Shown here: positions 1-64,000 of the stretch, in pieces | Position numbering within the stretch: position 1 is the first letter of the stretch | How the letters are laid out: the number at the start of each line of letters is the position of its first letter | Assembly: GCF_011806385.1 (NCBI RefSeq) | Contig: NZ_JAATOX010000007.1 | Coordinates: 1-64,000 of the forward strand | Direction: 5' to 3' | Source of the DNA: Phaeobacter sp. HF9A | Lineage (GTDB): Bacteria > Pseudomonadota > Alphaproteobacteria > Rhodobacterales > Rhodobacteraceae | DNA: 64,000 nt | The notes under the pieces: generated by a model | The model's input: the letters and a program-made list of their open reading frames with translations, nothing else | What the model was told of the DNA's origin: nothing | Databases searched by the model: none | Position numbers and translations under genes: made by a program

Positions 1-419
1 ACAAAGCCATCGTGGCCATTGATATTGTAGGGATCGAGCGCCACATCGGTCATGATTGCGAGCTCGGGCACCGCTGCTTTGATGCCGCGAATGGCGCGAT
101 TGCAGAGGTTGTCAGGATTCCAGGCCTCGGCGCAGTCCTCGGTCTTGAGGGCGGGATCAGTATAGGGAAACAGGCAGATCGCGGGAATGCCGAGCGCATG
201 CGCCTCGATCGCGGCCTCGATCACCTTGTCAACGGAACGCCGAACAACGCCGGGCATGGAGGGCACTGGCTCCTCGATGCCCTCGCCATCGCGCACAAAG
301 ACCGGCCAGATCAGATCGTTGACCGAAAGCTCATGTTCCCGGGTCAGGTTGCGCAGTGCGGCGTTGGCGCGCAGGCGACGGGGACGGGCGGCGGGAAACG
401 GGGCAATGATTGGGGGCAT
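1..419 (-). CDS. hemB: Delta-aminolevulinic acid dehydratase (porphobilinogen synthase), N-terminal part
   Basis: The minus strand from the ATG at 419 reads into the window edge for about 139 codons, so only the N-terminal part is present. The translation begins MPPIIAPFPAARPRRLR and contains LIWPVFVRDGEG, PSMPGVVRRS and the segment AICLFPYTDPALKT, all typical of HemB, which condenses two 5-aminolevulinate molecules into porphobilinogen in cytoplasmic tetrapyrrole synthesis. An in-frame ATG at 458 is possible, but the purine-rich AAGAGA just before 419 favours the shorter start. The active-site lysines lie beyond the window edge. The identity is clear; the gene's other end cannot be seen. Confidence 0.9.
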   Translation of the reverse strand, partial: MPPIIAPFPAARPRRLRANAALRNLTREHELSVNDLIWPVFVRDGEGIEEPVPSMPGVVRRSVDKVIEAAIEAHALGIPAICLFPYTDPALKTEDCAEAWNPDNLCNRAIRGIKAAVPELAIMTDVALDPYNINGHDGF

Positions 420-597
420 CTCGATCTCTTGTGCTATTCCGGTGCCTATGGGTGGCATGGAAGTGCGGTGTTTCACAAGGGCCGTGCCTGTGGATTTCTG
501 CCGCAGCAGCCCTTGTATCAGCGGGCGCAGAGTTGGATACAGGGCGACAAGCGGCCTGCTGCGCTGCGCCGGGATTAACTGTTGGAACGGACCTGAG

Positions 598-1122
598 TTG
601 GATTTGCTAGACGTTATCATCGAAATGATCGACCTGCGGTCTTTTTCTAACCTGTGGTACTGGATCGGGCTTGCCGTGCTGTGGTCCACTGCAAGCCATC
701 GGGTGCTTGGGGTGCCCTATGACATGGTGCCGCGCGCGGCACGGAGTGGCGGACAGGCGGCAGAGGATCTGCGGGACGCGGTTCGAATCAAGGTGAACCG
801 GATCACCTATGTCTTTGATGCGATGGGCGGACTCATTGTTGCGTTCATGTTCTTCCTCAACACGGTCTTGCTGTTGCTCGGCTTTGTTTACGGCGTCGAG
901 TTCGCGCAGGCGGTGGTGTTGATGTTGCTGCCCATGAATGTGGTTGGCCTCATCAATCTCCAGGCGGCGCGGGTGATCCGGGCAGTGCCGCATGATGATG
1001 CGGCGTTGCGCCAACGGCTGACGCGGCTGCGGCTCACTGTTCAGCTGATCGGTATCGTGTCGATATTTATCACCGGCATTTGGGGCACCTATCAGAATCT
1101 TGTCATCGGCGTGCTCAGGTAA
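598..1122 (+). CDS. Small integral membrane protein of unknown function
   Basis: This 174-aa frame has a short N-terminus followed by LRSFSNLWYWIGLAVLW, a second hydrophobic stretch around residues 75-100 (FMFFLNTVLLLLGFVYGVEF), a third (AVVLMLLPMNVVGLI) and a C-terminal one (VQLIGIVSIFITGIWG), so about four membrane segments are predicted. No ATG sits at the expected N-terminus. I chose the TTG at 598 because it gives a short amphipathic lead into the first helix; the ATG at 625 is the alternative. From memory, some databases label similar Rhodobacterales proteins 'component of SufBCD complex', but nothing in the sequence supports that role. It lies 29 bp upstream of mfd in the same direction. 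Confidence 0.7.
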   Translation: MDLLDVIIEMIDLRSFSNLWYWIGLAVLWSTASHRVLGVPYDMVPRAARSGGQAAEDLRDAVRIKVNRITYVFDAMGGLIVAFMFFLNTVLLLLGFVYGVEFAQAVVLMLLPMNVVGLINLQAARVIRAVPHDDAALRQRLTRLRLTVQLIGIVSIFITGIWGTYQNLVIGVLR

Positions 1123-1151
1123 GCCAGGGCGCAGCGCACAAGGGAAATACA

Positions 1152-4100
1152 ATGACCCAACAATCCATTGTTATGGGGGGGGCCCCCGAAGGTTTTGATG
1201 CGCAGCTCGTTCTGCGTGAGGTCAGCCGCAGCGATGCGCCGGTGTTGCATATCGCCCGCGATGACAAGCGCATGGAGGCGATGCGGGCCGCCTTGCGTTT
1301 CTTTGCGCCGGAGATGCCGGTTGTGGTCTTTCCCGGCTGGGATTGTCTGCCCTATGATCGGGTGTCGCCGAATGCGGATATCTCTGCCGCGCGGATGGCG
1401 ACGCTGGCGGCACTGGTGCATGGCATGCCCCGACAGTTTATCCTGTTGACCACACTGAATTCGGCCATGCAGCGCGTCCCGGCGCGCGAGGTCCTGAAGG
1501 AGGCGGCCTTCTCCGCCCGGGTCGGTTCCCGGATTAACGAAGATGGCTTGCGCAAGTTCCTGGTTCGTATGGGTTTTTCCCAAAGTCCCACGGTGATGGA
1601 GCCGGGCGACTACGCCATTCGGGGCGGCATCATTGATATCTTCCCGCCGGGCGAGAGCGGCCCGGTGCGCCTGGATCTGTTCGGCGATACGCTGGACGGC
1701 GCGCGCCGGTTTGATCCGGCCACCCAGCGTACCACGGAAAAACTGGAACTGGTCGAGCTGGCGCCGGTGTCGGAGGTGATCCTGGACGATGCCGCCATCA
1801 CCCGTTTTCGGCAGAACTACCGGATCGAGTTCGGCGCTGCCGGCAATGATGATCCGCTCTACGAGGCGGTCAGCGCAGGTCGCAAACAGCAGGGGATGGA
1901 GCATTGGCTGCCCTTCTTCCACGAGCACCTGGAAACCCTGTTTGACTATCTGCCTGGCGCGACCATCACGCAGGATGATCAACTAACGCCCGCGCGCGAC
2001 ACGCGGTGGGAAAGCATCGTCGATCAATATGAAACCCGCAAAATCGCGATGGAGAGCAAGGGGCGGATGGACACGGTCTATAAACCGGCCCCGCCACAGC
2101 TGCTTTATCTCAACGATGCGGATTGGGAGGCGAAGGTCAGCCCACATCGCAGCGTGCAGTTCCACCCCTTGCCGCAGGCATCCGGCCCCGGCGTGGTGGA
2201 TGCAGGCGGGCGCGTCGGGCGCAATTTCGCGCCTGAGCGGCAGCAGGAAAATATCAGCCTTTTTGGCGCCTTGGCGAGCCATGTTAAAGAGCGGTTACAG
2301 CAGGGTCCGGTGGTTGTCGCCTCCTATTCCGAGGGCGCGCGAGAGCGCCTGAGCGGTTTGATCGAGGATGAGGGCCTTGCGGAGGCGATCCCGATCAAAG
2401 ATGGCAGGCGGATCGGAAAATCCGGTCTGCATCTGGCGGTCTGGGCGCTGGAGCACGGATTTGAAACGCCGGATATCACCGTGATCTCTGAACAGGATGT
2501 GCTTGGCGACCGGCTCATCCGCACTCCGAAAAAACGCAGAAAAGCCGAGAACTTCCTGACCGAAGCTCAAGCGCTGAGTCCGGGTGATCTGGTGGTGCAT
2601 GTGGACCATGGCATTGGCCGCTACCAGGGGCTGGAGGTGGTCACGGCGGCCGGCGCGGCGCATGAATGCCTGCTGCTGGAATATGCCGAATCCTCCAAGC
2701 TCTATCTGCCGGTCGAGAATATCGAACTGCTGTCGAAATATGGCCATGACGAAGGGCTATTGGATCGGCTGGGCGGCGGTGCCTGGCAGGCGAAGAAAGC
2801 CCGCCTGAAAGAGCGTATTCGCGAAATGGCGGACAAGCTGATCCGCATCGCTGCCGAGCGCGCGTTGCGCAAGGCGCCGATGATCGACCCGCCGCCGCAC
2901 GCCTGGGAGGAATTCTCGGCCCGTTTTCCCTATCAGGAGACGGACGATCAGCTCCGCGCCATCGAGGACGTGATGGCGGATCTGAATTCCGGCCAACCGA
3001 TGGATCGGCTGATTTGCGGCGATGTTGGTTTTGGCAAGACCGAGGTTGCGATGCGGGCGGCTTTTGTTGCCGCGATGTCCGGTCTTCAGGTCGCGATTGT
3101 GGCGCCGACAACCTTGCTGGCACGTCAGCACGCAGCGGGTTTTAAAGAACGATTCCGTGGTTTTCCATTGGAAGTCAGGCAGTTGTCGCGTTTTGTTTCC
3201 ACGAAGGAAGCCAGCGCAACCCGTGAAGGTCTGGCAAAGGGCACGGTGGATATTGTCGTCGGCACCCATGCGCTTCTGGCGAAAAACATCCGCTTTCAGA
3301 ACCTTGGCCTGCTGATCATCGACGAGGAGCAACATTTCGGGGTCGGGCATAAAGAACGGCTAAAACAGCTCAGATCCGATATTCACGTGTTGACGCTGAC
3401 CGCGACGCCGATCCCTCGGACACTTCAACTTAGCCTTACAGGTGTACGGGATCTTTCGATTATTGGCACGCCGCCGGTGGATCGTCTGGCGATCCGCACC
3501 TATGTGATGGAGTTCGACGCGGTGACCATTCGCGAGGCCTTGCTGCGCGAGCATTATCGCGGCGGGCAGAGCTTCTATGTGGTGCCTCGGATCTCGGATC
3601 TGCCTGAGATCGAGGCCTTCCTGAAGGAGCAGCTGCCCGAGCTCACCTATGTGGTGGCCAATGGGCAGATGGCGGCGGGCGAGCTTGATGACCGCATGAA
3701 CGCCTTTTATGACGGCAAATACGATATCCTTCTGGCCACGACGATCGTTGAATCCGGGCTGGATATTCCGACCGCCAACACGATGGTGGTGCATCGCGCC
3801 GATATGTTCGGGTTGGCGCAGCTCTATCAAATCCGGGGGCGCGTGGGGCGATCCAAAACCCGTGCCTATGCCTATCTGACCAGCAAACCGCGCCAGCGCT
3901 TGACCGATACCGCGCAGAAGCGTCTGCGGGTTCTGGGCTCGCTTGATACGCTTGGCGCGGGCTTTACCCTGGCCTCGCAAGACCTTGATATCAGGGGCGC
4001 AGGCAATCTTCTGGGCGAAGAGCAATCCGGCCAGATGCGGGATGTGGGCTATGAGCTGTATCAATCCATGCTGGAAGAGGCGATCGCCAAAATCAAATCC

Positions 4101-4610
4101 GGCGAGGTCGAGGGGCTGGTCGAGGGCGACGATCAATGGGCACCGCAAATCAACCTTGGTGTTCCGGTTCTGATCCCGGAAACCTATGTGCCGGATCTTG
4201 ATGTGCGCCTTGGCCTTTATCGCCGCCTGTCGTCCTTGTCGAGCAAGGTGGAGCTGGAGGGTTTTGCCGCCGAGATGATCGACCGATTTGGGAAATTACC
4301 AAAGGAGGTCAACACTTTGATGCTCGTTGTTCGGATCAAGGCGATGTGCAAGAAGGCGGGAATTGCCAAGCTGGATGGCGGCCCAAAGGGGGCGACGATC
4401 CAATTCCACAACGACAAATTCGCCTCGCCGCAGGGCCTGGTGGAGTTCATTCAGGCCCAGGACGGTTTGGCCAAGGTGAAGGACAACAAGATCGTCGTGC
4501 GCCGCGATTGGCGAAAAGACAGCGACAAGATCAAGGGCGCCTTTGCCATTGCGCGCGACCTGGCGGAAAAGGTTGTCGCGGAGAAAAAGAAAGCCACAAA
4601 GGCGAACTAA
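1152..4610 (+). CDS. mfd: Transcription-repair coupling factor Mfd
   Basis: The product has 1152 aa, the normal length for Mfd, an ATP-dependent DNA translocase that dislodges stalled RNA polymerase and recruits UvrA. The N-terminal third is UvrB-homologous (FPGWDCLPYDRVSPN and VMEPGDYAIRGGIIDIFPPGE). The RNA-polymerase interaction region contains LSPGDLVVHVDHGIGRYQGLE. The helicase core has Walker A GDVGFGKTEV near residue 625, a DEEQ box near 722, and the motor signature IRGRVGRSKTRAYAYL. The TRCF C-terminal domain is present (NLGVPVLIPETYV). The ATG at 1152 was chosen over upstream in-frame codons because the homologous N-terminus starts here. No lesion is visible. Confidence 0.97.
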   Translation: MTQQSIVMGGAPEGFDAQLVLREVSRSDAPVLHIARDDKRMEAMRAALRFFAPEMPVVVFPGWDCLPYDRVSPNADISAARMATLAALVHGMPRQFILLTTLNSAMQRVPAREVLKEAAFSARVGSRINEDGLRKFLVRMGFSQSPTVMEPGDYAIRGGIIDIFPPGESGPVRLDLFGDTLDGARRFDPATQRTTEKLELVELAPVSEVILDDAAITRFRQNYRIEFGAAGNDDPLYEAVSAGRKQQGMEHWLPFFHEHLETLFDYLPGATITQDDQLTPARDTRWESIVDQYETRKIAMESKGRMDTVYKPAPPQLLYLNDADWEAKVSPHRSVQFHPLPQASGPGVVDAGGRVGRNFAPERQQENISLFGALASHVKERLQQGPVVVASYSEGARERLSGLIEDEGLAEAIPIKDGRRIGKSGLHLAVWALEHGFETPDITVISEQDVLGDRLIRTPKKRRKAENFLTEAQALSPGDLVVHVDHGIGRYQGLEVVTAAGAAHECLLLEYAESSKLYLPVENIELLSKYGHDEGLLDRLGGGAWQAKKARLKERIREMADKLIRIAAERALRKAPMIDPPPHAWEEFSARFPYQETDDQLRAIEDVMADLNSGQPMDRLICGDVGFGKTEVAMRAAFVAAMSGLQVAIVAPTTLLARQHAAGFKERFRGFPLEVRQLSRFVSTKEASATREGLAKGTVDIVVGTHALLAKNIRFQNLGLLIIDEEQHFGVGHKERLKQLRSDIHVLTLTATPIPRTLQLSLTGVRDLSIIGTPPVDRLAIRTYVMEFDAVTIREALLREHYRGGQSFYVVPRISDLPEIEAFLKEQLPELTYVVANGQMAAGELDDRMNAFYDGKYDILLATTIVESGLDIPTANTMVVHRADMFGLAQLYQIRGRVGRSKTRAYAYLTSKPRQRLTDTAQKRLRVLGSLDTLGAGFTLASQDLDIRGAGNLLGEEQSGQMRDVGYELYQSMLEEAIAKIKSGEVEGLVEGDDQWAPQINLGVPVLIPETYVPDLDVRLGLYRRLSSLSSKVELEGFAAEMIDRFGKLPKEVNTLMLVVRIKAMCKKAGIAKLDGGPKGATIQFHNDKFASPQGLVEFIQAQDGLAKVKDNKIVVRRDWRKDSDKIKGAFAIARDLAEKVVAEKKKATKAN

Positions 4611-4611
4611 C

Positions 4612-4652
4612 AAAAAGCCCCTCTTCGCGTTGATCCGAAGAGGGGCTTTTTT
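4612..4652. terminator. Bidirectional intrinsic terminator between mfd and the MFS gene
   Basis: A perfect 16-bp stem (4612-4627 with 4636-4651) closes an 8-nt loop. The stem starts with a run of A and ends with a run of T, so it has a U-tract for either strand. It lies 2 bp after the mfd stop and about 20 bp beyond the stop of the convergent exporter gene. Confidence 0.92.
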
Positions 4653-4673
4653 ACAATCTGTTACGGGCTTGTC

Positions 4674-5897
4674 TTAAACAACCGCGACGGATTTCTCGAC
4701 CCGCGTCATCCAGAGCATTGTCAGGAAAGACAGGACCGAGGTGCACAACACCCCGATGACCAGAGGCTGGATGGTGCCGTCAAAAAGCAACCCGACAGGG
4801 GCCGCAATAAGACCGGCGACAACAGTGGCGATCGCACCGATCACAGAGGCTGCCATGCCTGCGATATGGCCCATGGGCTCCATCGCGATGGCGTTCAAGT
4901 TTCCAAGCGTAAGGCCGGCCATGAAGAAGACGCTCGTTTGCCAGGCCACGAAAATGTAAAACCCAAGCGGATCAGAGAACTCGATCCCGGAGAGCAGAAA
5001 CATTGTGGCGTTGCCGATGATGTGAAACCCGAGCGACCAGGTCACCATGCGGCGCATGCCCACGCGCACCACAAGGGAGGCGTTCAGAAAGCTGGCAGAC
5101 CCCGCCATCAGCGCAACCACCATGAACCAGATCGGAAATGTCTCGGCGCGGTCATAGACGCTGTCATAGACCGGCTGCACCATCATGATGGTGATGAACA
5201 GCGTGGCGGTGCAAAAGATCTGCGCCAGAATGGACAGGCGCACGGTGGGATGGGCCACCATTTCACGCAGAGCGCTCAGCAAATTGGGAAGGCTGAACCG
5301 GCGGCGGTTCTCTTTCGGCAGCGGTTCTGGTAGGCGAATACCCACCCAAGCGGCTGATGCCAAAGAAAATATTGCGAATGCCGCAAAGATCCCGCGCCAG
5401 CTGGAGAGCGCGATGATACCGCTGCCCAGAAGCGGCGCGAAGGCGGGCACCAGGATAAAGACCATCATCACCAGCGACATGATACGCGCCATGTTGCGCC
5501 CGACGTAGAGGTCGCGGACGATAGCGATCGCCATGACGCGCGGCGCGGCGGCACCCAGCCCCATCAAGACCCTTGAGATCAGGATCGTATCCAGCGAGGG
5601 CGCAAAGAAACAGGCGAGCGCGCCAAGACAATAAAGGCCGACGCCAGCGTAAATCACCGGTTTGCGCCCAAAGGCATCAGACAGCGGGCCGGTGAAAAAC
5701 GTACCGACGCCCATCCCGATGACAAAGGACGGGATCAGGAGCTGTGCCCGGTTGATATTGTCGGGACTCAGCGTCGCGCTGATCTCAGGCAGCGCGGGAA
5801 GCATTGCGTCGATCGAAAAGGCGACCGTGGCAATCATCATCGCAATGAGGGCGATAAATTCGCTCTGCGAGAGAGCGGCTTTTCGATTTTCAATCAT
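4674..5897 (-). CDS. MFS multidrug efflux transporter, Bcr/CflA type
   Basis: This 407-aa integral membrane protein has about 12 hydrophobic segments. It begins MIENRKAALSQSEFIALIAMM and then FSIDAMLPALPEI, which resembles the first helix of the Bcr/CflA drug-proton antiporters. The cytoplasmic loop after helix 2 is GPLSDAFGRKPVIYAGVGLY, the conserved MFS motif A (GxLsDrfGRkP). The start at 5897 is preceded by GGAAAGG at seven bases; a longer frame to 5975 has no better site. The inner-membrane location and proton coupling are family knowledge; the substrate is unknown. It is a single gene, convergent with mfd. Confidence 0.85.
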   Translation of the reverse strand: MIENRKAALSQSEFIALIAMMIATVAFSIDAMLPALPEISATLSPDNINRAQLLIPSFVIGMGVGTFFTGPLSDAFGRKPVIYAGVGLYCLGALACFFAPSLDTILISRVLMGLGAAAPRVMAIAIVRDLYVGRNMARIMSLVMMVFILVPAFAPLLGSGIIALSSWRGIFAAFAIFSLASAAWVGIRLPEPLPKENRRRFSLPNLLSALREMVAHPTVRLSILAQIFCTATLFITIMMVQPVYDSVYDRAETFPIWFMVVALMAGSASFLNASLVVRVGMRRMVTWSLGFHIIGNATMFLLSGIEFSDPLGFYIFVAWQTSVFFMAGLTLGNLNAIAMEPMGHIAGMAASVIGAIATVVAGLIAAPVGLLFDGTIQPLVIGVLCTSVLSFLTMLWMTRVEKSVAVV

Positions 5898-6087
5898 AAT
5901 AATACCTTTCCCGGCGACATGAACGGGAACGCACATCGTTCCAGGTTCCGACGCTGGCGTGACAGGCGCTAACACGGATCGGAGGCCGGGAAAAGTGCTT
6001 CAGGTGTTAAGGATGCGCACATTTAACTGTGCAAATTTACCAGAACCCGACGCAGCCCCTTTTGACAGCTTCGCTTCGACGTCTAAC

Positions 6088-6777
6088 CTATTGTGATGCA
6101 TCGCTGTTTATCTGCTCCGATTGAGCAGAGAGCTGGCTGCGGATATCGGCAATGACTTGCTTCCACAACTCGGGCGGCTGCGCTCCGGGGACCACATGCT
6201 GGTTGGCGATGATGAAGGTCGGCACTGAATTTACGCCCATCTCACGAGAATGCGCATCGCGGGCCTTGATCTCCTCAGCGTCGCTCTCGCCTGCGAGCAG
6301 CTTTTCGACAACCGCACGATCCATGCCGACCTGTTCCGCCAGATCCGCCAGAACGGTGACATCGCTGATATCCTTGCCCGCCACGAAATTGGCATGAAAC
6401 AGCGCATCAACCATGGCGGTTTGCCTGGATTCCAACCCGGCCCAATGGATCAGCCGATGCGCGTTCAACGTATTTGGCGTGCGTGTGATGGCCTCAAAAT
6501 TGAAACTCACCCCGGCGGCTCTGGCATGTTCTTCTAGTTGAAGATGCAGCTTTACCGCGTTCTCTTGACTGCCAAATTTGTTCAAGAGGTAGGTGCTGCG
6601 ATCCATGCCCTCGGCGGGCATATCCGGGTTGAGCTGAAACGGATGCCATTCAATGGCAAAGGGCGCGTCGGGTTCATCCGCGAGCGCCTGATCCAGCAGC
6701 GCCTTGCCGATATAGCACCAGGGGCAAATCGGATCAGAGAGGATATCGAGCTTCACAAGCGGAAGGGGGTCAGACAT
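6088..6777 (-). CDS. DsbA-family oxidoreductase, FrnE-like
   Basis: This 229-aa thioredoxin-fold protein has the CPWC active site near residues 18-21 (DILSDPICPWCYIGKALL). A cis-proline loop GVNSVPTFIIANQHVVPGAQPPE follows near residues 180-203. The helical insertion and the lack of a signal peptide match the cytoplasmic FrnE/2-hydroxychromene-2-carboxylate isomerase-like branch of the DsbA family, not periplasmic DsbA. It starts 3 bp after the stop of the upstream acyl-CoA ligase gene, so the two are almost certainly co-transcribed. Its partner protein is unknown. Confidence 0.88.
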   Translation of the reverse strand: MSDPLPLVKLDILSDPICPWCYIGKALLDQALADEPDAPFAIEWHPFQLNPDMPAEGMDRSTYLLNKFGSQENAVKLHLQLEEHARAAGVSFNFEAITRTPNTLNAHRLIHWAGLESRQTAMVDALFHANFVAGKDISDVTVLADLAEQVGMDRAVVEKLLAGESDAEEIKARDAHSREMGVNSVPTFIIANQHVVPGAQPPELWKQVIADIRSQLSAQSEQINSDASQ

Positions 6778-6780
6778 GGA

Positions 6781-8292
6781 TCATTCCTTGAAGAGATCGG
6801 GCAGCGCGCGGCGCAGGAGCTTTCCGTTGGGGTTGCTCGGCATGTGCGCCAGCCGCATGTAGGCTTTGGGGCGTTTATAATCGGCCAGCTCGGCCTCTGC
6901 AAAGGCCCGCAGGCGGGTTTCGGTCACATCTTCTCGACCGGTATAAAAGCCGACGATGATATGGACATCTGGTTTCACCTCCACCTCTGCGACGGCGAAT
7001 TCCGTTATTCCGTCACAGGTTGCAAAGGCTTTTTCAACCTCCAACGGAGACAGCCGAAAGCCGCCCGCATTCATCATGTCGTCATCGCGCCCACAATAGC
7101 GGATCTGGCCGCTTTCCGACATGACGCCACGATCTCCGGTCACGAACCAGGCGCCCTGAAAGCGCGCATGGGTGGCCTCTGGGGCGCCGTGGTAGCCGAG
7201 CATCAGACCGGGGTCCTCGCGGTGGATGGCGATGACGCCCTCCTGGCCGATCTCGACCGGGCCGTCCTCGGCGAGGATCGCGAGCTTGCGCCCGCGCTGG
7301 GGCGTGCCCAAGGCGACGCCATCGGCAGGTCGATGCGGCGCGGAGGAGATAAAGGTCGAGCATTCCGACATGCCAAAGGCCTCGTAGATCTCTGTCCCGA
7401 TACGCTGACGCCAGAGGTCGCGGATCTCGCCAGAGAGCTTCTCTCCGGCGGCGAGCCCATGGCGAAGATGGGGCAGATCTGGCAGCTGCTCTGACTTGAG
7501 GATCTTTCTGTAAACGCCTGGCACAGCAGCAAAGAGCGTGGCGCTGCTTTGCTTCAGGATCTGCGGGATATCCGCGATGTCGCGATCCTGGGCGGGAATG
7601 ATGGCGGTGGCCCCAACCGTCAGAGGATCAAGTATCCCGGTGCCGAGGGTGAAGGTCCAGTTGAAGGCGCCAGCGTGCAGGAGGCGATCATCGGGGTGCA
7701 GATCATACCAGTCGCGGATCATCATCTGCCGGGCCCAGATAGCGCGATGGGCATGAGCCACTGCGCGCGGGCTGCCGCCTGTTCCCGAGGTATAAATGAG
7801 ATAGGCCATCCGGTCAGGCGCGCCCATGTCATAGGGCGCGGGCGGCAGGTGCCACATTGCCCGGAGCTGATCAATCTCCAGGCTGCGCGGATGGGGAACA
7901 TGTGCGATCCGGGGATCGAGCAGCATGCCGGCGGGCGAGAGCTCGGCCATGATGCGCGCGACCTCGGGTTCGGTCAGCTGCGCCGCAGTTGGAACCGGGA
8001 CAAGGCCCGCAGCGATTGCGCCCAGGAAACAGAGCGGGAAGTCGATGGTATTTCCCAGTCGCATCAACAGGATGTCGCCTGGAGTGAAGCCTTTCTCGCG
8101 CAATCCGGTCGCGATCCCCAGCGCTGCATTCTGAATCTGTCGATAGGTCCAGACCTCATCTTCCTGATGCGCGGATGCGATGACAATCGCCGGATGGTCG
8201 GCTCGCGCGTCAGCTCGCCCCAGCACATGCGCGGCGAGGTTGAACGGGGTCGGGCAGGCGGCCGGGCGGCCCTGGTCAAAGATCGACAGCAT
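6781..8292 (-). CDS. AMP-dependent acyl-CoA synthetase/ligase
   Basis: The 503-aa product belongs to the ANL adenylate-forming superfamily. It has the P-loop-like A3 motif YLIYTSGTGGSPRAVAHAHRA near residues 165-185, the A5 motif EIYEAFGMSECSTF, the A7 motif WFVTGDRGV, the A8 hinge GRDDDMMNAGGFRLSPLEVE and the C-terminal catalytic lysine region PNGKLLRRALP. It should activate a carboxylic acid via an acyl-AMP to the CoA thioester; resemblance to benzoate-CoA ligase-type enzymes suggests an aromatic or medium-chain acid, which is only an inference. It is the first gene of an operon with the DsbA/FrnE-like gene and diverges from an XRE-cupin regulator that may control it. Confidence 0.88.
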   Translation of the reverse strand: MLSIFDQGRPAACPTPFNLAAHVLGRADARADHPAIVIASAHQEDEVWTYRQIQNAALGIATGLREKGFTPGDILLMRLGNTIDFPLCFLGAIAAGLVPVPTAAQLTEPEVARIMAELSPAGMLLDPRIAHVPHPRSLEIDQLRAMWHLPPAPYDMGAPDRMAYLIYTSGTGGSPRAVAHAHRAIWARQMMIRDWYDLHPDDRLLHAGAFNWTFTLGTGILDPLTVGATAIIPAQDRDIADIPQILKQSSATLFAAVPGVYRKILKSEQLPDLPHLRHGLAAGEKLSGEIRDLWRQRIGTEIYEAFGMSECSTFISSAPHRPADGVALGTPQRGRKLAILAEDGPVEIGQEGVIAIHREDPGLMLGYHGAPEATHARFQGAWFVTGDRGVMSESGQIRYCGRDDDMMNAGGFRLSPLEVEKAFATCDGITEFAVAEVEVKPDVHIIVGFYTGREDVTETRLRAFAEAELADYKRPKAYMRLAHMPSNPNGKLLRRALPDLFKE

Positions 8293-8369
8293 ATGCCAGC
8301 CCTAAACCGCCCGGTGGAATTGGGCAAGTCGACGTTGCCAGAACGATGCTGCGCAATTATAGGATTTGC

Positions 8370-8993
8370 ATGATAGAGCGTGATCCCAAGAATCTGATTT
8401 CCATTGCCCATGCCAACGGCGAGGAGAGCGAGCCAGAGCCTCTCGATCTGGGGGCACGGGTGCGGGAGCTGCGCAAGCAGCGGGACTGGACGCTGGAATA
8501 TGCGGCCAATCAGGCCGGGCTGGCGCGCTCAACCCTGTCAAAGATCGAAAATGGCCAGATGTCGCCGACCTATGAGGCGCTGAAGAAGCTGGCCGTGGGG
8601 TTGCAGATCTCTGTGCCGCAATTGTTCACGCCGCCGCAGCGCGATCAGGTCAATGGCCGGATGACGGTGACCAAGCTCGGTGAGGGGTCTGCCCATGCGA
8701 CGGCCACCTATGAACACGAGCTGCTGGCCGATGGGCTCACTCGCAAGAACATGCTGCCCTATCGTGCGCAGGTGCGCGCACGCAAGCTGGATGAGTTTGA
8801 CGGCTGGGTGCGCCATGATGGCGAAGAGTTTCTCTATGTGCTGACCGGGGTGGTGAAGCTCTATACCGAGTTCTACGAACCCATTGAGATGCGACGTGGA
8901 GACAGCGCCTATTATGACGGTGCCATGGGGCATAATGTGATCTCAATCAGCCCGGAAGATGCGACCATCCTTTGGGTTACCTCGCTGGTGTAA
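8370..8993 (+). CDS. XRE-family transcriptional regulator with C-terminal cupin domain
   Basis: The product has 207 aa. Residues about 27-80 form an HTH of the Cro/cI type (LGARVRELRKQRDWTLEYAANQAGLARSTLSKIENGQMSPTYEAL, shown here only as a region at 8447-8582). The C-terminal half is a cupin-2 fold (DGEEFLYVLTGVVKL, then RRGDSAYYDGAMGHNV), which commonly binds a small ligand or metal. The start at 8370 has AGGA six bases upstream; an in-frame ATG at 8346 lacks a good site. It is transcribed away from the acyl-CoA ligase operon, so local control of that operon is a reasonable guess. The ligand is unknown. Confidence 0.88.
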   Translation: MIERDPKNLISIAHANGEESEPEPLDLGARVRELRKQRDWTLEYAANQAGLARSTLSKIENGQMSPTYEALKKLAVGLQISVPQLFTPPQRDQVNGRMTVTKLGEGSAHATATYEHELLADGLTRKNMLPYRAQVRARKLDEFDGWVRHDGEEFLYVLTGVVKLYTEFYEPIEMRRGDSAYYDGAMGHNVISISPEDATILWVTSLV

Positions 8994-9002
8994 TCCCCGC
9001 GA

Positions 9003-9245
9003 TCAGGTGAGCGCAGCATGGTCCTTGGAGGTCGTCAGCTCCGCGCGCAGGCTTTCCAGATACAAAAAATCCCGCATCTCTTCGCGGGCTTCGGTCAGGG
9101 ATATGCCTTGCGCAGAGGCCACCCGAGCGATGAGGGCATCACCCTGTTTGATGGAGCATAGCGCATTATCCACCACCAGCTTTGGGAAACGCTGCTGAAG
9201 ACGCGGCAGGCTTCGCGTCAGATCAAACTCAGTCCAGTCTGTCAT
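9003..9245 (-). CDS. Small conserved hypothetical protein
   Basis: This 80-aa soluble protein starts MTDWTEFDLTRSLPRLQQRFPKL and has no signal peptide, membrane segment or cysteine cluster; it is largely helical and has SLTEAREEMRDFLYLESLRAEL near its end. It has normal codon use. The start is preceded by GAGGACCC at a short distance. It is convergent with the XRE-cupin gene, 9 bp between stops. I do not recognise a family. Confidence 0.6.
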   Translation of the reverse strand: MTDWTEFDLTRSLPRLQQRFPKLVVDNALCSIKQGDALIARVASAQGISLTEAREEMRDFLYLESLRAELTTSKDHAALT

Positions 9246-9392
9246 CGGGTCCTCCCCACGCGTGGATCCGGATATATTCAGAACGTCTGACAGCCATCAT
9301 AGCAAGAAATGAAAAGCCTGTCAGGGATTGATGACAGTTTTACAACAAAGAGCGGTCCTTTGCCGATGCATCGCCGCCTGTGAGGTAAGCAG

Positions 9393-9429
9393 GAAACAAA
9401 ACAGGACGGGCAATATCTGCCGGCCCTGT
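9393..9429 (-). terminator. Intrinsic terminator after the ABC substrate-binding protein gene
   Basis: Read on the minus strand, an 11-bp stem with one mismatch and one G-U pair (9419-9429 with 9401-9411, loop of 7) is followed by TTTTGTTT. It lies about 50 bp past the stop of the binding-protein gene. Confidence 0.7.
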
Positions 9430-9478
9430 ATGTTTTTCAGCCACTTGGCGCTGGTTGCGCAGGCGCGATCGGCGAGAG

Positions 9479-11305
9479 TTAGTCTTCCGCCTCCCACCAG
9501 ACTTCAGGCATGTAATAATAGCCGTCGCCGTAGATCGGGATGCGCAGCGGAAAGCGCATATCCGCGTCATGGGCGATGCGGCTCTTGGTATATTGCCAGA
9601 TGGGAATCACATACCGCCCGGCGGTCAGGATCCGGTCCAGCGCGCGGGTGGCGGCGATGAACTCATCCGAGGAGTCGGTGGTCAGCATGTGCTGGATCAT
9701 CGCCTCGGCGGCGGGGCTTCTCATCCCCATCAGGTTGCGCGACCCCGGCGCATCGGCGCCTTCGCTGCCCCAATAGAGCATTTGCTCGTTGCCCGGGCTC
9801 AGCGACAATGCGCGGCGGAAGAAGGTCAGGTCAAAGTCATAGTCGTTTTGCCGCTCGACATATTGGGCGCTGTCCACCAGGTCGGTGGTGAGGGTAATGC
9901 CCAGACGTTCCAATGCGGTTGCATAGATATCGACCGCCTTTTGCATCTCCTCCTCTCCCAGGTTGCCATGTTGCAGCAGAACCTTGAGCACCAGCGCCTC
10001 GCCATCGGCGTTTTTCAGAACGCCGTCCTGAATGGTCCAGCCGGCCTCTTGCAGCAGTTTGCGAGCCTCGCGCAGGTTGGCGCGATTGCGCTCGCTGCCA
10101 TCGCTGACGGGCAGGGCATAGCCATCAATGGTGCCCGGCGGGACCGTGTCGGCGAAGGGGGCGAGCAGCTCCGCCACCCGCCCGGATGCCGGACCGTCCT
10201 GCATGGAAAGATAGGAATTGGAGAAATAAGAGGTAATACGCGGCAGGCGCCCGCCAGTCAGCGTGTCATTGATAAATTCAAAGTTGAAAGCATCAATCAA
10301 CGCCTGGCGCACCCGCCAGTCATCCAGAGGTGCACGACGGGTGTTCATCACCAGCCCGGTCATGCCAGAGGGTTTCTGATTTGGAATTTCGGTCTTGATC
10401 ACCGCGCCATCTTGCACGCGTGCAAAGTCGTAATCGGTATCCCACTTGGCAGCGTTGAATTCCCGCACGGCGGATAGGGCGCCGACCTTGAAGGCTTCGA
10501 ACAGCACAGTCTGATCCCCAAAGAACTCCAGCTTGATGGTGTCAAAATTGTTGGTGCCCCGGCGCAGTGGCAAATTCGCCCCCCAATACTCGGGGTTGCG
10601 GGCGAAGGTGACAGAGCGGCCGAGTTCGAAATCCTTCACCACATAGGGGGCGCTGCCGATCGGCACCATATCGGGCGGCGCATCGGCGAAGGATATGCCG
10701 TCCCATTGTTGTTTCTTCAGGATCGGACGCAGCCCGGCGATCAGCGCAAGTTCGCGGTCTTCGGTATTGAAGGTGAGGCGCAGGCTGCGGGGGCCGGTCT
10801 GTTCTATACTGTCGATCTTGGCCCAAAACCCGCGATACCGCAGGTTGCCCTCGGTGCCGAGGGTCTCGTAAGACCAGATGACATCCTCGACGGTGACAGG
10901 GCTGCCATCGGAAAACCGGGCCTCCTCGCGCAGGGTGAATTCCACCCAGGAGCGATCTGGCGGGGTCTCAACCGATTCGGCCAGCAGACCATAGAGCGAG
11001 AACGGCTCGTCATAAGACCGGCCCATCAGGCTCTCATAGCCCCAGAAGCGCATTTGCCAGGGCGGGTTGCCTTTCGAGGTAAAGGGATTGAGCGAGTCAA
11101 AACTGCCAAGATTGCCAAACACAACCTCGCCGCCCTTGGGCGCGTCCGGGTTTACATAGGGCAGCGCGGTGAAGCCCGCAGGCAGGGCCGGTTTGCCATA
11201 CATTGCAATGCCATGGGCTGATTCTGCCGAAGCGATACAGGCGCTGGCCAAGAGGGCGATTCCACTGGCGGCGGCCCGAAGGCGAGAGAAAAATATTGGT
11301 CTCAT
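9479..11305 (-). CDS. Extracellular solute-binding protein family 5 (peptide/oligopeptide ABC transporter), YejA-like
   Basis: The 608-aa product carries a signal peptide (MRPIFFSRLRAAASGIALLASACIASA, cleavage near residue 28; a lipobox is not convincing). The mature protein has the family 5 layout: GGEVVFGNLGSFDSLNPF, the FTLREEARFSDGSPVTVEDV segment near residue 130 and FARNPEYWG near 240. The length above 590 aa and the phrase HGIAMYGKPALPAGF at the mature N-terminus fit the YejA-like branch that feeds peptide importers. No permease or ATPase gene lies beside it, so it is an orphan binding protein here. It has its own terminator, and the promoter should lie in 11306-11390. Confidence 0.88.
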   Translation of the reverse strand: MRPIFFSRLRAAASGIALLASACIASAESAHGIAMYGKPALPAGFTALPYVNPDAPKGGEVVFGNLGSFDSLNPFTSKGNPPWQMRFWGYESLMGRSYDEPFSLYGLLAESVETPPDRSWVEFTLREEARFSDGSPVTVEDVIWSYETLGTEGNLRYRGFWAKIDSIEQTGPRSLRLTFNTEDRELALIAGLRPILKKQQWDGISFADAPPDMVPIGSAPYVVKDFELGRSVTFARNPEYWGANLPLRRGTNNFDTIKLEFFGDQTVLFEAFKVGALSAVREFNAAKWDTDYDFARVQDGAVIKTEIPNQKPSGMTGLVMNTRRAPLDDWRVRQALIDAFNFEFINDTLTGGRLPRITSYFSNSYLSMQDGPASGRVAELLAPFADTVPPGTIDGYALPVSDGSERNRANLREARKLLQEAGWTIQDGVLKNADGEALVLKVLLQHGNLGEEEMQKAVDIYATALERLGITLTTDLVDSAQYVERQNDYDFDLTFFRRALSLSPGNEQMLYWGSEGADAPGSRNLMGMRSPAAEAMIQHMLTTDSSDEFIAATRALDRILTAGRYVIPIWQYTKSRIAHDADMRFPLRIPIYGDGYYYMPEVWWEAED

Positions 11306-11385
11306 TTGGTGAACAATCCTGCGCTGCCCTTATTTTCATAAGTCATGACGTATTGCAGGGGGCAAAGGCAATTCAAACTTTTAGC

Positions 11386-11414
11386 TTGGACCAAGGCCGG
11401 AAATTGCTTATAAC
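11386..11414 (+). promoter_or_regulatory. Near-consensus sigma-70-type promoter for a candidate sRNA
   Basis: TTGGAC at 11386-11391 and TATAAC at 11409-11414 are separated by exactly 17 bp, close to the housekeeping consensus. A start near 11421 would place a short transcript ending in the intrinsic terminator at 11468-11496. Confidence 0.7.
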
Positions 11415-11420
11415 GGAGTC

Positions 11421-11496
11421 ACTGCTCGATAGGTTTCTTGCCTGTATGAAACCTGCCTCAATAACTGAACGCTGGCCTTGTGCCAGCGTTTTTTTT
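11421..11496 (+). ncRNA. Candidate small RNA (or short terminated leader) upstream of hbdH
   Basis: The 351 bp between the binding-protein gene and hbdH hold no credible ORF but do hold a complete small transcription unit. It consists of a promoter at 11386-11414, a 7-bp hairpin AGGTTTC/GAAACCT (11431-11437 with 11448-11454) with the loop UUGCCUGUAU, a short unpaired A/U-rich linker and a strong intrinsic terminator. The predicted RNA is about 76 nt. Because hbdH begins 160 bp further on in the same direction, the alternative reading is a transcription attenuator for hbdH, although no upstream ORF or alternative antiterminator pairing is obvious. No known family was recognised. Confidence 0.6.
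11468..11496 (+). terminator. Intrinsic terminator of the candidate sRNA
   Basis: A 9-bp perfect stem (AACGCTGGC at 11468-11476 with GCCAGCGTT at 11482-11490) has a 5-nt loop and runs into eight T residues in total (11489-11496). Confidence 0.88.
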
Positions 11497-11656
11497 CGCC
11501 CTTATGACAGTGCGATCAGTGATCGGCCAGTTTCAGCCGGGCGAACGCCGTCCTGAACTGCGCAGCGGATCTTTCCCATCAATTGGACGTTTATTTCGCA
11601 TGTGCAGCATGTAAAGCTGCGCAGAGAAGCGATCCGATATTTCGAGGGGAAAGATC

Positions 11657-12430
11657 ATGTCTGTTACAGGTAAAACCGCTGTCATCACCGGCTCCAATTC
11701 CGGCATTGGCCTGGGCATCGCCCGGGAGCTGGCGCGCGCCGGTGTCAATGTGGTTCTGAACTCCTTTACTGACCGTGAGGAAGATCACGCGCTGGCGGCA
11801 GGGATTGCCGAGGAATTCGGCGTTGAGGCGCGCTACATTCAGGCCGATATGTCAAAGGGCGAGGAATGCCGCGCCCTGATTGAGAAGGCCGGGACCTGCG
11901 ATATCCTGGTGAATAACGCCGGCATTCAGCATGTGGCGCCGATTGACGAATTTCCCGAGGACAAATGGAATGCGATCATCGCGATCAACCTGTCCTCGGC
12001 TTTCCATACAACGGCGGCGGCGCTGCCCAAGATGCGTGCGGCTGGCTGGGGCAGGGTGGTGAATATCGCCTCGGCGCATGGGCTGACGGCCTCGCCCTAT
12101 AAATCCGCCTATGTTGCGGCCAAACATGGCATCGTCGGCATGACCAAAACCGTCGCGCTGGAAACCGCCGAGGAGCCGATCACCTGTAATGCGATCTGCC
12201 CCGGCTATGTTCTGACACCGCTGGTCGAGGCCCAAATCCCCGATACCATGGAGAAATATAACATGGGGCGCGAAGAGGTGATCAAGAAAGTGATGCTGGA
12301 GCGCCAGCCCTCGCGCGAGTTCGCAACCGTTGAACAGCTTGGCGGCACGGTGAATTTCCTCTGCTCGGACGCCGCGCAGCAGATCACCGGAACAACCATC
12401 AGCGTGGATGGTGGCTGGACCGCACTCTGA
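11657..12430 (+). CDS. hbdH: D-3-hydroxybutyrate dehydrogenase
   Basis: This 257-aa classical short-chain dehydrogenase has TGSNSGIG at residues 11-18 for NAD binding, NNAG near 90, the catalytic serine in NIASAHGL and the YxxxK pair at Tyr152/Lys156. The segments VEAQIPDT and the end ITGTTISVDGGWTAL match bacterial 3-hydroxybutyrate dehydrogenases, which interconvert D-3-hydroxybutyrate and acetoacetate in polyhydroxybutyrate and ketone-body turnover. A GGGGAAAG ribosome site precedes the ATG. It is followed 61 bp later by a patatin-like lipase gene in the same direction, a pairing that suggests a shared role in PHB or lipid mobilisation. Confidence 0.93.
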   Translation: MSVTGKTAVITGSNSGIGLGIARELARAGVNVVLNSFTDREEDHALAAGIAEEFGVEARYIQADMSKGEECRALIEKAGTCDILVNNAGIQHVAPIDEFPEDKWNAIIAINLSSAFHTTAAALPKMRAAGWGRVVNIASAHGLTASPYKSAYVAAKHGIVGMTKTVALETAEEPITCNAICPGYVLTPLVEAQIPDTMEKYNMGREEVIKKVMLERQPSREFATVEQLGGTVNFLCSDAAQQITGTTISVDGGWTAL

Positions 12431-12491
12431 TCCGTTATTGCATCGCGGTCATCCGGTGAGGGTGATCGCGAGACCGTCAAAAGGGCACAAG

Positions 12492-13523
12492 ATGATGGTA
12501 AAACGTATCAATCTGGCGCTTCAGGGGGGCGGCGCTCATGGGGCCTTTACCTGGGGTGTATTGGATCGCCTGCTGGAAGAGCAGCGGCTGGAGATCGCCG
12601 CGATCACCGGTACCTCCGCCGGGGCGCTGAATGGCGCGGCGTTCAAGGCCGGGATGGTGCGGGATGGGCGCGCAGGCGCAAAGGCGGCGCTGGATCAGCT
12701 CTGGGCGCGGATGGGCGCGGTTGGGGATCTGCGCATGGCAAGCTGGATGGCTGGGCTCGACGCGGCGCCGCTGTTGAATACGCTCAAACTCGCAGCGCCT
12801 TTTTCCCCGCTGGAAGCCCTCAACCAGGCAATCTCGCCCTATTCCTATGGTCCCTTTTACCGAAACCCATTGCGCCCGGTGGTGGAGGAGTTTGACTTTG
12901 ATGCGGTTTGCGCGAATGGCGGTCCTGACCTCTATATTTGTGCAACCTCTGTGCAAACGGGCAAAGTGAGGGTGTTTTCAGGACCAGACGTTTCGACTGA
13001 CGCGATTTTGGCCTCGGCCTGTTTGCCGGATCTGTTCCAGGCGATCGAGATCGAAAATCCGCAGACTGGCAGCACCGAGGCCTACTGGGACGGCGGCTAT
13101 ACCGGCAACCCGGCGCTGTTTCCCTTGTTCCGCGATGATCTGCCGGATGATGTGGTGGTGGTGAATATCAACCCGCTGGTGCGCGATGAGGTGCCCAAGA
13201 CCGCACATGATATCCAGAACCGGGTGAATGAAATCAGTTTCAACTCGTCCTTGCTGCGCGAGCTGCGGGCGATTTCATTTGTGCAGCGGCTGCTGGCGGA
13301 TGGCACGATGGAACAGGGCCGGATGAAACGGGTGCTCGTGCATATGGTCGCCGATGACGCCTTGATGACCCAGCTGTCGGCGACCACAAAGATGATCCCG
13401 ATTCCGCAGATCCTCTATACGCTGAAGGAGGCCGGACGACGTGCTGCCGAGGGCTTCCTCGGCCAGCATTTTGATAGCATCAATGTTCGGCAAACCGTTG
13501 ATTTGGAAGAGATGTTTGGCTGA
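12492..13523 (+). CDS. Patatin-like phospholipase
   Basis: The 343-aa product has the patatin oxyanion motif GGGAHG at residues 12-17, the nucleophile elbow GTSAG with Ser42, and the dyad aspartate in YWDGGYTGNPAL near residue 200. Such enzymes are cytoplasmic or membrane-associated acyl hydrolases acting on phospholipids or other acyl esters. The ATG at 12492 has AAGGG eight bases upstream; the second ATG immediately after it is also possible. Translation from upstream in-frame codons would overlap the hbdH end and is unlikely. Its substrate is unknown; the position after hbdH hints at a role in storage-lipid or PHB granule metabolism. Confidence 0.9.
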   Translation: MMVKRINLALQGGGAHGAFTWGVLDRLLEEQRLEIAAITGTSAGALNGAAFKAGMVRDGRAGAKAALDQLWARMGAVGDLRMASWMAGLDAAPLLNTLKLAAPFSPLEALNQAISPYSYGPFYRNPLRPVVEEFDFDAVCANGGPDLYICATSVQTGKVRVFSGPDVSTDAILASACLPDLFQAIEIENPQTGSTEAYWDGGYTGNPALFPLFRDDLPDDVVVVNINPLVRDEVPKTAHDIQNRVNEISFNSSLLRELRAISFVQRLLADGTMEQGRMKRVLVHMVADDALMTQLSATTKMIPIPQILYTLKEAGRRAAEGFLGQHFDSINVRQTVDLEEMFG

Positions 13524-13547
13524 GGCAGGCAGCGCCTCAGGCTCGGC

Positions 13548-14240
13548 TCAATCCTGCTCGACCGCCTCTGCCACGTCGATTGGCGTCTTGCCGTTGGGGT
13601 AGACCAGACCGGCGGAGATCACCAGCTTGGCGGCATCCTCGACGCTCATGTCGAGCTCGACCACGTCTTCTTCGGGAAAGTAGAGAAGGAAGCCCGAGGT
13701 CGGGTTTGGCGTGGTCGGTACAAAGACGCTGATCAGCTTGCCACTGGTTTCGGCGCGATTGAGAATTTCGCCCTTTGCCACGGTCGAGATAAAACCGATC
13801 GCCCAGATGCCACGACGGGGATATTGCACCAGACAGGCGGTTTCAAAACTGCGCTCCGATTGCGCAAAGACCGTTTCAGAGATCTGTTTGATCCCGGAAT
13901 AGATCGAGCGCACAACCGGCATGCGGTTCACCAGGTTCTCGCCATAGCCAATGAGCGAGCGCCCGATAATCCCCTTAGCGACCCAGCCCACCACGATGGT
14001 GAACAGCAGAAAGATGATCAGCCCGACGCCACGCAGGTTGATGCCGATATATTGCTCCGGCTGGAATGTGCTGGGCACCAGCGGCAGCACAACGCCATCG
14101 ACCCAGCCCATGACCGACCACAGCAGCCAGATCGTCAGCCCCACCGGTGCAATGACGACGATGCCGGTCAGAAACGAGGACCGCAACCGGCCAAAAAGGC
14201 CGGGGCGGCGTGGAAGAGGATCGTCGAAGGGTGTGTTCAT
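13548..14240 (-). CDS. DUF502 family membrane protein
   Basis: This 230-aa protein has two N-terminal membrane helices (TGIVVIAPVGLTIWLLWSVMG and GVGLIIFLLFTIVVGW) followed by a soluble domain with NRMPVVRSIYSGIKQISETV and the segment VFVPTTPNPTSGFLLYFPEEDVVELD (13665-13742). These are the signatures of DUF502 proteins, which are widespread in bacteria and plants (LCV/COV family) but have no assigned biochemical role. The gene stands alone, convergent with the patatin gene 24 bp away. Confidence 0.92.
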   Translation of the reverse strand: MNTPFDDPLPRRPGLFGRLRSSFLTGIVVIAPVGLTIWLLWSVMGWVDGVVLPLVPSTFQPEQYIGINLRGVGLIIFLLFTIVVGWVAKGIIGRSLIGYGENLVNRMPVVRSIYSGIKQISETVFAQSERSFETACLVQYPRRGIWAIGFISTVAKGEILNRAETSGKLISVFVPTTPNPTSGFLLYFPEEDVVELDMSVEDAAKLVISAGLVYPNGKTPIDVAEAVEQD

Positions 14241-14326
14241 ATTCGGCAGTCTGATTGGGTTGCTTGCAAGTTAGGTGCTGCACCGCCCCGCCACAATGGC
14301 TTTGCGCGCAGCACCCGGAGAATATT

Positions 14327-15235
14327 TTACAGCGCGGTCAATTCTTTGGCGATCTCAGCCGCCAGCCGCGCGTTATTGCGCACCAATGCGATATTTGCCA
14401 CCAGCGAGCGCCCCTCGGTGAGCTCAAAAATCCGTTGCAGCAGGAAGGGGGTGACCTCTTTGCCTGCGACGCCTTGTGCATCCGCCTCGCTTTGCGCTTG
14501 TGCAATGATTGGGGCGAGATCTTCGGCTGGGATTTGTTCTTCTGCCGGGATCGGATTTGCCACCAACTGGCCACCGGGCAGGCCCATCGCAGCGCGCAGC
14601 ACATGCGCCCGGGCGATCTGGGCCGCACTGTCCATGCGCAGGGGTGCGGCCAGATCAGAGGTTGCCGACCAGAAAGCGGGAAAGCTGTCCTGACCATAGG
14701 CGATCACCGGAACCCCTTGGGTTTCCAGAACTTCCAGCGTTTTGGGAACGTCCAGAATGGCCTTGGCGCCCGCGGCAACCACGGTCACCGGAGTCTGGGC
14801 CAGCTCCATCAGGTCGGCGGAGATATCAAAGCTCTGTTCAGCCCCTTTGTGCACGCCGCCGATGCCGCCGGTGGCAAAGACGGAGATGCCCGCAAGCCGC
14901 GCGGCGATCATCGTGGCCGCAACCGTGGTGGCACCGGTGCCGCCAGTTGCCAGCGAAGCGGCAAAATCCGCGCGCGACAGTTTGGCCACGCCCTCGGCCT
15001 GACCGAGCGATTGCAGAGTGTCCGCCTCCAGGCCGACATGCAGCACGCCCTTGATCACCGCCATGGTGGCAGGCACGGCGCCGGCGGCACGGATGTCATC
15101 CTCGACCTGGGCAGCCACTTCGACGTTTTGCGGGTAGGGCATGCCATGGGTGATGATGGTGCTTTCCAGTGCGACAATCGGCAGGCCCTTGGCACGGGCG
15201 GTTTCGACTTCGGCGGAATAGGTAATGTCGATCAC
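14327..15235 (-). CDS. psuG: Pseudouridine-5'-phosphate glycosidase
   Basis: The 302-aa product contains ALESTIITHGMPYPQNVE near residue 22, VIKGVLHVG with the catalytic lysine near 84, and TGGIGGVHKGAE near 130, all conserved in PsuG. The enzyme breaks the C-C glycosidic bond of pseudouridine 5'-phosphate to uracil and ribose 5-phosphate. Its start codon overlaps the stop of the upstream kinase gene by four bases (ATGA), so the pair is translationally coupled. Together they form the bacterial pseudouridine salvage route. No nucleoside transporter is adjacent. Confidence 0.95.
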   Translation of the reverse strand: MIDITYSAEVETARAKGLPIVALESTIITHGMPYPQNVEVAAQVEDDIRAAGAVPATMAVIKGVLHVGLEADTLQSLGQAEGVAKLSRADFAASLATGGTGATTVAATMIAARLAGISVFATGGIGGVHKGAEQSFDISADLMELAQTPVTVVAAGAKAILDVPKTLEVLETQGVPVIAYGQDSFPAFWSATSDLAAPLRMDSAAQIARAHVLRAAMGLPGGQLVANPIPAEEQIPAEDLAPIIAQAQSEADAQGVAGKEVTPFLLQRIFELTEGRSLVANIALVRNNARLAAEIAKELTAL

Positions 15236-16140
15236 AGGGGTGGTTCTCCAGATACGTAGGTTGCGGCCGCGCGCAGGGCGGAGGCGAGGGCGCTATCGCG
15301 CGTCTCGCCACGGGCCTCTGCGGCGATATGGGCCGCCATGAATGTGTCGCCTGCACCGGTGACGCGGGCCACGGTGACCCGGGGCGGCACCTGGGTGCGG
15401 CTGTCTTGCGCGTCGGCTTCGGTGGCGGATTTGCCGCCGTCGGTGACCAGCACCCGCGCCGCACCGCGCGACAGCAACGCTTGGGCCGCGACTGCGCTGT
15501 CGGTGAAGCTGTCCTGACAGAGCAGACCTGCCTCTTCGAGGTTCACATAGAGCGTGCCTCTGGCGTGGTTCAGGAAGGGGCGAAGCCGCTCCGCCTTGCC
15601 CGGCGAGGCCGGTGCAACGCGCAGGTCCGCTCCATCAAAGGCAGGGTGGACCGCAATCTCATCCAGCAGCGCCAGCTTGAGATTGCCATCCAGGGCGATG
15701 GGGCCGACAAAGGGCGCCGCGCTGGTGCCCAAGGGGCCATCAATCAGCGGGCGCAGGATCTTGTCTCCGGCGGCTTCCAGCGAATGGGCGTCGGCAATCG
15801 CCGCAATCAACCCATTGGCGCCCTCAACCGCCATGTACCGATCCGTAGGCAGATCCTCGGAACGGTAGAGATAATCGGTGATCAGCCCGAGATGGCCACA
15901 GGCGGTCACCAGTTCATCACCCTCCGGGTCGCGGCCAATGGCGCTGAGCACGGCGGGCCTCATGCCAAAACGCGCCAGCGTCATGGCGATGTTCATGGCG
16001 ACGCCGCCGGGCAGGCGGGTGATCCGCCCCGGCATATCAGAGCCACGCTGCATCTCGGAGGTGCTGCGCCCGATAATGTCCCAAAGGACAGAACCGACGC
16101 AGAGAATATCAGGGGGGGAAGCTTCAGCGGTATCAGTCAT
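15232..16140 (-). CDS. psuK: Pseudouridine kinase, PfkB family
   Basis: This 302-aa PfkB-type sugar kinase has the N-terminal glycine pair in PGGVAMNIAMTLARFG and the C-terminal signature VTGAGDTFMAAH near residue 260, whose Asp is the catalytic base. The ATG at 16140 (MTDTAEASPPDIL) was chosen because AAGAGATC precedes it and the fold starts at once; the longer frame to 16266 overlaps a neighbouring gene. Overlap with psuG identifies the substrate as pseudouridine, phosphorylated at the 5' position. The specificity therefore rests on context rather than on sequence alone. Confidence 0.92.
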   Translation of the reverse strand: MTDTAEASPPDILCVGSVLWDIIGRSTSEMQRGSDMPGRITRLPGGVAMNIAMTLARFGMRPAVLSAIGRDPEGDELVTACGHLGLITDYLYRSEDLPTDRYMAVEGANGLIAAIADAHSLEAAGDKILRPLIDGPLGTSAAPFVGPIALDGNLKLALLDEIAVHPAFDGADLRVAPASPGKAERLRPFLNHARGTLYVNLEEAGLLCQDSFTDSAVAAQALLSRGAARVLVTDGGKSATEADAQDSRTQVPPRVTVARVTGAGDTFMAAHIAAEARGETRDSALASALRAAATYVSGEPPL

Positions 16141-16177
16141 GCTGATCTCTTGCCGCCTTTCGCGGTCTGCCGCAAGC

Positions 16178-16978
16178 CTATTCCGATACCGCAAACGTAA
16201 GCGCGGCCCAATAGGTCTGCCAAAGCGCATCGGAGCCTGTGGGGGCAGGCGCAAAACTGACCGCATCCAGCAGGTAGCTGTGTCCGGGATGGACCTGAAA
16301 GGTCAGTTGCCCCAGATCATCGGTTTGCATTTTTTCGGTCGTGACCACCGCCTCTGCGTCCTTTTCAAACAGGGTCACGGTGGCGCGCGGCAAGGGCTGG
16401 TTGTCCAGCCGCAGTTCCACCTGCATGTCATGAGTAAATTCAGGGGCGTAAGGGTTTGTGACTGCGATAAATTCGGTTTTCAGCCCAAAGGCATGATCCG
16501 CGCCACTCCCGTCCCCGATGGCGATCAGAGACTTCACATGGCGGCTGTAGCTCTCGGTAAAATCTTGCTCCGGCCAGCTGTTGCCCTGATGCGTATCCAG
16601 GACTTCGGGGCTGCCTTTATCCTCGGCAAAGTGGCGAAACTTTTCCCAATCCGTATAGGTGATCGTGCTTGGCGTGGTTTCATGCACGATGACCAGCAGC
16701 CCGGGGGAAAACCCTTCGCTGTGAAAGGCGGGGAAATCCCCTATGCGGCCCTCATAGGACGAGACATCACCGTTCAGGCTGTAGTCAAACCGGGCGGTGG
16801 TCTTGGGAAGATAGGGCAGCGTGATGCCGGAAAACTGTTGCCCATTGCGCAGATCCGCTGCCACATAGCTATCAGCAGCAAAAGAATAAGGCGCGGCATC
16901 CAGCCAGAATTCATGCGCCAGAGCGGAGGACGCAGAGGTGATCAACAACAGGCCAAGCCCGGAGCGGAGAGGTTTCAT
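16178..16978 (-). CDS. DUF4198 family periplasmic protein
   Basis: The 266-aa product has a signal peptide (MKPLRSGLGLLLITSASSALA, cleavage before HEFWLDAAPY). The mature start HEFW and a later Ig-like region (QVELRLDNQPLPRATVTLFEK and DDLGQLTFQVHPGHSYLLDAV, 16250-16420) are typical of DUF4198/NikM-like proteins, often linked with metal uptake systems. It diverges from a HupE/UreJ-like membrane protein, a family also linked to nickel. A joint metal-related role is plausible but unproven, since no nickel enzyme lies in this window. Confidence 0.82.
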   Translation of the reverse strand: MKPLRSGLGLLLITSASSALAHEFWLDAAPYSFAADSYVAADLRNGQQFSGITLPYLPKTTARFDYSLNGDVSSYEGRIGDFPAFHSEGFSPGLLVIVHETTPSTITYTDWEKFRHFAEDKGSPEVLDTHQGNSWPEQDFTESYSRHVKSLIAIGDGSGADHAFGLKTEFIAVTNPYAPEFTHDMQVELRLDNQPLPRATVTLFEKDAEAVVTTEKMQTDDLGQLTFQVHPGHSYLLDAVSFAPAPTGSDALWQTYWAALTFAVSE

Positions 16979-18125
16979 ACGCAGTCGTTGCCTTGTTTCT
17001 GGTCCGTTACGGGCGCTGCTTCAGGTTTTTGTAGCGCTCTGTTTGCTGGTCGGAACCCAGTCCCCGCTGCGCGCGCATGAGCTGTCCCCGACGGTCATTG
17101 ATTTTCGCGTTATTGACGGCCAGCTTGCCATGGGAATTCGTCTGAACCTAGAGGCATTTGCCGCAGGTATGGATCTCGATGCGGTGGTGAACACGGATAC
17201 CGCCGAAGAGGTCGAGGCCTATCAGGGCTTGCGCGCGCTGTCGCCGTCTGACCTGCGCCCCCATGCCATCGCCTTTGCCGAGACCTGGCTGCCGAAGCTG
17301 AGGATCGAGGCCGCCACGCCCTTGGTGCTGCGGTTGGAGGAGCTGGAGATCCCGCCGGTTGGCGATATGGAGCTGCCCCGGGCCAGCACCCTGCTTGTTG
17401 CGGCGGACCTGCCCGCCGGTGCACAACACCTGACCTTTCACTGGCCGGATCGCTCCGGCGGTATGGTTCTGCGCCAACATGATGTTGCGCAGCCCTATAC
17501 CGGCTATTTGCTGAGCGGTGAGAGCTCCCCCGAGGTTCCGATCCGGGGCGGCGCGCAGATGACTGCGCGCCAAGCCTTTGTGGATTATATCCCCGTCGGT
17601 TTTGAGCACATCCTGCCCAAAGGTCTGGATCATATCCTTTTCGTGCTGGGGCTGTTTTTCTTCAGCTCCCGCCTGAAGCCGCTGTTGTGGCAGGGGAGCG
17701 CCTTCACCCTGGCGCATACGATCACACTGGCCATGGCGACCACCGGCGTGGTGCGGGTGAGCCCGGCCATTGTCGAGCCGCTGATCGCGGCCTCGATCAC
17801 GGTTGTGGCGCTTGAGAATATCTTTGTGCGGCGGCTGCATCCCTGGCGGCCGATCATCATCTTCTGCTTTGGGCTTTTGCACGGATTGGGCTTTGCCTCG
17901 GTGCTCGGCGAGTTTGGCATCCCTTCGGCGCAGCTGCTGCCCGCCTTGCTGGGCTTTAACGTCGGGGTGGAGCTGGGACAGCTGACGGTGATCGCCATCG
18001 CCTATGCGCTGGTCGGATTCTGGTTCGGCAAACATCCAAAATACCGGGGTCGCGTGGCGATCCCGGCTTCGGCGACCATCGCCGCAATTGGCGCCTATTG
18101 GTTTGTGGAGCGCGTCTTCTGGTAG
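16938..18125 (+). CDS. HupE/UreJ-like membrane protein
   Basis: The 395-aa product has a signal-like N-terminus ending near LRAHELSPTVIDF, a soluble periplasmic domain of about 170 residues, and then a C-terminal membrane domain with about six helices. That domain opens with HILPKGLDHILFVLGLFFF, resembling the HPxxGxDH motif of HupE/UreJ proteins. The only start giving a complete signal peptide is the GTG at 16938, preceded by GAGGA at seven bases; it overlaps the start region of the divergent DUF4198 gene by 41 bp, which is odd and makes the start uncertain. The family is linked to nickel or cobalt entry, though function is rarely tested. Confidence 0.82.
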   Translation: MINNRPSPERRGFIRSRCLVSGPLRALLQVFVALCLLVGTQSPLRAHELSPTVIDFRVIDGQLAMGIRLNLEAFAAGMDLDAVVNTDTAEEVEAYQGLRALSPSDLRPHAIAFAETWLPKLRIEAATPLVLRLEELEIPPVGDMELPRASTLLVAADLPAGAQHLTFHWPDRSGGMVLRQHDVAQPYTGYLLSGESSPEVPIRGGAQMTARQAFVDYIPVGFEHILPKGLDHILFVLGLFFFSSRLKPLLWQGSAFTLAHTITLAMATTGVVRVSPAIVEPLIAASITVVALENIFVRRLHPWRPIIIFCFGLLHGLGFASVLGEFGIPSAQLLPALLGFNVGVELGQLTVIAIAYALVGFWFGKHPKYRGRVAIPASATIAAIGAYWFVERVFW

Positions 18126-18138
18126 GCAGGGACGGGCG

Positions 18139-18771
18139 TCAGCCCATCGCGGCCTGGAGCTTTTTCAGCGCCGCGACGGGATCTTCCTCGCGCCAGATCT
18201 CTTCGCCCAGGGCAAAGAAATCGGTATAGGGGGTAACCTCACGGATCACGTCGCTGGTCAGGCCACCCTCGGCAACGATCGGAACTTCGATCATTTCCGA
18301 CCACCACTGGAACAGCTCCAGCTCGGCCTTGGCGCCATCGCCCAGCCCGGAGGCCCCCACGGGGCCGAAACAGACGTAATCCGCGCCGGCCTCGCCTGCG
18401 GTGATGCCTTCGTGACGTGAGGCACCACAGAAACACCCGACAATCGCATCCGGCCCCAGCGCCTTGCGCGCGGTGCGCACGGATTTTGAGGAATCCGACA
18501 GGTGGACGCCATCCAGCCCCAGACGCTCCGCCAGGATTTGATGGTCAGAGATTACCAGCGCGATGTCGCGCGCATGGGTCACCTCGCGCAGCGCGTCAGC
18601 GGCGCGGCTGAGGGTATCCTCGTCGCGGCTCACCAGATCCAGGCGCACGCAGGCGATTTCAATCTCGTCCAGAACGCGGGCCAGCTGGCCGGGGAATTGT
18701 CCCAGCTCAAAGCTCGGCGGCGTGACGAGGTAAATCTGCGGCTGCTCCGGTGTCTGCTCTGCGCTGTCCAT
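18139..18771 (-). CDS. Thiamine phosphate synthase-like protein (ThiE family)
   Basis: This 210-aa TIM-barrel protein contains LGLDGVHLSDSS, the strand GCFCGASRHEGITAGEAGADYVCFGPV (18344-18424) and VPIVAEGG, following the order of ThiE motifs. True ThiE carries a GPIFPTxTK-type loop that binds the pyrophosphate of the pyrimidine substrate; here the corresponding stretch reads GPVGASGLGDGAK, so the catalytic assignment is doubtful and it may be a paralogue. The start at 18771 has AGGAG nine bases upstream; ATGs further upstream lack a site. It diverges from trmJ and has no other thiamine gene nearby. Confidence 0.75.
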   Translation of the reverse strand: MDSAEQTPEQPQIYLVTPPSFELGQFPGQLARVLDEIEIACVRLDLVSRDEDTLSRAADALREVTHARDIALVISDHQILAERLGLDGVHLSDSSKSVRTARKALGPDAIVGCFCGASRHEGITAGEAGADYVCFGPVGASGLGDGAKAELELFQWWSEMIEVPIVAEGGLTSDVIREVTPYTDFFALGEEIWREEDPVAALKKLQAAMG

Positions 18772-18928
18772 TGTCAGGGCTCCTGTTGGCATGATTGGCG
18801 GGTATTTACCCGAAATCGCGCATAACGCAAGGATCACGGAGGAGATTGGCCGACTTTCCACCGCCGCAAGGCTTGCCCCATCGCGGCACAGACAGTAAGG
18901 CAGATGCGATTTTCCCGGAGTATGCCTG

Positions 18929-19678
18929 ATGCCCACTGACCGCCCCCAACCTCACTTTGTGCTCGTGCGCCCGCAGATGGGCGAGAACATCGGCGGGGCC
19001 GCCCGGGCCATGTGGAACTTTGGCCTTGACCGGATGCGCCTTGTGGCGCCGCGCGATGGTTGGCCGAACCCCAAATCCGTCGCCATGGCCTCGGGGGCCG
19101 GGCGTCTGCTGGACGAGGCGCAGCTGGCGCAGGACCTGCCGGAGGCGCTGGCCGATTGCACCTATGTCTTTGCCACCACCGCCCGGCCGCGCGAGCTGAC
19201 CAAACCGGTATTCAGCCCCGAAGGCGCGATGAAGAAAGCCGCAGAACTCCTTGGCAAAGGAGAGAAAGTTGCGGTCCTGTTCGGCCCAGAGCGCGCCGGT
19301 CTGGAAAACGACGATATCGCCAAGGCCAATGCCATCATCACCGTTCCGGTGAACCCGGAGTTCGCCTCGCTGAACCTTGCGCAATGTGTGCTGCTGACTG
19401 CCTATGAATGGCGTCGCCAACAAGACAGCGTCGCGGATGAAACCTATGAGATCGGTAAATCCGACTGGGCGACCAACCAGGAAATCGAGGCGCTGGTCAC
19501 CCATTACGAGGACCGGCTGAGCGAGGCCGGCTATTTTTTCCCGCCCGAAAAGGCGCCGGGCATGAAAACCGTATTTCGCAACCTCTGGAGCCGCATGCCG
19601 CTGACCCGGGCCGATGTGCAGATGCTGCATGGGGTGATGCGACAGATGGTCCGTTGGAAGAACCACGGTAAGGACTAA
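18929..19678 (+). CDS. trmJ: SPOUT RNA 2'-O-methyltransferase, TrmJ-like
   Basis: The 249-aa product shows the SpoU/TrmJ knot motifs: VRPQMGENIGGAARAMWNFG near residue 13 (the N and R of motif 1), LFGPERAGLENDDI near 110 (motif 2) and NPEFASLNLAQCVLLTAYE near 138 (motif 3). TrmJ methylates the 2'-OH of residue 32 in tRNA using S-adenosylmethionine. The helical C-terminal extension (ADVQMLHGVMRQMVRWKN) is also typical. Other SpoU-class RNA targets cannot be excluded. It is followed 63 bp later by ctaA. Confidence 0.88.
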   Translation: MPTDRPQPHFVLVRPQMGENIGGAARAMWNFGLDRMRLVAPRDGWPNPKSVAMASGAGRLLDEAQLAQDLPEALADCTYVFATTARPRELTKPVFSPEGAMKKAAELLGKGEKVAVLFGPERAGLENDDIAKANAIITVPVNPEFASLNLAQCVLLTAYEWRRQQDSVADETYEIGKSDWATNQEIEALVTHYEDRLSEAGYFFPPEKAPGMKTVFRNLWSRMPLTRADVQMLHGVMRQMVRWKNHGKD

Positions 19679-19741
19679 CTCCTGCTGGACCTTTCGCTCC
19701 CGAAATCCTAGCGTCCCGCCAGATGAAGATGTGAGGCCAAG

Positions 19742-20887
19742 ATGAGCAATCGCACGATTTTTGAGGAAGTTTCCTCGGACACCAAACAGAACGCCAGCCC
19801 AACGCCGGGTGGCATTGATCGCGGGCGTGGCGGTGCGCGTAAGGCGATCCGCATCTGGCTGGCCGTGATGTTCACGATGGTCGTGGCAATGATCGCCGTG
19901 GGCGGGCTGACGCGGCTGACGGACTCGGGCCTCTCGATCACCGAATGGCGTCCGGTGACCGGTGCCTTGCCGCCCATGACTGAGGCGGCCTGGCAAGCAG
20001 AGTTCGAGAAATACCAACAGATCGACCAGTACCATCTGTTGAACAAATGGATGGAACTGTCTGACTTTAAACAGATCTATTGGTGGGAGTGGGGCCACCG
20101 CCAATTGGGCCGCGTGATCGGCCTTGTCTGGGCGCTTGGCTATCTCGGCTTCCTGGTGACGCGCAATATCCCAGCCGGATGGGCGGGACGGCTGTTGTTG
20201 CCCGGTGTGCTTGGTGCGGCGCAAGGCGCGATCGGTTGGTGGATGGTGTCCTCTGGGGTGACGCAGGGCGAAGGCATGACCTCCGTGGCCTCCTACCGGC
20301 TCGCGACCCATCTGGGACTTGCTTTTGTTATCTTGGGTTACCTGGCATGGTTCATGTTCATGCTGGGCCGGGAAGAGCGCGATCTGATGCAGGCGCGCCG
20401 CCTGAAAGAGGCCAAGCTCTTTGGCCTCAGCACCGGACTGCTGCATTTTGCCTTCCTGCAAATCCTGCTCGGTGCATTGGTTGCCGGGATCGACGCGGGC
20501 CGATCGTATACCGACTGGCCGCTGATGGCCGGGCAAATCCTGCCGCCCAAGCCCTTCATGATCGAGCCAATTTGGAAAAATTTCTTTGAAAATCCAGCCT
20601 TGGTGCAGTTTATTCACCGTGTCAGCGGCTATCTCCTCTATGTCTTTGCCATTGTCGTCTGGCTGCGCGGACGGCGCAGCGCCCATGCGGCGACCCGCTT
20701 TGCCTTTAACGCTGTCATCGCGGTGCTCAGCCTCCAGGTGGCGATCGGCATTGTGACCGTTCTGACCGCAGCGCCGGTTGAAATCGCCATTGTGCACCAG
20801 GTGACGGCCGTGGTTGTCTGGGTATTGATCCTGCGCGCCCGTTTCTTGGCGGCCTATCCCCGGACAACCTCTATCAAAGGGCATTAA
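19742..20887 (+). CDS. ctaA: Heme A synthase (COX15/CtaA)
   Basis: This 381-aa polytopic membrane protein has about eight hydrophobic helices. Conserved COX15 features include GGLTRLTDSGLSITEWRPVTG near residue 57, WEWGHRQLGRVIG near 117 with a heme-ligating histidine, GWWMVSSGV, ATHLG, and a second set FIHRVSGYLLY and IVHQVTAVVVW. It oxidises heme O to heme A for aa3-type cytochrome oxidase in the inner membrane. The length matches alphaproteobacterial type 2 CtaA. It lies only 5 bp before the M32 carboxypeptidase gene. Confidence 0.95.
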   Translation: MSNRTIFEEVSSDTKQNASPTPGGIDRGRGGARKAIRIWLAVMFTMVVAMIAVGGLTRLTDSGLSITEWRPVTGALPPMTEAAWQAEFEKYQQIDQYHLLNKWMELSDFKQIYWWEWGHRQLGRVIGLVWALGYLGFLVTRNIPAGWAGRLLLPGVLGAAQGAIGWWMVSSGVTQGEGMTSVASYRLATHLGLAFVILGYLAWFMFMLGREERDLMQARRLKEAKLFGLSTGLLHFAFLQILLGALVAGIDAGRSYTDWPLMAGQILPPKPFMIEPIWKNFFENPALVQFIHRVSGYLLYVFAIVVWLRGRRSAHAATRFAFNAVIAVLSLQVAIGIVTVLTAAPVEIAIVHQVTAVVVWVLILRARFLAAYPRTTSIKGH

Positions 20888-20892
20888 ATCAC

Positions 20893-22362
20893 ATGAACTC
20901 TTTTGACGAACTGATTGCGTTTGAACGTGAAACCCAGGCGCTGGGTCAAATCTCCGGGCGTTTGGGTTGGGATCAGGAAACGATGATGCCACGCGGCGCG
21001 GCGCCGCAACGTGGCGAGGAAATGGCCGCGCTCGAAGGTGTCTTGCACGCCCGCCGCTCTGATCCGCGCATCAAGGACTGGCTGAACAGCGCCGAGGCCC
21101 CGGACGAGGCCGGCGCCGCGCAACTGCGCGAGATTCGTCGCAGCTATGACCGTGCGGTCAAGGTGCCCGGCGCGCTGGCCAGCCGCATCGCGCGGGTCAC
21201 CTCCGAGGCACAAGGCAAATGGGCCCAGGCCCGCGCGGACGAGGATGTTGCCGCCTTCCTGCCGGTTCTGGCAGAGGTCGTGGTGTTGAAGCGCGAAGAA
21301 GGCCACGCCCTGGCCGCGGGTGGCAACCTCTATGACGCGATGGTCGCGGATTACGAACAGGGCACAACCTCCGAAGATATCGCGAAAATCTTTGACGCGA
21401 TGCGTCCAGGTCTGGTGGATTTGCGTGCGCGTGTTCTGGAGAAAGCGACACCAAAGGGCGTGAGCGGTCAGTTTGACGAGGCCGCCCAGATGAAGCTGGC
21501 CCGCAAGATCGCAAAGGTCTTTGGCTACGACATGCAGCACGGCCGGGTCGATAAGGCAGTGCATCCCTTTAGCTCCGGCAGCGGTCTCGATGTGCGGATC
21601 ACCACCCGCACCAGTGCCGAGGATCCGTTTAACTGCATCTATTCGACCATTCACGAGGTCGGCCACGCCGCCTATGAGCAGAATATTGATCGGGCCTATC
21701 TTCTGACCGCGCTGGGGCGTGGTGTGTCGATGGGGGTGCATGAAAGCCAGAGTCGGATCTATGAGAACCAGCTTGGCCGCAGCCGTGCCTTTACCGGTTG
21801 GCTGTTTAAGGAGATGACCGATCTCTTTGGCGATATTGGGATTTCTTCGGCTGAAGCCTTCTATGCTGCGGTGAACCGGGTGCAAAACGGCTACATTCGG
21901 ACCGAGGCGGATGAATTGCAGTATAATCTGCACATCATGCTGCGCTTCGATCTGGAACGTGCCTTGATGCAAGGCGATCTGGAGGTTCAAGACCTGGAAG
22001 CCGCCTGGAATGATCGCTTCCTGGCAGATTTTGGCTATGCTGTGGACAAGCCCTCAAACGGCTGTTTGCAGGATGTGCATTGGTCGGTTGGCTTGTTTGG
22101 GTACTTCCCGACCTACGCGCTTGGCAATGTCTACGCGGGCTGCCTGTTTGAGACCCTGCGCCGTGATGTTCCTGAGCTGGACGCGCAGCTTGCTGCCGGT
22201 GATACCAGCTTTGCGACTGGCTGGCTGCGTGACAATCTTCAGCAGTTTGGTAGCCTTCGCGCCCCTCGCGCGACGATCCAGCATGCTTCTGGTCAACAGC
22301 CTGACCACGCACCGCTGATGGGATATCTGGAGAGAAAATTCTCTGATATCTATGGTTTGTAA
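20893..22362 (+). CDS. Thermostable-type carboxypeptidase, peptidase family M32
   Basis: The 489-aa product has the HEVGH zinc motif at residues 254-258 (TIHEVGHAAYEQNID), the downstream glutamate in GVHESQSRIYENQLGRS, and HPFSSGSGLDVRITTR, all hallmarks of the M32 family (Taq carboxypeptidase). It is a cytoplasmic metallo-carboxypeptidase of helical fold that trims C-terminal residues from peptides. No signal peptide is seen. The close spacing to ctaA suggests co-transcription without an obvious functional link. Confidence 0.95.
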   Translation: MNSFDELIAFERETQALGQISGRLGWDQETMMPRGAAPQRGEEMAALEGVLHARRSDPRIKDWLNSAEAPDEAGAAQLREIRRSYDRAVKVPGALASRIARVTSEAQGKWAQARADEDVAAFLPVLAEVVVLKREEGHALAAGGNLYDAMVADYEQGTTSEDIAKIFDAMRPGLVDLRARVLEKATPKGVSGQFDEAAQMKLARKIAKVFGYDMQHGRVDKAVHPFSSGSGLDVRITTRTSAEDPFNCIYSTIHEVGHAAYEQNIDRAYLLTALGRGVSMGVHESQSRIYENQLGRSRAFTGWLFKEMTDLFGDIGISSAEAFYAAVNRVQNGYIRTEADELQYNLHIMLRFDLERALMQGDLEVQDLEAAWNDRFLADFGYAVDKPSNGCLQDVHWSVGLFGYFPTYALGNVYAGCLFETLRRDVPELDAQLAAGDTSFATGWLRDNLQQFGSLRAPRATIQHASGQQPDHAPLMGYLERKFSDIYGL

Positions 22363-22391
22363 GGCGAACGTAGCGATATTCGAAACACAGA

Positions 22392-22420
22392 AGCCCGGGT
22401 GTTTTACCCGGGCTCTTTAT
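22392..22420. terminator. Bidirectional terminator between the M32 peptidase and DUF6614-type genes
   Basis: A 9-bp perfect stem AGCCCGGGT/ACCCGGGCT (22392-22400 with 22406-22414, loop GTTTT) is followed by CTTTATT. It sits between two convergent genes. Confidence 0.8.
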
Positions 22421-22432
22421 TGAATAGGGTCG

Positions 22433-22783
22433 CTAGATCAACGCCATTCGTTCGGCGCGCTCAGGATCTGGGAACGGTCGGTAAAGACCGAAATCCGCCC
22501 GGGCGATCAGCGCACGTACGTTGGCATAGAGCCGCTCGACCTCCTCGTCATGTTCGCCCAGAATGCGAAAGGCTTGGTCGAGCTGAGTCAGGTTATCGAA
22601 CTGGATTTCCAACAGGAAATCCTTGCAGGAGTCGCTGGCGAGGTTGAGCTTGCGACGCAGCAAACGCCAGCCTTTGATCGCTTGCCGCCCCTTGAGATAT
22701 TCCATCCATTGTTCCACGGCACTCGCAAAGGCCAGCGCCTTGGCCTCGTGTGCGAGATCAATCTGGCAATGATAGAGGTTCAT
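22433..22783 (-). CDS. Small conserved protein, probably DUF6614 family
   Basis: This 116-aa soluble protein begins MNLYHCQIDLAHEAKALAFA and has VEQWMEYLKGRQAIKGWRLLR and the C-terminal FGLYRPFPDPERAERMALI. The pattern looks like a ferredoxin-like dimeric alpha/beta fold with tandem beta-alpha-beta units. The start at 22783 is preceded by GGAGGAGCGACAG, an excellent ribosome site that excludes the longer frame. From memory it matches DUF6614, whose function is unknown. It stands alone between two terminators. Confidence 0.72.
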   Translation of the reverse strand: MNLYHCQIDLAHEAKALAFASAVEQWMEYLKGRQAIKGWRLLRRKLNLASDSCKDFLLEIQFDNLTQLDQAFRILGEHDEEVERLYANVRALIARADFGLYRPFPDPERAERMALI

Positions 22784-22850
22784 CTGTCGCTCCTCCGAAC
22801 TCGATAACTCCTGCGATGAACAGGATGGGCGACAAAGATGTGGGAAGCGT

Positions 22851-22886
22851 AAATAAAACGCCGCCCTGGTCTGCAAGGCGGCGTTT
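22851..22886 (-). terminator. Intrinsic terminator of gyrA
   Basis: On the minus strand AAACGCCGCC (22877-22886) pairs with GGCGGCGTTT (22856-22865) around an 11-nt loop and runs into TTTTATTT. It begins about 25 bp beyond the gyrA stop. Confidence 0.88.
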
Positions 22887-22911
22887 CAATTTAGATAACT
22901 CGTGTAAAAGA

Positions 22912-25647
22912 TTATTCTTCCACGGTTTCGTCGTCACCACTATCGGCGATCCACGCGACCGAGACGACCTCTTCGCCCTTGCCGGTGTTGAAGATTTTGA
23001 CACCACCAGCAGAGCGCGAGCGGAAGGAAATGCCATCCACCGGCACCCGGATGGACTGCCCCTTGGAGGTGGCGAGCATGATCTGATCATCCAGTTCGAC
23101 CGGGAAGGACGCAACAAGCGCGCCACCGCGCATCGCCTTATCCATCGCGGTGACACCCATGCCACCACGTCCGCGAACCGGATAATCGTGGCTGGACGAG
23201 AGCTTACCAGACCCACCTGATGTAATCGTCAGGATCAGGTTCTCGGCAGCCGACATTTCGGCAAAGAGCTCGTTGGAGAAATTCGGATCCTCCAGCGCAT
23301 CCTCATCCGAGGCATCTTCGTCGGTCAGCCCAGCCATGGCGCGGCGCATTTTCAGATAGGTGGTGCGCTGTTCGGGCGTGTATTTGCTGTGGCGGATCAC
23401 CGACATGGAAACGACCTCATCCTCGTCGCCGAGCTTGATCCCACGCACGCCGACCGAGTTGCGCGAATTGAACACCCGCACTTCGGTGGTGGGGAAGCGG
23501 ATCGCGCGGCCGGTGTTGGTCACCAGCATGATGTCGTCCTCTTCGGAACAGATGCGCGCATTGATCAGTTTGGTGTCGGCGTTCTCGTCGTCGAACTTCA
23601 TCGCGATCTTGCCGTTACGCATCACATTTGTGAAGTCTGACAAACGGTTACGGCGCACAGTTCCAGCAGATGTCGCAAACATGATTTGCAGATCGTTCCA
23701 CTCTTCCTCGGCGCGGTCGACAGGCATGATCGCCGCGATGGATACCCCGGTTGGGATCGGCAGGATATTGACGATCGCCTTGCCCTTGGAGGTCCGTCCA
23801 CCCTGCGGCAGGCGCCAGGTCTTGAGCTTGTAGACCATGCCGTCTGTGGTGAAGAACAAGAGCTGCGTATGGGTATTGGCCACAAACAGCGTTGTCACCA
23901 CGTCTTCTTCCTTGGTCTGCATGCCAGAGAGGCCCTTGCCGCCACGCTTTTGCGCCCGGAAATCAGCCAGCGGAGTCCGTTTGATATAGCCGCCAGAGGT
24001 CACGGTCACCACCATGTCCTCGCGCTCGATCAGATCCTCGTCCTCCATGTCGCCCGACCAGTCGACGATTTCGGTGCGACGGGGGACAGCGAAGTTCTCT
24101 TTTACCTCGCTGAGCTCCTCTGCGATGATGGCCATGATCCGTTCGCGCGAAGACAGGATCTCCAAGTATTCCTTGATCTTTGCAGCGAGTTCTTCAAGCT
24201 CGTCCGTGACCTCTTTGACACCCAGTTGGGTCAACCGTTGCAACCGCAACTCCAGGATCGCGCGCGCCTGGGCCTCGGACAGGTTGTAGGTCCCGTCGTC
24301 ATTCATCGTATGGGTCGGATCGTCGATCAGGCGGATGTAGCCAGCAATTTCGGCGGCGGGCCAGCGACGGGTCATCAGCTTGTGGCGGGCCTCGGCGGCA
24401 TCGGCGGAGGAACGGATGGTGGCAACCACCTCATCCACATTGGACACAGCCACCGCCAAACCGCAGAGGATATGGCTCCGCTCGCGCGCCCTGCGCAGCA
24501 GATAGGCCGTGCGGCGCGCAACAACATCCTCGCGGAAGTCTATGAAAGACGTAAGGAATTTGCGCAGCGTCAATTGCTCGGGGCGACCGCCGTTCAGCGC
24601 CAGCATGTTGCAGCCAAAGGAGGTCTGCATCGGTGTAAAGCGATAGAGCTGGTTCAGCACCACCTCGGCGGTGGCGTCCCGTTTCAGCTCGACCACCACA
24701 CGCACGCCGTTGCGGTCGGATTCATCCTGCACGTGAGCGACGCCTTCGATACGCTTTTCACGCACTTGCTCGGCGATCTTCTCGATCATGGAGGCTTTGT
24801 TCACCTGATAGGGAATCTCATCCACAACAATGGCGTAGCGGTCTTTCCTAATCTCCTCGACGCGGGTCTTTGCCCGGATGATGACGCTGCCACGCCCCTC
24901 CAGGTAAGCCTTGCGCGCGCCAGAACGACCCAGCATCAGAGCGCCGGTCGGAAAGTCCGGGCCAGGCACGTATTCGATCAACTGCTCAGACGTAAGATCG
25001 GGGTCTTCGATCAGCGCCAGAGTCGCGTCGATGACCTCGCCAAGGTTATGCGGCGGGATATTGGTGGCCATACCGACGGCGATACCGCCAGCGCCATTGA
25101 CCAGCATGTTCGGGAAGCGCGCGGGCAGGACGGTGGGTTCCTTGTCCTTGCCGTCGTAGTTGTCTTGGAAATCAACGGTTTCCTTGTCAATATCCGCCAG
25201 CATAAAGGCCGCAGGCTTGTCCATGCGGACCTCGGTATAGCGCATGGCGGCGGGGTTATCGCCATCCATGGAGCCGAAGTTGCCCTGACCATCGAGCAGC
25301 GGCAGCGACATTGAGAAATCCTGCGCCATCCGCACCAGCGCGTCGTAGATCGCGCTGTCGCCGTGAGGGTGGTATTTACCCATCACATCGCCGACGGGAC
25401 GCGCAGATTTGCGATAGGATTTATCGTGGCTGTTCCCCGTCTCATGCATCGCATAGAGGATGCGGCGGTGCACGGGTTTCAGCCCGTCGCGCAGATCCGG
25501 GATCGCGCGGCTGACGATGACCGACATCGCATAATCGAGGTACGATGTCCGCATCTCGGATTCGATGGACACACTGGGGCCATCGTAAACTGCCCGCTCC
25601 GGTGTGTTTTCATCAGGATTTTCAGGGGTTTCCGGCGTATCGCTCAC
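22912..25647 (-). CDS. gyrA: DNA gyrase subunit A
   Basis: From the GTG at 25647 the product has 911 aa. It contains the winged-helix domain with the catalytic Tyr137 (AAMRYTE), the quinolone-determining region [12 protein letters not shown] with wild-type Ser98 and Asp102 (E. coli Ser83/Asp87), and the GyrA box QKRGGKG near residue 560 in the C-terminal DNA-wrapping beta-pinwheel, which separates it from ParC. The GTG was preferred over an in-frame ATG at 25692 because homologues start MSDTPE-like; this is a judgement. An acidic tail ([10 protein letters not shown]) ends the protein. It introduces negative supercoils with GyrB, which is not in the window. Confidence 0.97.
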
Positions 25648-25838
25648 GTTGGCTGTCCGCTTCTCTTGGGGATCTATATATTGTGTGAACACCTTATCAG
25701 ACTGGGCATATGACGTGCAAGCAAGCAGCTCCCATTCCGGTGGCAGCCAGCGGGTCTATCTGCTAACAGGCTGATTTAGCTGAAAATTTACCTGTCGTAT
25801 GTAGGCTGGTCGGGTCGATCAGTGAATGGAGGACCAAA

Positions 25839-26108
25839 ATGGACCCGTCTGCAACCGAATTGATGCTCAAGGGCTATGGGCTCACCACGGCGGAATTCAC
25901 CTACCACATGCCAGATTTCGCCCATGTGCTGAACACCTTTGTCTGGCAGGACTATGACCTGGCTCCCGATCATCCGCGGCTGTTTTCCTTTATTGACTAC
26001 TGGCGAGAGGAAATCGAAGGGCCGCTGCATCACGTGCGATTTTCGCATCGCAAACAAATGTCCAGCGGCGAGTGGCGCAATGTGGTCGGCGAATTCTACC
26101 TGAACTAG
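25839..26108 (+). CDS. Usg family protein
   Basis: This 89-aa protein reads LKGYGLTTAEFTYHMPDF, FVWQDYDLAPDHPRL and EGPLHHVRFSHR, matching the small Usg family of alphaproteobacteria, first noted near tryptophan genes but of unknown function. A strong GGAGGACC site lies just before the ATG. Nothing in the context (gyrA divergent, pgl downstream) connects it with tryptophan synthesis here. Confidence 0.88.
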   Translation: MDPSATELMLKGYGLTTAEFTYHMPDFAHVLNTFVWQDYDLAPDHPRLFSFIDYWREEIEGPLHHVRFSHRKQMSSGEWRNVVGEFYLN

Positions 26109-26228
26109 CTGACTCGTGACGCGCCTTGCCGTTCTTCATGCCCTTGGCCTCTCGCGCAACCTGTGACAGACTCCGCCCAATGGTGAATACCTTCGGCGAG
26201 CGCCGTCTTAGGTTTGAGGAGCAAGTCC

Positions 26229-26900
26229 ATGAATTTAAATGAGTACCCGGATAGGGAGATGCTATCCATTTCGGTTGCGAACCGAATTGCGGGTGATCTG
26301 AAAAACCACCTGTTGCGCCATGGGCGGGCCGCGATCGCGGTCGCGGGCGGAACCTCGCCGGGGCCGATCTTTGATGATCTCTGCGCGGCGGAGCTCGATT
26401 GGGAAAACGTCTGCGTCATGGCCTCTGACGAGCGTTGGGTGCCAGAGGACAGCGAGCGCTCCAATGCTCGGCTCATCCGCGAGCGTCTGCTGACCAATCG
26501 CGCGGCGCGGGCGGAATTCCTGCCGTTCTTTACCAACGGGATGGAGCCGGACGAGGCGATCGAGCCGCTGTCGGCCAAGGTGCGTGCGCAGGGCAATCTG
26601 GCAGTGGCGTTGCTGGGCATGGGCAATGATATGCATACGGCCTCGCTGTTTCCCGGCGTCGCCGGTCTGGCGGAGGCCTTGTCGCCCGATGCACCCGAGG
26701 TCGCCGTGATGCGCCCGGACAGCCAGCCAGAGGCGCGGATTTCGCTTACGGCGCGGGTCTTGGACGGCGCCATGGCCAAGCACCTGGTGATCTTTGGTGA
26801 TGAGAAACGCGCGGCGCTGGAGCGGGCCGTGAGCCTGCCGCCGGAAGAGGCGCCCGTTCAGGCGGTTCTGTCAGAATGTCAGGTTCACTGGGCGCCGTAA
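26229..26900 (+). CDS. pgl: 6-phosphogluconolactonase
   Basis: The 223-aa product has AIAVAGGTSPGPIFDDL near residue 37, the substrate-binding segment VMASDERWVPEDSERSN near 65, and LLGMGNDMHTASLFPG near 125, the DevB/SOL signature of 6-phosphogluconolactonase. It hydrolyses 6-phosphogluconolactone in the Entner-Doudoroff and pentose phosphate routes. The ATG at 26229 follows GAGGAG at nine bases. In many Rhodobacterales pgl sits between zwf and pgi; here neither is adjacent (usg upstream, a thioesterase downstream), which is unusual. Confidence 0.93.
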   Translation: MNLNEYPDREMLSISVANRIAGDLKNHLLRHGRAAIAVAGGTSPGPIFDDLCAAELDWENVCVMASDERWVPEDSERSNARLIRERLLTNRAARAEFLPFFTNGMEPDEAIEPLSAKVRAQGNLAVALLGMGNDMHTASLFPGVAGLAEALSPDAPEVAVMRPDSQPEARISLTARVLDGAMAKHLVIFGDEKRAALERAVSLPPEEAPVQAVLSECQVHWAP

Positions 26901-26927
26901 CTTGTTGGCCAAAAAGGTAAATCGCGA

Positions 26928-27404
26928 CTAGGATTCGTCCGTCGCACCGTCTAGGTCAATAAACTGTTGCCGCAGGCTGTCCGGGATGGGGTAGCCTGCG
27001 CTGCCATCCGGGGTGCGAAAGACCATAACCCCAACCATGCTCGCGCGCAGATCACCGGACCAGATTTGCTGCTCCAGCGTGTAGGACGTGCGGCGGAAGG
27101 ACAGAACCCGCGCCGTGGTCATATAGCTTTCCCCGAGCACCATTTCTTTGATGTAGTGAATATCCGCATTGCGGACCACGTGCCGCGGCAGGGCATCGAG
27201 GTCGAAATGTTCGAGGAAGAAGTCGTTGAAATACTGAACCCGGAGTGCCTCGAACCAATCAAGGTACGCCTTGTTGTTCACATGATGCAGGAGGTCGATT
27301 TCAGAAAACCGCACCCGATCCGCCATCGCCATAGGGGCGGGCAGCGACAGGCCATAGGAGAGTTGCTCGGCAGGGTTCAACGGGGTGAGAAAACGTGCAT
27401 CCAT
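26928..27404 (-). CDS. Acyl-CoA thioesterase, hotdog fold (4HBT/YbgC-like)
   Basis: The 158-aa product has the hotdog signature RFSEIDLLHHVNNKAYLDWFEALRVQYF (27251-27310; key residues D37, H41 and N43-N44 region) followed by beta strands with MVLGESYMTTARVLSFRRTSYTLEQQI. It should hydrolyse acyl-CoA thioesters in the cytoplasm; chain length cannot be told. The usual catalytic Asp of the YbgC group appears as the D in EIDLLHHVNN. It is convergent with pgl and lies downstream of the tRNA-Gly gene on the same strand. Confidence 0.87.
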   Translation of the reverse strand: MDARFLTPLNPAEQLSYGLSLPAPMAMADRVRFSEIDLLHHVNNKAYLDWFEALRVQYFNDFFLEHFDLDALPRHVVRNADIHYIKEMVLGESYMTTARVLSFRRTSYTLEQQIWSGDLRASMVGVMVFRTPDGSAGYPIPDSLRQQFIDLDGATDES

Positions 27405-27499
27405 GAGGGTGAGGTAAGACGGCTTGTCTTCGGGCGCAACAGCGAATTGCGCGGCAAAGGGGCCGAAGATTGCATGTGACGTTACGATCCGAGGAGTGT

Positions 27500-27573
27500 T
27501 GGAGCGGGTAGCGGGAATCGAACCCGCGCCAAGAGCTTGGGAAGCTCGTGTGATACCATTTCACCATACCCGC
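27500..27573 (-). tRNA. tRNA-Gly (CCC anticodon)
   Basis: The minus strand folds into a complete cloverleaf. The acceptor GCGGGTA pairs with TACCCGC, the D stem is GTGA/TCAC, the anticodon loop is TTCCCAA giving CCC, and the T arm is GCGGG-TTCGATT-CCCGC. A discriminator U and an encoded CCA follow. The first anticodon-stem pair (positions 27-43) is a C-U mismatch. Confidence 0.95.
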
Positions 27574-27639
27574 GCAGGCAGAGCTTTATGCGGCGGCGCC
27601 AAGATCGTCAAGAGCGCCGCCACGGTTTTCTGCATGCGA

Positions 27640-29682
27640 TCAGCGCCGCCGACGCCGCCGACCGCCAGCGCTGTCGCCATCGCCGCCACCAGTGTTGAAA
27701 GACACATCCGGCAGGCTCACCACGGAGTTTAGAATCGGGAAGGGTTCGGCGGAGTTCGGAATGGCGGAAGCATTGACAAAATGCTCCTGAAAACGCGGCT
27801 CTACGGCGGTTTCGATCTTCTCGATCTTGCGCACCGTGTCCTCGATTTCACTGCGAGCGTTGGTGTTCAGAAGCGCGATCCGGGCCCCTGTACCAGCGGC
27901 ATTGCCGGCGCTGGTCACCTTGTCGATGGGACAATCGGGAATCATGCCCAATACCATCGCGTGTTTGGCGGAGATATGCGCGCCAAAGGCTCCGGCCAGG
28001 ACCACGCGATCCACCTTATCGACGCCGAATTTGTCCATCAGCAGACGCGCACCGGAATAGAGCGCCGCCTTTGCCATCTGGATCGCACGAATGTCGGGAT
28101 TGGTGACGGTGATGCGCGGTCCGCCCTCGGCCGAGCCGTCCCAGAGCAGATAGGAGTTGGTGCGCCCCTCGGAGATACAGCGACTGGTGCCGGTCTGTTC
28201 GGCAGAGCCAATAAGCCCAGAGGCATCCAACACCCCGGCCAGGCGCATCTCGGCGATGGCCTCGATAATGCCGGAGCCACAAATGCCGGAAATTCCGATA
28301 CTTGCGATGCTTTCTTCAAATCCGGCGTCGGTGGACCAGAGATCGGAGCCGATCACCTTGAAGCGCGGCTCCTTGGTGGCGGGATTAATCTCGACCCGCT
28401 CGATCGCACCCGGCGCGGCGCGCTGGCCGGAGGAGATTTGCGCGCCTTCAAACGCAGGCCCGGTGGGAGAAGAACACGCAAGAACTTTTTCCTTGTTTCC
28501 CAACAGGATCTCGGCATTTGTTCCCACGTCGACGACCAAGACGAGGTCTTCGGATTTGTCGGGCGCCTCGGAGAGCGCAACCGCCGCCGCATCGGCACCA
28601 ACATGGCCAGCGATGCAGGGCAACAGGTAAATCCGACCGGCGGGATGGATCTGTAGGCCCAGATCGCGGGCCTCAAGTGACAGCGAGTCAGAGGTTGCAA
28701 GCGCAAAGGGTGCCTGACCCAGCTCAAAGGGATCAATGCCGAGAAACAGGTGGTGCATCACCGGGTTGCAGACAAAAACCGCTTCCATGATCAGCTCGCG
28801 CGGCACCTCGGCCTCGTCGCAAAGCTGACCAAACAGCGTGTTCATGCCCTCGCGCACGGCCCGGGTCATCTCCAGGTCGCCGCCTTTGTTCATCATCGCA
28901 TAGGAGACGCGGCTCATCAGATCTTCGCCAAAGCGGATCTGCGGGTTCATGATGCCGGAGGAGGCCATGACCTCGCCGGTTTTCATGTCACACATATGGG
29001 CCGCGATGGTGGTGGAGCCTAGATCGACGGCAAGCCCGTAGAAACTCCCCTCGTAGAGACCCGGCCAGATATGCATGATGCGCGGCGGCTGCGTGGTATC
29101 GCCCTGATGCACAGCGACAGTGACCTTCCAGCCGCCTTTGCGCAGCACCGGTTGTAGCGCGCGCAGAATGTGAAAGTCGGCTTTTACGCCTTTGATATCC
29201 CACTGGTTTTCCAGCGCGTCGCAGAGCCGCTCCAGATCGCCGCTGGGCTTGTGCATATCGGGCTCTTCGACCTCGATATAGCAGAGCCGGATCGAACTGT
29301 TCAGAACGATGTCGCGGGCCTCGGCGCGTTTGCGCACCACTTGTTTGTGGACCTGGCTTTCGGGCGGAACGTCGATCACGACGTCTTTTTGCACCTTGGC
29401 CTGACAGCCCAGGCGACGGCCATCAATCAGGCCACGCTTGTCCTTGTAGCGCTGCTCAACCGCGTTCCAGTCCGACAGGGCGTCCTCCTCAACGGTGACA
29501 CCATGTTTGGAGAATTCGCCATATCCCGGGGTGATCTGGCATTTCGAGCAGATGCCGCGCCCGCCACAGACCGAGTCGAGATCCACACCCAGTTGCCGCG
29601 CCGCAGTCAGCACGGGGGTGCCAACAGGAAACCGGCCGCGCTTGCCAGATGGGGTGAACATAACAAGGGGATCGTTTGACAT
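27640..29682 (-). CDS. RACo-type reductive activator of corrinoid proteins (2Fe-2S/ASKHA, DUF4445)
   Basis: The 680-aa product begins with a ferredoxin-like [2Fe-2S] domain (CGGRGICSKC with Cys39, Cys45 and Cys48, plus Cys in RRLGCQAKV). A linker domain follows, then a large ASKHA ATPase region with AVDLGSTTIAAHMCD near residue 230 and LVVDVGTNAEILLG near 390. This is the layout of RamA/RACo proteins, which use ATP and an electron donor to reduce inactive Co(II) corrinoid methyltransferases to Co(I). The tail is low-complexity (GGGDGDSAGG then six Arg). The start at 29682 matches homologues; 29697 is possible. No corrinoid protein or methyltransferase gene is adjacent, so the partner must lie elsewhere. 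Confidence 0.88.
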   Translation of the reverse strand: MSNDPLVMFTPSGKRGRFPVGTPVLTAARQLGVDLDSVCGGRGICSKCQITPGYGEFSKHGVTVEEDALSDWNAVEQRYKDKRGLIDGRRLGCQAKVQKDVVIDVPPESQVHKQVVRKRAEARDIVLNSSIRLCYIEVEEPDMHKPSGDLERLCDALENQWDIKGVKADFHILRALQPVLRKGGWKVTVAVHQGDTTQPPRIMHIWPGLYEGSFYGLAVDLGSTTIAAHMCDMKTGEVMASSGIMNPQIRFGEDLMSRVSYAMMNKGGDLEMTRAVREGMNTLFGQLCDEAEVPRELIMEAVFVCNPVMHHLFLGIDPFELGQAPFALATSDSLSLEARDLGLQIHPAGRIYLLPCIAGHVGADAAAVALSEAPDKSEDLVLVVDVGTNAEILLGNKEKVLACSSPTGPAFEGAQISSGQRAAPGAIERVEINPATKEPRFKVIGSDLWSTDAGFEESIASIGISGICGSGIIEAIAEMRLAGVLDASGLIGSAEQTGTSRCISEGRTNSYLLWDGSAEGGPRITVTNPDIRAIQMAKAALYSGARLLMDKFGVDKVDRVVLAGAFGAHISAKHAMVLGMIPDCPIDKVTSAGNAAGTGARIALLNTNARSEIEDTVRKIEKIETAVEPRFQEHFVNASAIPNSAEPFPILNSVVSLPDVSFNTGGGDGDSAGGRRRRRR

Positions 29683-29780
29683 GCCTCTAGCCTTCATCTC
29701 TCGCTATTCATGCGGACCATATGTCACTTTTCGAAGTGAGAAAGGCAAGCACCGTCATTTCGTGGCTCAGGGGCGGCAAA

Positions 29781-32586
<2,806 letters not shown>

Positions 32587-32619
32587 GGTGGCCCGGAGTG
32601 AACATGCGGGGGCAGCCCA

Positions 32620-33795
32620 ATGACCCCCGCAGCGCGCGTTCAGGCGGCGATCGAAATTCTTGATGACATCCTTGGCGGGCAGGCGGCTGAAAAGGCGCTG
32701 ACCAATTGGGGGCGTCGCAGCCGCTTTGCCGGTTCCAAAGATCGCGCCGCGGTGCGCGATCATGTGTTCCAGGCGTTGCGCTGTCAGCGCTCACATGCGG
32801 TGCTCGGCGGCAGTCTGAGCGGTCGCGGGCTGCTGATTGGCGCGCTGCGTGATCAGGGCATCGAGGTGGGCAGTCTCTTTACCGGCGAAGGTCATGCCCC
32901 TGCGCCGTTGAGCGAGGCGGAACAGGCCGAGCCGCGCAATTTCCAGAGCTCGGCAGAGGCGAAGGACATCCCGGAGTGGCTCTGGCCGCTGTTTTCGCGC
33001 AGCCTTGGCGATGAGGCGATTCCCGCAGCCGAGGCGCTGCGCAGTCGCGCGGCGGCCCATCTGCGGGTCAACCTGCGCAAAGCCAGTCGCGCGGAGGCAA
33101 TCACGCGTCTGGCTGAGGAGGGTGTTGTCGCAGAGCCGCACGCCGCATCCGAGGCCGCACTGCTTGTCACCGAGGGCGCGCGGCGCATCAAGAATACCGA
33201 GAGCTATACGCTGGGCTTTGTGGAATTGCAGGACGCGGCCAGTCAGGCGGTCGTTGAGGCCCTGCCATTGCAAAGCGGCATGCGGGTGCTGGACTATTGC
33301 GCCGGCGGTGGTGGAAAATCCCTCGCGATGGCGATGCGGGAAGATCTGGCGCTTTATGCCCATGACGCCGCGCCGCGCCGCATGGCGGATATTCCTGCCC
33401 GGGCCGCGCGTGCCGGGGTCAAGATCACCTGTCTGACGCCCGAGGCGCTCGCGGCGCAGCCGCCGTTTGATCTGGTGCTCTGTGATGCGCCCTGTAGCGG
33501 TTCCGGTTCTTGGCGGCGTGACCCCGAGGGCAAATGGCGCCTGACCCAGGAGGGGCTGGATGAGCTGGTGCGCCTTCAGGCCGAGATCCTTGATCGGGCG
33601 GTCGCGCATGTGGCACCGGGCGGCTATCTGGCCTTTGCGACCTGCTCCATGCTGGAGGTCGAGAACGGCGCGCAATCGCGTGGCTTTCTGGACCGCCACC
33701 CCGGCTGGACAGCGGTGACTGAGGCGGCCTGGCGGGTTCATCAAGGGACGGACGGGTTCTATGTGAGCGTGTTCCAACGTCCACAAAGCGATTAA
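32620..33795 (+). CDS. rsmB: RsmB/NOP family RNA (cytosine-5) methyltransferase
   Basis: The 391-aa product has an N-terminal NusB-like helical region, a SAM-binding motif VLDYCAGGGGKSLAMA near residue 223, the catalytic DAPCSGSGSWRRDPEGKW near 290 (Cys of motif IV) and FATCSMLEVENG (Cys of motif VI). It should methylate C5 of a cytosine in rRNA, by homology C967 of 16S rRNA. The exact target among RsmB-like paralogues is an inference. It lies between guaB and cckA. Confidence 0.87.
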   Translation: MTPAARVQAAIEILDDILGGQAAEKALTNWGRRSRFAGSKDRAAVRDHVFQALRCQRSHAVLGGSLSGRGLLIGALRDQGIEVGSLFTGEGHAPAPLSEAEQAEPRNFQSSAEAKDIPEWLWPLFSRSLGDEAIPAAEALRSRAAAHLRVNLRKASRAEAITRLAEEGVVAEPHAASEAALLVTEGARRIKNTESYTLGFVELQDAASQAVVEALPLQSGMRVLDYCAGGGGKSLAMAMREDLALYAHDAAPRRMADIPARAARAGVKITCLTPEALAAQPPFDLVLCDAPCSGSGSWRRDPEGKWRLTQEGLDELVRLQAEILDRAVAHVAPGGYLAFATCSMLEVENGAQSRGFLDRHPGWTAVTEAAWRVHQGTDGFYVSVFQRPQSD

Positions 33796-33828
33796 TCTAT
33801 TGGAAAGTGTTGCAATTCGGCCTTTCGG

Positions 33829-33844
33829 TTAACTCCGCCTTAAC
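33829..33844 (+). promoter_or_regulatory. CtrA-type binding site upstream of cckA
   Basis: TTAACTCCGCCTTAAC fits the full CtrA consensus TTAA-N7-TTAAC exactly. It lies 47 bp upstream of the chosen cckA start, suitable for direct control by the response regulator that CckA itself feeds through ChpT. Confidence 0.7.
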
Positions 33845-33891
33845 CAAGACTAACGCGATATTGCGACGTGAAGATTGATAACGGAGCCGCA

Positions 33892-36204
33892 ATGATCGGT
33901 CGCACTTCCTCCTTTGTGCCGAACCTGAAGGTTCAAACGCCCGAACAGGCGCGGCTTGCCGTGACCTTTTGCCTGGCGCTGCTGCTTGTGGCCTGCCCCT
34001 GGCTGCTGACGCTGCCGGATTGGATCGGGCGGGCGCTGATCGCCGTCGGTCTGACACTGGCCGGTGTGGCGGCGCTGGTATTTGTGCAAAGCCGATCCCG
34101 GCTTGCGGCGAAAACCATGGCAAGCGAGCTGCTTGGCGGCTTTATCGACAAGGACGCGACGCCGAGTTTCGTGACCGATGATGCCGGTGTGATCCACGCC
34201 TGCAACTCTGCGGCGCTGAAACGGTTTGAGGGCAGCGAGAGCGAGACCATCTCCGGCACCTTGCGGTCGGTTCTGGCCAATCCCTCGGCGGTCTTGCTGC
34301 GGTTGCAGACGCGGGCACAGCAGGACGGCGCCGCAAGCGAGGATTTCGTGACCCGCCGTGGCCAGCTGCGTCTTGCGGTGCATGAGATGACAGCCGGGAG
34401 CTTCCTCTGGCGGGTTGAGGATCGGGTCGAGCGTCCGTCGGGGCGGGCGTCAGATACCAGCCCGGTGCCGATGATCTCTGTCGGGCGGACCGGGGCGGTG
34501 CTTTTCATGAACGAGGCGGCGCGCAGCCTGATTGGAGCGCGGGTTAAATCCACCGAACGTTTGTTTACCTCGCTGCCGGTGATGCCGGGGCGGATCAACA
34601 CCATCATGACCAAGACCGGCGCGGTGGAGGTGCTGGTCAGCGAACACTGCCATGGCCAGGGCCGCAGCGAGCTTTATTTCCTGAAGGCGGATGTCGAGGA
34701 CAGCGGCCCCCATACCGGTTTTGAAACCCTGCCCGTGCCGCTCCTGAAGGTGCGGCCAAGCGGCGAGGTCATGGCGATCAACCGCATGGCGCTGCGCCTT
34801 CTCGGGGCAGAGAAGGCCGAAGGCGTGCATCTTGGTCAGCTGATGGAAGGGCTTGGCCGGCCGATGAACGACTGGTTGCAGGAAACCGCTAAGGGGCTCG
34901 CGCCGCATAAATCCGAATTCCTGCGGGTCTCGCGCGAGGATAAGGAGGTTTTTGTTCAGGTCACGCTGACCCGGGTGATCGAGGAGGGCGAAACGCTGCT
35001 GATGGCGGTGCTGAACGACGCCACCGAGCTCAAGACGCTGGAGGCGCAATTTGTCCAGAGCCAGAAAATGCAGGCGATCGGACAGCTTGCTGGCGGCGTT
35101 GCGCATGATTTCAACAACCTCCTGACGGCAATTTCGGGCCATTGCGACCTTCTGTTGCTGCGCCATGATCAGGGCGACCAGGACTATGGCGACCTGATCC
35201 AGATCCATGAAAATGCCAACCGGGCAGCGGCCTTGGTGAGCCAGCTTCTGGCCTTCTCGCGCAAGCAGACCTTGCAGCCCGAGGTGCTGGATGTGCGCGA
35301 AACGCTGTCGGATCTGACCCATCTGCTGAACCGGCTGGTGGGAGAGCGGGTCTCGCTCACGCTCAGCCACGATCCGGTCATGCGCTCGATCCGTGCCGAC
35401 AAGCGGCAGCTGGAGCAGGTCTTGATGAACCTCGTCGTGAATGCCCGCGACGCCATGCCCAGCGGCGGCGAAATCCGGGTCGAAACCGAGGTGATCTCTC
35501 TGGATGCGCCGTTGGAGCGCAACCGTGCGGTGGTGCCGCCGGGCGAATGGGTGACCATCCAGGTCAGCGACGAGGGCAGCGGCATCGCGCCCGATAAGCT
35601 GCAAAAGGTGTTTGAACCCTTCTACACCACCAAACGCACCGGCGAGGGCACCGGGCTTGGTCTCTCTACCGCCTATGGGATCATCAAGCAGACCGGCGGC
35701 TTTATCTTTGTGGATTCAAAGGTCAACGTGGGCACCAAGTTCACGCTCTATTTCCCGGTCTATCGCAGCGATGGTGCGGAAGAGGCCGAGGCCGTGGCGG
35801 AGGTCGCCCCCAAGCCCAAACTCGCCGCGCAGCATGGCGATGGTGTGATCCTCTTGGTCGAGGACGAGGCCCCGGTGCGCGCCTTTGCCTCCCGGGCGCT
35901 GCGCATGCGCGGCTATACGGTGCTGGAGGCGGATTCCGCCGAGGAAGCCTTGCACACGCTGGAAGATCCGAACCTCAGCGTCGATGTCTTTGTGACCGAT
36001 GTGATTATGCCGGGTATGGATGGGCCCAGCTGGGTGCGCGAAGCGCTGAAGGAACGCCCGGGCACCAAGGTGGTGTTCGTTTCCGGCTATTCCGAGGGCG
36101 CCTTTGGCGATGCCGAGCCGGAAGTGCCGAATTCGGTCTTCCTCGCCAAACCCTTCTCGCTCAGCCAGTTGACCGAGACGGTACAATTGCAGTTGCAGGA
36201 CTAG
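33892..36204 (+). CDS. cckA: Hybrid sensor histidine kinase/phosphatase CckA
   Basis: The 770-aa product has two N-terminal membrane helices (residues about 22-65: FCLALLLVACPWLLTL and ALIAVGLTLAGVAALVFV), then PAS-like domains. The HisKA domain has His405 in AGGVAHDFNNLLTAI, followed by an HATPase with NLVVNARDAMPSGG and GEGTGLGLSTAYGIIKQTGG, and a C-terminal receiver with Asp703 in FVTDVIMPGMDG. This arrangement is that of CckA, which phosphorylates ChpT and thereby CtrA in alphaproteobacteria. The ATG at 33892 has GGAG five bases upstream; a GTG at 33868 is in frame. Its TAG stop is part of the CTAG flanking the structured element. Confidence 0.93.
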   Translation: MIGRTSSFVPNLKVQTPEQARLAVTFCLALLLVACPWLLTLPDWIGRALIAVGLTLAGVAALVFVQSRSRLAAKTMASELLGGFIDKDATPSFVTDDAGVIHACNSAALKRFEGSESETISGTLRSVLANPSAVLLRLQTRAQQDGAASEDFVTRRGQLRLAVHEMTAGSFLWRVEDRVERPSGRASDTSPVPMISVGRTGAVLFMNEAARSLIGARVKSTERLFTSLPVMPGRINTIMTKTGAVEVLVSEHCHGQGRSELYFLKADVEDSGPHTGFETLPVPLLKVRPSGEVMAINRMALRLLGAEKAEGVHLGQLMEGLGRPMNDWLQETAKGLAPHKSEFLRVSREDKEVFVQVTLTRVIEEGETLLMAVLNDATELKTLEAQFVQSQKMQAIGQLAGGVAHDFNNLLTAISGHCDLLLLRHDQGDQDYGDLIQIHENANRAAALVSQLLAFSRKQTLQPEVLDVRETLSDLTHLLNRLVGERVSLTLSHDPVMRSIRADKRQLEQVLMNLVVNARDAMPSGGEIRVETEVISLDAPLERNRAVVPPGEWVTIQVSDEGSGIAPDKLQKVFEPFYTTKRTGEGTGLGLSTAYGIIKQTGGFIFVDSKVNVGTKFTLYFPVYRSDGAEEAEAVAEVAPKPKLAAQHGDGVILLVEDEAPVRAFASRALRMRGYTVLEADSAEEALHTLEDPNLSVDVFVTDVIMPGMDGPSWVREALKERPGTKVVFVSGYSEGAFGDAEPEVPNSVFLAKPFSLSQLTETVQLQLQD

Positions 36205-36234
36205 GCTCAGGACCCATTAATCCTGCATCACTGG

Positions 36235-36330
36235 CGCGAAATCCACGAAAGATCAGTGCTTTGGCCTGCGCCGGGAATAGTGGTTCTATTTCCAAGCAGG
36301 CCAAAGTGCTGAGATGAAGTGGATTTCGCG
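36235..36330. repeat. Internal hairpin A of the structured element
   Basis: Arms 36235-36269 and 36296-36330 pair over 28 of 35 positions, with perfect ends of 12 bp (CGCGAAATCCAC) and 11 bp (CTTTGGCCTGC). The 26-nt loop holds GGAATAGTGGTTCTATTTC at 36274-36292. Confidence 0.8.
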
Positions 36331-36340
36331 TCCTTCGGAT

Positions 36341-36433
36341 TTGACGGTCTTTTGTCCTGACCGCCTCTCAGTTCCTTGAAATAGAACCACTATTCCTTCA
36401 GTATGGCTCGTTGTCAGGACAAAAAACTGACAA
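36341..36433. repeat. Internal hairpin B of the structured element
   Basis: Arms 36341-36361 and 36413-36433 pair over 18 of 21 positions. The 51-nt loop holds GAAATAGAACCACTATTCC at 36378-36396, the exact reverse complement of the hairpin A loop sequence. Confidence 0.8.
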
Positions 36434-36470
36434 ACCAGTGGCGCAGGATTAATGGGTCCTGAGCCTAGGG

Positions 36471-37067
36471 TCAGGCGGGGATTGAGCCGTAGAGCGCGAA
36501 CTCCTCCGGGTGTTTGCGCCTGAGCTTCTCCAGCGTGCGCGGCTCCAGCGTCAGATCCGCCTTTGGGCTGACGTTTTCCTGTTGGGTTTCAATGGATATC
36601 CCGGTGCGCTCTTCCAGAAAGCTGTGAAACGGCGCCAGGTTTTCATAGGCAAAGAGATGCGTCACGCGGCAGCCATTGGGCTGGGGTTCCAGAAATTTCG
36701 CCTGGCTGCCGACATTCGCATGGGGCGGGCGCTTGCCCTTGCAGTAATCCTGTACAAAGGCATCGAAACTCAGCCCCTTGGTCGAGACAGGCTTGCCGTC
36801 CAGATGCGGGCGCTGGCGAAAGCGATACCAGCTGCCAAGCCAGTCCACGGGCTCGCGCATCACCGCCGCCAGCTCCAGCTCGGTGTCGCAGACCCGTTCG
36901 AACATCGGGCGAATCCAGCGGTTGTAGCGATAGACGGGCGCGTGTTTCAGCTCTGGCGGGTCGGAGATCACGATATCCGCGTGGGGTCTCAGCGCCGTTT
37001 GCAGGGCGGTTGTGCCGGTCTTCGGCACCGACAGGAGCGCCAATTTTGCACGATAAAATACCATCAT
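36471..37067 (-). CDS. Sulfotransferase-like family protein
   Basis: The 198-aa product begins MMVFYRAKLALLSVPKTGTTALQ, containing the PAPS 5'-phosphosulfate-binding loop PKTGTT typical of sulfotransferases. A later segment AAVMREPVDWLGSWYRFRQRP resembles the 3'-phosphate loop with its Arg and Ser. The acceptor is unknown; roseobacters carry several such short proteins. I chose the ATG at 37067 because the fold starts there; the longer frame runs into the recA promoter and adds an unstructured leader. The gene is divergent from recA and convergent with cckA. Confidence 0.78.
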   Translation of the reverse strand: MMVFYRAKLALLSVPKTGTTALQTALRPHADIVISDPPELKHAPVYRYNRWIRPMFERVCDTELELAAVMREPVDWLGSWYRFRQRPHLDGKPVSTKGLSFDAFVQDYCKGKRPPHANVGSQAKFLEPQPNGCRVTHLFAYENLAPFHSFLEERTGISIETQQENVSPKADLTLEPRTLEKLRRKHPEEFALYGSIPA

Positions 37068-37168
37068 GTCGTGAAAGCCCCGGCAATAATTCCAAGCGTT
37101 CCTGACTTGTAAACCATTCTTTAACCACGTTTCCAGCCTGCTGGAGACCTTATGTTTGGGCTTGCAAT

Positions 37169-37205
37169 GTTCTTGTTTTGAACTCATAAGGAACAAGAGG
37201 AGAAC
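37169..37205 (+). promoter_or_regulatory. LexA (SOS) operator of recA with tandem GAAC repeats
   Basis: GAAC occurs at 37180, 37191 and 37202, each pair separated by exactly 7 bp, and a GTTC sits 7 bp before the first. The alphaproteobacterial LexA box is GTTC-N7-GTTC, or GAAC-N7-GAAC on the other strand, so two overlapping boxes are present. They overlap the likely recA promoter (TTGCAA near 37162 with CATAAG/TCATAA near 37184). Confidence 0.88.
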
Positions 37206-37261
37206 AAAGCAGTGATTGTCGTCCGCCCTCGGGTGTGACACATAGAAGAGGACACGGGATT

Positions 37262-38338
37262 ATGGCGGATCTATTGACCATGAAGGACGACAAGAAGAGC
37301 GGCGACAAGAAAAAAGCTCTGGACAGCGCGCTCGCCCAGATCGAACGGCAGTTCGGCAAGGGCTCGATCATGAAACTGGGCGATGGCACCGCCTTGCAGG
37401 AGATCGAGGCAAGCTCGACGGGCTCTCTCGGGCTGGATATCGCGCTGGGGATCGGCGGCCTGCCGATGGGGCGGATCATTGAAATCTACGGGCCGGAAAG
37501 CTCCGGCAAGACCACGCTCACGCTGCACTGCATTGCGGAACAACAGAAAAAAGGCGGCGTCTGCGCCTTTGTGGATGCCGAGCACGCGCTGGATCCGCAA
37601 TATGCGCGCAAACTCGGCGTGGATCTGGACGAATTGCTGATTTCGCAACCCGACACCGGCGAACAGGCGCTGGAAATCACCGACACGCTGGTGCGTTCCG
37701 GGGCGGTGAATATGGTGATCGTGGACTCCGTCGCGGCGCTCACGCCGAAATCGGAACTCGAAGGTGATATGGGCGACAGCAGCGTTGGCGTGCATGCCCG
37801 CCTGATGAGCCAGGCAATGCGCAAGCTGACCGGCTCCATCAGCCGTTCCAAATGCATGGTGATCTTCATCAACCAGATTCGGATGAAGATCGGCGTGATG
37901 TTTGGCTCGCCCGAGACCACGACAGGCGGCAACGCGCTGAAGTTCTACTCCTCCGTGCGTCTGGACATTCGCCGCATTGGCGCAATCAAGGACCGCGACG
38001 AGGTTGTCGGCAACGCCACCCGCGTGAAAGTCGTGAAAAACAAGGTGGCGCCGCCGTTCAAACAGGTGGAATTCGACATCATGTATGGCGAAGGCATCTC
38101 CAAAATGGGTGAACTGCTGGATCTGGGTGTGGCGGCCGGGGTGGTCAATAAATCCGGGGCCTGGTTCTCTTACGGGGACGAGCGCATCGGGCAGGGGCGC
38201 GAAAACGCCAAGACCTACCTGCGGGAAAACACCCGTGTCGCGCTGGAGATTGAGGACAAGATCCGCGCCGCCCATGGGCTCGAATTTGATATGCCCCCGG
38301 GCGAGAAGGACGACGACGTCCTGTTTGATGAAGGCTGA
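37262..38338 (+). CDS. recA: Recombinase A
   Basis: The 358-aa product has Walker [10 protein letters not shown] near residue 77, VDAEHALDP, the L1/L2 DNA-binding loops ([19 protein letters not shown] and [20 protein letters not shown], 37771-37959) and an acidic C-terminal tail ([11 protein letters not shown]). RecA forms filaments on ssDNA for homologous recombination and triggers LexA self-cleavage. The upstream tandem LexA operator fits SOS control. The start at 37262 gives [13 protein letters not shown]; the in-frame ATG at 37280 is an alternative. The MOSC-like gene begins one base after the stop. Confidence 0.98.
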
Positions 38339-38339
38339 C

Positions 38340-38885
38340 ATGCAGGTCAGCCGTGAAGAGCTGAACGCGGCGCTGCCGCATGTGATGGCCGCCCCGAAGG
38401 ATCGGGCGGCCATTTTCATGTTGTGCCTGCGCCCCGGGTATAATCAGCGCCAGTTTGTAGACGAGATCGCCGTGACGCCGGAGGAGGGCATCCCCGGCGA
38501 GCGCTGGTCTTCAAAACCCTGGCTGACCCTGCCGGATGGCGCGCCGCATCCGGGGATTCAGATCAGCATTCTGTCCAAACGGGTGCTGGATCTGGTCTGG
38601 CGCGACCGTGAAAACCTGCCGCATCCGGGCGATAGTTTCATCGTGGATATGGACCTCTCTGAGGCCAACCTGCCCACAGGCCAATTGTTGCAGGTCGGAT
38701 CAGCGGTCTTGCGGGTGTCGGATGTGTTCAACGAGGGCTGCGTGAAATGGAAGGTACGCTATGGCACCGCGGCAAAAGACTGGATCGTCGATCCTGATAA
38801 CATTGCGCTGCGCCTGCGGGGGATCCTGTGTTCGGTGGAGCGAGCAGGCCGCTTTTGCACCGGTGATGTTTTGATCAAAATCTGA
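38340..38885 (+). CDS. MOSC domain-like protein
   Basis: The 181-aa product starts one base after the recA stop and is likely co-transcribed. It has a beta-rich pattern with VTPEEGIPGERWSSKPW, SILSKRVLDLVW, FIVDMDLSEANLPTGQLLQVGSAVLRVSD and a conserved Cys-Lys in NEGCVKWKVRYG near residue 140. This resembles the MOSC fold of molybdenum-cofactor sulfurase-related proteins that handle sulfur on a cysteine. The assignment is by pattern and moderate; the relation to recA is unknown. Confidence 0.72.
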   Translation: MQVSREELNAALPHVMAAPKDRAAIFMLCLRPGYNQRQFVDEIAVTPEEGIPGERWSSKPWLTLPDGAPHPGIQISILSKRVLDLVWRDRENLPHPGDSFIVDMDLSEANLPTGQLLQVGSAVLRVSDVFNEGCVKWKVRYGTAAKDWIVDPDNIALRLRGILCSVERAGRFCTGDVLIKI

Positions 38886-38917
38886 GGCCAATTCCCTGTG
38901 TTTCAAGGGAATTGGCC
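38886..38917 (+). terminator. Strong hairpin after the recA-MOSC unit, no U-tract
   Basis: An 11-bp perfect stem GGCCAATTCCC/GGGAATTGGCC (38886-38896 with 38907-38917) closes a 10-nt loop. It follows the MOSC stop directly, but there is no T-run after it, so it may protect the mRNA end instead of terminating on its own. Confidence 0.55.
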
Positions 38918-39003
38918 GCGATTGCTTTGCGCGGTGGACAGCCCTGCATCAGCGCGATAAACCGCCTTAGACGAACCATTCACATCAAGAAAGCCGCGTT
39001 GCC

Positions 39004-41655
<2,652 letters not shown>

Positions 41656-41733
41656 CCATTTGGTCAAAAATCACTTGGTCTTTTCGGCAAATGCCTTAGG
41701 GTGCCGGAAAGACCATTCTGACGGGAGACCCAA

Positions 41734-42021
41734 ATGCCTGCACTCTGGATTGCACATGTGACAGTGACCGACGCGGAGGCCTATGGAAAATACGCCGAGC
41801 TTGCCGGTCCGGCGATCGCCAAACATGGCGGTACATTTATCGCGCGCGGCGGACGGTTTGTTCAGCTTGAGGGCAAGGAGCGGCCGCGCAATGTGGTGGC
41901 GAAATTCGCCAGCGTTGATGCTGCGGTGGCGTGCTACAACAGCCCTGAATATCAGGAGGCGCTGAGCCACGCGCGTGACGCATCCGAACGCGAGCTGATG
42001 GTCGTCGAGACCAGCGAATAG
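41734..42021 (+). CDS. DUF1330 family protein
   Basis: This 95-aa protein reads LWIAHVTVTDAEAYGKYAELAGPAIAKHGGTFIARGG, spanning 41740-41850, with FASVDAAVACYNSPEYQEAL following. These mark the DUF1330 dimeric alpha/beta-barrel (NIPSNAP-like) family, whose role is unknown. It ends just before an intrinsic terminator and follows alaS by 78 bp, so co-transcription with alaS is possible. Confidence 0.9.
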   Translation: MPALWIAHVTVTDAEAYGKYAELAGPAIAKHGGTFIARGGRFVQLEGKERPRNVVAKFASVDAAVACYNSPEYQEALSHARDASERELMVVETSE

Positions 42022-42048
42022 CGGATCATTCCAGCACTATTGCAAGAT

Positions 42049-42074
42049 AAGGCGCCGTTTGGCGCCTTTTTCTT
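42049..42074 (+). terminator. Intrinsic terminator after the DUF1330 gene
   Basis: AAGGCGCC pairs with GGCGCCTT around GTTT (42049-42068) and is followed by a T-rich run. Confidence 0.9.
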
Positions 42075-42130
42075 TGCGTCTCTGGGGTGTCTGACAGGTA
42101 TATGGAATGCACGTTCCTCTTCCGTCAGGA

Positions 42131-42166
42131 AAACACAAAAAAGGCCGCCAATTCGGCGGCCTTTTG
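42131..42166 (-). terminator. Intrinsic terminator of typA
   Basis: On the minus strand AAAAGGCCGCC (42156-42166) pairs with GGCGGCCTTTT (42140-42150) around a 5-nt loop, and the transcript then reads TTTTTTGTGTTTT. The stem starts 15 bp beyond the typA stop. Confidence 0.92.
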
Positions 42167-42180
42167 TAGATTTGTAGCGA

Positions 42181-44001
42181 CTACTGGTTCGCTTTGGCCA
42201 TCCGCTTGCGCTCATGCGGGTCCAGATAGCGTTTGCGCAGACGCACGGAGCGCGGTGTGACCTCGACCAGCTCGTCGTCGTTGATATAGGCAATGGCCTC
42301 TTCCAGCGAGAGCGTGATCGGCGTGGTCAGGCGGACCGCTTCATCGGTGCCGGAGGCGCGCACGTTGGTCAGCTTCTTGCCTTTGAGCGGGTTCACTTCC
42401 AGATCGTTTTCGCGGCTGTGCTCGCCAATGATCATGCCGGTGTAGACATCTGCCTGCGCGCCGATGAACATCTTGCCGCGCTCTTCGAGGTTCCACAGCG
42501 CATAGGCCACGGATTGGCCGTTCTCCATGGAGATCAGCACCCCGGCACGACGGCCCGGAATGGAGCCCTTATGCGGGGTCCAGCCGTGGAACACGCGGTT
42601 CAGAACGCCGGTGCCACGGGTGTCGGTCAGGAATTCGCCGTGATAGCCGATCAGGCCGCGCGACGGAACATGCGCGATGATCCGCGTTTTGCCGACACCG
42701 GCCGGTTTCATCTCGACCAGCTCGCCCTTGCGGTTGCCGGTGAGTTTTTCAATCACCACGCCGGAGTATTCGTCATCAACGTCGATGGTGGCTTCTTCGA
42801 CCGGCTCCAGACGCTGGCCGTTTTCTTCCTTGAACAGAACCTGCGGACGGGAGATCGACAGTTCGAACCCTTCGCGGCGCATGTTCTCGATCAAAACGCC
42901 CATCTGGAGTTCGCCACGACCTGCAACCTCGAAGGCTTCGCCGCCGGGGGTGTCGCTGACCTGGATGGCCACGTTCAGCTCTGCTTCTTTCATCAGGCGA
43001 TCACGGATGACGCGGGACTGAACCTTTTTGCCGTCACGACCCGCCAGCGGGCTGTCGTTGATGCCAAAGGTCACGGTGATGGTGGGCGGATCGATCGGCT
43101 GAGCGGGCAGGGCCTCGTTGACCGAAGTATCAACCAGCGAATCCGCAACGGTGGCTTTGGTCATGCCGGCAACGGTGACGATATCGCCCGCTTCAGCCAG
43201 ATCGATCGGTTGCTGCGCCAGACCACGGAAGGCCATGATCTTGGTGGCGCGGAAGTTTTCGATCAGCGCGCCATCGCGGCTCAGCGCCTTGATGCTTTCG
43301 CCGACTTTCAGCGTGCCGCTTTCGACGCGACCAGTCAGGATGCGGCCCATGAAGGGATCCGCGCCCAGCGTGGTCGCCAGCATGCGGAAGGGTTCTTCCT
43401 TATGGGCGATCTGCTTGGGGGCGGGGACGTGTTTGACCACCAGATCGAACAGCGCAGAGAGGTCCTTGCGCGGGCCGTCCAGCTCCATATCGGCCCAGCC
43501 GGAGCGACCGGAGGCATACATGGAGGGGAAATCGAGCTGATCATCGTCGGCGCCGAGGTTGGCAAAGAGGTCGAAACATTCGTCCAGCGCGCGGTCCGGC
43601 TCGGCGTCGGGTTTATCGACCTTGTTCAGCACCACGATGGGGCGCAGACCCAGGGCCAGCGCCTTGGAGGTCACGAATTTGGTTTGCGGCATCGGCCCTT
43701 CGGCGGCGTCCACCAGCAGCACAACACCGTCAACCATGGACAGAATCCGCTCCACTTCGCCGCCAAAGTCGGCGTGGCCGGGGGTGTCCACGATGTTGAT
43801 CCGGGTGCCGTTCCATTCCACCGAAGTACATTTGGCGAGAATGGTAATGCCGCGTTCGCGTTCCAGGTCGTTGGAATCCATGGCACGTTCTGCCACGGCC
43901 TGGTTTTCGCGGAAGGCGCCGGATTGTTTCAGAAGCTCGTCAACCAGTGTGGTTTTGCCGTGGTCAACGTGCGCGATGATCGCAATATTGCGCAGGTCCA
44001 T
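42181..44001 (-). CDS. typA: Ribosome-associated translational GTPase TypA/BipA
   Basis: The 606-aa product has G1 [15 protein letters not shown] at residues 10-24, G2/ERERGITI near 48, G3 [16 protein letters not shown] near 73 and G4 [16 protein letters not shown] near 128. EF-G-like domains III and V follow, then the BipA-specific C-terminal domain ([20 protein letters not shown] region and [19 protein letters not shown]). BipA is a non-essential GTPase that helps 50S assembly and stress adaptation. It is a single-gene unit. Confidence 0.97.
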
Positions 44002-44153
44002 AAGGTATGCCTTTGATTGGGGTTGCCGCGCGAATAGCGCGATACTGGCCCGATGGCCAGTAGAAAAGACAAATCCGCGTGTTTCATATGCTGCGATGCC
44101 GCAAAGCGCACAGTCTCTCGCGGCGGATCGGGTCGGTTTCGTCTGGATCGGCG

Positions 44154-45323
44154 TCAGATCCTGTTTTGCGCCGTGAACCAGGGCAGCAGCTGCGCGCGCA
44201 GATGGTCCCAGACCGCGGGCACGCCGAGGGCGACCTTGGCCCCAACCCGGGTTTCGAGTTGGGACAGGGTGACGTCATATTCGACCCAGCTGCCGCCGCC
44301 GGTCGCCATATTCAACAGAACCGGCTGCACCCGATCCACCGATTTGGCGTAAATGGCGTCCGGGCTTTGCGCGGCTTCAAACTCCTGCCAGGTCCTCAGG
44401 CAGGCGTCGGCCTGATCGTCGGGCAGCAGGCCAAAGATCCGCCGCGCGGCAGAGAGTTCGGCCGCCTCAATGCGCGCAAGCGCGGCGGCGTCGAGTGCGC
44501 TGTGGATTGGCACATCGCCCGCGTCGATTTCAACAAGGTCATGCAGCAATAACATGATAAGCACGCGATCCAGCTTGATATCGGTGTTGCTATGCCCGGA
44601 CAGGATCCAGGCGTATATCATGATGTGCCAGCTGTGTTCGGCGGAATTCTCATGACGGATGCCCGATGCGATCCGCGAAGCCCTGAGAATGGTCTTGAGC
44701 CGATCCGCCTCGGAGAGGAAAGCGAGGCGGGCGGCAAACATCGGATCCTCAATTGCCTCGCCCTTCAGCAACTGCTTGGCCGCGCGATACGCCTCGGGGA
44801 AGCGGTCCTGCAAGCTTGTCGCGCGCCCGGTGGTCAGGTTTTCCTTGACCACGCGCAGATGGTCCGCCGGAGGCACAGGCGCGCAAAGCGTCTGGAAGAT
44901 CGGCTGGCAGTAATCCAACGCTTTTGCAAAGCGGGCATCGGCGCTTTGGGCGGCTTCGAACTCCTGCCAGATGGCGCTGAGCTCCTGCGCCTGAGGGAGG
45001 GGAAGCAGGCCGAAAATCCGCCGCTGTGCGCGTTCTTCTGCCCGTGCGACGGCCTCCCAATCCGTGGGTTCGTCGATGGGATGGTCGCCTACGTCGATTT
45101 CCACGATATCATGCAGCAGCAACATCTGGATAACGCGCGTGAGGCTGACGGCTTCGGGCGCATAGGGTGCAAAGGCCAGCGCATAGAGCGCCAGATGCCA
45201 GGAATGTTCTGCGGAGTTTTCAACCCGGCTGCCGTCCAGCAACAGGTTCTGACGATCCACCTCGCGCAGCCTTTCGATTTGAGAGAGAAAGTCGAACTGC
45301 TGCGTCAGGGTGTCGGTCGTCAT
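44154..45323 (-). CDS. Tandem HD-domain phosphohydrolase (two YfbR/HDDC2-like domains)
   Basis: The 389-aa product consists of two homologous HD domains. Domain 1 (about residues 10-150) has [16 protein letters not shown] and [15 protein letters not shown]. Domain 2 (about 205-345) has [17 protein letters not shown] and [15 protein letters not shown]. Each retains the H...HD...D metal ligands, and both repeat the phrase [26 protein letters not shown]. Single-domain relatives (YfbR, HDDC2) are 5'-deoxynucleotidases. The fused duplication is odd, since these enzymes usually dimerise, so the gene may encode an intramolecular dimer. Its start overlaps the 82-aa gene by four bases. Confidence 0.87.
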
Positions 45324-45568
45324 CGTTGGTTTTGAGCCTCTGCTTCGAGTGCAGCCTTGGCATCCGCCAGGCGTTTGTTGAGAAACTCGCGTGCCTTGCG
45401 CTCGGCCAGTCGCACGCGGATCTCTGTCAGGAAGGCTTCTTCCAGAGATTGGGAGGCCGCCCCGAGGACTTGGGCAACCTCCATATAGATGCGGTCCTCA
45501 TTGAGAACGTCCTGGATTTTTAACGTGTCCTCCGCCAGCTTTTCAGCCAGCTTATCCAGTCCTGCCAT
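45320..45568 (-). CDS. Small helical protein of unknown function
   Basis: This 82-aa charged, helix-rich protein reads MAGLDKLAEKLAEDTLKIQD and VRLAERKAREFLNKRLADAK, with no signal peptide or cysteine, and its C-terminal half is probably coiled coil. It is embedded in an operon: the ATG overlaps the hydrolase stop by one base (TAATG) and its stop overlaps the HD gene start by four bases (ATGA). That tight coupling makes it a real gene. I do not recognise a characterised family. Confidence 0.8.
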   Translation of the reverse strand: MAGLDKLAEKLAEDTLKIQDVLNEDRIYMEVAQVLGAASQSLEEAFLTEIRVRLAERKAREFLNKRLADAKAALEAEAQNQR

Positions 45569-46221
45569 TAGCGCGAGGTCTCTGTCAGGCGGCGTTTCAC
45601 ATAATCGGAAACGGTGCCGATCATCGTGTCCATATGCTGATCTTGGAAGAAATGGTCAGCGCCTTCCACCTCGGTATGGGTGATGGTGATGCCCTTTTGC
45701 TCGTGCAGCTTGTTGACCAGACCAACGGTATCGGCGGGCGGTGCGACGCGATCCGCGGTGCCGTTGATGATCAGACCCGAAGACGGGCAGGGCGCGAGGA
45801 AGGAGAAATCATACATATTGGCCGGCGGTGCGACCGAGATGAAACCGGTGATCTCTGGGCGGCGCATCAACAGCTGCATGCCGATCCAGGCGCCAAAGGA
45901 GAAGCCCGCAACCCAGCAATGCTTGGAGTTGTTGTTCATCGACTGGAGGTAATCCAGCGCCGAGGCCGCATCGGACAATTCGCCCACGCCCTGATCATAT
46001 TCGCCCTGCGAGCGACCGACGCCGCGGAAGTTGAACCGCAGGACCGTGAAACCCATATTATAGAACGCATAGTGGAGGTTATAGACCACCTTGTTGTTCA
46101 TGGTGCCGCCAAATTGAGGATGCGGATGCAACACGATCGCGATCGGCGCGTCCCTTTCCTTTTGCGGGTGATAACGGCCTTCCAGGCGTCCTTCGGGTCC
46201 GGGGAAAATGACCTCAGGCAT
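45568..46221 (-). CDS. Alpha/beta hydrolase (dienelactone-hydrolase-like)
   Basis: The 217-aa product has HPHPQFGGTMNNKVVYNL with the oxyanion histidines, FNFRGVGRSQGEYDQGVGE, the nucleophile elbow GFSFGAW near residue 105, and a late aspartate/histidine pair in INGTADRVAPP and EGADHFFQDQ. It is a cytoplasmic serine hydrolase of unknown substrate. It is the first gene of the hydrolase-82 aa-HD operon and diverges from iscR across a 184-bp region carrying the Irr-type palindrome. Confidence 0.88.
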   Translation of the reverse strand: MPEVIFPGPEGRLEGRYHPQKERDAPIAIVLHPHPQFGGTMNNKVVYNLHYAFYNMGFTVLRFNFRGVGRSQGEYDQGVGELSDAASALDYLQSMNNNSKHCWVAGFSFGAWIGMQLLMRRPEITGFISVAPPANMYDFSFLAPCPSSGLIINGTADRVAPPADTVGLVNKLHEQKGITITHTEVEGADHFFQDQHMDTMIGTVSDYVKRRLTETSR

Positions 46222-46293
46222 GGGGGGATGGATCCTATTCTCTTTTTGGCGCGGATGCAGAAGACAAATACTTGACGAATTTTCTCCGGCACC

Positions 46294-46309
46294 TTAGAAC
46301 TATTCTAAA
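46294..46309. promoter_or_regulatory. Irr/ICE-type iron-control palindrome
   Basis: TTAGAACTATTCTAAA fits the iron-control element (TTTAGAA-N3-TTCTAAA) used by Irr in alphaproteobacteria. It overlaps a possible -10 (TAGAAC) 17 bp downstream of TTGACG at 46272-46277, so it could block or modulate transcription toward iscR. Confidence 0.7.
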
Positions 46310-46352
46310 GAGGCGCAGGTGGACACCAGCACCTTGTCAAGCTGAGATACGC

Positions 46353-46373
46353 ATTGACAGGGGTATCGTCAAT
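46353..46373. promoter_or_regulatory. Second palindrome in the iscR promoter region, possible Rrf2-type operator
   Basis: ATTGAC and GTCAAT form a perfect 6-bp inverted repeat separated by 9 bp, 32 bp upstream of the iscR start. Rrf2-family regulators such as IscR often bind such sites near their own gene. The identity of the binder is an inference. Confidence 0.45.
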
Positions 46374-46405
46374 CATTTGCTGCGTTTTCGCGAGAGGGTG
46401 AGCAA

Positions 46406-46864
46406 ATGAAGCTATCAACCAAGGGACGGTATGCGATGGTGGCGCTGGCTGATATCGCGCTTCAACCCGCTGACGGGCTGGTCGTGCTTGCCGATATTTC
46501 CAAGCGTCAGGATATTTCCTTGCCCTATCTGGAACAGCTTTTTGTCAAGCTGCGCCGCGCGGGGCTGGTGGCGTCTGTGCGTGGTCCGGGCGGTGGATAC
46601 CGTCTGGCGCGTCCCACGTCGGAAATTCGCGTGGTCGAGATCCTGTCGGCGGTGGATGAAACCGTGGATGCAATGCACAAGGGGGCCGGGGTCTCCGGCG
46701 GGTCTTGTGGCAGCCGCGCGCAATCGCTGACCAATCGCCTTTGGGAAGGACTCAGCGCCCATGTCTATGTTTTCCTTCATCAAACGCGGCTTTCGGATGT
46801 GATCGAAAATGATCTGGCGCCTTGTCCGGCGGTTCCGAACCTGTTTGCTGTGGTGGACGAGTAA
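46406..46864 (+). CDS. iscR: Rrf2-family Fe-S regulator IscR
   Basis: The 152-aa product starts MKLSTKGRYAMVALADIA and has the winged-helix recognition segment LPYLEQLFVKLRRAGLVASVRGPGGGYRL (46523-46610). E. coli IscR binds a [2Fe-2S] cluster with three cysteines around residues 92-104; here that loop has only Cys101 (SGGSCGSRAQ), with one more at Cys140. I recall that Rhodobacter IscR likewise lacks the usual ligands. It heads the iscS-suf operon and should repress it when Fe-S supply is adequate. Confidence 0.92.
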   Translation: MKLSTKGRYAMVALADIALQPADGLVVLADISKRQDISLPYLEQLFVKLRRAGLVASVRGPGGGYRLARPTSEIRVVEILSAVDETVDAMHKGAGVSGGSCGSRAQSLTNRLWEGLSAHVYVFLHQTRLSDVIENDLAPCPAVPNLFAVVDE

Positions 46865-46906
46865 TGCCGTTTGCGCCGGCCAACGGACAGTGTAAAAGAT
46901 GCATCC

Positions 46907-47950
46907 ATGACCCGTGTTTATCTCGATCATAACGCCACATCCCCGCTGCGCCCAGAGGCGCGCGCGGCGATGATTGCGGCGATGGATATCTGCGGTAATC
47001 CCTCGTCCGTGCATGCCGAAGGTCGCGCCGCCAAGGCCGCGGTGGAGCGTGCCCGGGCGCAGGTCGCGGCTGCCTTTGGTGCGGATGGGGCGGATGTGGT
47101 CTTTACCTCGGGCTCAACCGAGGGGGCGGCGTTAGCGTTGGCCGGGCGTGACTTGCATGGTGCTGTGGTTGAACATGATGCCGTAAGGGCCGGAATTATC
47201 GAAGATCTTTCGGTTGATACGCTGGGGCGCGTCACGGTAACGGATGCGGCCAGGAGCTGCGTTCAGCTGGCTAATTCGGAAACCGGTGTCATTCAGGACC
47301 TGCCCGAAGGCTTGGCGGTGACGGATGCCACGCAGGCCTTTGGCAAGCTGCCGGTGGCGTTTAACTGGATGGGCGCGACCATGGCGCTGATCTCGGCGCA
47401 TAAGCTCGGCGGACCCAAGGGGGTCGGCGCGGTTGTGTTGAAGCGCGGCACAGAGCTTGCGGCGCAGATCCGCGGTGGTGGTCAGGAAATGGGGCGGCGC
47501 TCCGGGACGGAAAATGTCATTGGAATCGTAGGGTTCGGCGCCGCAGCTGAAGCAGCGGCCAGGGATCTTGACGCAGGTCTCTGGGATCGGGTTGCAGCGC
47601 TGCGGGACCTGATGGAGAAGAGCATCGAGGCCGCGTGCCCCGAGACGATTTTTGTGGGCAAGGGCGCGCGCCGCCTGCCCAATACCTCTTGTTTTGCCAC
47701 GCCCGGATGGAAGGGCGAAACGCAGGTGATGCAGATGGATCTGGCCGGTTTCGCGATCAGCGCGGGCAGTGCCTGTTCCAGTGGCAAGGTGCGCGCCAGC
47801 GCGGTTCTGACCGCGATGGGATTTGACGAGATGACGGCCCAGGGTGCGATCCGCGTATCGCTCGGGCCGCAAACAACAGAAACGGATGTGCTGCGCTTCA
47901 CCGAAGCATGGTGCGCCAAACAGAAGAAACATCGCGCCCGCTCGGCGTGA
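46907..47950 (+). CDS. iscS: Cysteine desulfurase, IscS/NifS type
   Basis: The 347-aa PLP enzyme begins TRVYLDHNATSPLRPEARAAM. It has NSETGVIQDL, the PLP-lysine segment ISAHKLGGPKGVGAVV near residue 170 and the active-site loop SAGSACSSGKV with Cys290. It delivers sulfur from cysteine as a persulfide. It is about 50 aa shorter than E. coli IscS and encodes the second desulfurase of the same operon besides sufS. The ATG at 46907 was chosen over an upstream frame start because the conserved N-terminus begins here. Confidence 0.93.
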   Translation: MTRVYLDHNATSPLRPEARAAMIAAMDICGNPSSVHAEGRAAKAAVERARAQVAAAFGADGADVVFTSGSTEGAALALAGRDLHGAVVEHDAVRAGIIEDLSVDTLGRVTVTDAARSCVQLANSETGVIQDLPEGLAVTDATQAFGKLPVAFNWMGATMALISAHKLGGPKGVGAVVLKRGTELAAQIRGGGQEMGRRSGTENVIGIVGFGAAAEAAARDLDAGLWDRVAALRDLMEKSIEAACPETIFVGKGARRLPNTSCFATPGWKGETQVMQMDLAGFAISAGSACSSGKVRASAVLTAMGFDEMTAQGAIRVSLGPQTTETDVLRFTEAWCAKQKKHRARSA

Positions 47951-47965
47951 GTTCAGGAGAAGAAA

Positions 47966-49486
47966 ATGGCCGCTCTGGACCAATTCGAAGCAAAGGAAGG
48001 CGTTGATCAGGAAACGGTGGATGCCGTTCGCGATGTCAGCACCTATAAATACGGCTGGAACACCGATATCGAGATGGAATACGCCCCCAAAGGCGTGAAC
48101 CCGGATATCGTGCGGCTGATCTCGAGCAAGAACGAAGAGCCCGAGTGGATGACCGAATGGCGCCTGCAAGCCTTTGAGCGCTGGACCGGCATGAAAGAGC
48201 CGAACTGGGCGATGGTGAACTATCCCGAGATCGACTTTCAGGACCAGTATTATTATGCCCGCCCCAAGAGCATGGAAGTGAAGCCGAAGTCGCTGGATGA
48301 GGTCGATCCCAAGCTGCTCGATACATATGCTAAGCTCGGTATCCCGTTGAAAGAACAAATGATTCTTGCGGGCGTAGAGGGTGCCGAAGAGGCCCAGACC
48401 GAAGAGCGCAAAGTTGCCGTGGATGCTGTATTTGACTCGGTTTCCGTCGGCACCACCTTTCAGGCCGAGCTGAAAAAAGCGGGCGTGATTTTCTGTTCCA
48501 TCTCGGAAGCGATCCGCGAACATCCCGAGCTGGTCAAGAAATACCTCGGCACCGTTGTGCCCGCGTCTGACAACTTCTATGCGACGCTGAACTCGGCCGT
48601 GTTCTCTGATGGCTCCTTCGTTTATGTGCCGCCGGGCGTGCGCTGCCCGATGGAGCTGAGCACCTATTTCCGCATCAACGCGGAAAACACCGGTCAGTTC
48701 GAACGCACGCTGATTATTGCCGATAAAGGCAGTTATGTCAGCTACCTGGAAGGCTGTACCGCGCCGCAACGCGACACCGCGCAGCTGCATGCCGCCGTAG
48801 TCGAGATCATCATAGAAGAAGATGCCGAGGTGAAATACTCCACCGTTCAGAACTGGTATCCCGGTGATGAAAACGGCAAGGGCGGCATCTATAACTTCGT
48901 GACCAAACGTGCCGATTGCCGGGGCGACCGCGCCAAGGTGATGTGGACGCAAGTCGAAACCGGCTCTGCCGTGACCTGGAAATATCCCTCCTGCATCCTG
49001 CGTGGCAACGAGAGCCAGGGCGAATTCTACTCGATCGCCATCGCCAACAATATGCAACAGGCCGACACCGGCACCAAGATGATCCATCTCGGCAAGAATA
49101 CCAAGTCGCGCATCGTCTCCAAGGGGATTTCGGCCGGCAAGGCGCAGAACACCTATCGTGGCCTTGTGTCGATGCACCCCAAAGCGAAGAATTCGCGCAA
49201 CTATACCCAATGCGACAGCTTGCTGATCGGCGATAAATGCGGCGCGCACACGGTGCCCTATATCGAGGTGAAGAACAATTCCTCCCGCGTGGAACATGAG
49301 GCGACCACCTCCAAGGTGGACGACGATCAATTGTTCTACTGCCGCCAGCGTGGCATGGACGAGGAAGAGGCGGTCGCTCTGGTGGTGAACGGCTTCTGCA
49401 AGGACGTGCTGCAAGCGCTGCCGATGGAGTTCGCGATGGAAGCCCAGCAGCTCGTTGCGATTTCGCTGGAAGGTTCTGTGGGCTAA
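47966..49486 (+). CDS. sufB: Fe-S cluster scaffold subunit SufB
   Basis: The 506-aa product shows the SufB layout: N-terminal [37 protein letters not shown] region near residue 160, [13 protein letters not shown] near 255 (conserved Cys), and the C-terminal [22 protein letters not shown] (49240-49306), where the cysteine/glutamate ligands of the SufBCD complex lie. SufB assembles the nascent cluster with SufC and SufD using sulfur from SufS. GGAGAAGAA precedes the ATG, 15 bp after iscS. Confidence 0.97.
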
Positions 49487-49524
49487 TGGCAGGCCCCTGG
49501 CAAAAACGCAAAGGAGACACGCCC

Positions 49525-49839
49525 ATGATCATCACCACAACGAATACCGTCGAAGGCTATCAGATCGCCGACTACAAAGGCATCGTCGTGGGCGAGGCGA
49601 TCATGGGGGCGAATGTGGTCCGCGATGTTTTTGCCTCCATCACCGATATCGTCGGTGGCCGCTCCGGCGCCTATGAAAGCAAGCTGCAAGATGCCCGCGA
49701 AACCGCGCTGCACGAGCTCGAAGAGCGCGCCCGCGCGCTCGGGGCCAATGCGGTGGTTGGCGTGGATCTGGATTACGAGGTTGTCGGCCAGTCGATGCTG
49801 ATGGTCTCCGCCAGCGGCACCGCCGTGGTGATCGGTTAG
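49525..49839 (+). CDS. YbjQ/UPF0145 family protein inside the suf operon
   Basis: This 104-aa protein reads [24 protein letters not shown], with [20 protein letters not shown] at residues 70-90. It matches the UPF0145/YbjQ family, which forms pentameric rings and has been described as putative heavy-metal binding. AAAGGAGA precedes the ATG at 49525; an ATG at 49486 overlaps the sufB stop and is less likely. Its place between sufB and sufC suggests a link to Fe-S assembly or metal status, which is unproven. Confidence 0.85.
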
Positions 49840-49905
49840 GATATTCGCCCTTCGGGGCAAAGGAACATGGGGCAGCTGCTCCACTAGATATGAGACGAGG
49901 AAAAA

Positions 49906-50660
<755 letters not shown>

Positions 50661-50661
<1 letters not shown>

Positions 50662-51941
50662 TGGCGCTTCCCGAGTTGAAACAAACCACGACAGAGGCGC
50701 GACTGGCCTCTGTTACTCTGCCCGAAGGTGGCTGCCTGGAGCCCGCACGCCGTGCCGCGTTGTCGCGCGTGCAGGGCATGGGCCTGCCGGATCGTCGGGA
50801 TGAATATTGGAAATACACCCGCCCGGACACGCTGATCTCGGTCGATGTGACCAAGGCGGCAGTGTTCGAAACCGATGAAACGCCGGCCTTCAGCGAGTTT
50901 GATCGTCTTCAGATCGTCTTTGTTGATGGTGTCTTTGATGCCGAGGCGTCGGATGATCTGTCACTTGAAGGGGTCAGCATTGAGCGGCTCGCCGATGTGC
51001 AGGGCAAAGATATCCATTGGGTCAAAGACCTGTACGGCGTTCTTGAAGCGCGTGGACAGACCCCGGTGGAGCGTCCCCTTGCGGCGTTCAACACCGCATT
51101 TGCAACTGATGGTGTTGTGATCCATGTGACCGGCACGCCCTCAAAACCGATCAATCTGACCTATCGGCACGCGAATGACAGCTCTGATGCGATCCTGCAT
51201 CACGTGATCAAGGTGGACAGCGGCGCCGAGGCGACAATCCTGGAAAACGGACCGGCCGCTGCGCGCTTTAACAAGGTGATGGAAATCGACATCGCCGACA
51301 AGGGGACCTTGCATCTGCTGCGCGCTCAGGGTCGTGATCACGAACGTCGCGCTGCGACGCATCTCTTTGCGCACCTGGGCGAGGAGTCGGCATTCAAGAG
51401 TTTCACCCTGACGGTCAATGGCGTTCTCACCCGCAACGAGGCGGTGGTCGAGTTCACCGGCGACAATGCCATGGCCCATGTGGCTGGCGCCTGCGTCGGG
51501 GACGGGGACTTCCATCATGATGACACGGTTTTCATCACCCATGACGCGGTGAATTGTGAAAGCCGTCAGGTTTTCAAGAAGGTGCTGCGCAACGGGGCGA
51601 CGGGCGTTTTTCAGGGCAAGATCCTGGTGAAGGAAGGCGCGCAAAAGACTGACGGATATCAAATTTCTCAGTCTTTGCTGCTGGACGACGACAGCCAGTT
51701 CCTGGCCAAGCCAGAGCTCGAAATCTATGCCGACGACGTGGCCTGCTCGCATGGCTCCACCTCTGGTGCGATTGACGAGGACGGGCTCTTCTACCTGCGC
51801 TCTCGTGGCGTTCCGATTGGCGAGGCCACCGATCTGATGACGCTGGCTTTCCTTGCCGAAGCGGTGGAGGAAATCGACGACAGCGAGATCGCAGCCAGCA
51901 TCAACGACCGCCTTTACGGCTGGCTCGCCCGTCGGCGCTGA
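50661..51941 (+). CDS. sufD: Fe-S assembly protein SufD
   Basis: The 426-aa product has the SufD-like beta-helix core with VVEFTGDNAMAHVAGACVGDGDFHHDDTVF (51448-51531) and the C-terminal DDVACSHGSTSGAIDEDGLFYLRSRGVP (51733-51816), the SufD His/Cys/Ser region used in the SufBC2D interface. Its low-identity N-terminus (GLPDRRDEYWKYTRPD) is also typical. It partners SufB and SufC and is implicated in iron entry. Confidence 0.96.
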
Positions 51942-51948
51942 GGTCAGC

Positions 51949-52434
51949 ATGGCTGTGACCACAGACATCACGGCGACCTATCGGGGGCCGCGCAAGGTGA
52001 TTGCGCGGCTTCTTGCCATGGGCCAACGTGAAGATCGTTTTTTGGCTTTTGTCATGGTGGGTTGCGCGCTGATGTTCATCGCGCAAATGCCGCGTCTGTC
52101 GCGCGAGGCCTATCTCAGCGGACAAGAGCTGAACATGCTTCTTGGCGGTGCGCTCCTGGGGATCGTCGTGATTGCTCCGTTGGCGCTTTATGCCTTGGCC
52201 TTTATTTCACATCTGATCATCCGCGTTTTGGGCGGGCAGGGCGAAGGCTTCCGGGCCCGGTTAGCGCTGTTCTGGGCCTTCCTCGCGGCAACGCCGCTGT
52301 TGCTTCTCTACGGTTTGGTGGCTGGCTTTATCGGTGCCAGTCCTGCGCTGAATGCGGTTGGCATCCTCTGGGTTGCGGTGTTCCTCTGGTTCTGGGTCTC
52401 CGGTATTCTTGAGGCCTACTGGGGAAAAAGCTGA
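51949..52434 (+). CDS. Membrane protein in the suf operon, Yip1-like
   Basis: This 161-aa protein starts 8 bp after sufD with GAGGTCAGC before the ATG. It has four hydrophobic segments (about residues 30-50, 62-90, 102-125 and 130-155), for example [21 protein letters not shown] and ARLALFWAFLAATPLLLLYGL. Its end overlaps the next gene by one base. It is probably a Yip1-domain relative by analogy with its neighbour. No function can be read; co-transcription with sufD and sufS suggests a membrane-side accessory role. Confidence 0.8.
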   Translation: MAVTTDITATYRGPRKVIARLLAMGQREDRFLAFVMVGCALMFIAQMPRLSREAYLSGQELNMLLGGALLGIVVIAPLALYALAFISHLIIRVLGGQGEGFRARLALFWAFLAATPLLLLYGLVAGFIGASPALNAVGILWVAVFLWFWVSGILEAYWGKS

Positions 52435-53012
52435 TGGATTTCAAATCGCTCGCCGTCGAGACGCTCACCAGCCCGGCACATGCCGCGCGCAAGTTTCTGG
52501 CGCTCAACCTCAGCGCAGATGTGATCTGGAGCGCCTTTGCATTGAATATCGTGCTTGGCGTGTTGATTTACGCCGGGCAGGGCTTCTTGTTGGGCATCCC
52601 TGACAATGCGCTGTTTCCGGGCTTGAGCCCAAAGTTGTTCGGGCTTTTTCTGATCGGCGGGCAACTTATCTATACTTTTGCCTGCATCCTGATCGGCAAT
52701 CGTCTTGGCGGGCACGCGGCTTTCTTGCCGCTGTTTGCCGCTCTGACTTGGCTAGGGCTTGTAAAGAACGTCGTCGAAGCTGTTGCCTTTGCTCTTCTTT
52801 TCCTAATGCCGCCTCTGGCCATCCTGCTCAATCTGGTGACGCTGTGCTATGGTCTCTATGTGCTCGCGCATTTCTCCAAAGAAAGCTTTGGCTTCACCTC
52901 ACTGGCGCGCGCGCTTGGGGTTGTCGTTCTGGCCGGTCTTGCAAGTATGACCGCCTTGATGTTCCTGATGGGTCCCTTCGTGCCCACGCTACTGGAGACG
53001 TCCAATGTATGA
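52434..53012 (+). CDS. Yip1-family membrane protein in the suf operon
   Basis: The 192-aa protein starts MDFKSLAVETLTSPAHAARKFL, then shows five hydrophobic helices including VIWSAFALNIVLGVLIYAGQG, LFGLFLIGGQLIYTFACILIG and VVVLAGLASMTALMFLMGPF. The short soluble lead followed by five helices is the Yip1/YIP1 arrangement. It overlaps the sufS start by eight bases. Together with the preceding gene it forms a membrane pair between sufD and sufS, absent from the textbook E. coli suf operon. Confidence 0.82.
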   Translation: MDFKSLAVETLTSPAHAARKFLALNLSADVIWSAFALNIVLGVLIYAGQGFLLGIPDNALFPGLSPKLFGLFLIGGQLIYTFACILIGNRLGGHAAFLPLFAALTWLGLVKNVVEAVAFALLFLMPPLAILLNLVTLCYGLYVLAHFSKESFGFTSLARALGVVVLAGLASMTALMFLMGPFVPTLLETSNV

Positions 53013-54225
53013 TGTCGAAAAAATCCGCTCTGACTTTCCGATCCTGGCGCGCGAGGTCAACGGCAAGCCGCTGACCTATCTTGACAATGGCGCCTCAGCG
53101 CAGAAACCGCAGGTGGTGATTGATGCGATCACCAAAGCCTACGCAGAGGAATATTCTAACGTTCACCGTGGCTTGCACTATCTTTCTAACCTTGCGACCG
53201 AGAAATACGAAGGCGTGCGCGGCATCATCGCACGTTTCTTGAATGCCGGGCATGAGGATCACATCATCCTGAATTCCGGCACTACCGAGGGCATCAACAT
53301 GGTGGCCTATGCCTGGGCGATGCCGCAGCTAAGGGCCGGGGATGAGATCATCCTTTCGGTGATGGAGCATCACGCCAATATCGTACCTTGGCATTTCCTG
53401 CGTGAACGTCAGGGAGTGGTGCTGAAATGGATTGATTGCGAGCCAGACGGCAGCCTTGATCCCCAAAAAGTTCTGGAGGCGATCGGCCCGCGCACGAAAC
53501 TGATCGCGGTTACTCATTGTTCCAACGTCTTGGGCACCGTTGTTGATGTGAAAGAGATCTGCCGTGGCGCCCAGGACAAAGGCGTTCCGGTGCTGGTGGA
53601 TGGCTCACAAGGCGCGGTTCACATGCCGGTGGATGTGCAGGATATCGGTTGCGACTTCTATGCGATCACCGGGCACAAGCTCTATGGTCCGTCAGGCTCC
53701 GGTGCGATCTATGTGCGACCTGAGCGGATGGCGGAGATGCAACCGTTTCTTGGCGGTGGTGACATGATCAAGGAGGTCAGCAAGGACAGCGTGATCTACA
53801 ATGATCCGCCGATGAAGTTTGAGGCCGGAACGCCCGGGATCGTGCAGACCATCGGGCTCGGCGTTGCGCTGGACTATATGATGGAGATCGGCATGGCGCA
53901 GATCGCCGCACATGAAGCGGATCTGCATGACTATGCGTCGGAGCGGTTCAAGGGGCTGAACTGGTTGAACATCCAGGGCCATGCACCCGGCAAAGCCGCG
54001 ATCTTCAGCCTGACGCTGGATGGTGCCGCGCATGCGCATGACATCTCGACCATTCTCGACAAGAAAGGCGTTGCAGTGCGCGCCGGTCATCACTGTGCGG
54101 GGCCGTTGATGGATCATCTCGGCGTGACCGCGACATGCCGTGCATCCTTTGGCATGTATAACACCAAGGCGGAAGTTGATCGCCTGATCGACGCGCTTGA
54201 ACTCGCGCATGAGCTTTTTGCCTAA
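53005..54225 (+). CDS. sufS: Cysteine desulfurase SufS
   Basis: The 406-aa class V aminotransferase of the CsdA/SufS group begins VEKIRSDFPILAREVNGKPLTYLDNGASAQKP (53011-53109). It has NVHRGLHYLSNLAT, the PLP lysine in FYAITGHKLYGPSGSGAIY and the active-site Cys364 in RAGHHCAGPLM. It supplies sulfur to SufB, normally through SufE or SufU; neither is visible here. A hairpin (CCTAAGCCA/TGGCTTAGG) spans its stop codon, and the IS30 element begins about 100 bp later. Confidence 0.97.
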   Translation: MYDVEKIRSDFPILAREVNGKPLTYLDNGASAQKPQVVIDAITKAYAEEYSNVHRGLHYLSNLATEKYEGVRGIIARFLNAGHEDHIILNSGTTEGINMVAYAWAMPQLRAGDEIILSVMEHHANIVPWHFLRERQGVVLKWIDCEPDGSLDPQKVLEAIGPRTKLIAVTHCSNVLGTVVDVKEICRGAQDKGVPVLVDGSQGAVHMPVDVQDIGCDFYAITGHKLYGPSGSGAIYVRPERMAEMQPFLGGGDMIKEVSKDSVIYNDPPMKFEAGTPGIVQTIGLGVALDYMMEIGMAQIAAHEADLHDYASERFKGLNWLNIQGHAPGKAAIFSLTLDGAAHAHDISTILDKKGVAVRAGHHCAGPLMDHLGVTATCRASFGMYNTKAEVDRLIDALELAHELFA

Positions 54226-54329
54226 GCCATTTGTGGCTTAGGTGACGGAAAAGCATGGCATGGGCTCCAGTCCTGTGCAACTGTAATATTTACATAATAC
54301 TGATTATGGGATGAAGATTGGAGCCTGGG

Positions 54330-54357
54330 TGGATTCACATCCGAAGTGCAAATTCTG
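54330..54357 (+). repeat. Left terminal inverted repeat of the IS30 element
   Basis: It pairs imperfectly with 55412-55439; the inner ends AAATTCTG and CAGAAATT correspond. It lies 33 bp upstream of the transposase start. Confidence 0.65.
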
Positions 54358-54390
54358 TATCAAAACAGAATGTTGCATGGAGGATAGCGG

Positions 54391-55401
54391 ATGGGACGTT
54401 GCTACCCTCACCTGAGTTTGGAAGACCGGCGGAAGCTTGCCAAGTGGCGTGAAGCGAGAATGCCGATCTCGGAGATTGCAGATCGGCTGGGCCGCGCGCC
54501 GTCCACGATCTACCGGGAACTGAAGCGCAACTTCTTTGACGACAAGGAATTGCCGGAGCTGAACGGCTACTACGCACTGAATGCGCAGGACATGTATGAG
54601 AAACGCCGCGCCATTCATCGCAAGATGATCGTGCATCCCGAACTCAAGGCCGCCGTCTAAGATCGGCTCAAGGCTGGATGGTCACCGGAGCAGATCGCAG
54701 GTCGTATGCGGCTCGAACGCCATCCGATCCGCGTGAGCCATGAGACGATCTACCGTTTCGCCTATTCCAAGGACGGTCGTGACGCGCAATTCTATCGTCT
54801 TCTTCCCGAGCATCGCAGGCGCCGCAGGCCGCGCGGACATCGCAAACACAACCGAACGCATATCTTGGATATTCAAAGCCTGTCACACAGACCAGAGCGC
54901 ATCGCGGACGGCGTCGAGTTCGGCCACTGGGAACGCGATTTGATGATGTTCCGCAAAGAGTATGGGAAGGTGAACGTAACGTCGCTGGTCGAACGCGTCA
55001 GCCGCTATGCCGTGGTGATGCGCAACGAGGATCGCCGGTCCAAACCGATCATGGAGGCGTTGATCCAGGGCCTAGCTCCCCTGCCCGCCGACGCACGCCA
55101 GTCGATCACCTTTGACCGAGGCACCGAGTTTTCGGCCTGGGGGCACCTGACGGCTGGCGTCGGTGCGGACGCGTGGTTCTGTGATCCACAAGCGCCGTAC
55201 CAGAAAGGCACGATTGAAAACACGAACAACAGGCTGCGGCGTTATCTGCCCCGATCAACTGAGCCGACGGCGCTGACAAATCGATATTTGAGGTCGATTT
55301 GCCACCGCCTTAACTCCACACCACGGAAATGCCTCGGCTACCGCACACCAGCCGAAGTCTTCGAGAGCGGGCTGATGGAAATCCAGAACCGGCTGAGGTA
55401 A
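54391..55401 (+). pseudogene. IS30-family transposase with in-frame stop
   Basis: One continuous frame of 336 residues is broken by TAA at codon 90 (54658-54660) in the phrase PELKAAV-stop-DRLKAGWSPEQIAGRM; homologous proteins have a sense codon there. The N-terminus has the IS30 helix-turn-helix (ISEIADRLGRAPSTIYRELKRN). The integrase core retains D in GHWERDL, D in TFDRGTEFSAWG and E in YQKGTIENTNNRLRRYLP, in DDE spacing. Everything but the stop looks intact, so the mutation is recent. Activity in cis would need readthrough or a second start at 54706. Confidence 0.9.
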
Positions 55402-55411
55402 AACAGAAAAG

Positions 55412-55439
55412 CAGAAATTGCGCTTCAGCGTGAGTTCAC
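55412..55439 (-). repeat. Right terminal inverted repeat of the IS30 element
   Basis: It starts 10 bp after the transposase stop and is the imperfect partner of 54330-54357. Confidence 0.65.
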
Positions 55440-55440
55440 A

Positions 55441-56144
55441 CAGAAATGCCAGGGTGCCGTGCATGCCCTTTGCTCAATCTCTCACACCTCAAAGATCATG
55501 ACCCGGCGGCTTGCGGATGGGTCTTGAGTGCTGAGAGCTGCTTTGGAGCGTTCCATCGGAAGGCTCTGAGCGTGATCGCTGTATCGCGACTTGCGATATC
55601 GCAAGTCTACCTTCTATTTTCTTGGCGTTGGCTTGCATGCATGCTGTGCTTGTTAACCCGATATCGGGCGCATTTTGCCCCAGGGTTTCAGGGTACTTTG
55701 CAAAATCACCTGAGTTCGGCGCGATATACGGGTCAAATGGTAGATCTGCATTTGTGCAAACCAATGGCTGAGATGCCGTGTTGAATCAAGAGAGTGCGCA
55801 AAGCTATACTGTGGCAGTTTACTAGTGTTAGTCGCAATGCTTAGAACCGCGTAGTTTTCGAAGCCTCTGTTAGGAATGCCGTTAAGATCTCGATGTTGAC
55901 AGAGTTCGCGCGTCCCTTGTTTTTGTTCTGGTGTCCCCGCAAAATGAACGCTTTTGCAAAATCGCAACGAAGGTTTTGCAGGAATGCGTCGCGTTAAGGG
56001 ATTGAGCGGTAGAAAAGGTCGCTCTGAACTGTGCCCATCTGGCGATATCCTGAGAAAATCATTGTGATTTTGCAGGTCTATGAGAATTGAATCGACGCAT
56101 AACCTGCAAAAATGCAAATTTGGGAGGCTTTGATCCGTTGGAAA
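55441..56144. other. Long non-coding, palindrome-rich stretch between IS30 and phoB
   Basis: About 700 bp without a credible gene; frames here lack ribosome sites and plausible composition. It is more A/T-rich than its surroundings. It contains a perfect 20-bp palindrome GACTTGCGATATCGCAAGTC (55588-55607), a 12-bp one CCCGATATCGGG (55657-55668), AAAATCA-TTG-TGATTTT (56055-56071), and TTTTGCAGGT/ACCTGCAAAA (56068-56077 with 56102-56111). TTTTGCA or its complement TGCAAAA recurs many times. It could be eroded insertion-derived DNA, a phoB-proximal regulatory region of unknown use, or unrecognised structured RNA. Confidence 0.6.
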
Positions 56145-56176
56145 CACAATGAAACGGCCCCGCATGCGGGGCCGTT
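56143..56176 (-). terminator. Intrinsic terminator of the pst-phoB transcript
   Basis: On the minus strand AACGGCCCCG (56167-56176) pairs with CGGGGCCGTT (56153-56162) around CATG and continues TTTCATTGTGTTT. It lies about 27 bp past the phoB stop. Confidence 0.85.
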
Positions 56177-56202
56177 CAATCGTCAAATAAGTCACTGGGA
56201 AG

Positions 56203-56892
56203 TTAGCCGAGCGCGTAGCCTGCGCCGCGGACCGTGCGAACCGGATCATTGCCGCCGTGCTGGGTCAGCGCCTTGCGCAGGCGCCCGATATGAACATCCA
56301 CCGTGCGGGTATCGACATAGATATCGCGGCCCCAGACCCGATCCAGGAGCTGCTCGCGGCTCCAGACCCGGCCGGGTTTTTCCATGAAGGTGGACAACAG
56401 ACGAAACTCTGTCGGGCCGAGTTTCAGCGAATGCTCCGCGCGGCTGACCTTGTGGGTCTCGGAATCCAGAATGATGTCGTCGAATTCCAGCCGCATCCCC
56501 ACCGTGGCGGGCCGGACGCGGCGCAGCTGGGTGCGCACCCGCGCCATCAGCTCAATCACCGAATAGGGTTTGACCACATAGTCATCGGCGCCGGTTTCTA
56601 GGCCGCGGACCTTGTCCACCTCCTCTGACCGGGCCGAGAGCATGATAATCGGAATGCCCCGGGTTTCGGTGCGGGTCTTCAGGCGTCGGCAGACTTCGAT
56701 CCCGGTAAGATTGGGCATCATCCAGTCCAGAACGATGATATCTGGCATGTCCTCATCCACGAGGAGCAGCGCCTCTTCGCCGTTCTCGGCCTTGATCACC
56801 CGGAACCCATCGGCTTCGAGATTATAGGACAGCACTTCGCGCTGCGCCAGTTCGTCCTCGACGACCAGAACTGTTGGCTGATCGGCTGCCAT
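56203..56892 (-). CDS. phoB: Phosphate regulon response regulator PhoB
   Basis: The 229-aa OmpR/PhoB-type regulator has acidic Glu12/Asp13, phospho-acceptor Asp56 (IIVLDWMMP), Lys in GADDYVVKPYS, and a winged-helix DNA-binding domain with LGPTEFRLLSTFMEKPGRVWSREQLLD (56295-56375) and RTVDVHIGRLRKAL. It is phosphorylated by PhoR under phosphate limitation and binds Pho boxes such as the one before pstS. It is the last gene of the operon, three bases after phoU. Confidence 0.97.
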   Translation of the reverse strand: MAADQPTVLVVEDELAQREVLSYNLEADGFRVIKAENGEEALLLVDEDMPDIIVLDWMMPNLTGIEVCRRLKTRTETRGIPIIMLSARSEEVDKVRGLETGADDYVVKPYSVIELMARVRTQLRRVRPATVGMRLEFDDIILDSETHKVSRAEHSLKLGPTEFRLLSTFMEKPGRVWSREQLLDRVWGRDIYVDTRTVDVHIGRLRKALTQHGGNDPVRTVRGAGYALG

Positions 56893-56895
56893 GTC

Positions 56896-57606
56896 TTAGA
56901 TCCCCTGCGCCGTGGTCGAGGTGGTGTCCGCCTTGGCGCGGTCCTCGTCGGGTTTGTCGCCGGTCACCAGATAGATCACCTGCTCGGCGATCGACGTGAC
57001 ATGATCGCCCATGCGTTCCACGTTTTTTGCGATGAAATGCAGATGCATACAGGGCGAGATGTTGCGCGGATCTTCCATCATATGGGTCAGGAATTCGCGG
57101 AACAGCGCGTTGTACATCTGGTCAACATCGCGGTCGCGTTCGATGATGACCTGTGCCAGCTCGGCGTCGCGCTGGATGTAGCTGTCAAGCGCGTCCTTGA
57201 GCATCAGTTCCACCTCACGCGCCATGCGACGCACAGCGGCGGCGCTGTCAGCGACGGCCGGGCTCTGAGCCAGAACGCTGGTCCGCTTGGCCATGTTCTT
57301 GGCGTAGTCGCCGATGCGTTCCAGGTTGCCGGAGATCTTGATCACGCTGAGGATCACCCGCAGATCCACCGCTGCCGGAGCGCGAATGGCGATGACGCGG
57401 GCGGCGTCTTCGTTGATCAGCTCTTCGAGGCCGTCAATCGCGAGGTCATCCTTGATGACCCGTGCGGCCAGTTCCTCGTCGCGGGTTTCCAGGGCTCGGG
57501 CGGCGTCCTTGATGGAGGCTTCGACCAGCCCGCCCATCTTCATGATACGGGCCTGGATGCCCTCCAGATCCCGGTCAAAGGCGGATGCAATATGTTGTTC
57601 TTCCAT
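56896..57606 (-). CDS. phoU: Phosphate signalling regulator PhoU
   Basis: The 236-aa all-helical protein has two PhoU repeats, the first with RDLEGIQARIMKMGGLVEASIKDAARAL (57498-57581) and the second with QVIIERDRDVDQMYNALFREF. It contains KISGNLERIGDYAKNMAKR and NVERMGDHVTSIAEQVIYL, the metal-binding ExxxD-like motifs of PhoU. It links the Pst transporter state to PhoR and shuts the regulon down in phosphate excess. It lies between pstB and phoB. Confidence 0.97.
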   Translation of the reverse strand: MEEQHIASAFDRDLEGIQARIMKMGGLVEASIKDAARALETRDEELAARVIKDDLAIDGLEELINEDAARVIAIRAPAAVDLRVILSVIKISGNLERIGDYAKNMAKRTSVLAQSPAVADSAAAVRRMAREVELMLKDALDSYIQRDAELAQVIIERDRDVDQMYNALFREFLTHMMEDPRNISPCMHLHFIAKNVERMGDHVTSIAEQVIYLVTGDKPDEDRAKADTTSTTAQGI

Positions 57607-57623
57607 GAGACTTTCTCTCTGCC

Positions 57624-58421
57624 TTAGCCGATACGGCCGGTGATGTAGCTTTCGGTGCGCGGATCTTCGGGATTGGTGAAGATGTGACCAGTGGGTCCGA
57701 ATTCCACAAGATTGCCAAGGTGGAAAAAGGCGGTTTTCTGGCTGACCCGGGCGGCCTGCTGCATCGAGTGGGTCACGATCACCACCGAGTAGCTCTTGCG
57801 CAGCTCGTCAATCAGCTCTTCCACCTGGGCGGTGGCGATGGGGTCCAGCGCCGAACAGGGTTCGTCCATCAGCAGCACTTCGGGCTCGGTTGCGACAGCG
57901 CGGGCGATGCACAGACGCTGCTGCTGGCCCCCCGACAGACCGGTTCCGGGCTTGTCGAGACGGTCTTTGACCTCGTCCCAGATTGCGCCGCGGCGCAGGG
58001 ATTTTTCAACGATTTCATCGAGTTCTGCCTTGTTCTTGGCAAGCCCGTGAATGCGCGGCCCATAGGCGACATTGTCATAGATCGACTTCGGGAACGGGTT
58101 CGGTTTCTGAAACACCATGCCAACCTGCGCACGCAGCTGCACGGGGTCGACGCGCTTGTCGTAGATGTCCTCGCCGTCGAGCAGGATATCCCCGGTCACC
58201 CGGCAGATGTCGATGGTGTCGTTCATCCGGTTGAGGCAGCGCAGGAATGTGGATTTGCCGCAGCCGGAGGGACCGATAAAGGCGGTCACGGTCTTGTCTT
58301 CGATCTCGACGTTGACGTCTTTGATCGCGTGGGCCTCGCCATAGTAGACGTTGACGTCCTTTGCGGCGATCTTGATGCTTTGAGTTTCCACGGTGTTATC
58401 CACTACTGTCATATCGTTCAT
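57624..58421 (-). CDS. pstB: Phosphate ABC transporter ATP-binding protein PstB
   Basis: The 265-aa ATPase has Walker [10 protein letters not shown] at residues 50-58, Q-loop [20 protein letters not shown] near 107, signature [14 protein letters not shown] near 165, Walker [14 protein letters not shown] near 184 and H-loop VTHSMQQA. The signature and the C-terminal [22 protein letters not shown] are diagnostic for PstB. It energises phosphate import by PstCA. Confidence 0.97.
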
Positions 58422-58435
58422 GTCAATTGCCCTTC

Positions 58436-59803
58436 TTACCAGCGGCGTTCAAAGCGGCGGCGCAAGATCACGGCCAGGGTGTTCATGGTGATCAGGAAGA
58501 CCAACAGGATGATGATACCGCCCCAGGCGCGTTCGTAAAATGCCGGGTCGGCGCGTTTTGCCCATTCATAGATCTGGGCGGGCATGGCGGAGTTCGGATC
58601 CAAGAGGCCTGAGGCGACGCTGTCGGGCGCGTTGGAGGCGATGAAGCCCACCATGCCGATCAGCAGGAGCGGCGCGGTTTCACCAAGCGCCTGGGCCAGG
58701 CCGATGATGGTGCCGGTCAGGATCCCCGGTGCGGCCAGCGGCAGCACGTGATGGAACACCGCTTGCATTTTCGAGGCCCCTACCCCCAGCGCTGCATCGC
58801 GGATCGACGGCGGAACCGCCTTCAGCGAGGCCCGGGTGGAGATGATGATGGTCGGCAGCGTCATCAGTGTCAGCACCAGTCCGCCCACCAGCGGCGCCGA
58901 GGTCGGAAGATGCATATAGTTGATGAAGACCGCAAGCCCGAGGATACCAAAGACGATCGACGGAACCGCCGCGAGGTTGGCAATATTGACCTCAATAATG
59001 TCGGTCAGCCAATTCTGCGGTGCGAATTCCTCCAGGTAGATGGAAGCAGCAACGCCGATCGGTAGCGCCAGTGCCAGAACCACCAGCATCATGAAGAGCG
59101 ATCCCACCATGGAGACCCCCATGCCGGCGGCTTCGGGGCGCGCATCAGAGGCGTCAGAGCCAAAGATAAAGGCGCTGTTGAAGGTCTTCTTGATCACGCC
59201 GACCTTGACCAGCGCATCGACCAGATCGAGCTGCGCGGCTGAGATATTCTTGTCGTTGCCAATGCTGTCGCGGCTGACACGGCCCTTGAGGTAGCCATCA
59301 ACCCGGCTCTGGGCGAGAAAGCGGAATTCCACCGTCTTGCCGATCTCGTCGGGATGGGCGAGCACATATTCGCGCAGCTGTGCGGCGGCATCCTTGGACA
59401 GCAATTGCGCCATGTCCTTGGATTTGAGCGGCGTTTCAATGCCAAGCTCTTTGACCTTCGCCTCGATCGCACCGCGAATGATTGGTGCATAGCCAAAGGT
59501 TGTCACCTTCTTGATGTCGTCCAGATTGCGGTTGCCGTTCTTGTCGAGCTTGTTTTCCAGAAGCTCCACATTGAGCGTGACAAAGGTCTGCTGGAAGGCA
59601 CCGACGCCCTTGCCAACGATGGTCGTGATCAGGATCACCAGCATCAGCAGACCGATGGCGATGGCCGCGATCCCGTAGGCTTTGAACCGGGTTTCGGCCG
59701 CATTGCGCCGTTTGGTCCGGTCGGTGAGTTCAAGAAGCGAGTTGCCGTGTTTCTTCGGCATGGGGGCGTCTCCAGCATCGGAGGTTGAGCGGATATCGGT
59801 CAT
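58436..59803 (-). CDS. pstA: Phosphate ABC transporter permease PstA with N-terminal extension
   Basis: The 455-aa permease is much longer than E. coli PstA (about 300 aa). After a cytoplasmic lead and TM1 ([20 protein letters not shown]) there is a periplasmic domain of about 130 residues (DUF3333-type). The core permease follows with five helices and the EAA-like loop [28 protein letters not shown] (58705-58788). Extended PstA forms are common in alphaproteobacteria. The start overlaps the pstC stop by one base. Confidence 0.95.
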
Positions 59804-61284
59804 TATTCATATTGCTCCCGGTATTTGCGCACGATGTAGAGCGCGAGCACGTTGAGGCCGAGTGTCAGGACAAAGAGGGTCAGTCCGAGGGCAAAGGCCA
59901 CCAGGGTTTCGGGGCTGGCGAAATCGGTGTCGCCGGTCAGCTGGCTGACGATACGGGTGGTGATCGTGGTCATCGAGTCGAGCGGGTTGAGCGAGAACTT
60001 GGCGATCGCCCCTGCCCCCATCACCACGATCATGGTTTCACCGATCGCCCGGGAGGCGGCCAGCAGGATGGCGCCGACGATGCCGGGCAGCGCGGCGGGC
60101 ATAACCACCTGACGCACGGTTTCGGATTTGGTGGCACCAAGCCCGAGCGAGCCATCACGCATCGCCTGCGGCACGGAGTTGATGATGTCATCAGAGAGCG
60201 AGGACACAAATGGGATCAGCATGACGCCCATCACCACGCCCGCGGTCAGAACCGAGGTCGCACCGCTCATCCATTCCACGCCAAGAATGCCGTTTTCGCC
60301 CTGCCCAAAGAAGCGCACCAGCGCCGGGCCGACGGTCAGCAGCGCAAAGAGACCGTAAACAATGGTGGGAATACCGGCCAGGATTTCCAGCAGCGGCTTG
60401 GCGATGGCGCGGGTTGCCTTGCCCGCGTATTCGGAAAGATAGATCGCGGCAAAGAGGCCAACCGGTACGGCAACCAGCAAGGCGATCACAGAGATATAAA
60501 GCGTGCCCCACAGAAGCGGCAGGAACGAGAGTTCCGAGTCGCCCCGGAAGTTCGGCGCCCAGGTGCCACCAAAGAAGAAGTCGCGCCAGGAATGCAGGCC
60601 AAAGAAGTTCCGGGTCTCAAACAGCATCGACAGCACAATGCCGACAGTGGTCAGGATCGCCAGCGAGGCCGCGATGATCAAGAGCGCCAGAATGCCGCGT
60701 TCCACCACATTGCGGGCACGGAAATCCTTGTGGGTGCGGCTGTAGGACCAACCAAAGCCAGCGAGCGCGGTCAGAGCCACCACGATGGTCATCGCCAGGT
60801 TGCCGGTCGAGGAGGCCTGACGATAGCGCTGCGCGGCGCGGAGCACCTCGGGGCGCACTTCGGAACCGAGTGCCACGCCAACTTCGCCCAGACGGCCGCG
60901 AATATCGGAAAAACCGCTGCGCAGGTCATGGGCCTGTTCGCGGGTCATGGCGCCTTCGGCGACGGCGATGTTCAGACCTTCGGCCACGCGGCGAACGTCA
61001 CTCATGACCAGACCACGGGTGGAGCCTTCGTCGATTGCGCTCTCCGGGATCATGCTGGAGACGCGCGAGTCAATAATAAGCGGCTGGGCCATCGACCAGA
61101 TGGCCATAACCACCAGCGCCGGCACAAGGGCGGTCAGCGCCACGTTGTTGCCGTAGTAGACGGGCAACGAATGAAGGTCCTTCGAATTGCCGTTGGCAGA
61201 GGCCAACGCGCGATGACGACCGAGGAAAAACCCGGTGATCGACAGGGCGATCAGGACAAGGACAAGCCAAATGGTGGGCATCAA
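59803..61284 (-). CDS. pstC: Phosphate ABC transporter permease PstC with N-terminal extension
   Basis: The 493-aa permease has N-terminal helices, a periplasmic insertion with EGAMTREQAHDLRSGFSDIRGRLGEVGVAL (60867-60956), and a standard permease core: FLPLLWGTLYISVIALLVAVPVG, ILAGIPTIVYGLFALL and the EAA loop DGSLGLGATKSETVRQVVMPAALPGIVGA (60076-60162). E. coli PstC is about 320 aa, so the N-terminal third is an addition of the same kind as in PstA. The pair forms the channel of the high-affinity phosphate importer. Confidence 0.95.
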   Translation of the reverse strand: MMPTIWLVLVLIALSITGFFLGRHRALASANGNSKDLHSLPVYYGNNVALTALVPALVVMAIWSMAQPLIIDSRVSSMIPESAIDEGSTRGLVMSDVRRVAEGLNIAVAEGAMTREQAHDLRSGFSDIRGRLGEVGVALGSEVRPEVLRAAQRYRQASSTGNLAMTIVVALTALAGFGWSYSRTHKDFRARNVVERGILALLIIAASLAILTTVGIVLSMLFETRNFFGLHSWRDFFFGGTWAPNFRGDSELSFLPLLWGTLYISVIALLVAVPVGLFAAIYLSEYAGKATRAIAKPLLEILAGIPTIVYGLFALLTVGPALVRFFGQGENGILGVEWMSGATSVLTAGVVMGVMLIPFVSSLSDDIINSVPQAMRDGSLGLGATKSETVRQVVMPAALPGIVGAILLAASRAIGETMIVVMGAGAIAKFSLNPLDSMTTITTRIVSQLTGDTDFASPETLVAFALGLTLFVLTLGLNVLALYIVRKYREQYE

Positions 61285-61327
61285 AAGCTCCGTTCGACGG
61301 TGCGAAGTGAGAGAAATTCAAACGAAA

Positions 61328-61354
61328 GGCCGGGGCGGATCACCCACCCCGGCC
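61328..61354 (-). terminator. Intercistronic hairpin after pstS
   Basis: GGCCGGGG and CCCCGGCC (8 bp, 61328-61335 with 61347-61354) close an 11-nt loop 22 bp after the pstS stop, followed by TTTCGTTT. Partial termination here, or 3'-end protection, would give more pstS than pstC mRNA. Confidence 0.7.
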
Positions 61355-61376
61355 AGATCAACCTTGCACGGGGAGC

Positions 61377-62432
61377 TTAGGAGTTGCCGCCCATGGTGGT
61401 TTCGGCAGCGACTGCCTCTTGGGTTTTGGCCAGCTCCGGGTCGGAGACCAGACCGTATGCTGCCAGCGGGCCATCGGGGCCTGCAACTTCGTCGGAGACG
61501 AAGAACTCAGCATATTCTTTCAGGCCCGGGATCACGCCGATGTGGGCTTTCTTCACGTAGAAGAACAGCGGGCGGGACACAGGGTATTCACCGGTCGCGA
61601 TGGATTCGGTGGAGGGCACAACGCCGGACATGGTCGCAACTTGCAGCTTGTCGGTGTTGTTTTCGTAGAAGGCCAGACCAAAGACGCCGAGGCCATCCTT
61701 GTTGGATTCGATGCGGGCCAGGGTCTCGGTGTAGTCGCCGTCGATGTCCACGGAAACGCCATCGGTGCGCAGGCCGATGCAGGCTTTTTCAGCTGCTTTT
61801 TTCTTGGCTTTGTCGCTGTCGCCTTCTGCGGCTTCCAGCAGAACGTCAAATGCGCCGGTGGCTTCACAGCCAGCCAGGATCACTTTCTCTTCAAACACTT
61901 CGCGGGTGCCGTGTTTGGTGCCCGGGATGAAGGCCTGGATCGGCTGTTCCGGGAAGTTCGCGTTCACTTCGTGCCAGTTTTTGTTCGGGTTGGCGACCAT
62001 TTTGCCGTCAACCAGCACTTCGTCGGACAGGGCCAGGAACCAGTCGGACGGGGTGAATTCGAAATGGTTGCCGTTGATGTCGGAGGCAAAGACGATGCCA
62101 TCATAGCCGATACGGACTTCCATGATGTCGGTCACGCCGGCGTCGGCGCAGGCTTTGATCTCTTTGTCTTTGATAGCGCGGGAAGCGTTTGCGATGTCGA
62201 TGGTGTTTTCGCCAACACCTTCGCAGAAACGCTTCAGGCCAGCGGAGGAGCCGCCGGATTCAACAACCGGAGTCGGGAAGTCGAAGTTTTCGCCAAAGGC
62301 TTCGGCAACGATCGAAGCATAGGGCAGAACGGTGGACGAACCAGCGACCTGCACCTGATCACGAGCAGCAGCGGCGGTGGCAGACACGGCGGCAATCGCC
62401 AGGGTCGATGCGGTCAGTTTCACAAAGGACAT
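61377..62432 (-). CDS. pstS: Periplasmic phosphate-binding protein PstS
   Basis: The 351-aa product has a signal peptide (MSFVKLTASTLAIAAVSATAAAA, cleavage near 23). The mature start is VQVAGSSTVLPYASIVAEAFGENF (62288-62360), with the AGSST phosphate loop, VESGGSSAGLKRFCEG and IANASRAIKDKEI. It belongs to the long PstS branch seen in alphaproteobacteria. It captures phosphate for PstCAB. The Pho box at 62512-62544 lies about 80 bp upstream of the start. Confidence 0.97.
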   Translation of the reverse strand: MSFVKLTASTLAIAAVSATAAAARDQVQVAGSSTVLPYASIVAEAFGENFDFPTPVVESGGSSAGLKRFCEGVGENTIDIANASRAIKDKEIKACADAGVTDIMEVRIGYDGIVFASDINGNHFEFTPSDWFLALSDEVLVDGKMVANPNKNWHEVNANFPEQPIQAFIPGTKHGTREVFEEKVILAGCEATGAFDVLLEAAEGDSDKAKKKAAEKACIGLRTDGVSVDIDGDYTETLARIESNKDGLGVFGLAFYENNTDKLQVATMSGVVPSTESIATGEYPVSRPLFFYVKKAHIGVIPGLKEYAEFFVSDEVAGPDGPLAAYGLVSDPELAKTQEAVAAETTMGGNS

Positions 62433-62511
62433 TCACGTCTCCATGAGTTTAAGAAGTTTACGATCACCCCCAAGATGATCTTGGCCCCCGTCTAGAAGGT
62501 CTCGATGTGGC

Positions 62512-62544
62512 TTTTGTGACAGCTATGTAACGGTTATATGACAG
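62512..62544 (-). promoter_or_regulatory. Pho box (three PhoB units) upstream of pstS
   Basis: Reading the minus strand, CTGTCAT, CCGTTAC and CTGTCAC occur in register every 11 nt (62538-62544, 62527-62533, 62516-62522), separated by A/T-rich 4-mers. Two CTGTCAt-type repeats with 11-nt periodicity define a PhoB site; here a third degenerate unit sits between two perfect ones. Confidence 0.88.
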
Positions 62545-62560
62545 TTGCCGGGGCAGATCG

Positions 62561-62600
62561 AAAAAAACGCCAATTCCTTACGGTCAATTTGCGGTTTTTT
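62561..62600. terminator. Probable bidirectional terminator between phoR and the pstS promoter
   Basis: An imperfect inverted repeat (AAAAAACGCCAATT against AATTTGCGGTTTTTT) has A- and T-runs at its ends and would end phoR transcription before the Pho box. The remaining 62601-62772 holds nothing I recognise. Confidence 0.5.
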
Positions 62601-62772
62601 CGGGGAATTGCGGGAGGTTTCCGCCGCTCGGCGATCAAACCCTTAACCGGGCATGACAGCACCCTGGCCCCACCTGGGTTGGTAGAACAGGCGAGGCGTG
62701 GTGCGGGGTTTGCTCAGAACGGACGGCCTGGCGCGAAGGTCGGGCGAGGCCGGGACGCCAGCCGCAGGCGCA

Positions 62773-63813
62773 TCACTGTGGCAGGATCACGGTGAAGGTC
62801 GCGCCCTGCCCCAGATCGCTTTCGACCCGCAGCCGGCCACGGTGGCGGTTGATGATATGTTTCACGATCGCGAGCCCAAGGCCGGTGCCGCCGAGCTCTC
62901 GCGAGCGGTGATTGTCGGCGCGATAAAAGCGCTCTGTCAGACGCGGCAGATGCACCGGGTCGATGCCGGGGCCGTTGTCGATCACCTGCACCCGCACCGC
63001 CGGGCCCCGCAGTGCGGGATCGCGGTCCAGGACCGTCAGCGATACGGTGACTTCGCTGCCGCCGTATTTCAGCGCGTTCTCGATGAGGTTCACAAAGACC
63101 TGCTGGATCTGGTCGGGATCGGCGGGAATCTCCACCGGCATGGAGGGCGCGTCCAACGTCAATGCGGTGCCGCTGGACTCGGCCAGGGTCGACAGGGATT
63201 TGATGGTGGATTGCAAATGTTCGACCAGGTCGATCCGCTCCTTGGGGCGCACGCGCTCTTCGCTTTCGACCCGGTTCAGCGACAGAAGATCGCCCACCAG
63301 ACGATTCATCCGGCTGGCTTCGCCCTCCATGATGTTCAGGAACCGGTCGCGGGCATCGGCATCATTGCGCGCCGCGCCGCGCAGGGTTTCGATAAATCCC
63401 ATCAGCGCGGTCAGCGGCGTGCGCAGCTCGTGGCTGACATTGGCGACAAAATCGCGCCGCATCTGACCGGCCTGTTCGCGGTCGGTGATATCGGAAAAAC
63501 AGATCAGCACCGCGCCGCCGTTGACCGCGCCGACGCCGGGCACATAGCGCAGGTTGACCTCAAAGGTGGTGTCCTGCGCCCCGTCATTGGACAGATGGCG
63601 CGCGACACGCGGTTTACGATCCACAAGGCAGGCTTCGATCGCTGCCGTCACGCTGGGCTGGCGCAGGATGGTGGCAAAGTGACGGCCAATGATCTGCGCG
63701 CCGAGCAGGGTCGCGCCTTCCAGATTGGTGGCAATAAAGCGTTCGGTTTGGTCGACCATCACGGCCGGCAACGGAATCGCTGCCAGCACACCCTCCACCA
63801 GTTCCTGCGTCAT
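62773..63813 (-). CDS. phoR: Phosphate regulon sensor histidine kinase PhoR, without membrane segments
   Basis: The 346-aa kinase has a PAS-like N-terminus (LVEGVLAAIPLPAVMVDQTERF), HisKA with His128 in RRDFVANVSHELRTPLTALMGFIETL (63388-63465), N-box QQVFVNLIENALKYGG and G-boxes VIDNGPGIDP and GGTGLGLAIVKHIINRH. E. coli PhoR has N-terminal membrane helices; none is present here from either possible start (63813 or 63918). The ATG at 63813 has GGAAGCGAG upstream. It should phosphorylate PhoB, presumably docking on the Pst complex through PhoU or its PAS domain. Confidence 0.93.
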   Translation of the reverse strand: MTQELVEGVLAAIPLPAVMVDQTERFIATNLEGATLLGAQIIGRHFATILRQPSVTAAIEACLVDRKPRVARHLSNDGAQDTTFEVNLRYVPGVGAVNGGAVLICFSDITDREQAGQMRRDFVANVSHELRTPLTALMGFIETLRGAARNDADARDRFLNIMEGEASRMNRLVGDLLSLNRVESEERVRPKERIDLVEHLQSTIKSLSTLAESSGTALTLDAPSMPVEIPADPDQIQQVFVNLIENALKYGGSEVTVSLTVLDRDPALRGPAVRVQVIDNGPGIDPVHLPRLTERFYRADNHRSRELGGTGLGLAIVKHIINRHRGRLRVESDLGQGATFTVILPQ

Positions 63814-63875
63814 ATATCGTGTCTCGCTTCCGTTCGTATGCCGGTTTAATGGTCCAGTGGTCTTAGACGGTGAAT

Positions 63876-63893
63876 GTAACCGGAACGTGGCAG
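63876..63893 (-). promoter_or_regulatory. Weak Pho-box-like repeat upstream of phoR
   Basis: On the minus strand CTGCCAC and CGGTTAC occur 11 nt apart (63887-63893 and 63876-63882), 63 bp upstream of the phoR start. They resemble the degenerate middle unit of the pstS Pho box and could mean autoregulation. Chance cannot be excluded. Confidence 0.35.
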
Positions 63894-63955
63894 TTGTGGC
63901 GGTTTGTGGATGGCGCAACCTATCCGTGCTGTCGCGCGACGGGCCTAGGGGTGGA

Positions 63956-64000
63956 TCAGAGCGGTGTCAGCTCTGCACGAAAGCGGCGCATGTTCTCCTG
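63956..64000 (-). CDS. C-terminal end of an unidentified gene
   Basis: The minus strand entering the window reads QENMRRFRAELTPL and stops with TGA at 63958-63956. The composition is gene-like, but 14 residues are too few to name. It would be the gene upstream of phoR on the same strand. Confidence 0.35.
   Translation of the reverse strand, partial: QENMRRFRAELTPL

Follow-up and report, generated by a model that had tools for sequence, protein, structure and literature searches.

The 268-bp stretch at positions 36201 to 36468 of the window (the whole 64,000-nucleotide stretch of DNA that was analysed) is, judged from its sequence, a non-autonomous transposable element (MITE) of the IS5 type. 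It is short, has no transposase gene, is bounded by terminal inverted repeats and has near-identical copies at unrelated loci, and the locus without the insert is found in relatives. In the best overall explanation, which we consider rather probable, this MITE would be mobilised in trans by IS5-family transposases and inserted into a YTAR site with duplication of TA, and its inside would be built from a wider hairpin module, kept as a folded single strand and working as nascent RNA.

Searching for further copies, we found that the genome holds one more full copy, differing at 5 of 268 positions, and partial matches at two contig ends. The insert is absent in all 16 congeners having the locus. 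We found no exact empty site among these congeners, because the 3′ ends of cckA, the gene next to the element, differ between species. These results, together with IS5-family insertion sequences (IS) sharing the same ends (see below), bear out the mobility that the first-pass annotation had proposed. The element, to which no strand is assigned, matches the covariance model R1 over positions 1 to 268, a match that is not independent since R1 was built from ten copies including the cckA copy. Model matches occur in 29 of the 394 sampled genomes of the host family. Eleven plasmid records from Phaeobacter and Pseudosulfitobacter also hold DNA matches. For the counts of ends and lengths, 100 loci were taken, leaving out short, long and duplicate ones; L056, L084 and L086 were incomplete and were dropped, so that 97 were used. 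The copy length is nearly fixed, with 267-270 bp in 77 of these 97 copies and 162 bp in 41 of 47 bounded Microbulbifer copies. Element boundaries were not placed automatically in 30 of 81 pattern hits, 11 of 58 Microbulbifer hits and 7 of 25 hits of a further set; in the last set, the core positions are unreliable because some of its loci are on the minus strand.

All 26 pattern hits with placed boundaries and a length of 265-270 bp have terminal repeats of 33 nt. In the cckA copy, the left repeat (36202-36234, plus strand) starts with the target TA and forms the 5′ strand of stem P1, and the right repeat (36435-36467, minus strand) forms its 3′ strand with TA at the end. Reading each end inward, we found CTAG or TTAG at both ends in 70 of 97 copies, in all four combinations (29, 19, 16 and 6). 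This mixture speaks against the duplication of a 4-bp CTAG target, which the first-pass annotation had considered. The family end pattern, Y-TA-G...C-TA-R, instead points to a TA duplication within a YTAR target.

Full-length IS with the same terminal repeats were found in relatives. L015 is a 953-bp IS with CTAGGCTCAGGACCCATTGA at both ends and transpos_IS5_3 hits, and L012 is an 857-bp IS of the IS5 family, identified by its ends and transposase hits. The core hairpin described below is absent from L012-L016, and the genome from which the window comes, which is incomplete, showed no IS5-family IS with these ends. Of four genomes searched for a full-length IS with Novosphingobium-type ends, one showed 13 end matches. 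IS5-family transposases would recognise the terminal repeats and move the element in trans, inserting it into YTAR and duplicating TA.

The ends also matter for the neighbouring gene. A 778-aa ORF (33868-36204) adjoins the element, and its Pfam domain set (PAS, HisKA, HATPase_c and Response_reg) fits CckA. Its TAG stop codon (36202-36204, plus strand) would take TA from the target and G from the element, going by the end pattern of the family. The element sits, as noticed earlier, between two convergent stops with the cckA stop inside the left CTAG; the other ORF stops at 36471, two bases past the element. Since the terminal G of the element would regenerate TAG, the protein would stay the same when the element lands on a stop codon, as in the cckA case. 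The proposed insertion chemistry, TA in YTAR plus the terminal G, would explain the harmless placement on stop codons, where 68 of 167 element edges lie, compared to 52 of 366 control YTAG sites.

The element is near-palindromic. A terminal stem of 33-34 bp encloses two internal hairpins with loops that are complementary over 19 nt, which bears out the architecture described in the first reading of the sequence. The terminal arms (36201-36234 and 36435-36468) are 34 nt long and 94% complementary. Hairpin P2 (36235-36330, plus strand) has arms of 35 nt (36235-36269 and 36296-36330; 80% complementary) and an apical loop TGGTT at 36281-36285. The mini-hairpin P3 (TCC-TTC-GGA; 36331-36339, plus strand), with an outer pair that is T-A in nine of ten copies and C-G in one, separates P2 from hairpin P4 (36340-36434, plus strand; arms 36340-36361 and 36413-36434, 22 nt, 86% complementary). 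P4 bears the core hairpin (36353-36422, plus strand), which consists of the 7-bp stem S1, a CTTGA internal loop, the stem AATAG/CTATT and the loop AACCA (36385-36389), and matches the covariance model R2 with E 7.4e-11. It is somewhat degenerate in the cckA copy, with CTTCA in place of CTGCG and three non-standard S1 pairs. The apical part of P2 is the same hairpin inverted, and its inner part matches R2 on the minus strand (36262-36303, E 0.0012). The RNA fold of the element reaches -163.2 kcal/mol, compared to -91.0 (sd 5.6) in 200 dinucleotide shuffles (z -12.9). None of the 200 shuffles folded as well, so the fold is not due to chance. The element contains no ORF of at least 90 aa. Between 36000 and 36700, a search with Rfam covariance models at E up to 10 yielded three matches, all far under the gathering scores, and hence no known RNA family. 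A weak promoter-like match lies inside the element on the minus strand (36417-36389).

Is this architecture selected? Two-sided changes occur in 43 of 90 pairs among ten copies, and this extensive covariation, together with the nearly fixed length, indicates that the internal architecture is kept. This part of the earlier proposal stands; the kissing or cross-pairing of the loops does not. The 19-nt P2 loop sequence (36274-36292, plus strand) does have its exact reverse complement in P4 (36378-36396, plus strand). Among 47 non-redundant elements, only four keep the full 15-nt apical complementarity. Where both loops are 5 nt long (32 elements), they are as complementary to one another as permuted loops are, both in matching positions (129 vs 126.9 of 160, P 0.18) and in the number of exactly complementary pairs (12 vs 11.8, P 0.58), and thus the loops do not covary with each other. 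In many copies, the apical stems of P2 and P4 are also unlike within one element. The loops are complementary because the element holds one hairpin twice, in inverted orientation.

The core hairpin extends far beyond this element family. We found it in Alpha-, Beta- and Gammaproteobacteria, Desulfobacterales and Firmicutes, often inside elements with unrelated terminal repeats. The Microbulbifer litoralis genome alone has 66 model matches. The internal loops of the core are conserved, staying unpaired and changing little in sequence from phylum to phylum, and its 7-bp stem covaries freely. S1 lay outside the search pattern, and all seven of its pairs show both-sided change in 30 sequences (covariation score 0.476 vs 0.129 shuffled). 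In a wider set of 63, with an alignment fitted to R2, both-sided change occurs in 12 of 12 pairs, and pairing stands at 89.0% compared to 59.5% when shuffled. S1 measures 7 bp in the pattern hits, and pairing drops off beyond it. The recurrence of this hairpin in otherwise unrelated small elements suggests a shared working part. The interior of our element would be built from this module, which serves a far larger range of small elements. We found no published description of this set among the open-licence PMC papers that the searches listed.

The stems further show a strand-specific wobble bias. In P2, the family count on the plus strand is 286 G-T vs 84 A-C, with three columns making up 74 of the 158 G-T cells in the 53-row set. 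In the core S1, read on the forward strand, the count is 10 G-T vs 48 A-C (93 matches), with 4 vs 17 in the pattern-defined set and 0 vs 13 in 26 phylum loci; at 80% non-redundancy the S1 bias is weaker (6 vs 12, p 0.24). Both biases favour the form GGAATAG-N5-CTATTTCAAG. The wobble count for P1 is 103 vs 82. The short S2 stem leans the opposite way (8 vs 0; 12 vs 3), though with few cells and dependent on the aligner. The basal P4 stem also leans the opposite way (98 vs 65, p 0.012); here one column holds 35 of the 66 G-T cells in the 53-row set, and 31 vs 40 are left without it. The bias is limited to the distal stems. It points to a single strand that is folded, most likely RNA, with transcription arriving from one flank or the other. 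Two-hairpin elements have a module facing each strand, and so transcription from either side would first make the module in the same sequence form. An orientation to host transcription was also considered for the single-hairpin Microbulbifer elements and was rejected, as they show no bias to neighbour genes (8 vs 12 in tandem contexts).

With the module kept as a folded single strand, we tentatively suggest that module and P1 stem, as nascent RNA, might stop, slow or process read-through transcription across the element ends to the element's own benefit; we give this step appreciably less than even credence. Equally speculative, and possible rather than probable, is a broader reading in which small mobile elements throughout Proteobacteria and Firmicutes, the Correia elements among them, have their working part in common: one hairpin module with two conserved internal loops and a freely covarying 7-bp stem. 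The ends would be swapped to suit transposases and the module kept. Its target would be a factor found throughout bacteria in conserved form, such as RNA polymerase or an RNase, on which the module would act in a strand-specific way as folded RNA (or as single-stranded DNA), and two-hairpin elements would carry one module per strand to serve both directions.

The alternative that survives best, though we consider it unlikely, is that the hairpins act as DNA. Extruded or single-stranded during replication or strand transfer, they would promote transposition on recognition by the transposase or by a protein of the host, and RNA would be irrelevant. The missing orientation bias of the single-hairpin elements agrees with this, as do the grouping of element lengths at 162 and 265-270 bp, the tandem arrays of about 160-bp spacing in Microbulbifer and the presence of the core in elements with many different ends. 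However, IS5-family transposases are DDE enzymes working on double-stranded ends, and the two IS5-family IS with these ends lack the core hairpin. The wobble asymmetry is as expected of RNA, although G-T in DNA could give the same.

More doubtful is that mutation alone keeps the palindromes. Template switching, which is known to correct quasi-palindrome arms in bacteria, would copy one arm onto the other and so produce compensatory changes without selection, in keeping with long inverted repeats that bear two-sided changes. However, arm correction would erase the unpaired internal loops, which keep their letters across phyla. The end of pairing beyond the 7 bp of S1, the nearly fixed element length and the confinement of the wobble bias to distal stems also speak against it.

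We regard it as very improbable that the host has co-opted the cckA copy, either to terminate transcription in both directions or to regulate cckA and its convergent neighbour through the 3′ UTR. Its strong fold and its position on the cckA stop, two bases from the convergent stop, would suit such a role. However, the locus lacks the element in the 16 congeners, and the few differences from the other copy indicate a recent arrival. We also looked for an intrinsic terminator pattern in the element and found none, contrary to the terminator role suggested at first. Nor does the family clearly prefer convergent genes, which flank 26 of 93 elements in relatives and 12 of 42 in Microbulbifer. Least credible of all is that selection keeps the kissing of the two loops, since the exact 19-nt complementarity of the cckA copy is set against loops that do not covary and apical stems that differ within one element.

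In the literature consulted for comparison, bacterial MITEs are described per genus or family and regarded as insertion sequences that have decayed. In our set, by contrast, a structured core is common to elements from different phyla whose ends are unrelated, and its conserved loops and freely varying stem have the look of a functional structure.

Several known systems resemble the element. REP/BIME sequences, whose marks include a RAYT transposase, are likewise inverted hairpin modules of alternating orientation and high copy number, with REPs described as 20-40 bp long and tagged GTAG or CGTC (PMC3733652); our element instead has terminal repeats of 33 bp, and these match the ends of an IS5-family IS. 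Coxiella QMITE1 and QMITE2 and Acinetobacter MITEAba12 are, by their descriptions, also small palindromic MITEs. The QMITE RNAs are described as transcribed and strongly folded, and QMITE1 is reported without orthologues in other genomes (PMC5896051). The IS5-family IS (NCBIfam transpos_IS5_3) and their MITEs share the ends CTAGGCTCAGGACCCATTRA and the CTAG context with the element. The two IS seen differ from it: at 857 and 953 bp, each encodes a transposase, and neither has the core hairpin.

A further comparison is with the Correia elements (CREE, nemis) of Neisseria, described as short and non-coding, with TA-ending terminal repeats, target duplication, many copies and a stable hairpin RNA (PMC2229807; PMC2649163). 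Our element family resembles them in these respects, with a putative target duplication and a predicted hairpin RNA. CREE are reported to be cleaved by RNase III and to bind IHF (PMC2649163). They differ in their ends, their length (mostly 104-108 or 153-157 bp) and their poorly paired S1 stem, and the Correia repeat ends did not match the 268-bp element. Using a loop-only matrix trained without Correia or L324, we obtained 36.3 bits for one CREE and 18.0 for a second, compared to a best of 17.3 in 128,630 null bases. Of the six CREE places in L300-L304, two exceed this null maximum, two score 14.3 and two lie outside the best 14 hits. Those at 14.3 bits are the 107-bp CREEs of L300 and L301, which lie one base out of register. 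With covariance models, Correia gave E 0.0062 for R3, which was trained with L324, and E 0.6 for R2. One Neisseria Correia element has the loop pattern of the core, and Correia probably carries the recurring hairpin. If it belongs to the set, an element found only in Neisseria according to a 2009 paper (PMC2649163) would gain relatives, and as some of these have IS5-family partners, its mobilisation would become testable.

The element at 36201-36468 lies between the cckA-like gene and a convergent ORF, whose top Pfam match, a sulfotransferase domain, is below its cutoff. This placement agrees with the first-pass annotation, and inverted repeats of 34, 35, 22 and 19 nt lie where it put them. 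The predicted RNA fold, 12.9 standard deviations below shuffles, is a four-way junction of a terminal stem (P1), a hairpin (P2), a mini-hairpin (P3, TCC-TTC-GGA) and a second hairpin (P4). Comparing ten copies, we find two-sided changes with pairing kept in 43 of 90 pairs. This indicates a selected fold, as had been proposed for the internal architecture.

The element is also mobile. The window's genome holds a second full copy differing at 5 of 268 positions. Two of its contig ends carry partial matches, which may be one copy divided in the assembly, and a single end of the element (G000:C11:21260-21290) closely follows a TGA codon and seems to be what is left of a lost copy. Of 18 congeneric genomes, this one among them, 17 yielded the 3′ end of cckA. 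By arithmetic from coordinates, the gap between cckA and the following gene in the 16 other congeners is within about 80 bases of the element-free expectation, so the insert is absent there in 16 of 16, which bears out the suggested mobility. A DNA search of 101 genomes, own included, gave matches in nine; four carry full-length copies (own, G004, G020 and G055), and the remaining five matched only over 22 to 25 bases of one end. The full element of G020 (L010:1501-1768) starts a few bases after an apparent leucine tRNA gene, judged by eye.

R1, a covariance model of the whole element built from ten copies, matched 29 of the 394 family genomes. In the order sample it matched 17 of 196 genomes and in the class sample 6 of 289, four of which lie outside the family; these samples overlap, and some of the matches are partial or weak. 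Taking copies on their better strand and leaving out three incomplete ones gave a set of 97, of which 77 measure 267-270 bp. In more distant members the ends are quite different, and fold and length are largely retained. Longer variants include two with either a larger P3 or an additional hairpin (L037, L101) and one with a GC-rich hairpin set into P2 (L096); genome G110 has 312- and 354-bp copies, several of its copies having about 43 or 86 extra bp. Two loci in two genomes (L093, L138) bear a similar insertion of about 40 bases in apical P4 (ACCGGCAACACATGC...). Short copies of 157-165 bp occur in three Rhodobacterales genomes (G241, G456, G389), and four loci (L110-L113) look like single-hairpin versions because each gave one core match.

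The ends were informative on the target site. Left ends read CTAG in 53, TTAG in 28 and otherwise in 16 of the 97 copies; right ends, read inward, gave 52, 26 and 19. All four pairings are present (29, 19, 16 and 6) in the 70 copies whose two ends are each CTAG or TTAG, in keeping with a TA duplication within YTAR; such mixing argues against a 4-bp CTAG duplication of the kind made by some IS5-type elements. If TA is so duplicated, a TAG stop would be recreated on either side, since the element's first base is G. Of 167 testable edges, 68 close an ORF of at least 100 codons; among control YTAG sites from the same flanks the figure is 52 of 366. At least one edge does so in 56 of 97 elements. 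This excess need not mean targeting, because the control includes intragenic sites, where insertion is harmful.

The full-length IS with common terminal repeats that had been sought was found in the IS5 family: two (L015 and L012) of the five short end matches, L012-L016, are ends of such insertion sequences. The L015 IS (953 bp) has CTAGGCTCAGGACCCATTGATCAAGACGGCG at both ends and two ORFs matching transpos_IS5_3, of which only one passes the cutoff. The L012 IS (857 bp) has a more divergent left end; both its ORFs are above that cutoff, with DDE_Tnp_1 and DUF4096 matches as well. The core hairpin is absent from all of L012-L016, and the window's genome, itself incomplete, showed no IS of this kind.

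The core hairpin, carried by P4 and inverted in P2, recurs well beyond this family. Searching GTDB genome contigs for CTTGAAATAGNNNNNCTATTCCTGCG, we found at least 119 stretches against about 0.1 expected by chance (an arithmetic estimate). About half of the 80 listed (38, counted from titles) are Rhodobacterales; the others include Proteobacteria (Novosphingobium, Hyphomicrobiales, a MAG labelled Rickettsia, Microbulbifer, Reinekea, Saccharospirillum, Gilvimarinus, Burkholderiales), Desulfobacterales and Firmicutes (Christensenella, Eubacteriales, Lachnospiraceae, Oscillospiraceae), many being MAGs whose labels may be wrong. The 7-bp stem S1 adjoins the pattern, outside what was searched. Each of its positions is paired in 33-41 of 44 non-redundant matches, with several pair types each; past the stem, GCGTT and GCCTTG are conserved. 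In 30 of the 44 sequences all seven S1 pairs show two-sided changes, with a covariation score of 0.476 (shuffled 0.129, slid at most 0.166). Sixty-three more varied cores, aligned with the core model R2, show such changes in 12 of 12 pairs. A phylum-wide search with R2 detected the core in 34 of 398 genomes.

The ends around this core vary. TA-ended repeats are recognisable in 51 of 81 pattern matches, with lengths of 162 bp (7), 265-270 bp (26, all with 33-nt repeats), 311-314 bp (6) and other (12); none were found for several other matches, a Desulfobacterales one included. With automatic boundaries, 13 of 25 phylum loci span 261-280 bp, and their terminal repeats are mostly unlike those of the window's element. 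The repeats of the 97 copies and 51 elements form 18 loose groups, some of them artefacts of boundary calling, the largest holding 120 of 148. Clearly distinct ends are those of Novosphingobium (TAGGCCGTAAACTCATAAACAG), Microbulbifer (TAGTGGTCCATGCGGAAAGT), Burkholderiales and Betaproteobacteria (TAGTGTAGTGTTTCAC) and Christensenella (TAGAGTGTGTTTCTAAAA). One Microbulbifer genome has 66 model matches, with 41 of 47 bounded copies at exactly 162 bp. Head-to-tail arrays of two and three elements at about 160-bp spacing, adjacent elements sharing the CTAG between them, occur in Microbulbifer genome G1149 (L430, L431). In genome G819, a core hairpin without recognisable terminal repeats (L324:1501-1571, minus strand) lies between apparent pstB and phoU genes, judged by eye.

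What, then, does the fold serve? Kissing or cross-pairing of the two hairpin loops, proposed in the first-pass annotation, is not supported as a selected feature. Among 67 elements with both hairpins aligned (47 non-redundant at 90%), only 4 of the 47 retain the 15-nt apical complementarity; the two 5-nt loops (n = 32) show 129 of 160 paired positions against 126.9 permuted (P 0.18) and 12 exact complements against 11.8 (P 0.58). The complementarity arises because one apical hairpin occurs in both P2 and P4, in opposite orientations. The suggested RNA-level terminator likewise found no support, no terminator pattern being found within the element. Flanking genes, classed by the longest open frame per flank rather than by gene calls, are tandem, convergent and divergent in 53, 26 and 14 of the 93 usable copies in the set of 97 and in 20, 12 and 10 of 42 in Microbulbifer, where elements show no orientation bias (8 vs 12). 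Taken together, these results give no indication of a role for host genes; one serving the element itself is likelier.

Wobble pairs are biased by strand. In P2, on the plus strand, G-T cells exceed A-C cells (286 vs 84, 92 rows), also in non-redundant sets (158 vs 47, 53 rows; 107 vs 35, 36 rows), unlike in P1 (103 vs 82). In core S1, with P4 taken on its given strand, A-C cells predominate instead (10 vs 48 in 93 model matches, of which a few are P2 cores), also in smaller sets (6 vs 29, n = 53; 6 vs 12, n = 38, not significant), the pattern-defined set (4 vs 17) and 26 phylum loci (0 vs 13). The biases being opposite by strand, the same sequence form is favoured, on the plus strand in P2 and the minus strand in P4. 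The P2 bias sits in the distal half. Three columns hold 74 of the 158 G-T cells; the rest still give 84 vs 46. The short stem S2 leans oppositely, which counts against the strand-form reading; the basal P4 stem does so too (98 vs 65) because of one conserved G-T column, without which it gives 31 vs 40. Unequal mutation of the two strands could also produce such a pattern. We prefer a mechanism, inferred from the inverted duplication and the strand bias, in which the nascent RNA of the hairpins would act against transcription entering the element from either side.

The core of the Neisseria Correia repeat looks similar to the core hairpin. We ran the comparison on Correia elements (CREEs) located in viral contigs. 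R2 gave E 0.6 on the Correia element; its top match in Neisseria-type viral contigs (L300:8620-8687, minus strand, E 0.0041) lies away from that element and was not reported by R3, the other core model. R3 gave E 0.0062 on Correia, but its training set had L324, which is almost identical to Correia over its 27 apical bases. More independent is a 23-position loop matrix whose training set of 53 cores contained neither Correia nor L324. One CREE scored 36.3 and a second 18.0, against a best null of 17.3 in 128,630 bases; the 107-bp CREEs of L300 and L301 scored 14.3, below that null, and a non-CREE site in L302 reached 16.7. One CREE thus appears to match the core loops clearly, and the remaining ones are one base out of register, degenerate or unlisted. 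In the open-licence literature, we found no description of this element set. One report likens a Thiomargarita MITE in structure to Correia elements (PMC4853749). From our sequence comparison, we consider a common origin of the Correia element and the core hairpin probable, short of proof.
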